The translations under genes were made by a program, and so were the position numbers. A stretch of 64,000 nucleotides of DNA from Linnemannia elongata (Eukaryota > Mortierellomycota > Mortierellomycetes > Mortierellales > Mortierellaceae). Every line of letters starts with the position of its first letter. Within the stretch, counting starts at the first letter, position 1. The DNA lies in contig JAXBDG010000011.1 of assembly GCA_036320915.1 (NCBI GenBank), forward strand, positions 84,501-148,500, in the 5' to 3' direction. The notes beneath the pieces were generated by a model that worked only from the letters and a program-made list of their open reading frames with translations, searched no databases and was not told the DNA's origin. Below are positions 1-64,000 of the stretch, in pieces.

Positions 1-1373
1 GTGCGGTTAGACAAAAAGGCGGTTTCATTCGGTATTGTGTGAAAAAACGGTAAAAAAGTAACAGAAAAAAACGAAAAGAAGAAAGAAAAGAGAGACGCAT
101 ACCAGGGTGGAGAGGGTGTGAGGGTGGTGAGGGTTAGCAGACATTGTGTGTTGTTGTGTTGGGTGAGTGTGAATGGAGAAGGAGGAGTTGATGAGTGATG
201 AGAAGAAAACAGAAGAAGAGAAAAAAAAGAAGGGGTAGCCTCACTCTATTTATTTGATCAGAACGGAATAATAAATTTAGAGTACTGTAAGAGAGAGTCT
301 GATTGAAATGGATTCATTGATTGTCAGTGTAATCATATCATCATTGTCGTTCCTTTTTTTTCTTTCTTTCTCACCCTCTCTCTTCTCCCCATTACACACA
401 CACACACACCCCATGCATCCTCAAGTCGCCCTTTGATTCACCGCCCGCTCTTCTTTCTTTCTTTCTTTCTTTCTTTGACAAAACAACAGACAAACACGCT
501 CTATCTCTCCCTTCTAATCATTGGCCTCTTTCTTTCTTTGTCTTTTCTTTATTGTTTTCCTTTTCCTGCACTTTTTTGTATACACAAACACCTTTTACTA
601 TTATTATCCTTGCTATATCCGCTTGGACCATGCCCCAAAGGATGATCACCCCATTGGACCACTTCTATTTGCTTTTGTAGATATACCTTGCATTCACATA
701 TATCACTCATATTCCATCCTTCTTGTATAACTACCATCGAGCATGCCCTAGAAAAGGCGATTGATCCGGAGGCATGGGTGTGAATGAAGACTGTTCAGGT
801 ACCATCTCATCAAATCCATTAGATTTCTTTTATCCAACTCACACACACCCATTCCATAAACTCTCATATTCACACCAACCCTCTCTTAGCATCCGCTCCG
901 GGTCTCATCTAAAACCATCGCCTCACTTTTTCGGTTCTCTCTTGGTCTTCGACCTTTCTAACCCCAGTTCATTCTTGTTCTCCATGACCAATGACTAAGC
1001 ATGGCCTACACTCTTCACGTCCTGCCAGTAACAGATCCATAAGCACCGAAAAGAAAAAAAAAGCAAAACGGGCTGTCGATTGTCAACATTCCAGAAAGTA
1101 ATGATCATAGATAGATAGATACTCGATGATTTGCTCACTCCAGTGGTCATTCAATTCAGGAACCCAAAATTAAAGGGATAGAAGAATAGGCCGCATCTGT
1201 GTAGAAGGGAGAAAAAGCTCTCGGCGCTTTCTTTATCTCCGTTCTTCTTTCATTCGAAAGGAATCAAAAAAAGTAACGCCTGTTGTCATTCTCTACATGA
1301 TAATCCCTTTGTTTGTTGACATGTCCTTTGTGTTTACTATATTTTTTTCATTTCTCTTTCGGACATTCGGCAG

Positions 1374-1405
<32 letters not shown>

Positions 1406-2472
1406 TAGCCACATTCCCTTCTCTTTATCAATCATCCTCTTTTCTTTAACGATCATGAACAAGATTACCAACTATGATGGTGGGGAAGAAAGAAGGATAA
1501 GAAAATAAATCTGTCTTTTGTGCGTCAAAGAGACATTTTTTGTTAGTTCCCAGCAAAACCTATTGAAACACCTTCCTCTTAAGGATCCCTATGACCAAAA
1601 CCCCAAGGCAAGACACAGACCCAAACATTCAATCCCACAAAGGAAGATCGAAATCCATCCACACCTACCATCGTACTTCAATTTCCCCTCCTTTGTTTTT
1701 CATTTAAACCAATCAACAAAAAGAACTCCAAACACTTGACAGCATGTTGAGTAGCCTTTTCATGAAGTCTGGAAAGATGTTCTGCTGACAAACAACAACA
1801 ACAGCTAAAATCGTTCCTTCTGGTGACTTTTAGTTTCGCCCAAGAGTTCTAATCAGGTACTGAAAGAAAAAAAAAACCAAACGAGCAGCAAACTGACAAC
1901 GTAACGGACAGACACTCTACCCGTGCGCTCTCGCTCGACGGCGTTTGTTTGCACTCAAAGATATGTGTCCGCCAGAACAAGAACAAGAAGAAAAGAAACA
2001 TCAAAAACCCTAATTCCACTGCAATGATAAGAAAATGAAACGGCAGCGGGCAGTCAGTATGCAAGAAGGAAAGAGGAAGTAACCTTGGTTTGCCGAGATT
2101 TGTTTTTTCATTATCTTATCTCTCTTGAGAAGTGGTCCGTTCTTTTCCATTTCAACCCACTCCCTTCTCTATCCCCCCCCCCCACAAACAATAATTTGAA
2201 TCTCAGGTCCAACCAAAGTCAAACAAAGTCTGACCAACTCCACCAAGCACCCAACAGCCAAACCAACCAAACTGCTCGAAGCACAAATCCAAACTTTTTT
2301 TCCTGCCTTTCCGTTGGCAACAACAAGCCCAACGGACAAGCCTACATGCATAATCCCCCCGCACAATCGCATCATAGCAAAAAGTAGTTTATTTTCCAGT
2401 TCACAGAAATAACAATGACAGGATAAGAACGATGAGTAACAAAGCGGAAAGGGGGGAACTCATCTAAAGGTT
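1..2472. other. Intergenic, no gene supported
   Basis: Open frames here are short, low in complexity and show no domain. The stretch is rich in CT/TTTC microsatellites (about 360-380 and 460-475), a short CA repeat near 400-412, a run of 29 C at 1374-1402 and a TAGA repeat near 1110-1121. The first 240 bases are purine-rich like the 5' leaders of other genes here and may belong to a minus-strand gene beyond the left edge, which cannot be shown. The stop of the RFWD3-like gene at 2473 closes the region. Confidence 0.6.
1374..1402. repeat. Poly-C tract (29 C)
   Basis: An uninterrupted run of 29 cytosines lies in intergenic DNA. The length may be inexact, because such tracts are prone to sequencing and assembly error. 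Confidence 0.95.
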
Positions 2473-5400
2473 TTATTGGGTATTGAACATGGGAGATGAA
2501 GCAGTCGAGGAAGGACCTTGCCCCACTGTTCCAGATCCTCCTACTCCATTGTCACCATCAGCATCATCAATGACGATAACATCGCCACCGCCGCCATCAC
2601 CGTCACCGTCATCGTCGTCAAGCCGCCGCCTCTTCCCTCTACTCCTTGCAAGAACTGGGTCGTCACCTTCGTCCTCTTCCACCTCACTACCTTCTTCGTC
2701 ATCACTATCCTCCTCATCACCCAAAGGTTGACTCTCGGACCATCGATACATCCCAAGTTCCTTGTCCGAGAGTGTCACAATGTACTCGTCCACTCCCGAG
2801 ACCACCACCGGCTTGACATCTCGGATCACCGTGTTCGCAGGAATATTGCCCCCACTTTGGATAACATGTTGAGCTAACGGACCATGGTCCAGAGTTGATA
2901 TAGGGCGCCCGCTCAATGTCTGTCTCCTCTCATTCTCTTCTTCCTGTGCCTTTCTTGACTTGAACTTTGGATCATACCATACATGTGCCTATCGCAACCA
3001 TTGGATGTTACTGGTAAGTGATCGCAATGGCGAGAACATAGACACGAATCAAAAAGAGAAGAAAATGACTTACGACGCAGTCGGATCCGGCGGCCATGTG
3101 GACGGAGTCGTTTAGCCTTGAAAAGATGCTGTTCCTCGACTGCGGCACAGGCGTTCCCCCAATGACCTTGTAATCACTCCGGAGCAACAAGTCTCCAGAA
3201 TATGGGTCCTGATCGACAGTACCACGGACATGGTGTGTGGTCTTTGTATTCATAAAGTTATAAGTGGCCATCCAGTTCCGAGAGACACTGTCAAAAGAGA
3301 CTGAATTACAACTCGATCCCTTCAATCGAACCGGGAGCAATCGTCCGTCCGGCTCCTTCTCTGCCGCCATCAAAGAGCTAGAGCCCCCTGTTGTTTCTAT
3401 GGACTGACTGGACGACAAGCTGTCGCCACCCAACGCCGTCGACAGTTGGCTCCCACTAATGATCAGTTCCTGACTGAACACTCCCGAAAGCGTTCCAGCA
3501 TTCATACCCGGCTCAAAATTATATACAAACGCGCCGTCAACACTGCCACACAGAATGGCCTCCTGGTCATGTCCCTCCATTGGGCCGATATGTGTCATCG
3601 AGTGGATCGGTGCATGGCCTAATAGTCCTGGATTGCTGAAACTGTAGATCGGTTCTTTTGTATTCCGGAGGTCGAGCGTCAATATGCTGGTCTGCCTTGA
3701 CTTCACTGCACAGTACACCAAGTTTGAGTCCGTTGTTGACCAGCAACACGACCACACCGCTCTTTCCAGATCATACCTGTCCCAACACCAAATGTAATAT
3801 GGCGTCAGTTAATTAAGGCACAAATTCGCAAAGCAACAAAATACAGTGGGAGTTGATTACGTACGTGAGGAGGACTTGTTTGGAGAGGGCATTGGTGACT
3901 TTGAGGGTCTTGTCCAAACTGGCGGTGAGGATGAATGCCTTATTAATGCCTGGTTGTCCAATGTAACAGCGCACATCCTTAATGGGTTTCGAGTGCACTG
4001 GAATAAAATCGTGATAGGTGCTTGCAAAGTCCCGCATCGACACTTTTGCAATCCCGTGCTGTTCTCCCATCTGTCGGCTGTACACCAACATTTCTTCGTC
4101 CTGGCGATACGCCAAGTACTGTGTTGCTACCGGTGCCTGTGTTAAATATGATATAAAATGCTATTGAGTCCACATCCCGACTTAGGTCCTCCGTATAGAG
4201 TGATATTCAAGACAGAGAAAGTTCTTACCCTGGCTGTGATGGGAATCGTCCGCGCGGTTACATACGAAAAGTGCTTTACAATTTCTCGTTCCGGATACAC
4301 CATCTTTAGCTGCTTCACCTCCGCTCGGTACCTACTCAGCATCAAAAGAGTAATAACAATCATTAGTCAGACAAGTTCTCATTATGACCAAGGTGACTGA
4401 AGACAACGAAAAAGGTTTGTACCGTGCTTTGAGAGCACGCTGACGGTCATGCTTCTTGCGCATATCAGTAAGCTCATTACTAAGCATCTCATAGGCGAGG
4501 CGAGAATTAGCCAGTTCCTTTTCACAGCGCAATCTGGCTTCCCTCTCCTCCCTGGCTCGTGCATTCGCCTCGTCCTTTTCGACCGTATCCATCACTACGA
4601 CGGATTTGCTCCATATCCGGCGAATATCTCTCCGATTCGTAGCCAGGCTAAAATTGAAAAACAGTCGTTCCATTAAAGGTAAGTGAGATGTTACGAGTTT
4701 GAAAGAGTAGCATCGCGGCAATTTTTTCATATGAGCGAAGTAGAGAGAGAGGGTAAAGAGTCATTACCGGGACTTACTTGCACTCTGGACATTTCGCTGG
4801 ACCGTTTCCTCCTGCGTTCTGGTTGATCCACTTTGTGATACAACTATTGTCATTTAGAAATGCCAATATGGTTAGAGAACAAAGTCCCCAGCCATATTTT
4901 AGCTCGAAACAATAGTAATGTTCTAAATAATTGTAGGTGTACCTTTCGCCAAAGAGATGTCCACACTTGATAGAAACAAGTCGATGTTTCCCGCTGTTGG
5001 TCCAAGACTCGAAGCATATCGAGCAAGTCGATTCCTAAATGCCGAAAAAGTTCATACCAGGGGGTCTCTCCTGTCAATACCATGTTCCATTCGCAAAGTA
5101 ACATTGTGTCCCTTATATAAGTTGCATTCAATGTGCGATGTGCGATGGTGATAGGGTACCTCGGTTTCAACGTTCTGTGGCCGAGGTTCAGGGATATGCG
5201 ATCGCTCAGGTCCAACCATAGGCCGCGTCACAACATGGACTTGACTCTGAAAATCATGATCTTGGGACGATATCATTGCCTCCTGGTGAAGGTGAGCCTG
5301 CTGTCCACCGGTAGCATGCTGTTGAATCACAGCATGACCTGGTCCTGGTGGCAAGTCGTCCCGTGCTTGAAGTACTTGATTAAGGTTATTGCCATTGTTG

Positions 5401-5483
5401 TCGTTGTTGTTGTCTTCGTTGCCATTATCACTGCCGTCGTCGTCAAAGGAGTGTTCATTGATGTCGTCGAACGTGTCGTCCAT
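2473..5483 (-). CDS. RFWD3: RFWD3-like RING / coiled-coil / WD40 E3 ubiquitin ligase
   Basis: Animal RFWD3 is a nuclear E3 ligase that ubiquitinates RPA and RAD51 at stalled forks and crosslinks. Exon 1 (start 5483) encodes an acidic, Asn-rich N-terminus with no clear domain. The RING follows across two exons near 5047-4793 and reads [24 protein letters not shown] and CPEC, a very close match to the animal RFWD3 RING. Next come a charged coiled coil (4666-4425, ending near LKA), a WD40-type region (about 4330-3060, including AVWSCCW and [10 protein letters not shown], which match RFWD3) and a last exon from about 2989 with a [19 protein letters not shown] propeller strand. An acidic tail with a KRRR cluster ends in SSPMFNTQ. 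About eight exons; the junction before the RING is ambiguous (see findings). Fungal function is inferred from the family. Confidence 0.85.
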
Positions 5484-5767
5484 GGTCTCATTGAGAGCGT
5501 CAAAAAAGAGGACAAGGGCGGGGAAGTGTTAAAGAATAAAAAAATAATTGTTAAGGGAATTTTGGTTTGAAGGGGGACAGATCGTTTAGTACACAGAGAA
5601 CCCAACATTTGCACGTGACTATTACAATGAAGGTTTGAACGAGCATGCTGTTTTCGGCTTTTTTTTTTCGATGGTGCTTTCTATTTTGTTTGTTGCTGTG
5701 AGTCTAACTTTGAGGTGTGGAGAAGAAAAGGAATTCCCACGCTCTAAGATCTACGAAAAGGAAAGAA

Positions 5768-7700
5768 TTATGCGCCATTGTTCTCAACCTCATCCTCAAA
5801 GGGGGGAAGGTCATAGAAGATAGGGTCAAACTTCTCAAGCGAATCCAGACGCTGGGTAGGTCCCTCCAAAGTAGGGTAGAGACGTCCAATATTCTCGTCA
5901 GGCACCCAGAGGACCTTCATCTCGGCATTGACTCCTGCCTGGACACCGATAGGCGAATCCTCAAAGACTAGACAGTTCTCGTTCTTAATCTCCTCGTGTC
6001 CAAAGTGCTCCTTCAAGCGATCACGAGCCACAAAGAAAATATCGGGGTTGGGCTTGCCATTTTGAATCGCAGGGTCGTCGCCGCACACAATCACGTCAAA
6101 TAAGGTGAACAGGTGCTGGTTGTTCATCGACTTGAGGTTAAAGTTCTTGCGGTACGAAGAAGTCGCCACCTATTTGTCACAATTATCATAGTAGTTGTGA
6201 GTATACCAAGCATTTTCGTTCTCATCCTTTTCGCTTGCTCATGCTTGCGTCCTGTATCCATAGAATTCAAGACGGGAGAGAAAAACTTACGGCGATGGGG
6301 ATCTTCTTTGCCTTCAGGTGCTTAATGAGGCGCTATGGGGCAATTGAAACATTTCCGTATTGAGACAAAGGTTAGAAACTGAAGGGGGGGTAGGAAAGCG
6401 GGCGTATGCCGGGGCATACTCGTTCACACAATCCCGACCCGAAAGGATTAACCGAAAAGAAAAACAGAAACAATTTACCATGACACCGGGGAGAGGGACG
6501 CAGTGTGGGAAACGCTCCAGCTGGAGAAGGTGGCGCTCGTGAAGATACTCCTCTGGGGTCATATCTGCGCCCGATTCCGCAACCAGAATGGCCGCCGACT
6601 ATCCATTCATTTCAATCCAAACCGGGATAGCGAGTGTTAATACTCTTGCTGCTTTCAATTGACAAAGTTTAGACGAAGAACAGGCATTCCTTGCGCACAG
6701 CAGACTACTTACTTCCTTCTCGCGGAGACCCATGAGCTTGGCCTTGAGCTCGAAATCATATCTCTTGCCGTAGCGTCCAAGAATTTCAGCTATAGCAAAG
6801 AGTGAGTGCAAGATCCTGTTAGCTTATGTTCAGACAGTTGTTCGGGAGAAAGGTGAGGAGGGCTACATGTGTCCGAGAGGATGCATCTGGGATCCCCGGC
6901 ATTTGTGTATCCGTGGGCAAGGGAAAGAAGGAAGGAAGTGAAAAAGAGCAATTGAACTCTATGTTGTGTAAGTTGTGTGTCCTTTGAATTGTGGAATGGT
7001 CCAATTCGACTCTTGTCAGAAACCCTTTGTATTGATGACTCTTCTGACGCATAAAAATGCACAGCAGGGAGATGGCGAGGGGTCAAAGAGGAAGGGAGGT
7101 GTGTCGAGTGTAAAAAAGTGTTGTGCCCATGATGAGTGAGAGGGCGCAGGCAAGTATTCAATTGGGTCTTTTCCGAGGTGATGGTTGGTTGGTGATAGAA
7201 AAGTGCAACGTGGCGTTTGATCAACAGATAGATATCCGTTGTGTTCCTGGGAGAGAGTACAGTAGGGCGTAGCAACAACGGCAATCATTGATTGCCCAGA
7301 AAAGGGAAAGGCTATCTTCACTCCCCCCATCCAATGCATACAAGAGAATTGGAGGATAAAGGGAGAGAAGGGTATTGAAGGATACACCTGGTTGGCGCAG
7401 TGTTCACTTCCTGTCCATAGCCTCGTTTCATAGTCTTTTTTGATGTTGCTGTTGCTGTTGTTGTTGTTGTTGTTGTTGTTATTTTTTTTTTTTCTATTTC
7501 AGCGCTAGTCAGGTGTTTAGTACCAATTGTTATGTTGGTATGTTGGTATGCTTACAGGTGATCTCTGTGTAGAGGGTCTCTGTGTTGATGAGGAGACCAT
7601 CCATGTCGAAGATGCAGTAGTCAATGTGGTGGACGGGGGTGGCAGCAGCAGTGGTGGTGGTGCCTGCAGGGACGATGGTCGAGGCAGCAGACGAGGGCAT
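5768..7700 (-). CDS. HAD-family phosphatase, pseudouridine-5'-phosphatase type
   Basis: A haloacid dehalogenase-fold phosphatase closest to animal PUDP (HDHD1), which dephosphorylates pseudouridine 5'-monophosphate; other sugar phosphates are possible substrates. Five exons read as 7556-7700, 6713-6789, 6479-6598, 6291-6332 and 5768-6169, with phases that all fit, giving 261 aa. Motif I is FDMDGLLINTE with both catalytic aspartates, motif II is VATSSY, and the motif III/IV region includes GDDP, GKPNPDIF and VFEDSPIGVQA with its Mg-binding acidic pair. The start at 7700 (MTMPSSAAS) adds an Ala/Thr-rich leader of about 25 residues ahead of the fold. Intron 1 is 766 nt, long for this locus, and contains a CTG/GTT repeat near 7445-7480. 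It is transcribed divergently from the RECQ5-like gene. Confidence 0.88.
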
Positions 7701-8126
7701 GGTCATAATTATTACGGAGGGATAAGGTAGGGAGTAGGGGAAACGGTAAACGGCAGTGAGTGAGCGAGTGAGTGGGTGGAGGGGGGTAGTAAAGAATAAG
7801 AAGAGAGAGAACAGCGGAAAAATGGAAGGTGTGAAAATGTGAGTACTTATGCTTTTTTCACCTGCACTAAGAAAATTCATTTTCCATCTACTAAATCTGC
7901 TGGGCGCACATTTGCCAGTCCGACAATGACGAAGGGAGCTGAGGCAGGTTAAGGGGTCCAAGTTGCCACCAAATTACGATAGTCAGGTCAAGTCAACGAA
8001 GCCAGGAACGCGATCTTTTGTTTTCATTTTCCTGCATTCTTTCATTAATTCTTTCATTCATTCTCTACACGCTTACTCACTTACAACTACATCAGTCCGA
8101 CAGGACATCGAGAGCCTGCAAGGAAC
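7701..8126. promoter_or_regulatory. Divergent intergenic region, phosphatase / RECQ5
   Basis: These 426 bases separate two divergent start codons and must carry both promoters. Pyrimidine-rich stretches precede the RECQ5-side ATG (about 8020-8090). No confident TATA box was seen. Confidence 0.5.
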
Positions 8127-11100
8127 ATGAAGAAGCAAGCAAAGGAGGTCAAGACGATAAAGGTTCAGACACAGCTCTGCTTCAAGAACCACTCGGGAAA
8201 CACGGCCGCTTTTCAGGAGGAACAGAAGCAACAGTCCCTCTCAAAGGCATTCGTCGACTGTAACAAATGTCTCCGCACCGGTAAACAAATAACGTTGTTT
8301 CATGGATTCACTTACATACAATCTCATACGGTCAAGGTCACTGAGCATAACACTTTTTAATTTGATCCGCATCTGCACCGAAATAGTCTTTGGATTGAAG
8401 GAGTTCCGAGGTCAACAGGAGGCCATCGTTCAGGCATCTCTGGAAGGTACATTTTTCTTGTCTCTGGTTCATGAGAAGTAAACGGGGCTATGAATGATAT
8501 CGAGAACGATATATAACAAACCCTCTCATATACATCTCAACAGAAAGGGACATGATGGTGATTATGCCGACAGGAGGGGGCAAGTCGCTTTGCTATCAAC
8601 TACCAGCTGTCATGAGCAAGGGCGTAACGATCGTAGTTTCACCATTACTTGCACTGATCCATGACCAAGTAATTGCACTCTTGCGTCTCGGAATCAAAGC
8701 TGCCGCGCTTAACTCGTCCATCGGCAAAACTGAGCGGACAAAAGTACTGCGCGACCTCGCACTCTCAGAACCTACTACCAAACTGCTCTACGGTAGGTCG
8801 TGCGCCTATCTTATCAAGGTTTATTGACGATGCTTTGTTTTAGGGTCGGAGTAAGGATATGCCTTGCATTATGCTAACCGAAGGTCATTTCTAACTCTTT
8901 CTGGATTAGTGACACCGGAGTTGCTCGCGACGACAGAGTTTCGAAAGTACATCTCTGCGCTCTACGGAAGGGAGATGTTGGCAAGGCTCGTTATCGATGA
9001 GGTTTGTTATCACTTTGCTGCTAAACTTGGATCGCGATGCCTTATGAAGTTTGAAGCCCATATGTATTAATAGACACGCGTTCCTTCTGTTCTATAGGCT
9101 CATTGTATCAGCGAGTGGGGTCACGACTTCAGAAAGGACTACAAAAAGTTGGATTACTTCAGGAAGACGTTTCCAAAGTTACCCATCGCCGCTCTCACAG
9201 CCACAGCCACCGAAAAGTATGTTCCTTCTTCTATTTACATGAATATCGACTACCTAGTTATGAGAGTTGTTGCTAACCAGACTTTGCGGCGTTATCGACA
9301 ACTAGGGTACGGCAGGATATCAAGTCAACGTTAGGATTACCTGAACTACCGAAGCTGTCTTTCTTCATGACATCCTTCAACCGCGATAACCTTTACTACG
9401 AGGTGCGTATTGGAAAAATGGACTCATCCTGTTCTTCCGCACGCCATGAACAATCTACTTACTATTGATTATTATGTAACCTTAGGTACGGTTCGACACA
9501 GATCGGTACAACAACTTTCTGAGTTTTATGAAGGGTGTGTACAAGACGCGGATGAAACGACTGCAGGCAGCGACAGAGACAAAGAACAAGCTACCACCGG
9601 CTCAGTTCACATCTGCAAGGACATATACCCCAACAGAGGCACCCAAGCCGCTGGCGGAGCAAAAAATCGAACCCGTTTGCGGGATCATCTACTGTGGGCA
9701 GCGAGCAACATGCGACGATCTGGCTAGTAGGCTCAAAGGCGACGGAATATCAGCTGCTGCATTTCATTCTGGAATGACCCCAAGGCAGCGAGCAGAGGTT
9801 CAGCAGCGGTGGTGTTTGGAGCCACCAGCGGATGATCCTAAGAAGAAGAATGGCAGTTCGCCTACTACTCCTGCTGTTATTGGCAAGCCTATTGATGTGA
9901 TTGTCGCCACGATCGCCTTTGGTATGGGTATTGACAAGGCTAACGTCCGCTTTGTCTGCCACTGGGAGATCCCCAAAACCGTCGAAGGTACCTCGGTAGT
10001 CCTCTGGTTTAGCGTAGTTCGACGACATGATATGTCTTGCTTGTAAGAGCGACAACTAACGTTCCCTTCAATTTCATTTTATAATATATAATAGGCTTCT
10101 ACCAGGAGAGTGGGCGTGCGGGACGAGACGGAGCTTTGTCGAGATGCATTCTTTACTACTCTCGGGAAGACAAGTCAAAGATTGAGTTCCTTCTGGCTGT
10201 AGAAGCAGAGCGACAGAAGCAAAAGGCGACCAAAGCTGGAGAAGCACCTCAGCACAAAAAGTCATTACAGGACACAATGGACAAGTTTCAAAAGATGGTC
10301 GCCTACTGTGAAAACACCAAACAGTGTCGACACGTCTTTCTGTGCGAGTACTTTGGAGAGACGGATGTCAAGAAGGAGGTCGTTTGCCAGGATGGTGCTC
10401 GGTGTGATATCTGCCGGACACCCGAGAAAGTCGCCAAGGACAAGACCGAGAAACTGTCGAGCCTTACAAGCACAGGCAGTCGGGTGCAGTATATGGGTGG
10501 TACCAAGACGTTTATTGGTTCGGACGGGACCGTGCAAGTGCAGGGCGCGTGGCAGACGGCTTCTTCTGCTTTGGATCGATATGATGCTGGTCTTGCCGGG
10601 TATGACGATGACTATGGCGACGACGACTCAGAGGTTGGCGAAGGGAGTGACGATGATTCGATTCAGGATGGCTCGGAGATCGATGAAGAGGAAGAAGAAA
10701 AGAGAAACCGCGAAGACTATGACTCTGATGCTGAGCGAAAGGCTAAGCGGAGGAAGCTACTTTTTGGTATGTCATTGCTGTTGCTCTGAAAGATGCTTTT
10801 CCATCACTACACTCTGCAGGATGGTGAGAATCTGACCTTGTTTTGTCTTCACTAAAACAGGTAAATCTGTCGATCCCTCGTACTACAAGAAGGCTGAGGC
10901 ACCAACAGCACCGTCAGCAGAAGTGCAGGAGACGATATCGGCCAACAAGTATGGTCTTTGCCACGCAACATCTTCTAAGGTGGCGCTTAAGTTCCGGGAG
11001 CTATGCTATGAGTCTGTGGCAAAAGCTCTTGGGTCACTCTATCAAAGTGCACACAAGTCTTTGGCGACCGAGTATATGTTGCGATTGACTCCAGATACGA

Positions 11101-11456
11101 CTGCATCCTTGCCCAAGGCTGAGCTGGATGGGAGGATGGCAAAGTTTGTGAAGGTACTTGCGGTGAGAATTGAGGCGACGGCGTTTGAGGCGAGTGGGAC
11201 ACAGACTATCTACAGGACGCTGTTGGGCCATCGGGTCAAGGAGATCAAAGGGTTTGAGACCAAGGCCAAGACTGGAGTACCACTTCTGGTCAATCAATTG
11301 CAAAAGCAAAGCGGTGACAGCGATATCATCAACAATGCCGCTCAGACATCGCTTGCTGCAAAGGACAGTAACTTGGCATGGACGACAGCCATTGAGGTCT
11401 GGCATCAATTGGACGGACCATTGACTACAATTAGTGAAAGGCAGCAAATGAGCTAA
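8127..11456 (+). CDS. RECQL5: RECQ5-type RecQ DNA helicase
   Basis: A 3'-5' superfamily 2 DNA helicase. RECQ5 enzymes act in the nucleus, removing RAD51 filaments and associating with RNA polymerase II. About eight or nine exons: exon 1 at 8127 (MKKQAKEVK) ends at a gtaaac donor; exon 2 carries the Q-motif FRGQQEAI; then [14 protein letters not shown] (Walker A), [12 protein letters not shown] (Ia), [15 protein letters not shown] (Walker B, split by an intron), ALTATATEK (III), CGIIYCG (IV), [23 protein letters not shown] (V, in two parts) and [13 protein letters not shown] (VI). A zinc-binding RecQ-Ct segment has [12 protein letters not shown] and CDIC. An acidic linker follows, with a KAKRRKLLF basic patch, then a C-terminal region from about 10860 that resembles the RECQ5-specific domain. 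An insert lies between motifs III and IV. The [11 protein letters not shown] and YYSREDK context favours RECQ5 over BLM/Sgs1. Confidence 0.93.
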
Positions 11457-12043
11457 AGGCAAACTAAGGAACCAGTAGGAAACTATGAATCGACAAGATA
11501 GGACCCTGTTGAAGCGAGGTGGGTTTGAGACCGAGGGGTGGTTGATCGCCTGTGTGTGTCGCTCTCTCTCACACTTTGTGTCAGAGTAGACAGAGGTCTT
11601 GCATCCCTTTCTTTCTCCCTCGTCTTTTTGCTGTCCATTCTTCCCTCTCTTTCTTCTCCTTTTGTAGTCTTTTTTTCCCCTTCCTTCATTTTTGCTTACT
11701 TCACTTTTCTTTTCTCTCTTTCTTTGCTTTTTCATAACCCTCCGCCCCTTCCCTCTTTACCCTCTCTTTGCTCTCTTTGCATACATACACTCTCTACCCT
11801 ATTTCATAACCCGCTCTGCTCTGGATACCCCTACCTCTATCTTTTTTACTTGCATCCACCTCTCTCGAACCTTGCCACTCTCTTCTTCATTGCCAACCTC
11901 CTCCTTCACGCTTTACCCTTCTTCCCTCTTACCCCCTCCTTGCTCATTCCCACGCAAGGCTGAATCAATAAACCACTATTCCCCATTCACTCACAAGCGT
12001 CATCAATACAAACAAGCAATAACCAGAAGTGTCTGTGTCTGCC
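11457..12043. other. Intergenic: RECQ5 3' side and DUF2985 gene 5' side
   Basis: Strongly pyrimidine-rich on the plus strand (many CTTTC and CCCTC runs, 11600-11950), as often seen upstream of fungal start codons. No gene was seen; the longer frames are low-complexity. Confidence 0.5.
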
Positions 12044-14208
12044 ATGACATCCAAAGACTTACAGCGCCAAGGCAACAGCCATGACAGCTCACACCCCACA
12101 GCCTCTGAAGTGATCAATAGCGACCATGACGAAGATGTAAAGTGTCCCTTCCTCCTTCCTCCCCTTTCACTTTTCTGTTCTCTTCCTGCTCTCCCCTCCT
12201 TGTCCTCTTCCTCTTTCCCTACTGCAATCGAAAAAAACCTTCTTTGTGTTCACCCTTACGAACCCTTGCGCCCAACAACACAAAAACTAACCGCCAAAAA
12301 GATACCATGCCTTCCACATCCCCTGCATATCCCTCCTCCCTGTCGCCTTCTATTCTACCAATGATTCAGCAGCACAAGACAAGAGGCGCCCACTCTCCCT
12401 CAGAACATGTCTCCCTCAAGACCTGGATCCGCAACGCACCCTGGAGCCAATACTTCAAGGACGGGTGCCGTCTGATCGTCAAATCGCCCTTTAACTTTTT
12501 CGTCTTCTTCTGCTGTCTCTCTGTTGTTGTCTGGGGAGCATTCTTGGTCCTTCTGATGGGCAATATGGTCAAGCTGAAGGACGACGCTACACAGAAACTC
12601 TGGATTGAGATTGCCTCCCAGGTCCTCAACGGCTTCTTTACACTCGCCAACGTCCCTGTCAATCCGAAACGATTCATTGGCTTTGTGCGAGGTGTCCGTG
12701 TATGGAGAGAGGATAAAGCCATCCAGCAACAGTTTCTTGCTCGATTCAGCAGCAAGGATTCAGAAAATCAAGGACCGACAGCTATGACAGGAGGATCCAA
12801 TCAGGAAGACGAGTTGCTCAAACGGCTGCAGTTTTATCGATGCTTTCCGGGCTATGGTCGAGAGCGGACAGAGACTGGGATCTTCATGGAACAGGATAGC
12901 CTTGCACCACCACCACAGTTCGACTCCAAGGCAGATATGCGATCCAGGACCTTGGACAGAGAAGACACCAGGGTTGTTGTCTCGAGATCACGGTCGAGGT
13001 CAAAGTCAAGGGCACGTACCGTTGATTCTCAGAGGAGTTTGTCTGTTGATCGATCTCGAGTGTCTATTAGTGATCCAGTGGCTAGTCCTCTTCACCCTGT
13101 TGTCGGCTTGGACGGTCAGGATTCCTTCGCTCATACTGGATCTTCATCACCCTCAACCACAACTTCAGCGGTACCACCAGCGTCATTGTCCCCAAGTATG
13201 AGGCTCCGTGTCGACATTGCAGAGGAAGAGTTGAACGATCTTCTGACAGAGGAGACGCATCGAGTGGTTCATTCTGTGGTTCTACCGTTCCTTCCATTCC
13301 CATTGGATGTGCAGTCGGACGATACTTCCGATGGTGCTGCAACCGTCAACGATGCAACAGGACAGGACACCACAGAATCTATGAGCAGACTGGAGGAAGG
13401 ACAGGGTGCGATACCACTCAAGTCTCAGGTTATCCAACGGGGTGCTTCTTATACCGCGCTGCCTAGATCGTCACCTTCGAGGAGGATATCGCCACGGACA
13501 AGAGCCAGGACTATGACCATGTCAATGGCTGACGACATCCCTGTCAGCAGCGAGTCACCCCGGAGACCGACATTTGTGATTCATGAGGATCATGGTTCGT
13601 CAGGAATACAATCGACAGGATCGAAGTCAGGAAGTCACGCTGGACACGGTATCATGTCCACTCAGTCTCCAGCAGATGATAAGGGCTCTAGCAAGAAGGC
13701 GCCTCCGCCACCAGTTCCAATACCAGAGGCGTTGACGCAGGAGCAGATGGATTGGGTTGATGAACACGAGAAAAGGCTGTTGAGACGCAAGGGGCGACTG
13801 CAGAAAGCATGGCCCTGGTACAATTACACCATTCCAGCAGGAATCGAACCCGTCGACTTTTTCGCACCTCCCGCCGAACAACTCTCTTCAACAATCCTCC
13901 TAAGTTCATCACCCTCAACCCTTGTAGTAACCCCCGCAAGGTTCCTTCTGATTGTGGGTTCGTTCAACCTAAACTCGATGATCCAGGAGATCCTGTGTGG
14001 GTTCATGTGGGGGATGAACTATCATGTCCGTCCGGGTTGGGTTGTAGGTACAGGAATGGCGTTTGGATGTTTGGCTGCGATTGTGCCGAGTGTGTTGATC
14101 ATGTTGCATGAGCATGCCATGAGTCAGGTGCGGGTTGTCGCGACCGCTGAGGAGGCTATTCAGGACGCGCTTGATGACAAGAAGGTCATTCCTTCATCTG
14201 CTATGTAA
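12044..14208 (+). CDS. DUF2985 integral membrane protein
   Basis: A fungal multi-pass membrane protein of the DUF2985 type; molecular function unknown. My model has exon 1 at 12044-12136 (MTSKDLQRQ to DHDED), a 233-nt intron with gtaaag donor and attcag acceptor, and exon 2 at 12370-14208, in phase and about 643 aa. A start inside exon 2's open frame (ATG at 12307 or 12361) is also possible. Visible features are a hydrophobic helix FNFFVFFCCLSVVVWGAFL, the family signature WIEIASQVLNGFFTLANV followed by NPKRFIGFVRG, a long Ser/Arg-rich cytosolic insert (RSRSRSKSRART near 12985), a Pro-rich stretch, and C-terminal helices near LLIVGSFNLNSMIQEIL and VVGTGMAFGCLAAIVPSVL. It converges on GST1 with 235 bases between stop codons. 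Confidence 0.8.
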
Positions 14209-14443
14209 CTTACTTTTTTTTGTACTCTTAATAATATATCCCCTTTCTACTATTGAATACGTTCTTTGTTCAGTATGTTCCGTGGAGATAAAGCAATCAT
14301 GGTCATCAAAAAGCAGTCATTAACTCAGAAGACAAAGGTCCCAAGCGGAACTCGTATGGATTTTACTCGTTGACAGTAAACGTTACGTGAAGAAATGAAG
14401 AAAAGAATATATCTACTCTTATCCGCCTTCGCTACAAGTAAGA
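14209..14443. terminator. Convergent 3' ends, DUF2985 gene / GST1
   Basis: AT-rich spacer between two convergent stop codons. A T-run and an AATAATATA-like stretch follow the plus-strand stop within 30 bases and could serve 3'-end formation. No exact AATAAA was assigned. Confidence 0.3.
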
Positions 14444-15199
14444 TTAATAGAAGCCAAGAAAGTCAAAATTCCGCTCACTAATCCCCTTGTACTCCTCCGA
14501 GGCCCTCCAAACAGCAACCCCTTCAACCTTCTCCAACTCTTTCTTCACCTTCCAAATCGCAGGTGTCTTCTCCTCCGAGACTAACTCCTCACCTGTGACG
14601 CCCTGGATTATACTGATCAAGTTGTCGGTCTTAACATCTGCGAGGGTGACTGAATCACCGACATAGTGACCGTTAGCCCCGTTAGCCTGGAGGTGCTGCT
14701 CGTGGGACTTGATCCAGGGGGAGATATTATCGGAGATGAGGGGTCCCTTGTTGGCGGCACGGAGGGTGGGGTCACGAATAGCGAGGTATTTTTCAAACAA
14801 CTTGGAAATCACCGCCTGAGTACTGCTCGTAAAAGTGTCGACCAAGATCTCCTCAAATACACTTCCATCACCCAACAGTCCAAACTTCTTCGCCAGATAC
14901 CGTTCAATCACATCCGACTCGACAATGTCAAGTTTAGTAAGACCGTCGGCAGAGGTCTCGGTGAGGACGGGGAGGAAACCAAAGGGAGTTGTGGGTTTGT
15001 AGGTCGACCAGTCTTGGGAAAAGTTGTTGGTGAGGCGGGAGAGAACGGAGGAGCCGGTGCCAATGGCGATGAGGGTGCGGGGGATGCTGCGCATGCCATG
15101 GACGCGGAAGTAGCGATATTCGAAGGTGCTGTCGCGCTTGGGGGCCAGGGTGGCGAAGGCGGAGGATTGGGAAGGGTTGAAGAAGGAGTGAGGGGCCAT
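14444..15199 (-). CDS. Glutathione S-transferase-like protein (GST1)
   Basis: Single-exon, 251 aa. The start chosen is MAPHSFFNPSQ, because the two other copies in the window (19646-20401 and 48940-49695) also have exactly 251 codons from a matching start. The N-terminal half looks like a thioredoxin-fold GST domain with TPFGFLPVLTE and the GST hallmark ESDVIERYLAKKFG. The C-terminal half has the all-helical pattern NGHYVGDSVTLADVKTDN and ends in NFDFLGFY. These enzymes usually conjugate glutathione to electrophiles in the cytosol, and the substrate here is unknown. It is the most diverged of the three copies. The upstream DNA has a TATA box and a GTACGCGT element at positions matching the other two. 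Confidence 0.88.
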   Translation of the reverse strand: MAPHSFFNPSQSSAFATLAPKRDSTFEYRYFRVHGMRSIPRTLIAIGTGSSVLSRLTNNFSQDWSTYKPTTPFGFLPVLTETSADGLTKLDIVESDVIERYLAKKFGLLGDGSVFEEILVDTFTSSTQAVISKLFEKYLAIRDPTLRAANKGPLISDNISPWIKSHEQHLQANGANGHYVGDSVTLADVKTDNLISIIQGVTGEELVSEEKTPAIWKVKKELEKVEGVAVWRASEEYKGISERNFDFLGFY

Positions 15200-15323
15200 T
15201 TTTTTTTGTTGTCTAGGAATAGGATTGGTAGAGAGTGTGGAAAGAGAAGGAGTTGGTTGTTGTTGTAGCCGTGCTTGTTGCCGTTGTTGCGATGAGGAGT
15301 AGGAAAGGGTGGGCAGAGTAGGT

Positions 15324-15334
15324 CTTTTTATATA
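15324..15334 (-). promoter_or_regulatory. TATA box of GST1
   Basis: The minus strand reads TATATAAAAAG, 125-135 bases upstream of the GST1 start codon. GST2 and GST3 have TATAAAAAG at nearly the same distance. Confidence 0.65.
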
Positions 15335-15391
15335 CTCGCGGCCGACTTGAGGTTTGATGGTGTGATGGATGAGCGCAGCTGGTAGGGCTGG

Positions 15392-15399
15392 GTACGCGT
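15392..15399. promoter_or_regulatory. GTACGCGT element upstream of GST1
   Basis: An octamer about 58 bases upstream of the GST1 TATA box. The same octamer is present 62-65 bases upstream of the TATA boxes of GST2 and GST3, so it is a candidate shared regulatory site. It contains ACGCGT, the MCB-type hexamer of yeasts. Confidence 0.4.
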
Positions 15400-16206
15400 A
15401 TTCATCGTGACGACTGATCACATCAACTTTAAAAAGTGACAGCTGTCAAAGTGGTCCAGAACATCGAAAAGTACGACGAATTGTCATTCAAAGTTGAGCT
15501 CGAATAGCTTTCGTGGATGTTATTTGCGACAATTGACAACCCCCTGAGGTTTGAGTGATTATTAATGCCTCTAATATTGCATGTTTACTCACCCTCCTGT
15601 CATTTCCCTCTTTTCGTTCGACATTATTCGATTCGCTCTTGGCGAAGAGGAAGAGTACCATCAAGGAAAGAAGAAAATACGCATTTGATTGTTCGAGAGT
15701 GGATTTGTAATATAGGGCTGACATGTTCTGTTACACACGTTCAATTATCGTTGTTGCAGTTTGGTTCACTGAGGGCCATGTGTGTGGACTGTAAACAAAT
15801 GAGAACAAGGTTAACCTTCATGTGCGGCGGCGTCTCTCTCAAGTCAATTGCGCGGTTTATGACCACATTCCATTTTTTTATAGGTGCTCTTTGCTTTAGT
15901 AACTTCCTTTCCCTTTCTTTGCTTGGGGGCAACAGGCCTACTTTTTGTCAGACTTTTTTTTTGGAAGGTATGCATGTAGAAAGCCCAAAAGCTATGTACA
16001 CTCTTTGGTACAAGAGTAACTGTCTTCATGTTGCAAATCTTGTACGACTGTCTATTATTTCTTCTGTATTGTTCAAGGTAATGCGCATCCTAGTTTTTGT
16101 ATTCCCGATTGGGTGTGGTTTTATGAGAAAGGTGGATCTGTGCGCGGAACACATTTTCAACCTTCCATTTTATGATAAAATTGATATAAGCTACTGTAAT
16201 AGTACA
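15400..16206. other. Intergenic between GST1 and the aldo/keto reductase
   Basis: AT-rich. An open frame of 236 codons on the plus strand (15565-16275) overlaps the end of the reductase antisense and shows no domain, so it was not called. Nothing else was supported. Confidence 0.5.
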
Positions 16207-18103
16207 TTACTCGCTGGTACTAGCTGTGCGGAGGCTTTGAAGAGCATGATATTGGTTTGGCATCTCCATCTCTAGACCAAGTCCCACGAACCTGTTCAGG
16301 TTCTGCATCACATCCTGCGGGAATGGCCACGACGCCGGGTTGCTGACTTTGTCTAGTCGCGCCATCTGCTCCCTGTTAAGTGCAAACTCGAGCGCGCCGA
16401 GGTTATCCTCCAGCTGTTCTATTGTGCGCACTCCCAACAACGGTGACGTTATACCGGGTTTCTGCATGGCCCAGTTCAGTGCCACCTGCGCGGGAGTCCT
16501 CTTGCATTCTGCGGCGATCGCGGATACCTCGTCTAGGATGCTCCAGTTCTTGGGGTCGGCAAAGTGACCGGTAACTGTTCGCTTGGTTGCAGCTGTGGTC
16601 TCCCTGGTGTGCTTGCCTGTGAGAAAGCCCTCAGCAAGGACACCCCATGGGACAATACCCAGCCCGTGCTCTGCACACATGGGCTGGATCTCGGCCTCGA
16701 GTGAGCGGTTGAGCATGTTGAAGCGGCTCTGCATGGAAATGAACGGTGTCAGCGACCGGAGTTCGGCGATCGTGTTGCCAGCTACCACAATCATCAACCA
16801 AGAGAAGTAACTATTGTTAGTCTCATTTGAAATTTTTCTCGCAAATTATGGAAGCCATAATAAGAAAGCACTGTGCCGTTTGCACCCCACTTTTACTTAC
16901 TGGCGGTGACCCAGGCAGGGGCGTCACTGATGCCGACGTAGAGAGCCTTGCCTGATCGAACAACGTCATCCAAGGCTCTCATGACTTCTTGAATTGGGGT
17001 ACGGTACTCCCACAGGTGGACGTATAGAATATCTGTGTAGCCAATGCCCATGCGCTTCAAGCTACCGTCAAGAGTTTCGACAAGGCTCTTGCGATGGTTG
17101 CCACCTTGAATGTTGATGAAGAAAAGCAATATTGCATGATTTAATCTTTTTAAGATCCAAAGTTCTTTATATAAAGGAGGGATTTGCAATATGAGCATGT
17201 GTCAGCTTACCTGCATTGGGGTTTGGGCGTCTGGTTCCAGTAGTCTTAACACCTATTGATCAAAATGCAATGAAGATAATTAACACCTGTCATACTGCTT
17301 CCCAAACACTGAAGGTGTGAAAAGTGCGAATGGGTCAACTACCATGGTTCGGATAGACGCGAAAGTACTTGTCCGCGAGGTCCTCAGGAGCCGGATTGAC
17401 TAAAAAAAAAAAAAAAAAAGCGGGTGTTTAATGATATTTTTCATCATTTCGTCAAAACCATTTGTTTTTCGAATCAGGGGGAGAGGTAAGAGGCACCTAC
17501 TGGAGTACTTTGTGGCGACGACACATTCGGTACGCTTGCCAGAGATGTATTCGCCCAAGAATCGCTCAGAATCGCCGTTGGTATAGCAATTGGCTGGAAA
17601 TTTTCAAACGAAGTTAGCATACATGCCAACAAATAGGCGACAAATGGATTTTATCTGCGTGTGATTGCGATATCATAAGCGGGCTTACCAGTGTCAAAAA
17701 AGTTTCCACCTTCCTCATAGTACCTGTCGAAAATCTTTCTGCAGACTTCCTTGTTGCTTCCAAACCCCTGGAGTGTTTGGAGATCAAAGTGATTAGTAAA
17801 AGGTTTATTTCCGTAAGGGTTATTCAGATGTGTGAGTTAAGCCAATAGAAACTGCCAAGATTGTTAATTACCCATTGTTCGCCGAAAGTCTTGCAGAGGA
17901 GTATGAAAAAAAAATGATAGCAGCAATGGGTTAATGTCACTCTCTACCCTGCGGTTCAGGCTAATCGCGTGTTATCTCAATAAAATTACCATGGTGCCGA
18001 GTGCTAGAGGACTGATCCGAAGACCGGATTTTCCGAGAAGCAAGTAGTTGTCCAAGGCGGTCAAGGACTTGTTGATGGCTGTGGAGTCAGTGGTGCCTTT
18101 CAT
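16207..18103 (-). CDS. Aldo/keto reductase with eight exons
   Basis: An NADPH-dependent aldehyde/ketone reductase of the fungal aryl-alcohol-dehydrogenase/YakC-like type. Exons in order: start ATG at 18103 (MKGTTDSTA) ending LALGTM; an 18-nt microexon at 17872-17889 encoding TFGEQW; GFGSNKEVCRK to NFFDT; ANCYTNGDSERFLG to VVATKYS; INPAPEDLADKYFRVYPNHG; VKTTGTRRPNPNA; GNHRKSLVETLDGS to PAWVTA; and a last exon from about 16790 (GNTIAELRSLTPF to ASTSE). Every phase fits. The catalytic tetrad is visible as Asp in FFDT, Tyr in NCYTNG, Lys in VATKYS and His in ILYVHLWEY. The Met chosen directly precedes family-like sequence; an upstream ATG at 18223 adds 40 unconvincing residues. The reductase lies between two GST genes, which suggests a detoxification role. 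Confidence 0.88.
17872..17889 (-). other. 18-nt microexon of the aldo/keto reductase
   Basis: Flanked by ctgcaag (acceptor) and gtaatt (donor), it encodes exactly TFGEQW. It is needed to complete the conserved family stretch GTM-TFGEQW-GFG across the neighbouring exons, with phase 0 on its upstream side. Confidence 0.75.
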
Positions 18104-18220
18104 GTTTGCGTTGGTGAGCCGATGATTCTTACTGCGTGGGTGTCGTTCTGTTGCTGGAATATGGCAGGGGTTTTGACAATGAAGAGAGCGGTAGTTTATA
18201 TAATGAATTCTCGACGACGA

Positions 18221-18600
18221 CAAAACGATATCTAGGAGGGGATACGCGTATCGGGGTCTTTGATGCGCAGAAAAGCGCAGCTTCTGTTTACGACAAAGAA
18301 ATATTGAGTTGGCGACAATCGACTTTTCTGCGTATAAAAACCTAGGAGACCAATTAGTGCAACTTTTGTTTTACGTTAATGAGGAGCAAAACGACATCTA
18401 GGGGATGCATAGCAGAATCTATGGTTTTGCAGAAAAAAAAAGCGCAGCATCTGTTTACGGCATAGGGGTATCTAGTTGGCGTCAACCGACTTGTCCGCGT
18501 ACCAAAAAAAAAAGACCAAGTAACGCGACTTTGGGCTGTGAAAAAAAGAGCGCAGCTTGTGTTTACGGCAAGGAACACAAAACCTTATTACTGCGTATTT
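18221..18600. repeat. Imperfect tandem repeat upstream of the aldo/keto reductase
   Basis: A unit of about 167 bases occurs about twice, then in part a third time. The anchor GCGCAGC[TA]TCTGTTTACG starts near 18274 and 18441, with a shortened form (GCGCAGCTTGTGTTTACG) near 18549. A second anchor, AAAACGA[TC]ATCTAGG, lies near 18222 and 18388, and AGTTGGCG[AT]CAA near 18305 and 18471. It sits 120-500 bases upstream of the reductase start. It shows no coding potential and could be regulatory or a mobile-element residue. Confidence 0.7.
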
Positions 18601-19113
18601 TCGCGTGTTTGTTTATTAGTACGATAATGGCGTTCCATCCACATCCAACGACGAGGTCGTTTTCTCCGACGATACCACTAGTTTTACTATATTCATGGTT
18701 TGAGGTTTAAACGACTGATATTAAGGGTCTGTTTTACTTTGAGTTTCTGGAGCGGGATTGTGCGCGCGCCTGTACGGACCAGTGTGCGGGCGACTGATTC
18801 ACTTCATCCCAAGCGCCACTACTTTCGCCTGTCCTACACTTTCAATCCAGCATTCCGACCGTTTCACTGACGACAATCCCCTGTTGTAGATTCTCCTCTT
18901 CGCCTACTTTTCCCAATTTCCTTTTCGTTGCGTTAATTCTCTATTTACTCATCTTTCACTTTTCACTTCTTTCACTCTTTTTAACTTTCAGCAATAGGAT
19001 TTGTCCTCGAAGATGGGTGACCATGCGAGTTAAATAGAGCTGAATAAAGGAACGAACAATGTATTCGTACTGTATTCAAAGAAAGACGAAGTAGCATTCT
19101 AAATAAAGTATAG
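18601..19113. other. Intergenic, nothing recognised
   Basis: Pyrimidine-rich plus strand (18850-18990) without a supported gene or element. Confidence 0.45.
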
Positions 19114-19500
19114 TTACAGTGGCTGGAAAGATGTGAAGAAATAACAGTTCAGAGCTGGTACAGGGTAGAGAGCCTTCATGAGATCATCTACCCTCTCCGA
19201 GCACTCCTCCAAATTAAACTTGCCTTGGAACAGACCATCTAACATGTCTTGCTGATCTTGAGGCTGATCAGGCAAGGTCGATATGGGTCCAGGACCGCGA
19301 AGAATCTCCACATATGAAGTCCAGACAGGTCGCCATTGTAGCAAAAAATCTGCTATGTTTTCTTAGCAAAGATTCATTAATGGAAACGCCTCTTGAATGG
19401 AATACTTTGCTCGCTCGAAAATGGACGGCGTATAGAGGCTCAATTTTCGTTCAAGGGTGTTCTCCACAACCCATTCTTCAGGTGAGATAATTGAGATAAA
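19114..19500 (-). pseudogene. Degenerate coding remnant of unknown family
   Basis: One reading frame runs from about 19480 (PEEWVVENTLERKLSLYTPS) through a TAA near 19370 to a 76-codon open frame ending at 19114 (LLQWRPVWTSYVEILRGPG to FFTSFQPL). Composition is protein-like (balanced charge, aromatic residues) rather than low-complexity. No start codon, domain or intact gene structure was found. The TAA lies beside intron-like signals (gctaag and catag), but no donor restores the frame, so a spliced gene was not called. The family is unknown. Confidence 0.3.
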
Positions 19501-19645
19501 ATAAGCGAAAACAACATAGGAAAAAAAATATTCTTGAATACTTAGTTTCGATTAACGCGTTTATTGTGAGGATAGATAGTAACCACGGAAGGTGTGGCCT
19601 GATAATGATACCAATGATCGCTCATTTTTTTCGCTGGACTGATAA

Positions 19646-20401
19646 CTAATAGCCGAGAAAGTCAAAGTTCTCTTTGCCAAGCGACTTGTACTCTTCCGAC
19701 GCCTTCCACTCGGCAACACCACCAATCTTGTCCATCTCTTGACGGACCTTCCAAATCGCGGGTGTCTTTTCCTCTGACACCAACTCGTCACCCGACAAGC
19801 CCTGGATCATGCTGATCACATAGTCAGTCTTGACGTCTGCGAGGGAGACCTTGTTGCCGACATAGTGGCCATTGGCGCCGTTGGCCTGGAGGTGTTGCTC
19901 GTGGTACTTGATCCAGGGGGCGATGCTGTCACTGATGAGAGGACCCTTGTTCTTGGTGCGGACGGCGCGGTCTTCGATGAGGCCGTAGGAGTTGAAGATG
20001 GACATGATCAAACCCTGGGTGCTGTTCGCGAATGTGTTCACAAGAACCTCCTCAAACGCGGTGCCGTTGCCAAAGAGACCGAACTTGCGGGCGAGGTAAC
20101 GTTCAATAGCATCCGACTCTGCGATTTGGAGCTTGGTCTTACCGTCGGCGGAGGTTTCAGTGAGGAGGGGCATGACACCGAAGGGGGTGGTGGGCTTGTA
20201 CTCAGCCCAGTCGCCCTCGTGGACGTTGGTGAGTCTGGAGTGACCGTTGGTGCCGATGACGATGAGAGTGCGGGCGAGACCGCCTTGGCCGTGGAGGTGG
20301 AAGTATCTGACCTCGAAGGAGCTGTCGGTCTTGTCAGCCAAGGCATTGAATGCGTCAGCTTGGGCGGGGTTGAAGAAGGGGTGTGCGACTGGGTGGACCA
20401 T
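19646..20401 (-). CDS. Glutathione S-transferase-like protein (GST2, copy A)
   Basis: Single exon, 251 aa, start MVHPVAHPFFNPAQ. It has the GST signature ESDAIERYLARKFGLFG and the C-terminal helical-domain motif NGHYVGNKVSLADVKTD, and ends in NFDFLGY. It is nearly identical to GST3 at 48940-49695. I count three amino-acid differences, at residues 6 (A/P), 11 (N/D) and 26 (D/N). GST1 is clearly more distant. This gene is the left end of the duplicated block that also carries Sel1 gene A. It probably conjugates glutathione in the cytosol; the substrate is unknown. Confidence 0.9.
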   Translation of the reverse strand: MVHPVAHPFFNPAQADAFNALADKTDSSFEVRYFHLHGQGGLARTLIVIGTNGHSRLTNVHEGDWAEYKPTTPFGVMPLLTETSADGKTKLQIAESDAIERYLARKFGLFGNGTAFEEVLVNTFANSTQGLIMSIFNSYGLIEDRAVRTKNKGPLISDSIAPWIKYHEQHLQANGANGHYVGNKVSLADVKTDYVISMIQGLSGDELVSEEKTPAIWKVRQEMDKIGGVAEWKASEEYKSLGKENFDFLGY

Positions 20402-20535
20402 TTTTGTTCTAGTGTTAGAGTGGGAGTGGAGATAGAAGAGAAGGAGAATGTGTGCAAGAGTGAAAAGTTGCTTTGGTTGCTGAGACCTGCTGTTTTGTTG
20501 CTGTGATGAGGGGTGAAAAGTAGGTGATAGGGACG

Positions 20536-20544
20536 CTTTTTATA
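20536..20544 (-). promoter_or_regulatory. TATA box of GST2
   Basis: TATAAAAAG on the minus strand, about 135 bases upstream of the GST2 start. The same box is 138 bases upstream of GST3. Confidence 0.65.
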
Positions 20545-20608
20545 CTCGTTCAGTGGTTCAAAATGACGAGGAATGGCGCGCTCTGAGAGTCATTAGCGCG
20601 AAGATTGA

Positions 20609-20616
20609 GTACGCGT
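20609..20616. promoter_or_regulatory. GTACGCGT element upstream of GST2
   Basis: Same octamer, and nearly the same spacing from the TATA box (about 65 bases), as in the GST1 and GST3 promoters. Confidence 0.4.
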
Positions 20617-21122
20617 CTCTTGTCTGGGTCAGGTAACTCTCGTCATATCACAACGCCAATGTCAATTATCACTTTGGCCGACAGGTTATCAAAAGATGTT
20701 CCATTCTTCTTTCTCGTTTGCTTTGACGCCCACTTTTGACACTGCTTAATAATCCTCTTCAAAAGGAGAGCCATGCTTTGTCCATATAAATTCTAACTCT
20801 CGTTCATCTAGTTTCTACGTCGTTCGATTCATTCAACCATGCGGCAGTCAGTTGAACTGAAAACCTAACCTCAATCAAGCAATGAACTTTACTTTTTGCA
20901 GTTTTCCCTTCCATTTTGGCGCGAGGGGATTAATAATACAAGGCCCTCTGTCCCACAGCCTCGGTTTTCTCATCCCTCGGTACATGCACATAGCATGCTT
21001 GCTTTGCACCGCAAAAAAAATGACCGCCACTCCTATGTGTTGCTTGTTTTTCTTAAGCATTAAAAGCTGCCCCCCTGTTTTTCACGCGGCGTGTCTTCTT
21101 GAGTTCCATTGCGCGGTTGTCT

Positions 21123-21161
<39 letters not shown>

Positions 21162-22350
21162 ACTGTCCATTTCGTCCATTTCGGCTCTTTTAATCTCAAT
21201 TGAAGAATTGACATGCATTTGTCAGACAAAAATGAGCCGCAGTCAATTGACAATTGGACCTTTTCTCGCACCACTCAGTATAGTTATGAACGCGTAGCAG
21301 TGATCCTCCCCTCCATAATCAAGGATCCTGCCAATTAGAGCAGTGAGTGAACTCAACTCACGCCTATGAAAAAATAACAATCGGTAAAATAAAAAAAAAT
21401 GGCGAACAGTCTCAGAGGGGGGAAGAATAAGCAGCACAATTCGACGTTGAATGTCTGATCCACACAGAATTAATTTTCCATTGTCCTCATTCTTCCTGAG
21501 TGGAGTAATGCCATGCTCTACCAAACCATCCAAATCACAATTAGGCGTGAGTGCTGACTGTCCAGGGAAAAGTCATTTTTATTGTTGTGTGTATCCTTCA
21601 AGACGCACTGTCTCGCTCTCTATTCCCTCTCTTGTTCGTTTTTCAGTTACAGAGGTGGTGTGAGGCCAAGTTCCAACATGGTCTCTCGGGGATCTCTTTG
21701 GCCCAGGATCAAAAATCATTGATAGCGCTCAAGGAGGGAGAAGGGAGAGGAGTGATCACCTACACCTTGTTTGTTTCACTTACAAAGTCCTCTGTTGGAG
21801 TGAGAAGCCCGATGAAGAATAAGAGGAGGGGTGACGACACAGCAGAGGATCTGTGAAGCTGTTGAGAGAGAGTTCTAAGAGAACAAGTGTGAAGATAATG
21901 GATAGGAAGATGAACATCCAATAGTGATAGGACATCCGGGGGAAACAAATTTGATGAAGGACGACTTTTTCAAAAGAGAGGAATAAAAGAGTGAAGAACT
22001 GTCTAAGGCTAAGCTAGCTATCTTATAGGGATTCGGGAACTGAGAAGGTGAGATATTCTATACTAAGAGTCATATCTATGGAAAGTCAGGAATGGTTGCT
22101 ACCTGAGAGCGATGGGTGACTACTTGAGATAGATGGAGGTCAGCGCCGAAGGTGAGCACAACGACTTACGAAATCCTATTTAGAGCAGGACCTCTTACTC
22201 GTGTCACAACTGCAATCACTTCGCTGGGAGAAGAAGCTTGATGAACAACCTCTCTCTTTGGGTGTGGACGGGGTACAAAGGAACACATCTGAATGTCAAC
22301 AAAAGACACACGGTTTTAAGGTAATAAGTCGCACCCCTTCTCACATCTCT
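20617..22350. other. Intergenic spacer of duplicated block, copy A
   Basis: No gene supported. Much of this spacer aligns by eye with 49914-51322, for example around GCTTAATAATCCTCTTCAAA (20742 and 50040) and the stretch near 21540 and 50830 containing ACCAAACCATCCAAATCACA. It contains a run of 33 A at 21125-21157 that copy B lacks. Confidence 0.6.
21125..21157. repeat. Poly-A tract (33 A)
   Basis: Homopolymer inside the duplicated spacer. The matching place in copy B (about 50405) has only a short A-run, so the tract expanded, or was assembled, after the duplication. Confidence 0.9.
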
Positions 22351-23998
22351 TTATTCTGGTTCCTGGTGTCGTTCGAGATATCTCTGCGCCGATGCATCGC
22401 CTCCTTGTGCAGCCCTGATGAGCCACTCCATCGCTTGTTGCTGATCCTGCAGAACACCCAATCCGTTGAGATACATAATACCGATGTTGGCTTGTGCAGC
22501 TGCAGACCCTTGATCGGCAGCCTGAAGATACCAATCCAAGGCGAGGTCGTAACGCTGTGGAACTCCCAAGCCATGGAATAACATGTTGCCGACAGCTATC
22601 TGAGCAGAGGGGTTGCCCTGGTTGGCAGACTTGAGGAACCATTCCCATGCCCTTACAAAGTCCTGAGCAACGCCTTCTCCGTGAAGATACAAGAGTCCGA
22701 TGCTGTACTGAGCGTTGGTGTTTCCCTGTGCTGCAGCCCTCTGATACCATCCCAGAGCGGTCTCAAAGTTGTGGATCACGCCATGGCCTTGGTGGTACAT
22801 CGTCCCTATGTTGTATTGCGCTTCGTGACTTCCGTGGTCTTCTGCTGCTTGGGTGAACCATTGCATCGCCCTAGAAAAATTCTGTAAGGCTCCGCCTTCG
22901 CCGTGGTAGTAAAGGCCGCCGAGATCGAGCATTGCCGAAAGGATTCCTTGTCCTGCATTGGTCCGCATCACATTTAAAGCCTCTCTCTGCAATTGAGTGT
23001 CATGGATAGTGGTGGTGGTGATGGTTGATGGTGGTGACAGCCGTTGAGTTTGAGTGTAGGGGGTTTCCGTGGAAGTAGCCATGTCAGTGGTGACAGCAGC
23101 TGGGTTGACGATAGAGGCGTGATTATCCATATTAAATCCTGTCAAACCAGACTCAGGATCACGGTAGACTGGCAGTCTTATGAATGAGTTCTTGTCAGAA
23201 GTGAGATCTGGAGGCTTCTTATGTAAATATGAAAATGCGATCGATGACATTGGAAGATCTAAGAACGATGAAGAAGCCGGTGATAGTGGAGGATCCAAGT
23301 ACGATGAAGGAGCCGATGATCGTGGAGGATCCAAGAATGATGAAGGAACCTATGGTAGTGGGGAATCCAAGAATGACGAAGGAGCCAATGGTAGTGGGGG
23401 ATCTAGGAACGATGAAGGAGCCGATGATAGTACAGGATTCAAGAACGATAAAGGAGCCGATGATAACGGAAGATCCAAGGATGGTACAGGCGATGATAGT
23501 AGATGATCCAACAACCATGAAAGTAGCGATGATAGTACAGGATACATGAACGATGAAGGAGCCGATGGCGGTGAAGGGGCCGAGGGTACGATCAGTGGGT
23601 CTCTTACTACAACATTCAAAATAACATCCAGAACGGCAGCAATGCAAGTAGGCTGCAAGCTATTTTAGAAAATAAGCGAAAGGTAATATGAGGACGGTGT
23701 CAAGACCTTTTTTCTCGTCAAGAATACACAGCATTTCGGGAGAATAAAAAAGGGGAGAAATACTGTAACTGTTGGCATACTAACAGAGGTCATCGTCCTT
23801 CACGAAAGGAGCTATATAACTCCCGTGTGTGACATATTGGATGTCTGGGAACCTTTGTTGAATATCTTCCCAAACAACGACTTGTAGCATTGCTTTTGGG
23901 TGATAAACTGTCTCTATTCTCACGATATCGTCTGGAGAGGACAGGTGAACCAGCCGAAATGACTGGCAGGTTGGCTGGGGTGAATCATCCAGCTCCAT
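22351..23998 (-). pseudogene. Sel1-repeat gene A, interrupted by an in-frame TAG
   Basis: Exon 1 (23781-23998) encodes MELDDSPQPTCQ and the unknown N-terminal module shared by all four Sel1 genes here (VVVWEDI, IAPFVKDDD). The gtatgc donor is phase 2, and exon 2 starts at 23659 (LQPTCIAAVLDVILNVVV). A Ser/Pro-rich linker made of 12-residue repeats follows. A TAG at 23350-23352 breaks the frame inside the linker; the frame reopens at once and runs through five or more Sel1 repeats (GEGGALQNFSRAMQWFTQAA, GLGVPQRYDLALDWYLQAAD) to ERHQEPE. The paralogue at 51323-52858 is uninterrupted. The stop could mark a pseudogene, sit in an unrecognised intron, or be a base error. Sel1 repeats form TPR-like scaffolds for protein binding. 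Confidence 0.75.
23241..23515 (-). repeat. 36-nt tandem repeat in the linker of Sel1 gene A
   Basis: About seven imperfect 36-base units encode a 12-residue theme (LSSAPSSFLDPP and variants). The unit length is a multiple of three, so both strands stay largely open, which explains overlapping antisense frames. The same repeat occurs in Sel1 gene B near 52240-52420. Confidence 0.75.
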
Positions 23999-24578
23999 TG
24001 ATTTTTTGTCGTAAGTAAGGAGCTAATGAGTTGCTGCTGCGATGGTGAGAAGAGCAGCGATTCCAATGTACTTGTGTGATGAATGCGGCAGGTGGATGAG
24101 GTTCAAAGAGATGAAAGGACAACATCATGGCAGTAATGCATTCCTTGTGCTCCTTTCCCCACCAAGCGCGTGACTTGAAATGTTGGTCCACGCATGCGCC
24201 TGCGCCATGAAAATTTCAGGGCCATGACACAGACCTATCCATCAGTTGTATCGCACTTAGTCTCATCCCCAGGGTGGTCCAAGATCAATAATTAGTGATA
24301 ACGGTGAAGGGGAGAGAAATGAAGGGAGATGATCAACCACTCCTTCTTTACGAAAGAACGTGCAAAAAGACACAGAATGGATATATAGAAGGCACAAAAG
24401 GGTGAGGTTATGACCTTGCGACCTTGTGGTGAGGGTATGCAAGAGCTCTCGTTTGGTTTTGTTTCTACATGGGAATGCAAGAATCAAAAAAACGTATTCT
24501 AATCCCAATTGCTTCTATTTCCCCGGCAAGCTCATCCAACATCTTTTTAAAGATACACAAAGGATAAGTGTATCATCG
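23999..24578. other. Sel1 gene A upstream region
   Basis: The first 215 bases belong to the duplication (compare 52859-53065). No gene was seen beyond. Confidence 0.5.
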
Positions 24579-24812
24579 TCATATTCCTTGACAAAAATCC
24601 TTCACAGCTTCTATCTCCTCGAGTCTTTCCTTAGCGGCTGCATGTCCTTGCTGAACGGCCATTTGAAGACACCCTTTGGCCTTGGTATAGTTCTCGGGTG
24701 TTCCATTTCCATTCTCGTAGATGTCTCCTTAACAGTACTGCGAGTCCCTGTCCCTTCGCACCACCGCCTTGTGAAATCACTTTAAAGCCAACGCATAATC
24801 CCGCGGAACATA
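24579..24812 (-). pseudogene. Sel1-repeat pseudogene fragment
   Basis: In one frame the minus strand reads VPRDYALALK, a TGA where Sel1 repeats normally have Trp, FHKAVVRRDRDSQYC, a TAA, then GDIYENGNGTPENYTKAKG and a second repeat ending HAAAKERLEEIEAVKDF before a TGA at 24579. The GxGxPxxYxxAxxW and AxxxxxL patterns are those of Sel1 repeats. Two internal stops and the lack of an N-terminal module show a decayed C-terminal fragment of another family member. Confidence 0.7.
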
Positions 24813-27800
24813 GTAAAGCGCAGGAGAACACTGTCTCCATGATGGGCACATTTTGACATTCATTTTTCATTATCATTCATCTCTGCATCACTATCATCTA
24901 CACTCGAACATTCTCGAGGCACCGCCGGCAGCGCATAAATTTTAGGCACATCATTATCACCATCTCGTCATACTCATGTTAATTACATCTTTGCATCTCC
25001 ATTTTGACAGATTCATCATAAATACATGCATGTTCTTGGACTTTCATTTCTATTTTGCAAACACATCTTTATATATCTTCCGAAACTTAAACTAGCATCC
25101 TCTCGTGCTCTCACTCTATCAAAATAGCGCTAGTCTCTTGCCAACATGAAATCAACATCCACCTCAAAGGTTCAAAAAGCATCGTCCTTCCTTGCCAAGG
25201 TTTATCCACAAGGAAGTTAGCCAAACGTGTCCATATCTCTGTTCAGCCGTCACAAGGAGGCAGGGATGGGTTTGGACAGTGGATAGAATCAGGAATGGAA
25301 GGAAAGCGCACGGTGAGGACGAATAGAATAGGCAAATAGGAAATGAAGACATGAGGGGAAAAGCAAATGCAACATGGCATAGACTGTGCCTTAATGGTTA
25401 TAGGCAAGTAGTTCTTTATGAGCACCGACGTTAATCAAGCAGACGAAAGGATAAAAGAAAATAGGAAAGGTACATCAGGAACTGCGCCACCTCAGGATAG
25501 TGGCAAACGTCTAATTGGTGGGGAAGTTAACGTGACGAGCGACATCCGAGGAGGGGAATGGCGCTTTTAGCGATACCCGGACAAAGAGATTGTTGCAAAA
25601 ACCAGAAAACGTATCTTCATACAAAAACAATATATTTTTATGTTTTCAAGTCGTGGAAAGAAAGGTGCCTTTCCAGACACTCGAAGGCAAACGCGTAAAC
25701 TAGCCAAAAGGCCATCAGAAGCTAAGCCACTCCATATCACCACAACTTCCTGTCCGGTTCTCACGGACCTATGCGAATTGCTCCTCACAAAGTCCATCCA
25801 CAACAAAGTCTATGTCCTCAGTCACTCTCTTTCCTTTCTTCACTTAGGACTCAACACCAACAATGAACCGACTTCCCTCTGCCTCAGTCATGACGAGCAT
25901 TGACACAGCAGCAATAAAAGCAGTACTTTCGCTTCGCCCTCCTCACCCCTGCCTCGTAAGAAAAAAACCAACAACAGAGGGCGCATCCTTGCATAATGTC
26001 AATCAATCTAATAACAAAAATTGAGGAAACAAAAGGCTAAATTAGCCAAGTATCTACATCCACCCATCCTGCTACATACCCACTGAACCATGCTTGCCAC
26101 TTTTACCAACAATGCAAATTTAAGTGCTGCCGCGTCGTTTCTTATGCTCGCTCGATCTGAAATAAAGAACCGCTGTTCCCCACTTTTACCTCTCATCAAT
26201 TTCTTCCTGATCCCATCCATTACTTCCAACATCCACATCCCCTCCTCTCTCCTCCTTCAAGGGACAGAAAAGGGAGGATCCCTCACCCTCCACCATCATA
26301 TCACCCTTCTCCCAACCACCCTCCCAACACGACTCATATCCCCCTCTCTCATCAATCCTCTCATTGTCTCGTCGATGGTGACTTCTCAACAAGAGTCTAT
26401 CTTTGGTGTTGTCTTTCTCTGAGCCTTACTTCATCTCCTCCGGTACCAAGTATAATATCTCAACATACCCTATCGCCGCCCTGGCTCGCCGCCTCCTCTT
26501 CCTTGTCCTCCTTGACAATTGGTAGAGCAACTGTTCCTTCTCGAATCCTCACAACCACAGCTCCTCCGAATCCTCCCTGGCGCCTTCGCTCTCCCCTCCC
26601 CCTCGCCCTTTCCTTGGTCTCATCCAAGACCCAGAGGGAATGCATCAGGATCAAAGTGAAACTTGTATCCCTCGTCCTTCCTCTTCCTGGTCCACGCCTA
26701 GCCGTTTTGCGAAAGCATGTTTTATCCCACTCCTCCACCTACTTTTTACCTTTTCTTTTGTTTCAGCCGCCACCTTTCGCTCGTCCTGAGCCCCCTCTCC
26801 CTGTCCTCTCCTCGATATTCACATCGCGATCGTGCTTACCACCGCTTCATCTACTGCACAGTTGCCATTAACTCAAATTACCCGTCCTTCAAACAATCTC
26901 CCTACATTTACCGACCAACCCCTCCTCGTCCTCGCTATACAAGGTCGACGCCTCTTCATTCTATTCAGCAAAATTACACAAAATCTTTCATTTATCCTCC
27001 GCCTCCTCGACTTCAACTGCTTCGCCTACATCTCTGCCCCCCCTAGCAGGGAAGGTAGAGGCCTTGAGGTGGTGGAGGTCCGTCGAGGTCGTGGTCTTCC
27101 TCTTCATCTGTGCGTGCAGGTCGCATGCCCCTATCCCTGACTTACCGGGTCAGGCTGGCTTGGCTGGATCGGTCGATTCTCTCAACCCACAGAGACATTA
27201 CGTTGTCACGAAATGCTGGTCGAACTCTAGGTTCTTTATCGATAGATCAACATTACGGGAAGCCGGATTCTTTTCCTACAAACGCCGTCGTCGACTTTGT
27301 TGACCACATAAAGCCCCCCATCTTTATCCCCCACCCGCTCGCCTTCCTCCCCCCGAGGGCCACACCTTGCCCTTCCCCCCCCCTCGAAGCGGGACAAAAA
27401 AGGGAGCGTTATAAAGTTTCGTCAAGCTCAAAATCGTTGTAGAATTATCTGTCGGTCGTATCTTATCGCGCCCGCGCCGCCGCGGGTGTTAAGGGCAGGG
27501 ATCTTTTCTTGTCAAAATCCTGGTTCTGGAAAGGCCACCCCTCCCCTCCTCCAGTTGCCACTTCTGTTTTACCAGCCCTCCTTTTGCTCTGGTGTTTTGG
27601 AGGTTTGGTTTGAAACCCTCCGACTGTAGCAACAATAATAAATATTCATTTTAAGCATACCTTGGTTCAAAAAGAAAAAGTTTAAAACAATGAACATGGT
27701 GAAGGAAACAAAAGGAATGAAAAAAAAGCTACGTTTTGGGGTCATAGCAGTGGCAGAGAGAGAAAACGGTAACCGTGCAAAGGGAGGAAAGCAATTTCTA

Positions 27801-27938
27801 CTAATTGCACTTGACAAGTGAATGAACGAGAAGGTATTGTTGTTCTTATCCACTTGACCCATTTCACTTGCAAATAAACGACTGAGTGGTAGTGAACGAA
27901 GAAAAAGTATAGCAGAGTGAGGGGCCATGACTCTATTA
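24813..27938. other. Long intergenic region without a supported gene
   Basis: About 3.1 kb. 25000-26000 is AT-rich with nothing recognised. 26200-27450 is C/T-rich on the plus strand, with several open frames of 80-120 codons (26503, 26717, 26832, 27110) that are Pro/Ser/Arg-rich, change frame and show no domain. They could be a decayed gene or an untranslated or non-coding transcript, but I cannot support a call. Confidence 0.4.
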
Positions 27939-30900
27939 TTATTCGGAATGGGGATGGCTTTGGTTTTGACTACTCTGTTGCAAGGCCGCCATCACATCAT
28001 GGTTGACCTTTATCGCATGGATCATGAAACTCAAAAAGCGCGACGCGTACTCTCTTGGATTCACCGCCGATATAGCATGCTATTATTCGCAAAAGAAAAA
28101 AAAAGAAAATGGCATCAGAAATGAGAAAGAACAACAAGGGTAAAGAGCATGAACAATCTTAGAACAAGAATGACAGCAAGGGTGTACCTTGTCTTGGGTG
28201 AGACTTTTCCAGGCGTGCTCAATCTTCTTGACATAGTTGTAAGGTGTGAGAATATCAATGATGCCGAGATAGTAGAGATCCTCGCCCTGCTCGTTCTGCT
28301 CGTTGGTCGACAACAGACCACCGTCGTCGGCGTAAAAAATGAAGTGCCGCCTTTCCGAAAACGAGTCCGATGGGAGTGTCGTTGGTCCTAGTGCCTGTGG
28401 GTCTGAAACCTTCACCGCCATCCTCAACGCATTCACTTTGCTCTCTCGCTTGTCCTTTCTCGTCGTTTCCCTGGCTAATGGCTTCGAAGTATCCGGCTAT
28501 TGAATGAAACGAGGCAAAATATGGGTTCACGTTAGCACATGGTCGTTTCACAAAATATCAACACAAGACTGATAGGTTGACAAGCCGACAGGTCGACTAG
28601 AAAACAAGAACGTGGCTTACGTGGAAGACTTTGAGGGTGTTGTCGCGGATGTTGTCCTTGTTTCCTCGCGCAATATCATGGATTCCGATCAACAGACTGT
28701 AGTCCATAATGTTGAGACGCGATAGCAACTCAACGTCCCGCTTGATCTGCTCTACAAACAAATGTCGTTTCTCTGGTCCCAGTTCTAGCTTCCTGTTCCT
28801 GTTGACCCAATTGAGATCCTTCTGTGTCGCACGGGGATTGTTGGCAAGTTCCTCATCACTGATAGCGCGTCCTAATGTTGAGCCCTTCAAGTCGTAGGTC
28901 TCGTGAATATCCCTGTTGGGTGGGAACACATTGCCCATGACCACAAAGTGAATCTTGCGTCCATGGGGTAACTTTACACGATGAAGTCCGAAGAAGCGGC
29001 AAAGAAGAGTGTGGGGGTTCTGTTTGACATGCTGTTTGGATCGAAAGTATGAGAAAAAGGAAATAAGGTAAGCAACTACTCAAATGTTCACACGAGCAGC
29101 ACACTAACGTGCGAACGAGCAAACAAATAAACAAGCAGCAGACAGGTAAGTAAAAGCAAAAAAGGCCCACTTACGTTAAAGTAGTCTTTGAGGATTTTTC
29201 TCATAAACTTGTGCTCAGCGTGGTGGATGGTCTTGATGATGAAGCGATAATCTTGAGAGAAGTAAAAAAAACTGCCACTCTTGCCAGGTGAACCCAGCTC
29301 CGAGAGGATGTACTTGCTCGTCAACGAAACCTAGGTGTTTGTACCAATCCAAAACGATAATTCTGTTAGCGTCAAGCGTCAAGCGTTTAATTGTGTGCAA
29401 CTCTAACCATCCCACCCTCGCTCCCTAATTTTCTTCCCGTCAGCACGCACAACCGTCCACGAGTTGCATTATTCCAGGCCCTCCTCCTTCTCCCCTAGCA
29501 GCACTGTTGAAAATACCAGTCAGGGCTAAATAGACGGCCCATGCAGGCGTCGCCCACGTCCAGAACGTTATTTGTTGGCGGGAGGTGGGCTCAGCCAGGT
29601 AACACACAGAAACAGGTACTGAAGGAAAAAAATAAGCCCCTGGGAATGCATGCTCTATTTTTTCTTACTCTTTTCACCATCCTTTTCCCTTTCTCCCCTT
29701 GCTCACTTGATCCCCCTTCTTCTTTCTGCCTTATTTTCCAAATAGTCCACTTACCAAGTAATCTGATGCATCAATATGAAAGTCTTCTCGGAGATGACGA
29801 AAGACCCAGGGTGCATAGTCCTTGAACTTGAAATCGTACTTGGACGATGGCGTCAACTCGTTACCAGTGCTAAATACAATCAAGAGATGCAGGCGTCAGG
29901 AACAAGTAGCAGAAAACCACGGAAAGAAGAATAAAAAATAGAGTCGTTCCTCTACATACATGTCAAAGGCCAGCTTATGAGCAGCGGTAAAGTCTTCGTC
30001 CACCAACATTCGTTGCGGTTTTGCGTTGCAGCGAGAGACCTAAGTAGGAGAGAACATCAGACGATCACAAAGCGATAGGGTTTGGATTCGGTTGGTTAGT
30101 ATTTGGTTACCCAGCCCTCCTCTATGCACGCCCATAATTCATCCACAGATGGCTGTCGGCGTCACCTTCCTTCCGATGAGCAACAAGCAATATAAACACT
30201 TACGCTGACTCGAATGCCCGTCAACATGTTGTACATGAGAACATAGTTGACATGGTCTTCTCCGATACGGGTACCAATCAAGACGCGGTCGTTGTCTTCA
30301 TCCTTTTTCCGCTTGGACATGCGCCGACTGCTGCTCTTCTTCAATGCCTCCATACGCCGCTTAGCATCCTCAAGTTCATCCATCTCCATCTCATCGTCTG
30401 ATCGGCGGAAGGAGGTCGATCCAAGATCAGCAGAGTAGGTGTTCCGTCGATAGATCTGTCGATGGCGAGCGCGACTGGAGGACTCTCCTTGAGGTGAGTC
30501 AGGTTGCTGTTGAGATCGTACAGCTGATTCTGTCAGGAGCTGCGATCCAGGACGAATTCTGCGCACCTCCATGGTGGATGCACGAGCAGGAGGGCCAAAG
30601 GGAGTGCCAGGAGATTTGGGAGGGACCATGGGGCCAATATCTCTTAAGCTTTGAGGGGTCATGGGTATCGATTGTGGTTGTTGTGGCTGCCCCTCCTGGA
30701 TCTGGACCTGTCCTTGTCCTGGGAGTTGTGATTGCACCTGTAGTTGTGTTTGTTGTTGTTGTCGCTCCTGCTGCAGCAGGAGGTCTTTCTGGACAATCTC
30801 CACTGCAAGCGGTTGTTGTTGGTTAACGATTGGCTGTTGCTGCTCTTGATGGTCGCGGTAGGAGTTCTGAGGCTCTTGTTGAAGTTGCTTTAGTTGTTGC

Positions 30901-32123
30901 TGGTGCTGGGACAAGAGTAGTTGCTCTTGCTCAAGAGAGGCAAACGAACAGGGAACAGAAGGGGAGGTAGGTAGGCTCGGCACGGTATGTTCAGATGATA
31001 CGATGAGAGGGTGAGGATGTGGAGACTCCACGCCTGGAGGAGCGTAATGGTAAGAGTGGTAGGAGACGATGGAGGGCGTATCGACGGACTGGGCTGGGTA
31101 AGAAGAACTAGGAGGAGGAGTACTGGTGACAGTGCCGTTATTGTCGTTTATGTAGACGTTGACATTAACATCGACATCGACGGTGACGGGGATAATGACA
31201 GCGACGGGTTCGGGGGGAGCAAAGGGAGTGGGGGTGGTAACAGCAGCAGCAGGATGACGCTCGGCAAGAGAATCTGCAGGAGGCACGCCTGTTGTTGCTG
31301 ACGCTTGGATAGGACTCGCCAACGTGTTGTAATATTCCGTGTCATTAGTTGATGTAGGAGGGAGTACGGCGCCTTGTTCCCGCTGCTTTTGCTGCTGTTG
31401 CTGTTGCTGTTGCTGTTGTTGCTGGTCTGGGGCAGGAAGGGATCCTAAAGATGCTGGCGACTGTTGTGCTCCCAGTCCTGTTAGTGCTGGCGCAGGTAAT
31501 TTTTTATCTGGTGTTGATGACGACGATAAAGAAGTGGCGGCAATCGTTATAGGCTGGGTTTCGGACGCGCTCCAGGGAGTCAGCGACAAGGACGAAGGTG
31601 GCTCAGGAGTAGGCGTAAAAGCGCGCACAGGAGGAGAAGGTGAGGAAGGTAAAGGAGGGAGAGGTGGGGACGGCTGGCGCTGTTGGAGGGGTGGGTCTAG
31701 CTGGAAGGGGCCTGGGTCGGAATAGATTCCGTTGGTTCCGTTGGGTTGGACTTGAGGCAATGGGGACAAGGGCACAGGGTCGTCCGTGTCGTCTTTGCTG
31801 TCTTCGTTGTTGTTGTTGTTCTGATGTGCAGGTGGCTGTGGGGGAGAGGGAGGGGGTGAAGAAGGGTGTTGACGCGAGTGGGGGTGAGAGGGGAGAGGAG
31901 GTAGTGGTGAATGAGTCTTTGGTGATGAAGGGGAGGTGGAAGGGATCTTTGATAGTGAAGGGGAGGTAGTTGTTGGTTTGGGAGTAGTTTGGGTGCCTTC
32001 GGAGACCTTTTGAACGGCGGTGTTCAGGGCGTGCGGGTAGGCGAAGGGGGAAGCATAGACGCCGTTGCCCTGGGGAACCAGGTCGGGGAGCGCCTTGGTG
32101 GTGGTATCCTCCTGGGGCGTCAT
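27939..32123 (-). CDS. Phosphatidylinositol-4-phosphate 5-kinase (Mss4-like)
   Basis: Makes PI(4,5)P2 at the plasma membrane for actin and endocytic control. Exon 1 (30204-32123) encodes 640 residues of low-complexity Pro/Ser/Gln-rich N-terminus with a polyQ tract (31387-31424) and a basic patch ([11 protein letters not shown]) before the kinase. Later exons give [39 protein letters not shown] (glycine-rich loop), [20 protein letters not shown] (nucleotide-binding Lys), [40 protein letters not shown] (catalytic Asp), [13 protein letters not shown] and a last exon from about 28075 with [17 protein letters not shown], the conserved C-terminus. The stop TAA is at 27939-27941; a frame-only view would miss this last exon. 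At least seven exons. Confidence 0.92.
31387..31424 (-). repeat. CAG/CAA repeat encoding polyglutamine in PIP5K
   Basis: A run of mixed CAA and CAG codons gives about a dozen glutamines in the disordered N-terminus. Confidence 0.85.
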
Positions 32124-32528
32124 TGATGGTGGTTATGGGCAAGAGTAGTGGAGACTACTCTGATGGTTAGTAGTTTGTTGAATTCAGTCGAGTTTTGTTT
32201 TTGTCTGTTGGCTGAGAGAGTGTGCGTGAAGGAGAGAGTGTGTGTGTGTGTGTGTGAGAGAGAGTGAGAGGAGAGAGAGAGAGAAGGAAGGTTGAGTTGT
32301 GTGTGTGTGAATGTGCAAGTATATGAATGTAGTGTGAGAAATGAGAGAAGGCGAAGAGAGGTGGATGGTGTAAAGGAGGAAGGGAAGGGTGGTGGTGGTG
32401 GTGGCAAAGAAGAGGGGAGAAGGTAGGAGTGTGAAAGAGAGAAGGAAGGAGTGTGGAGTGGCGGCAAAAAAAAAAAAAAAAGAAGCGAAGAAAGAAAGAA
32501 AGAAAAAAGAGAAAGTCGACCGATGGGT

Positions 32529-32578
<50 letters not shown>

Positions 32579-35573
32579 GGAGTGGAGAAAGAAAGAAAGA
32601 AAGAAAGAAGAGATGGAAGGGATTTGGGCGCACACGAACAGATTATTCTATTCACTTTTCTCACTCACTCACGCTACTCTACTTACACCTTTTTTTTTTG
32701 AATCGTGACTTTGTACACACGACACTCTCTCACATTCACCAAACACATCACACATCAAGCAAGAGCAAAAGAAAGAAGAGAGAAGAAGAGAGAAGTGAGG
32801 TCTAACCAGAAGTGCAAGAAGTAAGAAGGCAGGCTGTTGTTGATTGATGATGGTGCTGCGTATGAACACTTTCTTTCTCTCTTTTTTTCTAGTGTCTTTT
32901 TCTGTCATTCTTTGTATTTTACTCTTTTTTTTTTTTTTTTTTTTTCATTCCAAGCAGGTTGCATGGTGCATTTTGACGACTATTCAATGGCATAAAAAAG
33001 GTATTCAAGAAGTGAGGTGCAGCATGCTAAAAGGAGAAACCTGATCCTCGGAGACAGAGATCGAAAGTAGGAGAAGAGACAAGGCGGAAGGGAAGAAACA
33101 AAGAAAAGGGGAGGGAGGGGGGGTGATCGACTGAATCAAGTTCAAAAGAAACGAAGGAAGGGAGGAAGGAAGGCGTTGTTCTTTAGAGTTGAGTTATGGG
33201 CCACGGACAATAATGGTTGATTGCCTTTTGATGATAACGATCGATCTCTCTCTCACCAAGGCAACGTGCGAGTAACATGAATGACTGACTGACTGACTGA
33301 CTGACAATAGGTTGACAGACAAACGTGAACCCCAACTGACAAAAAGAGAAACGAGTCAGAAAGGTAGCCAACTGTTGCAACGGCATGAACAAAGACTACT
33401 TTTGTCCAAGAGGACAACATAGAACATATAGGGGGTAACATCCACCGAACAACTGACCCCCCTCCTCGGTCAAACATCATCACATCTCTTTTCTCTCCAA
33501 GGGTGACGATAAAAAGAAACAAGGAACGAAAAATAAAAAAAAGACCCCGATCCACACGCGTCGTGTTTGTTTGTTTGTTTGTTGTTTGTTTGTTTGTGAC
33601 AACACACAAAGCCAAAACAATAACAATCAAATACATCATCATCCTAATCAATGCTTTGCTTGTTTCCTTTGTGCTCTTTATTGCCACTGACTTTTAGTGC
33701 ACAGCCATCCCATGCTTTATGCTCAATAGGGGGAGAGCCATCAAAAGGAAGATCATGTAGCAGACGACCATGCGTTTTGTTTGTTATAAACACACAAAAA
33801 AAGCTTTTTCAAATGACTCTAAGACAACAAACACACGATGGGGTCAAGTGAAGGCTGAGCCTGTTTACCCAATTACAAGTGGGACAATAGGTGCAGGTGT
33901 ATGACATCTACTCATGTATGTGAAGCATCTTATGTATGCGCTGTCCACACTATTGGAGTGCGCCGGAATCCATCTATCCATGCAATAGGCTTGCAATCAA
34001 ATTTGGTGGCAAACAAAAAAAAAAAAAAGTCATCTCTTTTCTTCACGCCGTGAATATCGGAATCGGAGCTCGCCTTGTACTCTACTCCACTCCACTTGCT
34101 CTCTTCTTTCTCCTTTTTCCCTTCGATAGCGTCCGTTGGATCAAGGCACACTCCACCGCACCGGCTCAACACAAATAAAGAAGCTGTTGGAAGAAATGAG
34201 CGAGGAGAAAAGAAAAAATAAAGGAGATATCCAAATCCACACCGACTGACGTCCTCTTCCTCAAAACGTTCTTTTCGTTCCTTCTGGGCTCTTGGGCGTA
34301 GGATACCTTGGCCAGAGAGGATCGAAGCTCTTCAATGGACGTTCTCAACCTTCTAGCCTTTTCATTTTACTGCTTTCTCGCTCGGTCACTCAAGCAAGTG
34401 AGCTACGTCATATCGTTATTCAGCAAGAGTAAGAACGCCAGTAGAGTAGACACCAACCAAGAAGAAAGCACAATGGCATTACCCGGATCCCCGATCGCAT
34501 GATCGTCGATTTGTTTTCAATGACAGATGTATGAAATGAAAAAACATTCTTTGAGAAATGAAGTACGATATACAAAAAGTATCGTATGCAAAGACCCTGG
34601 ACTCCTCAGGTTTATTCTTAATTGACCCCCGCTTACGGTTTCATAGTCCGGAGTAATGGACTTCGGAACTGCCGGTCGACTTCTTGCTGGAAGTAACAAT
34701 AGTTCTACGCTTTACTTAGAACCTAATGAACCATTGCATGAACGCCCTGCTATATGTACGCCAACCAGAAAGGTAAAAACACCGCCACTGAACCACAATT
34801 TACGTGAAGCATCACATTTTTTTGGTTTTTTTTATGACCGCAAACCTCTTTGACCTGTAAGGAAAATCCGATGCATGCTACGCATGATAGACAGCTATCT
34901 ACAACATGTCAGCAGCCTCTTCCCTCTGGACAATTGAGGCTGAATGATAGGAAAGAAACCCCGAGAGGGAAACGGGCGAGCACCAAAAGGGCGATTTGAA
35001 TCTGTCCAATTGCTCAGCTTTAGCTCGCAATTGCCTCTGCTCATCCGCCACAGCCTCTCTCTTTTTATTTTAGAAGACACCAGCGCTGTGGGATGACATC
35101 GACGGAGGGTGGCTGAAGACGAAAGCCTAACAAAAAAAAAAAAAAAAAGAAATGAAAAATAGCAACGGTGGGAAAGGCAACGATTCTCTTGGCAACGCCC
35201 TGTGCTCCATCATCATTAATTTCTTTTTCCATTGAGAAGTTGAGAAAGGGACTGATTCTCTTGGCAACTATGCGCCACATTCTTTTTTAACCCCTTCTTT
35301 TTCTGTGCGTTCTTTTTTTCTTTCTTTCGGGTTGTTTACCCGATTGGCTTTTTCTCCTTTTTATAGCGTCATCAAAAAATTGTCCATGTGGATTATTGGT
35401 TGAATAAAAAGGGAAACATCCTCACCCAGCCTCCCCTCATCCACATCAACCTTTTTATCTTCTTTTTTTTTTCCTTTCTCCTTTTTGCTTTCTCTTTCTT
35501 TCTTTCTCTTTCTATTTCCGTCAATCATCCCAAGCATCCTCAGCAAAAACAGACAACCAGCGTTCGTAGGAAT
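32124..35573. other. Intergenic, PIP5K 5' side and PY-protein 5' side
   Basis: About 3.4 kb between divergent genes. 32200-32630 is very purine-rich on the plus strand with GT, GA, GGT and GAAA microsatellites, the probable PIP5K 5' leader. An A-run near 32465, T-run 32927-32945, GACT repeat near 33285-33303, GTTT repeat near 33565-33595 and A-run near 35130-35147 are further simple repeats. Open frames near 33930 and 34656 have no recognisable content. No gene supported. Confidence 0.45.
32530..32575. repeat. GA dinucleotide microsatellite
   Basis: About 23 GA units in the presumed PIP5K 5' region. Confidence 0.9.
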
Positions 35574-37304
35574 ATGACCGATATCGACAAAAAGTCCATG
35601 TACGGCGAGAAAGAGGCTCCCTTGCCACACTTACCCTTCGGAGCACAACCACCAAGCATCTACTACCAACAACAACACCAGCACACTCCCTCCGCGCCCG
35701 TCGCTGCTGCTTCTCTGTCAGCCACACCTGTCACCCGGCCTTATATCCCATCTCCTCCTTCTATGCCGTCAGTACTATCTGCGCCGTCCGTTTCTGTGCC
35801 ATCCCCCTCATCAATGCCATCAGTTAATGTGCCATCCCCCCCGTCGGTGCCGTCGGTATATGTTCCATCCCCCCCATCGGCGCTTTCGGTATCTGTGCCT
35901 TCCCCCCCATCGGCGCCATCGGTATCAGTACCATCCGTTCCATCGGTCCCCTCGGTGCCGTCAGTCTCGTCCTCAAAATCACTCTCCAAAGAACAACAAA
36001 AAGCCGCAAAGCAAGCCCTCAAACTCCAAGCAAAACAGGACAAACTCGATCTCAAACAACGTGTCAAAGACCTCAAAACCGGTGCGACTACCACCTCCGC
36101 CACCTCAACCACCGGGAACGGGAGCGGGATTGGAAGAAGCGAGTTCGGGAACGAGTTTAAGCAGCACGCGGTGGATTTGAAAGAGGAACTGTCGTATCAG
36201 ACCAAGATTGCGGTTGGGATGGTCAAGCAGGAGTATGAGAAGCTTGAGAAGGGGATACAGATGCGGTATAATAACAGCAGCTTCGTACAGGCATCGGGAC
36301 AAGGACGAGGACAAGGACAGGGACAGAGGCAGTTGAGTGTACAGGGACAGCAGCAAGGGCACATTTACAATAACCTGTCATCCTCCTCCCTGCCACTTGC
36401 CGCAGGCAACAACAGCAGCAACCATCCCACGTCCCCTCCTCAGCATCCCTCTCCTCCTCAGCATCCCTCCCCCCAGCAACAACAACAACAACAACAACAA
36501 CAACTCCACCAACTGCAACTTCAACGCCAACGACTCCTCGACCGCCAAGTGCAATTACAAACTCTCGATCTCCAAAAAGCTGACCTCAAGGCCCAAAAAC
36601 GCCTCAACAAACAGTTGTACAGAGACCAAAAGCAACAACTCAGACAACAACGCCGTCTTGAGAAATCTATCGCCCGTGAGAACAGGCATGAGACGGCGTT
36701 GCCGATTCGGTTGATTGGTCTTGGACCGAGATTGATGGGTGGCGTTGTTGGAGGGATGATGAGTGATATTACGCGGTTGGTAACTCAGACTGGGAATAAT
36801 AACGGGAACGAGACTGGGAATAGGCCGCAGATTATGGTCGCGCCGGCGCCTTTGAGTCAGCCCACCTACCCACCTCAGCAGCAGCCTCAACAACAACAGC
36901 AGCAACAGTACCACCACCAACTACAGCAACAACAGTACTACCAAGCTCCACCCGTCTCGCAACCTCACCAGGCACCCCCTGCACCCACAGCTATGCCTTC
37001 CGCACCGCCGCCACCACCACTTCCCTCAGCTCCATCCTCACCTCCACCGCAAGCAGCCTACACACCACCTACAAAGGAAGATAAAGAACTCGGCTCCCCA
37101 GACCCACTGATTGTCTACAGGATGGCAGGTCTCTCGTTCAGTCCCGCGAGTTCTTCAGGATCCACATCTGCCCCAATGCCTGCCCCCTCAGCCCCACCAT
37201 TAGTCTCGATGACTTCCCCACCTCATCGTCCTGAGCCCGAACCCGTTGTAGATGACGATTCTGTGGCTCCTCCACCTTACGAGGCCACGTTTTCTCGTCA
37301 GTAA
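35574..37304 (+). CDS. Pro/Ser/Gln-rich protein with C-terminal PPPY motif
   Basis: One open frame of 576 codons from the ATG at 35574 (MTDIDKKSMYGEKEAP); the frame extends upstream but that part is pyrimidine-rich leader. I do not recognise the family. Visible in order: a Pro-rich N-terminus; 11-residue repeats of the type SVSVPSPPSAP (35760-35960); a charged coiled-coil-like stretch (KEQQKAAKQALKLQAKQDKL); a second region with EEL and KQEYEKLEKG; a CAA-repeat polyQ tract (36478-36502) running into a Gln/Leu/Arg helix (KAQKRLNKQLYRDQKQQLRQ); a short hydrophobic segment IRLIGLGPRLMGGVVGGM; and a Pro/Gln-rich tail ending PPPYEATFSRQ. PPPY is a classical PY motif for WW domains of Rsp5/Nedd4 ligases, so an adaptor role in ubiquitination is possible. 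Confidence 0.75.
   Translation: MTDIDKKSMYGEKEAPLPHLPFGAQPPSIYYQQQHQHTPSAPVAAASLSATPVTRPYIPSPPSMPSVLSAPSVSVPSPSSMPSVNVPSPPSVPSVYVPSPPSALSVSVPSPPSAPSVSVPSVPSVPSVPSVSSSKSLSKEQQKAAKQALKLQAKQDKLDLKQRVKDLKTGATTTSATSTTGNGSGIGRSEFGNEFKQHAVDLKEELSYQTKIAVGMVKQEYEKLEKGIQMRYNNSSFVQASGQGRGQGQGQRQLSVQGQQQGHIYNNLSSSSLPLAAGNNSSNHPTSPPQHPSPPQHPSPQQQQQQQQQQLHQLQLQRQRLLDRQVQLQTLDLQKADLKAQKRLNKQLYRDQKQQLRQQRRLEKSIARENRHETALPIRLIGLGPRLMGGVVGGMMSDITRLVTQTGNNNGNETGNRPQIMVAPAPLSQPTYPPQQQPQQQQQQQYHHQLQQQQYYQAPPVSQPHQAPPAPTAMPSAPPPPPLPSAPSSPPPQAAYTPPTKEDKELGSPDPLIVYRMAGLSFSPASSSGSTSAPMPAPSAPPLVSMTSPPHRPEPEPVVDDDSVAPPPYEATFSRQ
36478..36502 (+). repeat. CAA repeat encoding polyglutamine
   Basis: CAACAACAA-type run within the coding sequence of the PY-motif protein. 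Confidence 0.8.
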
Positions 37305-37593
37305 CTGCTTCGTTCTATTTAGTTATTGTAAATACCTTCTCTTCCCATCTTTTGTATCATAGTTTCTCTCCACAAACCCAAATATCGCTCCATAAAAGCG
37401 TCCCTTTTTTTTCCCCACGCGAGATATCATTTATTACATTTTTGTGTTGGATGATTGTATTTGTTCCTGTCTACAAATGTGGTTGTTGGAAAATGTCGGC
37501 TGTCGCTTATCTTTTTAGTTGGGTCGATAAGAAAGATTCTTTCGAATCCTGGAGCACGTCCACGATCCAGAAGAAGCCTTGGAATATAGATGA
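37305..37593. terminator. Convergent 3' region, PY protein / TAF10
   Basis: AT-rich spacer of 289 bases between convergent stop codons; no discrete polyadenylation hexamer assigned. Confidence 0.3.
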
Positions 37594-39315
37594 CTACATA
37601 AAGTAGTCCGGTTTCTTGACGTTGATGCCATACTCGCCCAAAGCATCCGACAAATCCTCCATTGTCAACACCGTCTTCTTTTCCTATTCAATTCAAAGCA
37701 TAATCCATTGTTCAAAATAAAGGTGTTATTACTTTTGCCATACTTGGTCCATGAAAACAATGTTCGAAGAGTTGAAAATATGACCAGCGGGGAGTTTACC
37801 TTGCCAGGCGCGGGACGTTTCTGACTTTGCTGTCGTACTTTGCAGTACTGGAAGGCATCTGTCGCAATGTCCGAGACAAACTTTTGTGCTGCCAGTGCCA
37901 ACAACCTCTTACTATTTACAAACATCGCGCAGGTAAAAGTGATACGCAAATATTAGAGATGAGGTTCATGTCGATGAACGTACTGTCGTGGCGCTGAATG
38001 ATAAAAGGAAATTCTTGTTTGCTTACATTCTGACATCGTCGCAGTCGAATCCTGTCCGGCTCAAGTAGTAGTCAGTCACTGCATCCGGGATCTACCACAT
38101 TAAAATAATAAGACAGACAATTAGTATAGTTATCACACCTACAATGAAAAATGTAAAGAGACAACTCGACAGTAAAAAAAACCCCCCTCAAGAGACACGT
38201 ACAATGGGGTTATAGGCCTCCATCATGGGCAAGAACTCTGCCAAAGTCCGGTCCTTGCGGCTGAGCTCCTCTTCCTTGCGGGATTGTAATGCTGCTCCAA
38301 CTGCCAGGCTGCGCTGAGCCACAGATCCAAGAGTTGCCGCTGCCGGGTTCACAGGCACCGCAGCTGCTGCTGGTGTCAATGTCGTTGCCGCTGGAGTAGG
38401 TGTAGCTGTAACGGCTGCTGCTGGAGCGATAGCAGCATTGGCATTGGCATTAGCGGCTGCTACTGCGTTGGCGTTGGCAGTAGCAGCAGCCTGAGTTTCC
38501 TGAGCACGTTGAAGTTGAGCGATATGGGCTTGTTGAGCTTGCTTCTGGAGAAGCAAGAGTTGCGCTTGATGTTGTTGTTGTCTCTGAAGTTCTTCCTGTT
38601 GTGATGAAGGTGCTGCTGCTGGAGTAGGTGTAGGTGTAGGCACAACGGCGGGTGTGGGTGCGACGACGACGGGTGTAGGTGTAGGCAAGACAGGCGTCGA
38701 TCCTGGTGTGATGGATGATGGTGCAGGCTGCTGTTGTGCTGGAGCGGGTGTCGATGCTGCTGGTGCCACTGATACTGAGGTAGGGGCTGTGATGGGTGTA
38801 GTGGTGACAGGAGTGGTGGCGGCCACTGTTACAGGTGCAGGACCTGGCGAGGCAGCAGCTGAAGGGGCGGGTGAGGATGTAGAGATTATGCCGGTCATTG
38901 GACTTGCTGCTGAGAACTGTTCAGTGGCAGGGATAGTGGGTGTAACAGCAGTCGAAGGAACAGAAGGAGCAGCAGGGGTTGAAGGTGCTGAAGATGCAGG
39001 TGTGGCAGCAGCATCCTGTTGTTGCTGTTGTTGTTGCTGCTGCTGAGGTGTAGAAGGCTGTTGTTGTTGTGGCTGTTGTTGTTGTTGTTCGGTGGGAGGT
39101 AGGACAGGTGAGGCGACGGCCGAGGAAGGTCCTTGGCTCTGGCTCTGCTTTGGCGTAGGAGTATCTTGATCCATAGGGACAGCGGGTGTCATATGGGTGT
39201 CTGCCTCGGAGTTGGAGTGGATGGCAGGGGTTGAGGTGCCACTTGCTGTCTGCATTGGGCTTGCCATGTTGGTGTCCTCGATTGTGCTGTTGCTAGAGTT
39301 TGACCCGTCCGACAT
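37594..39315 (-). CDS. TAF10: TAF10, histone-fold subunit of TFIID and SAGA
   Basis: A nuclear histone-fold protein of the general transcription factor TFIID and the SAGA coactivator. Four exons, about 459 aa in total: exon 1 (38203-39315, start MSDGSNSSNSTIED) ends DRTLAEFLPMMEAYNPI; exon 2 gives IPDAVTDYYLSRTGFDCDD; exon 3 gives KRLLALAAQKFVSDIATDAF and QYCKVRQQSQKRPAPGK; exon 4 gives KKTVLTMEDLSDALGEYGIN and VKKPDYFM, with the stop at 37594. All are hallmark TAF10 segments. The first 350 or so residues are a Pro/Ala/Thr/Gln low-complexity region with polyQ runs, making the protein about twice the human length (218 aa). The upstream extension of the frame (to 39579) lacks family support, so the MSDG start is preferred. 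Divergent to Elongin-A. Confidence 0.93.
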
Positions 39316-39687
39316 GTCTCGTATTTGTCCTGGTTGGTTGCCTGTTGCTTTAGTTGATTCCTGCCGGATCCGCGTGCTTCTTGAAGATGATGTCCTTGTG
39401 GGTCTGTGAATGAAGAGAGCGAGATGGTGGCGAAAGAAGAGAAGAGAGAGTGAACGCGATGTCTCTCTCGCCGCTTTTAAAGGGGTGTTGTTCGACATGT
39501 GGCTTATGCCAATGAAAAAGTATAAATTGGTCTTGCTGCACGTACTTTTTTTTGACCCCGCCCCTCCACTTGAGCTCACTCTCTTTCCAACCTACAATAA
39601 CTTACAAGCAACAGCCTCCTTCTAGGACTTCTCTAGTCGACACATTCCCCACTCATTCCGTCGGTCGATGCTTTGTCTGTATTCAGG
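39316..39687. promoter_or_regulatory. Divergent promoter, TAF10 / Elongin-A
   Basis: 372 bases between the start codons of two RNA polymerase II factors. No TATA box is evident on the Elongin-A side; GTATAAATT (plus strand, 39520-39528) lies about 170 bases upstream of the Elongin-A ATG and is only a weak candidate. A shared bidirectional promoter is inferred from distance only. Confidence 0.45.
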
Positions 39688-42068
39688 ATGGCCTTCACTG
39701 GAGTTGGACAGCGATTAGGACCCGGACAAGGGAACACTCTACCCCCCTGGGAGTCTATTACACCACCCTCCTCAGCAACAAGAACAGCAGCAGTCCCCTC
39801 TCTCAAAGACTTGTGTCTCAGTACACTCGATCGATATGTTGACCGTAAGTCCACTTTTCTTGACCTGACGCACAGCAAAAAACAAGATTGTGGCGCGAGG
39901 AAAATAATAAATAAACACTGTACTAAGTGCTGCGTGATTAATTCGACGCAACTCCACTCACATTGAATTGTATCGCTCTTCTTCTATTTTCCTTGGATAG
40001 TGCTGGATGACATTGGAACGACCCCTTATTACCTTATCGAAAGCGTCCTCCGGAAATGCAATGGTATGTAACTCAGAAAACAGGGTCAATCGATATGCGG
40101 ACAAAATTTGACGTTCAATGTTACCATGTATGCTCACGTTTTGGATCTACTACTCTTCACTTGTTCACCATAGTCAAACAGCTTACGCGAATCGAGCTTC
40201 ACACCGAGGTAAGAATTACCACGACCCCTTGATTGTGTTTGCCCGCATGGTCTGATCTCCATCACCACTCTCAATAACACCTACTAACAGTTGATCTCTT
40301 TATGTGCCTTTTCACCTTGACTTTGTAGGGACTGAGCCAGGAGACGGATGGTAAGGCAGAAGGACAACTTTTTGGGAAATCACTTTTTGGTGGTGAGGGA
40401 CATGGACATGGACAGGAAGATTTTGACAGCTGAAAGCATACTTTCATTCTCCTCTCACTTAGAACTATGGTACATTCACACTCTCAACCACTTCGGATTT
40501 CTGCGGGAAGGAAGCCCGGTTTACGATCATAGTGGCGAATGGCGGTCAAAGTACCAGGTATGTCAAACCTTTGGTCCTTGCCTTCTCTGAACTACTAATC
40601 AACCTACCCATGATGGGGTATGAGCATCTCGGCTAATATCAATACCTGCCTCTTTTTTTTTCAATAGGCGATGAAGAAGCAAGAAGAAGAAAAGTTTGCA
40701 AAGTCATCGGCTCGCCTTCGACAAACCTATTCGCAGTACGACCATGAAAAGCAGGAGCGACGAGTCATCCTGGACCCTTCGTTGAAGCCCAAGAAGACCC
40801 TCCGACAGCCCGGATCCTCATCATGGTCGACTCCAGTAGCGCCAAAGAAGAAGTCTTTGTTCGAAAAAGCCAGAATGGAGGCGAGGAAAATGTAAATGCA
40901 TGGACGTTTTATGAAACTTTAAGACAAGAAAACTCGATTGATCTTACACACTTCCCTCGTCCAGTCCTTACTAACACTCTTGTTTCTTCACTGAGAACCA
41001 CATAGCACACAAATGTACAATACCAACCCATACCCACCACCTCGGAGCCGCACCGTCAGCAGCAACAACACCAGCAACGCCAACAGAATACAGTCTCACT
41101 CGGCTATCTCTGGACATTCTACTCAAGGCGTACGACCAGGTTCTGGACGCATTCATGCCCCAACCTCATTGTTTACCAACCACTCAACACCAGTCGCATT
41201 GGGTCCATCCTCATATCGGCAGGACCGCACCCCATTGGGGCAAGGTGCCATTGTGAGTGGTTTATCTGGGACAATGTCATCAGCACAACCAATTGGTTTG
41301 GCTGTTAGGACTACTAAACGTTACTCTTACAAAAGTAACCCTGTAGTATACTTAGCCCCATCCAAGATAACCCCACATGCCGGTACCAACTACGGCGGCA
41401 GTAGCAGCAACGGCAGCAGTATGTCTCCTACCTCGCCCACAAGGTCTGCTGTCCATGCTAAACCCGCCGCCACCTCACCCAACGGAGCCATCATGGACTT
41501 TTTCAAGCAGGTATGACCCATATGCCTATTCATTGCGGTATATATATATATTACAACAGACGACTCCGAGGCTGAAAAGGAGGACTAAACATCGCTATTT
41601 TGACCCCAATAATAGATTAATCCGGCGCACTCACAGCAGGCGACATCATCACATCACGTATTGAACCAAGGCGGCTCGAGGTCTCCAACATCACCTGTAC
41701 AGCCAGCATCTAAGACGATGCAGATGTTACGAGAACCTGTCGCAGAAAAGACAGCGGGTCCATCAAATTCAAGTGCACGGACTGACCGATCAGGAAGCAC
41801 CTCGTCCAAGAAGCAGGACGAACCAAAGGCACACAGATCAGGCGATACCATGAAGGAGGTCAAGATCGACGGCGATTTCAGCTGGCTGGAAGACGACGAC
41901 GACAACGACGACGACGGAGATGTTCGTATGGATCATGGCCACCCAAGGAATCAACAGCACAAGCGGAGCCACAGTGGAGGGCATTTTCAGGAAGGAAGCC
42001 CACCGGCCAAGAAACCCCTGGGCCAAGCACACTCTTCGCTGGACGAAGCAAACCGTCACTCCTTTTGA
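39688..42068 (+). CDS. ELOA: Elongin-A-like transcription elongation factor
   Basis: Elongin A stimulates RNA polymerase II elongation and, with Elongin B/C, can recruit a cullin ligase. Exon 1 (ATG 39688, MAFTGVGQRLGPGQG) reaches SLKDLCLSTLDRYVD; exon 2 is LDDIGTTPYYLIESVLRKCN; exon 3 VKQLTRIELHTE; exon 4 the short GLSQETD (22 nt); exon 5 ELWYIHTLNHFGFLREGSPV to WRSKYQ; then AMKKQEEEKFAKSSARLRQT and KKSLFEKARMEARK. This is the Pfam Elongin_A layout: an F-box-like BC-box region, the TDELW motif and a basic helix. Two more exons (41004-41512 and from about 41615) add a Ser/Thr/Asn-rich tail with an acidic patch SWLEDDDDNDDDGDVRMD, ending at 42068. All phases agree. The long disordered tail is the main difference from short fungal Ela1. 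Confidence 0.88.
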
Positions 42069-42937
42069 ATCCTCGTCATCATAAATGACACCCGGATCTA
42101 CTTAGGTGAGTATGTATTGCCGCGCTTGTTTACAATAGTACGTTGTCATTAAATCTTTTATACTCATCCTTGGTTTTTGTGTTGCGTAGATACTTGTCGT
42201 GCTATTATTGCGATATCGTCATATCCTTCATTTTAACAACGATGGGTAATGACCTACTCTCACCAAACACAGTCGATGATACCATCCCTTATGTATTTAA
42301 AGACGCTCCAGCCCACTCTGCCTGCCTGCCGCCACATAAAAAAATGGTCGACCTCAGCCTGTGTACTGGCAAATTGTCCGCTCGGTTTGTCCACGCCCGG
42401 TCCTTTTTCCACATGTTCCATGTTTCCATGGAAGGCGACCACAATTCGCAGTAGCAAGAACTTTGATCCGTCTGTCACACCCATTTTTTCTTTTATATCT
42501 GGGCCTGTCCGATTATTTATTTTTCTTTATGCACAGACGAGAAGAAAAAAAAATTGGCTAGCGAGAAATGGGCGTTGACGCCTCCCGTTGAAGAATACCA
42601 AAAAGTTATTCTCGTCCCCCTTTCTCTACCCCTCTTTTGCTGCCAAAGGCGGTGCTGAGGCATAGGCTAGAGGAATTCCCTCCTATTGATGTTGATACCA
42701 TTGAAAGCGCATAATACAAATCTGCATAGGTTTTGATGATCAGAGACAAACATGAGGTTGTTGATTCTTTTATTAGTGTGTTGTGTATGTACTTTTGAAC
42801 GTGTATTAAGAGACTGATTTTTCAGAGTGGGTGGAGATTTAAATGCCAAGTCTTTGTTGTTTCCAACTTCTTATTGTGGAAAAAAGCGCCTTTTTGTGGA
42901 CGTCATTCGTCGTAGTCTCAAACGTCTCTGCCCGCCT
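42069..42937. other. Intergenic between convergent Elongin-A and PY-motif genes
   Basis: No gene supported. Short frames near 42143-42578 and 42667-43069 overlap each other and lack domain features. Confidence 0.5.
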
Positions 42938-43692
42938 TTACTTGGGGACATTAGCGGTGTAGGGTGGCGGTGGGATGGCAGGGACACCTTCCTGGATATC
43001 AGCGTTGGTCAAGTTTGCAGAACCATCCTGTGCGGCCACATAAGTCGTTCGTCCTCCTCCTCCTGTTGATGAAGATCCCGTTCCGGCAGTTGGAGATGGA
43101 GCGACAGGCATAGGTGGGTAATGGACATGAGCTTGTGGGAACGTTGGTGTTGACTGTTGTTGCTGTCCATCCATATTGACCACAGTCCCACCCATAGGTG
43201 GGTAATACCCTCCATACCCTCCTGGGGTTTGTGACATCATGGGCGGCGCACTACCCAGTTGTGGAGAATACATTGTCTGTCCAGCTCCAGGTGGAGGTTG
43301 ATAGGGCTGATAGGTATTCGATGGAGTCCCCGGAGGAGGAGGGTACTGGTATATATAGGCCACGTCTCCTAGTTCGGTGGTTGGGTTTTGTTGTTGCTGA
43401 AGGAGTTGTTGTTGGCGGAGGGCGATTGCGCGACGGCGGCGGAGGCAGGTTAAGAAGAGGGAGAGGATTAAGATGACGCAGAGAGCGATTACTAGCGGGC
43501 GGACTGGGTTGTAGCTTGTTCGGTAGTCCTATTTGACGTGAGGGGAAGAGAGTGTGGATGGGGGTGGGGGGTTAGCGACGATGCTGAGGGGTGAGGTGGT
43601 GGGACAAAGGGCGTTCGGTTTGGTTTGAAAGGACCGTGAGAGCAAATTTGTTTGTTAGAAAGGAGAGTTGTGGAGTGGTTTGAGCGTACCAT
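42938..43692 (-). CDS. Small single-pass membrane protein with PY motif, RCR-like
   Basis: 197 aa by my model. The first coding exon is the ATG alone (43690-43692), directly followed by a gtacgc donor; a 161-nt intron ends caaatag, and exon 2 (42938-43528) continues in phase 0 with DYRTSYNPVRPLVIALCVIL. A transmembrane helix spans roughly residues 11-27 (VIALCVILILSLFLTCL), then RRRR as a positive-inside stop-transfer signal. The cytosolic part is rich in Pro, Gly, Tyr and Gln (YIYQYPPPPGTPSN, GGYGGYYPPMG) and ends PPPPYTANVPK, with a PPPY motif. This layout resembles yeast Rcr1/Rcr2 (resistance to Congo red), which work with Rsp5 in membrane trafficking. The RCR assignment is by layout, not residue-level homology. 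Confidence 0.65.
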
Positions 43693-43730
43693 TGTTGATG
43701 TGTGCTGTGAAAGGAAAAAAGAAAGGAAGA

Positions 43731-43812
43731 GAGTGAGAGAGAGAGAGGGGGAGAGAGAGAGGGGGGGAGAGAGAGGGGGGGAGAGAGAGTGTGTGTGTGA
43801 GTGTGTGTGAGT
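43731..43812. repeat. GA/GT microsatellite
   Basis: Mixed GAGA, GGGGGAGAGA and GTGTGT tracts just upstream of the ATG-only exon of the PY-motif gene. Confidence 0.85.
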
Positions 43813-44394
43813 CGATAAAGAGAGGGCCGGAAAGTGAGGAAACTGGGTGTTTATTAATGTCGATGGTGTTGATAGAATGAAAGAACGAGGATGAGTGTAA
43901 AATAAGTGAGGGTGAAAAGAGGAAGGTGAAGATGAAAAGAACAAAGAAGAAACGGGAGAAAAAAAGGCGCTGCGAATGTTCTTTTCTTTTTATCGAAGAA
44001 GTCAGTCTCGTCATTGCAGCCCAGGATGAAACCGAGCACGTGGGGAGAATGAAAGTGCGAACTAAGGCTCTCCATGGTTACTGTTCTTTTGGCCACTGTT
44101 ATGATCGACCATGCACGTAGGTGTAATGCAAGATATGAAGAAAAGGTGCTGTCATAATACCTTCGAGAGCAATTGCGCGCCTCGTAAATACCTTCGGCAT
44201 TACCAAAGGCGGGCGGTGCTCGCCTGAGCGCATGGACCATGCTAACTTCTACGCACAAAATCGAATACAGAGACGTCACCCGCAGCGCAGAAAACTGGTG
44301 CAAGTGGTGCGAGCATAAAAAAGGGGAGATGTGTGTGGTGGCGCTTTTTGAAAGGCACCTTCCAGAATCCCCTTCGATTCGATCGACACCACTC

Positions 44395-44396
<2 letters not shown>

Positions 44397-44428
<32 letters not shown>
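44397..44428. repeat. Poly-T tract (32 T)
   Basis: Homopolymer about 260 bases upstream of the SPT2 start codon. Confidence 0.9.
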
Positions 44429-44684
44429 CATCCAAAACTTTCTGTTTCCCTTCCTTTTCCACACACACACACACACGCACACTCTACTCTCTCTTTTCAT
44501 CTCTTTCCCTCTCTAGTCTTCAACAAAATACGACCCTCAGCATACCACAATCCTCCCCTCCCTCCCTCCCTCTGAATCGTTCATACCCCAAAAAGACGCA
44601 ACAAAAAAACAACCGTGCACTCCGCGTCCATAACCATCCCCATCCATAACACAACAACGCAAGCAATACTTACAGGCGCCGACT

Positions 44685-46955
44685 ATGGGAGAGGCAAGTT
44701 CCTTTTATTCTTTACTCCTTACAGGATGCACACAACCATCGATCGCAATAATGCCCGCACATCCTCATCACTAAAGAACCAAATCTTTCTAAAAAACCAT
44801 ACACCTTTCAATCTACTAGTTTGAGGAACTCAGGAAGGTCGGCACAAAAAACTCTCGAGTCACTGAACTCGAGCTTCAAAAGAAGCAACAACAACTCGAC
44901 TATGAAGCAAATCAACGGCGCAAGGAGGAAGAGGCTGCTCGCCGTCGAAAGGAGGAAGAGACCCGAAGGATTTTACAAAAGGAGCTGGAACGGAAAAAGG
45001 CTGAGGAGGAGCATCGTCGCAGGGAGAATGCGTTACAATTGAAGGCAAAGGAACGTGCAAGAGAACGGGAAAGGGAAGCTGAGCGGGAAAAGGAGTACCG
45101 AGAAAAGGCGAAGAAGCAACAGGCGCGCGCTGCGGCCGGAGGAGGATCGTCCTCGGGGAATGGACCTACTTACTCGAGATCCAAGCATATTTATTCAGGA
45201 ACTTCTTCTGGATCGCGATCATACGAGGCCTCCAAGGTACCCTTTTTTTCTTTCTTATGGGCATTTGCTGACGTCATTGCTGTCATGTTCAATGGATGGA
45301 CAGCGTACTAATGGCACCAAACTAATTATTACTATTACCTATCTTGTACGCCTTTGATCCATCTATTAGCCTGCACCAAAAAAACAGGACTACTCTTTTG
45401 ACCAGCTGCAAAAGATCGCAGCCAACGGAAGCAGAACAAATGGATCGGACGACCGTGGACGCAATGGAGACAGGAATGGGGACAGGCACGAAGATAGATC
45501 TTCGTCTAGCTATTCCACCAGTCGTCTGGCGGCCGCCGAGAAACTCAAGGTCAACAGAGGATTCAGTCCCGAGCGCCCTCTTTCTATGGCGCAATCATTT
45601 AACGGCACCAAGATTGCCAAGAAACGTACGTTTTTTGCCTCTATTTTGATGTTTCACAACTGGGCTTTATCTCAGCTTTCTTTTGTGTGCATGATGATGG
45701 GCGTCGACAGGGGTTCCAACCAAGGATTCAGGACACCACGCGACAAATTATTATGACGAGGGGCACATTGGACCATATTACCTTTATTCACGAAACATAC
45801 ACAAAGGGAACGTACGTTGGCTGAGCTGTTTCTTTACCCCTCTCAAACCACTTTTTTCTGTGACATTAGCACCAGTCAAGCGCAGCACGGCACCAAAGCC
45901 AATGTTCCCAAATATGAGGATTCCAACATCAAGCGTCAATCATGTGCGAGACGCCGGATTGAAGGCGATTCGCGACGGACCAGTGCCGCTCAACGCCACG
46001 AAACGGGATCGTCGGACAATTGAAGAGATCTCGGCAGAGTTGCGGGAAAAGGATGCTCGCAAGGAGGAGCGTGAGAGAAAAATCAGGGAGATTGAAGAGG
46101 AGAGACAACGGAAGAATCAGCAGCGCGAAAAGGCCATTCAAGGAGCCAAACTCAGCAGGGCTCTGATGGGTGACGATGCTCAGGAGACGGATCGCCTTCG
46201 TAAAGAGGTCACGAGTGGCGGTAGTCGTAGTCGCAGTCGCAGTCCAGGACCCTCGTCACGGAGGAGGAGTAGGAGTAGGAGTCCTGTTCAACGTAGGCGG
46301 AGCAGAAGCCCCCCTCGGAAAAAGCGAAGCGTCAGCCCTCCTGTTGCCAAGAAGAGGAATTACAGCCCTGAGCACAGGAAACGGAGTCCCAGTCCCCGGA
46401 GAAGGAGATCAGTTAGCCCAGTCAAGCGGAAAAGCATGGCTGACAAGGATCGTGGACGAGACCGGGACCGGGAGTACGAGCGTGATCGAGATCGGGATCG
46501 GGATCGTGCTGGATCCAGCAAGAGCAAGTATGGAGATGGGTCGTCATCGTCAGCAAGCAAGAGGCGCGTCTCTCGATCCCCCTCCCCTCGACCCACCAAG
46601 AAGCGTAGCAGAGGACCTTTTGACGATGAGGAGGACTTTTCTGTCTCGTCTGTTATTGGATCGCTTTTTGGAACCCGATACCGTTCACGCGCCGCCAATG
46701 AGGATCTCTCTGATGACGACATGGAAGCCAGACCCGACGAGGTCTTTCGTGAGGAAGCCCGCAGGTATGCCATTGTGTTTTGATTTCACTACGTTACGTT
46801 GATGATGGTTTATATGCATTTTACTCACCATTTTGATATTGTTTCTACTTGATAGTGCTCGTATTGCAAAGAAGGAGGATGAGATGGAGGCAGAGCTGGA
46901 ACGCCAGCAGGCAGAGAGGTCACGCAAGCGCAAGCTGGAGCGTGAGCGCCGGTAA
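44685..46955 (+). CDS. SPT2: SPT2 chromatin protein
   Basis: A nuclear histone H3-H4 chaperone working during transcription. Exon 1 codes only MGE (44685-44693) and ends at gcaagt, giving a GC-AG intron of 126 nt; exon 2 starts at 44820 with FEELRKVGTKNSRVTELELQ. Then come a long charged helix (KKQQQLDYEANQRRKEEEAA and REREREAEREKEYREKAKK), a spliced exon with DYSFDQLQKIAANGS, a short exon to GTKIAKK, and a large exon from about 45870 with KRSTAPKPMFPNMRIP and an Arg/Ser-rich block (RRRSRSRSPVQRRRSRSPP). The diagnostic C-terminal SPT2 domain is FSVSSVIGSLFG, DDDMEARPDEVFREEAR, then after a final intron ARIAKKEDEMEAELERQQAE and KRKLERERR. The RS-rich insert is unusual for the family. Confidence 0.9.
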
Positions 46956-47634
46956 TGAAGCCGATCACCTTATGCGTGGTTTGATTCACAGGATGTCATT
47001 GCGCCTCATTGTCGGGGTCTGCGCCATTTTTTGATTTTTCAGATAGTCAGAAAATAACCGATGCTCAATCGCCTGTTCTAATACACATCCACTCACAAGC
47101 ACAGTTCAGATCTCTACCGAACAACGGGCTTGCTGTGTCTTTCAAAGGTAGCATTGAATGATATGTCAGCAATTCAATGAAATGCTGAGGTAATAGAAGA
47201 GTACAATAGTGTCGGCGCCAACCAGAGCATACAGCCCCATTGCAGGAGGGCCTTCCTATAAAAAAAATTGATCCGCCCGTTTTACCCAGCTTATGAGTAA
47301 AAACGATCTGCAGCTTCTGTCCTGGGACAGATTGTTTCCATATTCCTCACACATCCTCTTCTAACCTAGACACCGCTCAGGCCTCTAACGCTTCTTCTTC
47401 CTCTAATGCCGTCCTTGCATCGGCAACACATAACCCTCGTCGTCCCTTTCTTCAAGGCAGCAGAAAGAAGAGAAGAGGATGAACCCCCAAAAAGCTCAAA
47501 GTGAATAAAAGGCCGTCAGTAATTATCCCTTTTCCCAATGCCATCCGAATTCTCTACCCTTAACCCCTATCTACACATCTCAGCTATCCGCTCCTACCCC
47601 CGCCTACTACGCAATAGCAGAATTCTCTTTCAAC
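46956..47634. other. Intergenic between SPT2 and the Tc1 relic
   Basis: No gene supported. The left terminal inverted repeat of the relic could lie here, but no convincing inverted partner was found downstream. Confidence 0.45.
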
Positions 47635-48560
47635 ATGCGACCACTTCTACAGGACAAGAAGCATCGTGCTCTGACGTTGCTCAAGCAGGGCAAATCCGTG
47701 TCTGAGGCAGCAGCCATGGCCAGCATATCGCGGGTGTCGGTCGGGGGAATCAAGAAAGAGGAGAGCGAGAGTGTTCCACAACACAAACCAGGCTCAAAGT
47801 CGTGGGTCTTGGACAGGACCAAGAGAGTGATGGCGCGACAGTTTTATACGAGTCAGCTCCAAGAGCTCACTGAAGGCTAGGAGTTCATCAGGCGGATGGA
47901 GGACATCGATGTCAACAAAACGCACCGTCAAGAAGAATCTAAAGCAACAGGAGGAGATCACAACTTATATCAAGCAGAACAAAGCCGAATGATGAGCCAT
48001 AACAACATAAGGAAAAGGATGAGTTTGTATGCGATCCATGACAAGTTTGAGGGTTGGAGCAGTGGCGAGCAAGTCGATATTCCGGACGAGTGCACCTTTT
48101 AGCAGGACGAGATCCTACGAACGCCACCACTATCTCAAGAGACCCTAGGAAGAAGCTGTTGTTGCCTCACCATAGAATGCCCAAGATGTCGAACGTTGGC
48201 AAGTCGGTTGGAGTGTGGGGAACCATCGCTTGTCAAGGGCCACGTTGCCTATTATTCCTCGGGGGCAAGTAGGTCAAGCTGTTGAAGGACAGGCCATATT
48301 GTCACCGGACCTAAACCCATCGAGAAAGTCTGGGCATGAATCAAGAGTCGGTCTGACAAAGATCACGATGCGATTTGGCCAGTTAATGAGGAGGATTCGT
48401 CTTTCGTGGCTCTGTCTCACAGAGCGCTTCATCCCCAACTTATAAAAGACATGAAGGGGAGGATACAGGATATCGAGAAACCAAAGGGAGGGCCGATCAC
48501 GGAATGGATTGAGAATAAAGGCGCGCAACTCCTACAGAGTCGCAAAGGACCATTTTCCGC
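47635..48560 (+). pseudogene. Decayed Tc1/mariner-type transposase
   Basis: Pieces of a DDE transposase in order, broken by a stop and frame changes. An N-terminal helix-turn-helix (KKHRALTLLKQGKSVSEAAA) runs to a TAG at 47878-47880, and the same frame continues to IPDECTF (48102), which fits the first catalytic Asp region. It shifts frame to VGVWGTIACQG (near 48208), again to ILSPDLNP (near 48300, the Tc1 signature around the second Asp) and again to HPQLIKDMKGRIQDIEKPKG. At least three frame changes and one stop make it non-functional. No terminal inverted repeats or target-site duplication were identified. It lies 0.4 kb from the edge of duplication copy B. Confidence 0.75.
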
Positions 48561-48939
48561 TAAGGACGACTGTAAAAAACAACGGCAAATCAACAATGGG
48601 CCAAGATCTGACGGTCCCACTGCCAAAGGATACCGACGGCGAGAGGGAAGAACAAATGTAGATGGGCGGGATGTAATGTACATCATGAATTAGAAAAGAA
48701 CACTCAGGTAAAGTCAAAGTTGTGAAAAAGGGTAACATTGAGCCAGCTTCGCCCTAGCTAACCCCTTTTCGCTTCAAGATTTCAAGTGTATAATCTAGTG
48801 CTCATTTCCGTTTTTCTGAAGCACCTTGGTTGACGCGAAAAAAAAAGGATGATGATTGATCTTGTAACACTTTATTCCGTCAAGAAAAATGAGAGAATGT
48901 ATTGGTGTAGACTCAAGGTTTGGCTTTCGGAACCAGACA
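48561..48939. other. Intergenic between the Tc1 relic and GST3
   Basis: No gene seen; may include the right end of the transposon relic. Confidence 0.4.
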
Positions 48940-49695
48940 TTAGTATCCAAGGAAATCGAAGTTCTCCTTGCCAAGCGACTTGTACTCCTCCGACGCCTTC
49001 CACTCGGCAACACCACCAATCTTGTCCATCTCTTGACGGACCTTCCAAATCGCGGGTGTCTTTTCCTCTGACACCAACTCGTCACCCGACAAGCCCTGGA
49101 TCATGCTGATCACATAGTCAGTCTTGACGTCTGCGAGGGAGACCTTGTTACCGACATAGTGGCCATTGGCGCCGTTGGCCTGGAGGTGTTGCTCGTGGTA
49201 CTTGATCCAGGGGGCGATGCTGTCACTGATGAGAGGACCCTTGTTCTTGGTGCGGACGGCGCGGTCTTCGATGAGGCCGTAGGAGTTGAAGATGGACATG
49301 ATCAAACCCTGGGTGCTGTTCGCGAATGTGTTCACAAGAACCTCCTCAAACGCGGTGCCGTTGCCAAAGAGGCCGAACTTGCGGGCGAGGTAACGTTCAA
49401 TAGCATCCGACTCTGCGATTTGGAGCTTGGTCTTGCCGTCGGCAGAGGTTTCAGTGAGGAGGGGCATGACACCGAAGGGGGTGGTGGGCTTGTACTCAGC
49501 CCAGTCGCCCTCGTGGACGTTGGTGAGTCTGGAGTGACCATTGGTGCCGATGACGATGAGAGTGCGGGCGAGACCGCCTTGGCCGTGGAGGTGGAAGTAT
49601 CTGACCTCGAAGGAGCTGTTGGTCTTGTCGGCCAAGGCATTAAATGCGTCAGCTTGGGCGGGGTCGAAGAAGGGGTGTGGGACTGGGTGGACCAT
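48940..49695 (-). CDS. Glutathione S-transferase-like protein (GST3, copy B)
   Basis: Single exon, 251 aa, start MVHPVPHPFFDPAQ, ending NFDFLGY. Same motifs as GST2 (ESDAIERYLARKFGLFG, NGHYVGNKVSLADVKTD). The protein differs from GST2 at only three positions by my reading, all within the first 26 residues, and most synonymous sites also match. Promoter elements (TATAAAAAG and GTACGCGT) are conserved too. It forms the left end of duplication copy B next to a dead transposon. Function as for GST2. Confidence 0.9.
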   Translation of the reverse strand: MVHPVPHPFFDPAQADAFNALADKTNSSFEVRYFHLHGQGGLARTLIVIGTNGHSRLTNVHEGDWAEYKPTTPFGVMPLLTETSADGKTKLQIAESDAIERYLARKFGLFGNGTAFEEVLVNTFANSTQGLIMSIFNSYGLIEDRAVRTKNKGPLISDSIAPWIKYHEQHLQANGANGHYVGNKVSLADVKTDYVISMIQGLSGDELVSEEKTPAIWKVRQEMDKIGGVAEWKASEEYKSLGKENFDFLGY

Positions 49696-49832
49696 TTTTT
49701 TTGTTCTTGTGTTAGGGTGGGAGAGGAGATAGAAGAGAAGGAAAATGTGAGTAAGAGAGAAGAGTTGCTTTGGTTGCTGAGACTTGTTGTTTGTTGATGA
49801 GATGAGAGATGAGAAGTGGGCGATGAGGGATG

Positions 49833-49841
49833 CTTTTTATA
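49833..49841 (-). promoter_or_regulatory. TATA box of GST3
   Basis: TATAAAAAG on the minus strand, about 138 bases upstream of the start codon. Confidence 0.65.
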
Positions 49842-49905
49842 CTCGTTCAGTTGTTCAGAATGATGAGGAATGGCGCGCTCTGAGACTCATCAGCGCGGAG
49901 ATTGA

Positions 49906-49913
49906 GTACGCGT
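49906..49913. promoter_or_regulatory. GTACGCGT element upstream of GST3
   Basis: Octamer 65 bases upstream of the TATA box, as in GST2 and, at similar spacing, GST1. Confidence 0.4.
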
Positions 49914-51322
49914 CTCCTTTGTCTGGATCAGATAACTCTTCATATCACAACACCAATGTCAATTATCACTTTGACCGACAGGGTATCAAACGAGGTTCCA
50001 TGTTTCTCTCTCGTTTGCTTTGACGCCCACTTTTGACACTGCTTAATAATCCTCTTCAAAAAGAGAACCATGCCTTGTCCATGTAAATCATATCTCTTGT
50101 TCGTCTAGATTCTACGTCGTTCGATCCAATCAACCATGCGGCAGACAGTTGAAATGAAAACCTAACCTCAATCAAGCAATGAACTTTACTTTTTGCAGTC
50201 CTTCCTTCCTTTTTGGCGTGAGTGGATTAATAATACAAGGCTCCCTGTCCCACAACCCCAGTTTTCTCATCTCTCGGTACATGCACATAGCATGCTTGCT
50301 TTGCGCCGCAAAAAAAATAATTCCGCCAGTCCCATGTGTTTTCTTAACCATGTAATGCACCCTGTTAGAGCGCGGCGTGTCGGTGAATTCAATTGCGCGG
50401 TAGCCTGCCTAAAAAGTCTATTTTCCAACCCCCGCCTTCTCGTTCCTTGAAATTGAAGGTTTTGACATGCATTTGTCAGAAAATGAGCCGCAGTCAATTG
50501 ACACTCTTTGTACCATTCTTGTACCACTCAATGCAGCTATGAACGCGTAACGGTGATCTCCCTCTCCTTAATCAAAGATGCTGTCAATCAGGCCGGCCAT
50601 CAGGTCGGTGAGTGAACTTAACTCGCGCCTGTGAAAAAAAAAGTCGGATCAACAAACAAACAAAAAAAGACTGAAAAGCATCAGAGGAGGAAATAAGAAG
50701 CACAACTTTGTTGAATCTGCGACCAAAACAAACTTTCTCAAGGATTGCGTTTTCTATTTTGACGACAATACAAACAAAGTTTCCATGCATCCTCATTCTT
50801 CCTGAGTGAGGCAATAATATGCTTTACCAAACCATCCAAATCACAATTACACGATTACGCGTGGGTGGTACCACCTGTCCAGGACAAGGTCATTTTAGTT
50901 GTTACGTGTATATTTTGACCCCGCAACGTATCTTTTCCTCTTCCCTCTCTCGTTCACTTCCAATGACCGAGCATGATGTGAGGCGAAAATAATCTAGATT
51001 CTGACACAGTTCCTCAGTGCATTTTCTAGTCCGGGATCAATAATCATTGATATCGGTCAAGGAAACAAGAGAGAAATGATCAGCTACACCCTATTTAGTT
51101 CACCCCTACACAGTCCTCTACTAGCTTGAACCATCTCACAAAAATTCATCTTTTTATCCACCTTCATATTTTTGTAGAACCTCGCTGCCATTGGGACAAA
51201 GCGTTAGTGAAACAGCCTATTGATTCGTCATGTCGCGAAAAGGGAATACCTCTGTATGTTTATGTTAAGAAAAACACGTGTGAAGGCAATGTAACAAAAC
51301 ATCACATCATTTTTCACCTGCT
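49914..51322. other. Intergenic spacer of duplicated block, copy B
   Basis: No gene supported; aligns in patches with 20617-22350. Confidence 0.55.
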
Positions 51323-52858
51323 TTATTCTGACTGCTGCTGGTCAAGACTGCTAGCTCGCTCAAGATATCTCTGCGCCGATGCATCGTTCCCTTTTGCAGC
51401 CCTGGTGAGCCACTGTATCGCTTCCCTCTGATCCTGACGAACACCCAGTCCGTTGAAAAACATGATGCCAATGTTCGATTGTGCAGCTGCACACTCTTGA
51501 CCAGCAGCCTTGATATACCACTCCAAGGCGTGATGGTAACTGTGTGAAACTCCCAAGCCATGGAAATACATGTTGCCGACAGCTATCTGAGCAGACGGGC
51601 TGCCCTGGTCAGCAGACTTGAGGAACCATTCCATTGCCATAACAAAGTCCTGAGCAACACCTTCTCCATTAAGATACAAGAGTCCGATGCTGTACTGAGC
51701 GCTGGTGTGTCCCTGTGCTGCTGCCTTCTGATACCATTCCAGAGCGGTCTCAAAGTTGTGGATCACGCCATGGCCTTGGTGGTGCATCGTCCCAATGTTG
51801 TATTGCGCTTCGGCACTTACGTGGTCTTCTGCTGCTTGGGTGAACCATTGCATCGCCCTAGAAAAATTCTGCAAGGTCCCGCCTTCGCCATGGTAGTAAA
51901 AGCCGCCGAGATCGAGCATTGCCGAAAGAATTCCTTGTCTTGCATTGGTCTGCATCAGATTTAAAGCCTCTCTCTGGAGTTGGGAGTCATAGACAGTGGT
52001 AGTGGTGATGGTTGATGGTGGTGGCGTTTGTTGAGTTTGAGCTTCGGAGGTTTCCGTGGAAGTAGCCATGTCAGTGGAGAGAGTAGCAGGGTTGGCGATG
52101 GGGGCGTGATTATTCATAGTAAACCCTGTCAAACCAGACTCTGGATCACGGTAGACTGGCAGTCTCATGACTGACTTCTTGTCAGAAGCGGAATTTAGAG
52201 GATTATTTTGTGAATGTTTCTCCGAAGGCGGTAAGGCGATCGATGAAGGTGGAGAATCCAAGAACGATGAAGGAGCCGATGACAGTGGAGGATCCAAGAA
52301 CGATAAAGGAGGCGACGAGAGTAGAGTATCCAATAACGATAAAGGGTGCGGTGATTGTAGAGGATCCAAGACCGATGAAGGAGCCGATGATATTGGACGA
52401 TCCAAGAACGATGAGGGATAAGATGGCGGTGAAGGGGCTGAGGGTCTGATCCGTCGAGTTCTTACTACAACATCCAAAATATCATCCAGTACGGCAGCAA
52501 AACAAAGAGGCTGCAAGCTATTTTAGAAAATAAGCGAAAGGTAATATAAGACCGGTATCAAGACCTTATTTTCTCGTCAAGGGTACACATCATCGCGATG
52601 GAATAAATTCGAGGAGAAAATACACCAACTGTCGGCATACCGGCTGTAGTCTTCGCCTCTCAGGAACGCAGGAATTATATTCCCATATTCGATCCATCGG
52701 ACGCGAGGAAACACAACTAGGACGTCGTCCCAAAACACGACTTGTTGCCTGGCTATTGAGTGATACACTGTCTCTATTCTCACGATATCGCCTGGAGTGG
52801 ACAAATGAGCCAGCCGAAATGACTGGTAGGTTGGCTGGGGTGGATCGTCCTGCTCCAT
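51323..52858 (-). CDS. Sel1-repeat protein B with unknown N-terminal module
   Basis: Two exons. Exon 1 (52641-52858, start MEQDDPPQPTYQ) carries the N-terminal module (DIVRIETVYH, VVFWDDVLVVF, IIPAFLRGED) and ends in phase 2 at a gtatgc donor. Exon 2 starts at 52517 with LQPLCFAAVLDDILDVVV. A Ser/Pro/Leu-rich repeat linker (SSAPSSFLDSPPS) and a low-complexity Thr region follow, then about six Sel1 repeats of 36 residues (GEGGTLQNFSRAMQWFTQAA, GHGVIHNFETALEWYQKAAA, GEGVAQDFVMAMEWFLKSAD, GLGVRQDQREAIQWLTRAAK) ending SLDQQQSE. Sel1 repeats are TPR-like scaffolds. It is the intact partner of gene A. No signal peptide or membrane segment was seen, so the protein is probably intracellular. Its partner is unknown. 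Confidence 0.85.
52240..52420 (-). repeat. 36-nt tandem repeat in the linker of Sel1 gene B
   Basis: About five imperfect units encoding 12-residue Ser/Pro/Leu repeats, matching the repeat in gene A. Confidence 0.7.
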
Positions 52859-53265
52859 TACTTTTTGTCATAAGTAACGTGCTAATGAGTTACTACCGTG
52901 GTGGTGAGATGAGTAGTGATTTCAACGTACTTGTGGGATGAATGTGGCTGGTGGATGAGCGAAAGAACATCACCATGGCAGTGACGCTCCTTACTCTTCA
53001 TCCATCTCCAAACGCGTGACTTGAAAAAAAGGTCCATTATGCGCCTGCGCCATAAAAAAAGATCTGAGCCAGCACACATAATCACGCTTTACACCGGGCC
53101 GCGTATGTGGGGTGACATAGAAACGAGGGTACTTTTACGCGCAATAAAAAAAGGTATGTATTCGGCCAAAAGAAAAACGGTACGCTGAACATACATGTAC
53201 GATTTTACGTCCATTTCCCTCCGCTCCCGTCTTCCCACCAAAACTACAAATTATAGAACAGCACC
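52859..53265. other. Intergenic between Sel1 genes B and C
   Basis: The first 200 bases belong to the duplication; the rest shows nothing recognisable. Confidence 0.5.
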
Positions 53266-54936
53266 CTACTTCTGAGTGGGGAGATCCTTCAATGCGGCGT
53301 CAATGTTAGCCTTCGCAAACAGATTTCCCTGCTCAACCGCCTTCTTGTACCAATCCATAGCCTTCTTGAGATCTTTCACCACACCAAGTCCCTTATAATA
53401 CAAAAGTCCAAGGTTATTCGACGCACTCCCATTGCCTTGCTCGGCCGACTTGCAGTACCACCGGTAAGCCTGCGAGTAGTCCTGTGGGGTCCCCACGCCG
53501 CTCTCATGCATGTATCCGAGTTGGAACTGGGCAGTGGTGTTTCCTTGCTCGGCGGCCCGGAGGTACCAGTCTTTGGCGACTTCGTAGTTCTGGGGAACAC
53601 CCAGGCCGCTGTAGTGCAGGGTGCCGATATCTGCCTGCGCTTGGGCGTTGCCTTGACCCGAAGCCTTGAGGAACCATTGCATGGCCTTGGTATAGTCGAT
53701 TGACACCCCACCGTCGCCCTTTCGGTACAAGTTGCCTAGGCTCCTCTGGGCGGGTGCGTATCCTTGCTCGGCAGACTTGCGGTACCATTTTGCAGCGTGC
53801 TTGTAGTCCTTGGTCACGCCGTCACCGGTCGAGTAGAGGATGGCGACTTTGCACTGTGCAGGGGCGTCGCCTTGCTTGGCTGCCTTGAGATACCACTCCA
53901 TGCCTTTTGCTTGATCCTGAGGAACGCCGAGACCCTTACAGTGGATGTTGCCGACCTTCCGTTGGGCATCTGCGTCGTCTTGTTCGGCGGCCTTTAGGTA
54001 CCATTTCAGAGCCAATTGGTAGTTCTGGGGTGCGACTATTCCCTCGAGGTACATATCGCCCAGCTTTACCTGTGCTGCGACGTCGCCCAGGTCAGCGTTG
54101 GTGTGGGTTTGCTCCAGGTTGTCCACATAGAGTTGAGGGCCACGGTGGAAGTCCTTGTTGTCGGAGTGGTTCGTTGCGTTCTGACAGGTAGAGTTGTTTA
54201 TGCTGTCCTTGTTAATGTCGCTGTCCTCAGGGATGGTCTGAGGTGCTCGGGAAGAGGTCGAAGTGGTTGAGATGACGACGGGGCTGCTCTCGGTTATCGT
54301 CAGCTTGGTGATGGTCACTTCTTGCGATACATCAATTTGGGGACCGCCGCCGCCGCCGCCACTGCCATGCCTGGTGATGGTGCTGGTGGTGGTCTCCGTG
54401 CTAATGGTGTCCTCTTCGGATATTTCTTGTTGTTGGTGTTGCCTGTTGTTGGCTTCCTGTTCCTTGCACTCGATGATGACGTCCAGGACCACGTCGGGGA
54501 TAGCAGCGATCCTTCGTGGCTCCAAGCTAGTTGTAAACAGGGGTCATGAAAACATGAGCAATAAGTAACAGTGTGAAAAATCAACATTTTCTGAATGGGC
54601 ATCAATCGGTTCCTGTAAACCTCTTAGCACACACCCCGAACCTAAAAAACCCAAAATAATAAAAAAAAAAGCACCCCTTCATCTCTTTCGTACTCACACG
54701 CGAAAATCAGCACCTTTCAAAAACGGAAGAATCCTAGCTTTATGTCGAACATGAAGGGCATCATTAAACGCCAATATGACATCGTCCCAAAGGATGACCT
54801 CCTTATCGGTTGCCGGGTCGTGTTGACAGTCGACATAGACAATATCTTCCTCTGCCGTTGGAGGTGCCATGGTGCTTTTGACGATAGCACGGAGGGCTTG
54901 GACTTTGTCTTCGGGTGTGTCGTCTGCTTGTGTCAT
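53266..54936 (-). CDS. Sel1-repeat protein C with unknown N-terminal module
   Basis: Exon 1 (54698-54936) starts MTQADDTPEDKVQALRAI and carries the module (EDIVYVDCQHDPATDKEVIL, WDDVILAFNDA, ILPFLKGADFR). The gtgagt donor is phase 2, and exon 2 from 54526 resumes with LEPRRIAAIPDVVLDVIIE. A Gln/Ser/Thr-rich linker with a GGGGGG run is followed by about seven Sel1 repeats from NADLGDVAAQVKLGDMYLEG, including GLGVPQDQAKGMEWYLKAAK, GDGVTKDYKHAAKWYRKSAE, GLGVPQNYEVAKDWYLRAAE and GVGTPQDYSQAYRWYCKSAE, ending DLPTQK. It is the most regular repeat array of the four and is outside the duplicated block. Role unknown; scaffold or adaptor inferred from the repeat type. Confidence 0.88.
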
Positions 54937-55002
54937 TTCTTTGTTGTTGGGTTATAGGCGTGCTTTGTGAATGGGTGAATGGGAGGGTGGGAGATAGAGG
55001 GA

Positions 55003-55033
<31 letters not shown>

Positions 55034-55522
55034 GAATGAGTGAGAGGGGAAGGAAGAAAGGAAGAAAGAAAGACTTTCTCATATGCTTAAAAAAAGGCGA
55101 GTGTGTGAGAAAGACGTGTCGTGTTGGGTTGGGGATTGTTCTGTGGCACTGTTTTCTTTTTTTCATGTTCCATGGTTCAGAAACATGAAAAAGCTGCATG
55201 AATAAATAAAACATTCGGGAAGACCAAGAAGAGCGGTAAAAAGGCGTTTATATGGCGAAGCCTTAAAATATGACACAATCAATTCAGGAACCATCAGTTC
55301 AGGCACCATCAGAGAGAGAGGACGGACCAGAAACGAAAGGAAGAAGGCTAGTCTCACATGTTTTTGATGACGCGCTTCGACCAATTTCTTTTCTTTTCTT
55401 TATTTTTTTGCATGGTTCATGTTTTCTCCGTCGGACTTGTAAATTGGCAGCTCCTTGGCGTTTCTTGCAGAGAAAAGAAGTTATTTATTTAATCATGCAT
55501 TTTGTGGATAACGTAGAATCGA
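54937..55522. other. Intergenic between Sel1 genes C and D
   Basis: Contains a GT repeat at 55005-55033 and a direct repeat around CATCAGTTCAGGCACCATCA (55289-55308). No gene. Confidence 0.5.
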
Positions 55523-57358
55523 TCAAAAGAACATGCCAAAGAGTCCCTTCAAAGTACCAGACCTAGGTTCTACCTGAGCCCGATGCTTTAGCCTCAACGA
55601 CTTCAACCTCTCCTCAGCACCAGTATGGCCATGCGCAAACGCCTGTGTATACCACTGTCTCGCCTTCAAGTCATCCTGAACAACACCCGTCCCTTCCTCA
55701 AACATCTGTCCGATTTCGTAATGCGCCTGTGCGTCCCCTAGGTGCGCCGCCTTCAGGTACCAATCCATCGCGCCCGAGTAGTTCCGATCCTTCTCTGGGA
55801 TACGACCCCCTTGGCCTGAAACTAGCAATGACCCAAGGGCCAACTGAGCAGGGATATAGTTTCGCGCGGCGGCCTTGAGGTACCAAGACTGGGCCTCGTC
55901 TGGGTTCTCATGGGTGCCATGACCTTCCTCGTACAGCTTGCCCAACATGTATGGAAACACTGGCTCTCCTTCCTGAGCTGCAGCCTTGCGGAACCATTCT
56001 TCGGCCATGGCGTAGTCCTGTTGAACGCCCTCACCAAGGTAGTACAGAATGCCGACACTGTACTGCGCCAAGTCATACTCCTGCTCTGCTGCCTTGAGGT
56101 ACCAATCCATCGCCGCCTTGGAGTCCTTTTTAAGATCGCTGCTGCCATGGCGGTACAGGTTTCCTAGCGCAACCTGCGCCTCGGGATCGCCTTGATCCGC
56201 CCACGTGATCGTCTCGTTGGCGCTCTTGAGCTTCGTCGGATTGCCGCATTCCCTTTCATTAAGCTTGCCGTACTCCTGGGGGGCTCGTCCTTGGTTGGTA
56301 TTGCTTGCGAGTTGAATATCCGTCGGGGTTTCGGATGCGCATTGAGGGTTGCGAGCGTAGTTCTTATATTTGTGGGGTTCGAGACGCTTGAGTGCCTCTT
56401 CCGGGACGTCGATATGGTTGTAATTGGCCAATGCCTCTTCCACCAGTCCATATTGCGGGTTCCGTAGGGCTGCATTGTGCTGGTCCTGGTTATTGGTTGT
56501 CGCCTGGGAGTTGGTTGCTTCTGCCAATGACTCGAACGATGACGTCTCCAGGGGGGCGTTAGATGTGACACGGATTCCTCGTTGCTGCCTCACCGTGGGA
56601 GCCTCCGGGGTGAACTTGGAGTAAAAGGAGGAGGGTGAGGGTGAGGAGGAAAGGCTCTTGGTGGGATTGGAGAACAGCAACGAGAAAAACGATCCCTGAG
56701 GGGTTGTCTCATTCGATGACACTGAAGAAACATTTGGTGTTATGTCCAAGAGTAATGCTTGAGGTGCAGAACTGTGTGTTGTCGGGATCGGTGGTGGTGA
56801 TGTTGGTGTCGGAGGTACTTTGGAAAATCGTTGTGGGGTTACTTTCTGCTTTGTTGGCGACTTTAATGATTTTGAAGCGGAGCCTCGGGACGAAGTCACC
56901 CTCTTACTGACAGTGCTCGTTAATCCATAGACTTGATCGTCATCATCATCTTCGTGAACAACAACCTCCAAGGTGGCTCCTGGAACTGCGGCAATTCGAA
57001 GAGGGTCAAGACTATCATTCAATTGCGAAAAAGGATATAGCCTCAGTCTTTTTTTGAATGCAAACTTGGGATCGAAAAAAGGGGGAGGTTCGGCCAGCCA
57101 ACACAAGACTTACACTTTGAATTCAGGACCCTTGAGGAAAGGGATAGCTTTTGTTCCATATTGGAGGTAGAGTGCATCACGAAAGACCATGATAATGTCG
57201 CTCCAGAGCACGACCTCCTGACCGGTGGTCGTGTCCTTGTGGGTTGCGATGTCGACTGTCTTGTTTTGGCTGGCAAGTCGAATTGCTTGGACTCCTTCGC
57301 GTGAGGTGCTTGAGGCCATAAGGGCCAGGGTCTCTTTGACAAGGTTCTCGTCGCTCAT
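55523..57358 (-). CDS. Sel1-repeat protein D with unknown N-terminal module
   Basis: Exon 1 (57114-57358, start MSDENLVKETLALMASS) contains KDTTTGQEVVLWSDIIMVF and AIPFLKGPEFK; the gtaagt donor is phase 2. Exon 2 from 57011 continues LDPLRIAAVPGATLEVVV. The intron is 102 nt. A long Ser/Thr/Pro-rich linker (about 300 residues) precedes roughly six Sel1 repeats starting TWADQGDPEAQVALGNLYRH, with DSKAAMDWYLKAAEQEYDLA, GEGVQQDYAMAEEWFRKAAA, GHGTHENPDEAQSWYLKAAA and GTGVVQDDLKARQWYTQAFA, and a basic tail ending LKGLFGMFF. The longest of the four. Role unknown. Confidence 0.88.
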
Positions 57359-57798
57359 TGCGGCTGGAGAGGATTGTGGTATTTTCAGGTGTTGGGGTGA
57401 TGTAAATGAGGAGATGAAAAAGAATGTGAGATGATGAAATGGAAAAGCTGAAAAAGGTAAAATTTGACCTCCGACCAGAAACGAGAACAAAAAAAAAATG
57501 GTATTGCGGCGCCAATGGTCAATGAGCCCTTTTTGTGTGAATATTGCACTCTTAGCAGACAAACATGCGCCTGCATGAAATTTTCCCTTCAATCGACTCT
57601 TATTCCTTTCTGAAAAAGGCCACTCCCCCTTTCATGATCCAGGCTCTTTCCAACGATCGATTGCCTTTTTTCCTCCTCTTCTTTTAGTCCACATGGTACG
57701 TTTAATTAGTAAGAAGACACCTGAACATCTATAAGTTACAAAATTCATGTACAGTACTACCGATCACCAAGTAATTGAATGTTGCCGCGGAGCGAGTC

Positions 57799-57836
<38 letters not shown>

Positions 57837-58268
57837 GGGATCAAACAATCTCATAGTCGATAGTCGAGGAGTGGTAGGCACCTTGATAAAATTCGCGTGG
57901 TGGCGCGACATCACAAATACAGCGCGAAAATTTTAGCGCACAACCTGAAGGAGCGTTTTGATTTGAACAGTGATGAGTTTTTTCGTTTCACTACTATCAA
58001 TCACTCCAGGCCTTGACAGTACCAGCTTGTTGGTAGCCATGGCCCTCCCTCTTCTAGAATTCCTAGTGGCCCTCAAGCATCACTTCAGACTCTTCCTCAC
58101 ATTCTGCGCCTTACTCTTGCCTTTCAAATCCACGTGCGACAATAGGTTCTGTCAAGGCTTTCCTTTATGTAACAAGTTTCTGGTATGGAAGGCCCACTTT
58201 TATACTTATAGTCTAAACAGAGGTGCGTAGGAAGGAAGATCCAGTAACGCGTGTTGATATTGCTCCTA
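57359..58268. other. Intergenic upstream of Sel1 gene D
   Basis: Contains a run of 31 A at 57803-57833. Open frame 57970-58230 lacks domain features and is not called. Confidence 0.5.
57803..57833. repeat. Poly-A tract (31 A)
   Basis: Homopolymer followed by six to seven G, in intergenic DNA. Confidence 0.9.
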
Positions 58269-60069
58269 CTACTTGAGATGGAAGCTGTTACGGGTGATAC
58301 CTCGCTTGGTATTCGTCTTTTGTTTAGACTCTGCGTCCTTGAGTTTGGCAGCCCGTCCGACCAGTGAGGCAATCATCTCGTTGTACCGCTCATTGTCCAT
58401 GATCATCTGCTCTCGCTGGTCCAGCCAGTACGTGAGTTCGTCCGATGCCTGGCGTGTCAGATCTGTCAACTTTGCGATAATGTCCTTCATCTCCTCCCCC
58501 GAGTATGCTCCCAGCGATTCTACAAGTGATTAAGGTACAAGAATGAGTGAGTGAATAAGGGCAACATAACATCTATGAACTGTTTAAAGTGGAGGCAAAT
58601 AAATGCGTCGAAAAATACCTCGTGTGAATTGGCAGTAGGCGGCGGTGGCAGCGAGATCAAGTGGTTTGCGTTCGGCAACAGCCTCGGTGCCCATAATCAG
58701 AGGAGATGACACTTTAGATCTTGACGCCAAGGGGGTTGTCGCAGAATGAGGTGTTGAAGATGAAGGTACTGAAACAGGGTTCTATTTCATTAAGTGTAAA
58801 AAATATGAAAATAGCATGAGAGAAGAGTTCACCATCACTTGCCTTAAAGATGCACGACCAAGTTGAACCATGTGATTACCTGCTCTTTCGTGACGACCAG
58901 TCCCAAAGAGGCATAATACTCCTTGCGGAGAGTCGAGTACTTCCACTGGAACTGAGGTGCATCCGACGAGGAATCCACTATGGACAACGTTGATTTGGAC
59001 TGCACACTACTCCTGTTGCTGCTGCTGTGCTGATGCCCGCCCTGGAATGAGGATTCACAAAGCGAAGTCCACAATTCCTGATCCGAGAGAATAGAAGTGA
59101 CGTCCAGACTGTCCAGATCCGTGTTCAACAATCCTCCTACCTCTGCTGCGGATTCGTCGAATGGGTATAAGACCGATAACTTATCGATGACATAGTTCTC
59201 GACCTGACGCGAGTTCACAGCATTGAAGTCCGGCGCCGTCTAAATTATGTATTGGAAACGATGTTAATAAATAACATCAAGCGGTTGCTGGAGGCGACAA
59301 ACGCGCAACATAGGAACTACCAAGCAAGATCAATTACCTCAACAGGGACAGCGGGTTCTGGTGGCGGTGCAGGGGCAGACACTTCAGGCTGGACGGGTTC
59401 CGACGACGATGCTGCAAAGGGATCATCATCAGCATTGGCGTTGCCACTCGCAAAGTCGCCACTTCCTCCAAAGTCTCCAAAGTCGTCCGAGTTCTGGAAC
59501 CCATCATCGCCGAAATCATTAAAGTCGCCAAAATCATCATCGCCACCGTCTCCTGCAGCCTGAACTTGACCAAAGTCTCCAAATCCATCATCATCAGCTG
59601 CTCCTGCAAAAGGATCATCTCCTGCCGTTGTTGGTGCTGTACCAAAGTCTCCGAAGCCGTCATCATCGTCGTTATTGTCTTCTACCCCTGCTGCTGTACT
59701 TGTAGCACCAAAGGCATCTTGAGGGGCGGCAGTTCCAAAGTCTCCAAATCCGTCATCATCATCGTTATCGTGTCCTGTTGCTGTCGCTGTCACAGGCGCC
59801 GTGGCGGCGACGGTGCCAAAGTCTCCGAAGCCATCATCACCATCGCCTTCGATTGATGTGCTTATAACACCGTTCTCGTGTTTCCCTGTATCAGTATCAC
59901 TCCCTGCTCCTACTATTGCTGTTACTGGTGGCGGTGTTGTTGCTGTGGGTGTGGTGTCGAACTCGAGACCCATCAGGTCTTCAGATGGGCTTTTGGGAGC
60001 AGGCGAATGAGTGTCTGTGAGAGTAGATGACCCTGTTGAGTCGTCCTTGTGGTCGTTCAGTTCGTCCAT
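58269..60069 (-). CDS. Aftiphilin/Laa2-like AP-1 (gamma-ear) accessory protein
   Basis: Four exons. Exon 1 (start MDELNDHKDDSTGSS, 60069) is acidic and disordered and carries repeated GFGDFG-type motifs (DDGFGDFGT four times, then DDDFGDFNDFGDDG and SDDFGDFGGSGDF). In aftiphilin and yeast Laa2 such motifs bind the gamma-ear of AP-1 and GGA adaptors. Exon 2 encodes TAPDFNAVNSRQVENYVIDK, DQELWTSLCESSF and FQWKYSTLRKEYYASLGLV, similar in style to the conserved C-terminal box of aftiphilin-type proteins. Exon 3 is Ser-rich (NPVSVPSSSTPHS) and exon 4 is a charged coiled coil (ESLGAYSGEEMKDIIAKLTD) ending at 58269. It probably acts in clathrin/AP-1 traffic at the trans-Golgi network. The assignment rests on motif type and layout. 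Confidence 0.65.
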
Positions 60070-60419
60070 GGAGGGTTGTTTTGTAGTCGTCTGTGTTGCT
60101 GCCTGAAGTGTTGGGATGGCGGACTTGGAGTTGGTCTTGAGGGTCGTGGGCGAAAAAGAGCAAAAAGAAGGACGAGAACAAAAAAATGTGCACGAATAAA
60201 AAAGGGGGTCTCGATGTGCGCGTGGAAGTCGGACGGGACACTTGGAAGCAAAAGGGCGCTCGCAGCTTCTTGGATGGCCACACGTGACTGTTTCGATCTA
60301 AGTGTGAAAAGAAAAAAAAAAGCGCCACCGATCGAATCGGCTCTTCACCTCTTCACTTCCGCATTTAAACACGAAACAGGACGAGAGACCATTGAAGACA
60401 CCAAGAGCAAAAGGAAAGC
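60070..60419. promoter_or_regulatory. Divergent promoter, aftiphilin-like gene / POP4
   Basis: 350 bases between divergent start codons; no TATA box assigned. Confidence 0.45.
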
Positions 60420-61470
60420 ATGGAGAATCAGAACAGGCCAGAACTCAGTCTGTACAGCAGACTGCCAGAGAACGTCAGCATCACTGCCGGACTCGATGTC
60501 GAGGTACTTTCATTCACTCTTTCGTTGCAGAAGAACTCTGCTGGCATCAACGCAGTCTCATAGCCCAGGTAGCGTACTCACAACGACACACTCATATTGT
60601 TCAACATCAATTTAGCTGGGTGCAGAGACAACAGGATCCTCAAAACAACAACCCTTCATTCCAGGATACGTCGAGAATTCAGTCGTAGACGGTTTCGAGG
60701 CCGACAAGGTGTTCTCCCAAAAGGTCAAAAACAAGGTCTTCAACCTCGACAACCCCAGTAAAGCCGTCGCCGATGCCAAAGACGCCCAACGTCGACGCAA
60801 ACGTGCCAACAAAGCTAAAGTCCTTACCGCCAAGGAGAAGCGCCAGCTCAACGTCTACGACATCCCATTGGCTTCACGGAAATATGAACTGTTTGAACCG
60901 TTGCATGAGTTGTGGAAGGGATATGTTGAGGAATTGTTTGGAACCTCCAATCCTCTGGCATTTACTCAAAAGTTGCTCAAAGCCGATTTCCATGGCGCCA
61001 TCATCACAGGTAAGCCCGCCTTCAGCATGGATATGGCAATTTAAACGACAATAACTCAACATTCAAGACACTTCTATGCTTGGAACTAACCAACCAATCT
61101 TTGCCTCATTATGCTGTTCCTGTCATTGATAGTCGCGCGGTCAAAATGCCCAACGTTTATTGGAGTCAGCGGGATCGTGGCACAGGAGACTGAGAACGTG
61201 TTCAAGATCATCACACCCAACAACGCCCTGCGTGGTACGTATAACCTTTCGACTTACTAGTGCGCATTATTTACCTCACTGAATTTTCGCAACACTCCTC
61301 TCCTAACTTAAATGTCTTCATTTGACGCAATAGTGGTACCCAAGGTGAACAGCGTATTTACGATCCACATCAGGAACTCTTTGTTTACACTTCACGGAAA
61401 TCAGTTCCGCTACCGGGCGTCACAGCGAAGTTCCAAAAAGTTCAAATCACGACCCACCATCGACCTCTAG
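60420..61470 (+). CDS. POP4: RNase P/MRP subunit POP4 (Rpp29)
   Basis: A protein subunit of nuclear RNase P and RNase MRP, for tRNA 5' and rRNA processing. Exon 1 (60420-60503) is MENQNRPELSLYSRLPENVS to GLDVE. Exon 2 from 60616 reads LGAETTGSSKQQPFIPGYVE, then a basic stretch KDAQRRRKRANKAKVLTAKE, then the POP4 core: YELFEPLHELWKGYVEELFG and KADFHGAIIT. Exon 3 gives VARSKCPTFIGVSGIVAQET and NVFKIITPNNALR, and exon 4 VVPKVNSVFTIHIRNSLFTL, HGNQFRYRASQR and the stop at 61470. This is the Rpp29 Sm-like barrel with the usual LLKADFHGA and GIVAQET signatures. All phases match. Confidence 0.93.
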
Positions 61471-61622
61471 ATCACCATCAATACTCCCCCACTCCTTCTT
61501 CAGTCTTTCACATTTTTGCATTTTTTCCATCCTGTAATATACGAATCCGCTTTCTTTCACAGCAACAATACACCTTTAATTTCGCTCTTTTTACACACAT
61601 GTTGTCTAATCCATCTACAGCC
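61471..61622. terminator. Convergent 3' ends, POP4 / CaM kinase
   Basis: 152-base spacer between convergent stop codons, so the transcripts probably overlap. CTTTAATTTCGC and a TTTTTACAC stretch are the only AT-rich elements seen. Confidence 0.35.
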
Positions 61623-63860
61623 TTAAGGAGGCGACGCTAAAACATGGGAGACATCTTCAGGTTGCGGCCGCCGCATAAGCTCATCCTGCAGTCCACGGAA
61701 CTTGTTGGCCGCCTTGACAGCCTGGATCGCGTTCCGGAATCGTCGGCGCGCCTGCATACGTGCCTTCATATTCGGCAACAGGTCGTGTTGTGGCATAGTC
61801 GCAGACTCTACTCCGTCCATGTCCATTGACACGTCTTCATGGATGTTGACATTGCCATTTGCATTGGCGGTGGCGTTTGTGGAGTATGGGTATTGTTGTG
61901 GTAGTGGGAGTGGAGGGAGTGGGCGCTGGATATGCTGGTATGTCGGCTGTTGTACTGGATTTTGTGGATACTGGTAGTGTTGTAAGTAGTGATCCATACC
62001 AGTGGTGGCCGCTGCGGTCGGTGCTGCTGGTTGTTTCTGTTGGTTTTGTGTGAGCCAAGGATGATCCAATGCCTGTACGGCCGTCATTCGCTCGTTCGGG
62101 TTCGCGATCAGCAATGCCCTCACAAACGCCCTTGCTATCATCAAAAAGAAACACCAACGTGTTAAAACGTCAGTTGCACATTCAGCATCAGATTCAAGAA
62201 GATTCACCATAAAAAAAGAGAGAGGCATTAGGTACCAGTATCACTGATCCCATCCCAAGCCTCTGGCGGTTCAAAGGAGTACTCCGACTTGATGATCGCA
62301 TGCATCTCATCGACAGTGTTCTGTCGGTCAAAGGGCGTATATCCACTCAGCAAGAAGAACGTGATCACGCCAATCGCCCACATGTCCACCGGTTTCCCGT
62401 GTCCCGACTTTTGTAGAATCTCCGGTGCCTATCATTGGTGAAGTGGAATAAAAAGAAGTAAGAAAACCACAAGAGTGAATTTCAATGCGTTAGACCACGA
62501 AGAGCACGAAGAGCACGAAAAAGGACAAGTTAAAAGGTGCATATTACGGTCCGTGTGGTTAATGAATGTGAGAGGGGGAAGTTACCATGTAGCCAGGAGT
62601 GCCGCATGTGGTGGTGAGGAGATCAAATTTTTCTTTGTCGATGATCTTTGACAGTCCAAAATCAGCAATCAGCAGCTCACTGTCCTCTGCTTCTGTCTTG
62701 AACAGCAAGTTCTCCGGCTAATTCGTGTTGAAAGGAAGAAACGATTCAATGTTAGTGCTTCTTTCTCAAATTGATGTAGATGTAATATATCTTCCTGAAC
62801 AATCGCCTCTATTCATCAATTGACTTTGCTCAGCGGTTTACCTTTAAATCTAAAACGGAACACAAGTGAGAGAAATGAAAAATTGAGTATTAGGTTTTGC
62901 AAGCATCGACGAGAATCTCACTAGAAAACCACACACACAACACGCACCATCGAAAAAAAGTTACCTCGATGGACAATCTCCTTGCTGTGGAGGTAGGCAA
63001 CACCTTGACAGATAGTTCGGACAAGCTGAGCAGCATCATGCTCATAGTAACTGCCTTTTCTACAGATCCTGTCAAACAACTCTCCTCCCTCTGCCAACTC
63101 TGTCACCAGGTACACTATTTTTTTTTCAATCATCATTCGCCGAGCAAGAACACAAATATAAAAAAATGAAATTAGTTTCATCTGCATACCCTTTCCACCT
63201 CTGGCGCCTCATCCCGCCTTCTTCAAAAGACAAAAAAAAAACACAAAGGAGCGTACGGTTGTTGAGAGTCTCGAAGTAGTCGGTGAGAGTGAGGATATTG
63301 GCATGCCCTACAGATATTTGACCCAGAACCGCAATCTCGTTCCGGATCATGTTCTCCTTGCCCTGCATCAGCTTCTTGCTAATCACCTTTACCGCATATC
63401 TCTTTCCTGACTCTATCTATTCAAGGAGAAGGAAGGTTAAAGGAAGAGAAGAAGCATGAGGGAGGAAGAAATAAGGAAGGAAGTTCGGAGTAACGAGATC
63501 CATTGAGCTGTTGAAGGTGTGTTTCTTCCTGAATTGATGCGATCGAAGGCAGCTATAGTGGTGCTGGGAAGAGGTCCCTTGCCCTTGACTTACATGAACC
63601 GCCTCTATGTAGGCCACATCAATTAGAAAATAAAGAACGGAAAATGGTCAGTATTTTTTTTTACGCACGTTTGTCAACACAACCAAAAAAAAAAAAAAAA
63701 AAAATCAGTGAACGAGCAAGGTTTGCACTCCACCTGTTTTCCTGTACTACCATCGACTCTTTTCAGAGTTTACAAAAAACATACCTCGCACGGTGGCATA
63801 GGTGCCTTCGCCGAGCACGCGACCCGTCTTGTACTTGCAGGGGACCACAGTTGCCGCCAT
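61623..63860 (-). CDS. Calcium/calmodulin-dependent protein kinase (CaMKI-like)
   Basis: A Ser/Thr kinase of fungal CMK type. Exons in order: start ATG 63860 with YKTGRVLGEGTYATVR (glycine loop); an 11-nt microexon (63594-63604, EAVH); IESGKRYAVKVISKK (VAIK-type Lys) to DYFETLNN; LYLVTELAEGGELFDRICRK to LHSKEIVHR; an 8-nt microexon (62842-62849, DLK); PENLLFKTEAEDSELLIADF, the DFG-type GLSKIIDKEK and CGTPGYM; APEILQKSGHGKPVDMWAIG to FEPPEAWDGISDT; and a last exon with ARAFVRALLIANPNERMTAV, ALDHPWLTQ, a Gln/Pro-rich linker and KARMQARRRFRNAIQAVKAA, a basic amphipathic helix that fits an autoinhibitory/calmodulin-binding segment. HRD splits across the 8-nt exon. The activation loop has TTTCGTPGYM. 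Confidence 0.92.
62842..62849 (-). other. 8-nt microexon of CaM kinase (DLK of HRDLKPEN)
   Basis: ATTTAAAG between acceptor gttttag and donor gtaaac. With the last G of the previous exon it gives Asp-Leu-Lys. Without it the catalytic loop cannot be completed. The flanking introns are 115 nt (62850-62964) and 124 nt (62718-62841). Confidence 0.85.
63594..63604 (-). other. 11-nt microexon of CaM kinase
   Basis: AGGCGGTTCAT between acceptor cctacatag and donor gtaagt. It bridges TYATVR and IESGKRYAVK in phase, giving the CaMK pattern VREAVHIESGKRYAVK. Confidence 0.8.
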
Positions 63861-64000
63861 ACCGTCAATGATGGTTTGAAGAAGTTAGAGGGAATAAACT
63901 GAAAGACTGATGGAGAATGATAAAAGAGCAAGAGAGAGACGGTTGGGCGAAGTAGAAAAAAATTAAGGGTATGTTCTATCGGTTGTAGTCAAGGTGGAAT
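63861..64000. promoter_or_regulatory. CaM kinase 5' region
   Basis: 140 bases upstream of the start codon to the window edge; nothing specific is seen. Confidence 0.35.

What the first reader, a model, noticed from the sequence alone, without database searches (positions are those of the whole stretch)
51323..57358. Shared, unrecognised N-terminal module in four Sel1-repeat genes
Genes A (22351-23998), B, C and D all start with a module of about 90-100 residues ahead of a disordered linker and Sel1 repeats. Visible consensus: V-[VI]-x-W-[DES]-D-[IV], an F and aromatic spacing, P-[FA]-[LV]-[KR]-x-x-[DE], then L-[QED]-P and AA-[VI]-x(4)-[IVLT]-L-[DNE]-V-[VI]. A phase-2 intron splits the module at the same point in all four, with exon 1 lengths of 218, 218, 239 and 245 nt. 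I recognise no named domain. The shared intron shows common origin of a multi-gene family, possibly a lineage-specific adaptor system in which the module binds one partner and the Sel1 array another.
Basis: partly seen in the sequence, partly recalled or inferred. Interest (0 to 1): 0.75.

Follow-up and report, generated by a model that had tools for sequence, protein, structure and literature searches.

The report
Giant fungal family with TDP-43-like heads
Four fungal genes share an unnamed front-end protein module that occurs well over a hundred times in this one genome and is predicted to fold like the chain-forming head of the human protein TDP-43, which hints that these proteins link up into chains.

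The parts
57114..57358 (-). Gene D exon 1 (245 nt): N-terminal module up to the phase-2 intron
   Evidence: spliced model; same junction in P0002
56957..57011 (-). Gene D, rest of the module (start of exon 2, LDPLRIAAVPGATLEVVV)
55523..57011 (-). Gene D exon 2: end of module, disordered linker, Sel1 repeats
56402..56464 (-). Gene D linker motif RNPQYGLVEEALANYNHIDVP
55523..56179 (-). Gene D Sel1 region
   Evidence: 5 repeats by an own profile, first at residue 360; Pfam label PF08238 of P0002
54698..54936 (-). Gene C exon 1 (239 nt): N-terminal module up to the phase-2 intron
   Evidence: same junction in P0013
54472..54526 (-). Gene C, rest of the module (LEPRRIAAIPDVVLDVII)
53266..54526 (-). 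Gene C exon 2: end of module, linker, Sel1 repeats (7 Pfam stretches)
   Evidence: PF08238, E 5.1e-74
52641..52858 (-). Gene B exon 1 (218 nt): diverged N-terminal module up to the phase-2 intron
52463..52517 (-). Gene B, rest of the module (LQPLCFAAVLDDILDVVV)
51323..52517 (-). Gene B exon 2: end of module, proline/serine-rich linker, Sel1 repeats (5 by an own profile, from about 51922 down)
23781..23998 (-). Gene A exon 1 (218 nt): N-terminal module up to the phase-2 intron
22351..23659 (-). Gene A exon 2: end of module (23659-23605), linker with an in-frame stop at residue 176, Sel1 repeats beyond it; possibly a pseudogene
   Evidence: closest relative is B

Best explanation
The module is a small beta-rich domain with one helix, of the DIX/TDP-43-N-terminal-domain type (a ubiquitin-like fold). 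It most likely makes weak head-to-tail contacts with other copies of itself: the acidic beta2/helix face of one copy docks on the basic beta4-beta5 face of the next. That would gather the attached Sel1 arrays, joined by a flexible linker and holding client proteins, into a multivalent scaffold. Shown by sequence: module, intron, family size, architectures. Predicted by computation: the fold and its closest match. Inferred: self-association, scaffold role, clients.
Confidence: 0.45

Rival explanations
1. The module is a ubiquitin-like domain that stays monomeric and binds one other kind of protein, while the Sel1 array binds a second: a plain two-ended adaptor.
Against: TDP-43 stands above the other ubiquitin-like folds in both models, by about 2.6 and 1.5 Z units at best, and the two-faced charge layout is kept.
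Confidence: 0.35
2. The structural match is only a common beta-grasp arrangement or a model error; the module has an unrelated function and the family is a fast-turnover lineage expansion without a shared mechanism.
Against: Two models from alignments that share no sequence agree on the best match; the first is confident over the module; strongly kept core positions at a mean pairwise identity of 45% speak for selection on a fold.
Confidence: 0.2

Closest known systems
TDP-43 N-terminal domain (Pfam TDP-43_N, PF18694)
   Different: Not found by sequence (rang in no control either); followed by Sel1 repeats, a coiled-coil protein or a two-helix tail; in the modules with a long loop, 14 or so residues separate the first two strands.
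DIX domain (Dishevelled, Axin, plant SOSEKI)
   Same: TDP-43's domain is described as DIX-like and its chains resemble DIX chains (PMC5491494, PMC7042713, passages); a DIX chain (5y3b) is among Foldseek's weak matches, E 1.4.
   Different: No Pfam DIX hit among the modules scanned; no DIX chain among the 50 rows; a published fungal search for DIX was negative.
Sel1-repeat (HCP-like) proteins, PF08238
   Same: B, C and D carry 5 to 7 Sel1 repeats.
   Different: The N-terminal module has no Pfam counterpart and also occurs without Sel1 repeats.
High-copy Sel1-like genes of Rhizophagus irregularis
   Same: Large Sel1 families in an early-diverging fungus, grouped with signalling genes (PMC8647823, passages).
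   Different: The passages read name kinase, BTB, Kelch and Sel1-like classes and no N-terminal module of this kind; I did not compare the sequences.

Membership tests
TDP-43 N-terminal domain family (TDP-43_N) | Match to Pfam PF18694 | tested here: not met
   Not listed for any module (E up to 10, 1 and 10); own-genome family search found nothing, but no control rang either, and HMMER's filters drop most weak matches
TDP-43 N-terminal domain family (TDP-43_N) | Fold: five-stranded sheet packed on one helix with an extra hairpin | tested here: met
TDP-43 N-terminal domain family (TDP-43_N) | Acidic beta2 face and basic beta4 face for head-to-tail docking | tested here: inconclusive
   Charge layout kept in 57 of 65 modules; residue-by-residue equivalence to Glu14/17/21 and Arg52/55 was not established
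TDP-43 N-terminal domain family (TDP-43_N) | Head-to-tail polymerisation | not testable with these tools
   Needs biophysics; no complex prediction was run
DIX domain | Match to the Pfam DIX model | tested here: not met
   No DIX hit
DIX domain | DIX fold | tested here: inconclusive
   Only weak Foldseek rows for Ccd1 DIX (E 1.4 to 2.4); absent from the 50 rows
Ubiquitin and conjugated ubiquitin-like proteins | Free C-terminal di-glycine for conjugation | tested here: not met
   The module runs into a long linker and further domains; no ubiquitin-family hit in Pfam
Sel1-repeat proteins (PF08238) | Sel1 repeats | tested here: met
   Pfam on C, own profile on B and D; 53 of 68 phase-2 models have two or more

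The most novel reading that the evidence does not exclude
Mortierellaceae carry their own chain-forming DIX/TDP-43-like domain, a type reported as not found in fungi, amplified into a repertoire of some 140 loci on at least three kinds of protein (Sel1 scaffolds, coiled-coil proteins with a conserved C-terminal region, two-helix-tail proteins). Diversified interfaces would let many separate or mixed filaments assemble as signalosomes, perhaps for partner or non-self recognition.
Probability: 0.25. Interest if true: 0.85.

Novelty: new variant of a known kind. Interest (0 to 1): 0.62.

Why it matters
A published survey with plant and animal DIX queries reported none in fungi (PMC7042713, passages), and Pfam has no model that finds this module. 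If the fold is right, a fold class known for building signalling filaments exists in more than a hundred copies in a soil fungus, where sequence searches miss it. The 65 distinct modules (mean pairwise identity 45%) would be a natural library for asking how head-to-tail interfaces gain or lose specificity, and a first handle on what the large Sel1 families of early-diverging fungi do.

Tried and rejected
Rejected: that the four genes are a small local family. Rejected: that the channel-like sequence in L071 belongs to the relative upstream of it; database orthologues of that relative end at 206-246 aa after a two-helix tail (P0026 at 120 aa and P0034 are exceptions, P0034 running into the channel-like sequence, which I take for a fused gene model). 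The name TRIC for that channel-like sequence is recalled and was not tested. Led nowhere: viral structure library (top rows Sel1 only, the rest chance-like); PDB sequence searches (best 0.14 and 0.093); search for prokaryotic relatives with one module (84 stretches matched a pattern, none confirmed); Pfam scan of the coiled-coil relatives and of one two-helix-tail protein (best E 0.11); paper search for Mortierella with NLR terms. DIX chains did not appear in the rows, which excludes nothing. A direct profile comparison with TDP-43 sequences was not made: no call supplied that sequence and I did not type it from memory. The Pfam accession PF18694 was recalled; one search confirmed its name.

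Full report
Observation. B, C and D give open proteins of 470, 499 and 577 aa. A has a stop at residue 176 and is otherwise open to residue 508, so it may be a pseudogene. The four modules align with 15 invariant columns. Two Linnemannia elongata proteins in the database, P0002 (577 aa, as D) and P0013 (470 aa, as C), contain the same junctions. The genome is therefore most likely that species or a close relative, family Mortierellaceae.

Not a named sequence domain. Pfam gives no family for any of the four modules at E<=10. Among 22 sequences scanned at E<=1 the best is 0.034, for one member; among 16 scanned at E<=10 the best is 0.048, for one member. PDB sequence searches with two profiles give best E-values of 0.14 and 0.093.

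Family size. The window is C3:84501-148500 of a 51.1-Mb, 32-contig assembly. Searches with the C-type and D-type modules list 150 and 147 matches at E<=10. Kept at E<=1e-3 and merged by position these are 128 loci; 13 more come from a distant query, one of them the query's own locus, in all 141. The tool calls such counts lower bounds; they include fragments and broken copies. Of 146 merged loci (any E), DNA was in hand for 80, and 74 gave a spliced model. With the phase left free, 68 of 74 came out phase 2; introns are 58-383 nt, median 117. The six others are fragments, poor fits or, in one case, a gene without the intron. Of the 68, 53 show two or more Sel1 repeats by an own profile, 3 show one and 12 none; of the 48 with at least 350 aa, 47 show two or more. 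On contigs over 1 Mb with known length, 94 of 113 loci lie within 500 kb of a contig end, against 41% of that sequence; tandem copies are not independent.

Distribution. Three searches of 5.8 billion protein sequences gave 12, 11 and 12 hits, all labelled Linnemannia, Mortierella, Haplosporangium, Entomortierella, Lobosporangium, Dissophora or Gamsiella. I looked up four of these species; all are Mortierellaceae. A scan of prokaryotic genomes with one module confirmed nothing. The searches need shared five-letter words and limit protein length, so more distant relatives are not excluded.

Wider superfamily. A distant relative (18-30% identical to the window-type modules in the alignment) has no intron inside the module and sits on a protein of about 217 aa with two long predicted helices; 12 database proteins match it. 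Two more own-genome loci, C1:2.53 Mb and C30:2.22 Mb, carry the module with a phase-2 intron at the same place (introns of 159 and 116 nt), ahead of a coiled-coil-like stretch and a long shared region (YELHEYPIPRLF..LP, HEGY.L.RPTEFF) without a Pfam match. So the module is portable.

Mechanism. The TDP-43 domain forms head-to-tail chains in which a negative face (Glu14, Glu17, Glu21; Gln34 on the helix) docks on a positive one (Arg52, Arg55; Ser48 loop) (PMC5491494 and PMC5830921, passages). In 65 distinct own-genome modules beta2 has mean net charge -2.28, the following strand and helix -1.89, and the beta4-beta5 stretch +1.94. Acidic beta2 with basic beta4-beta5 holds in 57 of 65; 26 of 4032 segment pairs do as well, and shuffles reach at most 19. 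The segment borders were read by me from the model. Mean pairwise identity is 45%, minimum 21%. This is what a kept self-docking surface would look like, but common descent alone could keep it too. I infer weak self-association that gathers Sel1 arrays; that Sel1 arrays hold client proteins is recalled knowledge.

Linker. A motif of the form NPxYG..E..M.NY.H between module and repeats occurs in 21 of 58 models of at least 270 aa, against at most 1 in 200 shuffles, and R(G/A/S/N)PQ in 29 of 58.

Literature. Searches for Mortierella with TDP-43 (0 papers), Linnemannia with Sel1 (0), Sel1 with Mortierellomycota (1) and Mortierella with Sel1 and repeat (4) showed no description of this module in the listings and passages seen. 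PMC7042713 (passages) reports negative fungal searches for DIX. PMC8647823 (passages) describes high-copy Sel1-like genes in Rhizophagus. PMC8778642 (passages) says that a Sel1 domain found there has no clear function in fungi. Only open-licence papers were searchable.

Verdict. A real, very large family, restricted to one fungal family as far as seen, with an unnamed module. The fold assignment is likely but rests on prediction; self-association is the best-supported guess.

Noticed in passing
D residues 265-285 (window 56402-56464); P0018, P0020, P0015: A second conserved element in the linker, RNPxYGLxExAMxNYxHIDxP, in one to three copies and often followed by R(G/A)PQ; 21 of 58 longer models have it.
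   Followed up: partly
L071 (G000 C1:4182557-4182802); P0023-P0034: Intron-less distant relative of the module on a ~217-aa protein with two long predicted helices, with database matches from several Mortierellaceae genera.
   Followed up: partly
L082 (C1:2534600-2536900), L083 (C30:2224300-2226600); 21 or so further weak hits at C1:2.35-2.97 Mb: Module with the same phase-2 intron ahead of a coiled-coil-like stretch and a long conserved region (YELHEYPIPRLF..LP) without Pfam match; a second expanded family, possibly with leucine-rich repeats at its end (not tested).
   Followed up: partly
window 53266-57358; P0004, P0014, P0001: The C-D neighbourhood looks conserved: L. schmuckeri BG015_007544 and BG015_007545 (contigs of equal length) are C-like and D-like, and one L. 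gamsii gene model (P0001) holds a D-type and a C-type module, probably two neighbours fused in annotation.
   Followed up: no
P0020: A carboxylesterase fragment (PF00135) precedes the module in this gene model; probably an annotation fusion.
   Followed up: no
G000 C29:266639 and C29:324680; C21:23108 and C29:345242: Pairs of copies with equal scores, identity and length, as expected for recent duplication or an assembly duplicate.
   Followed up: no
window 22351-23998: Gene A is the closest relative of B and has one in-frame stop in its linker.
   Followed up: partly
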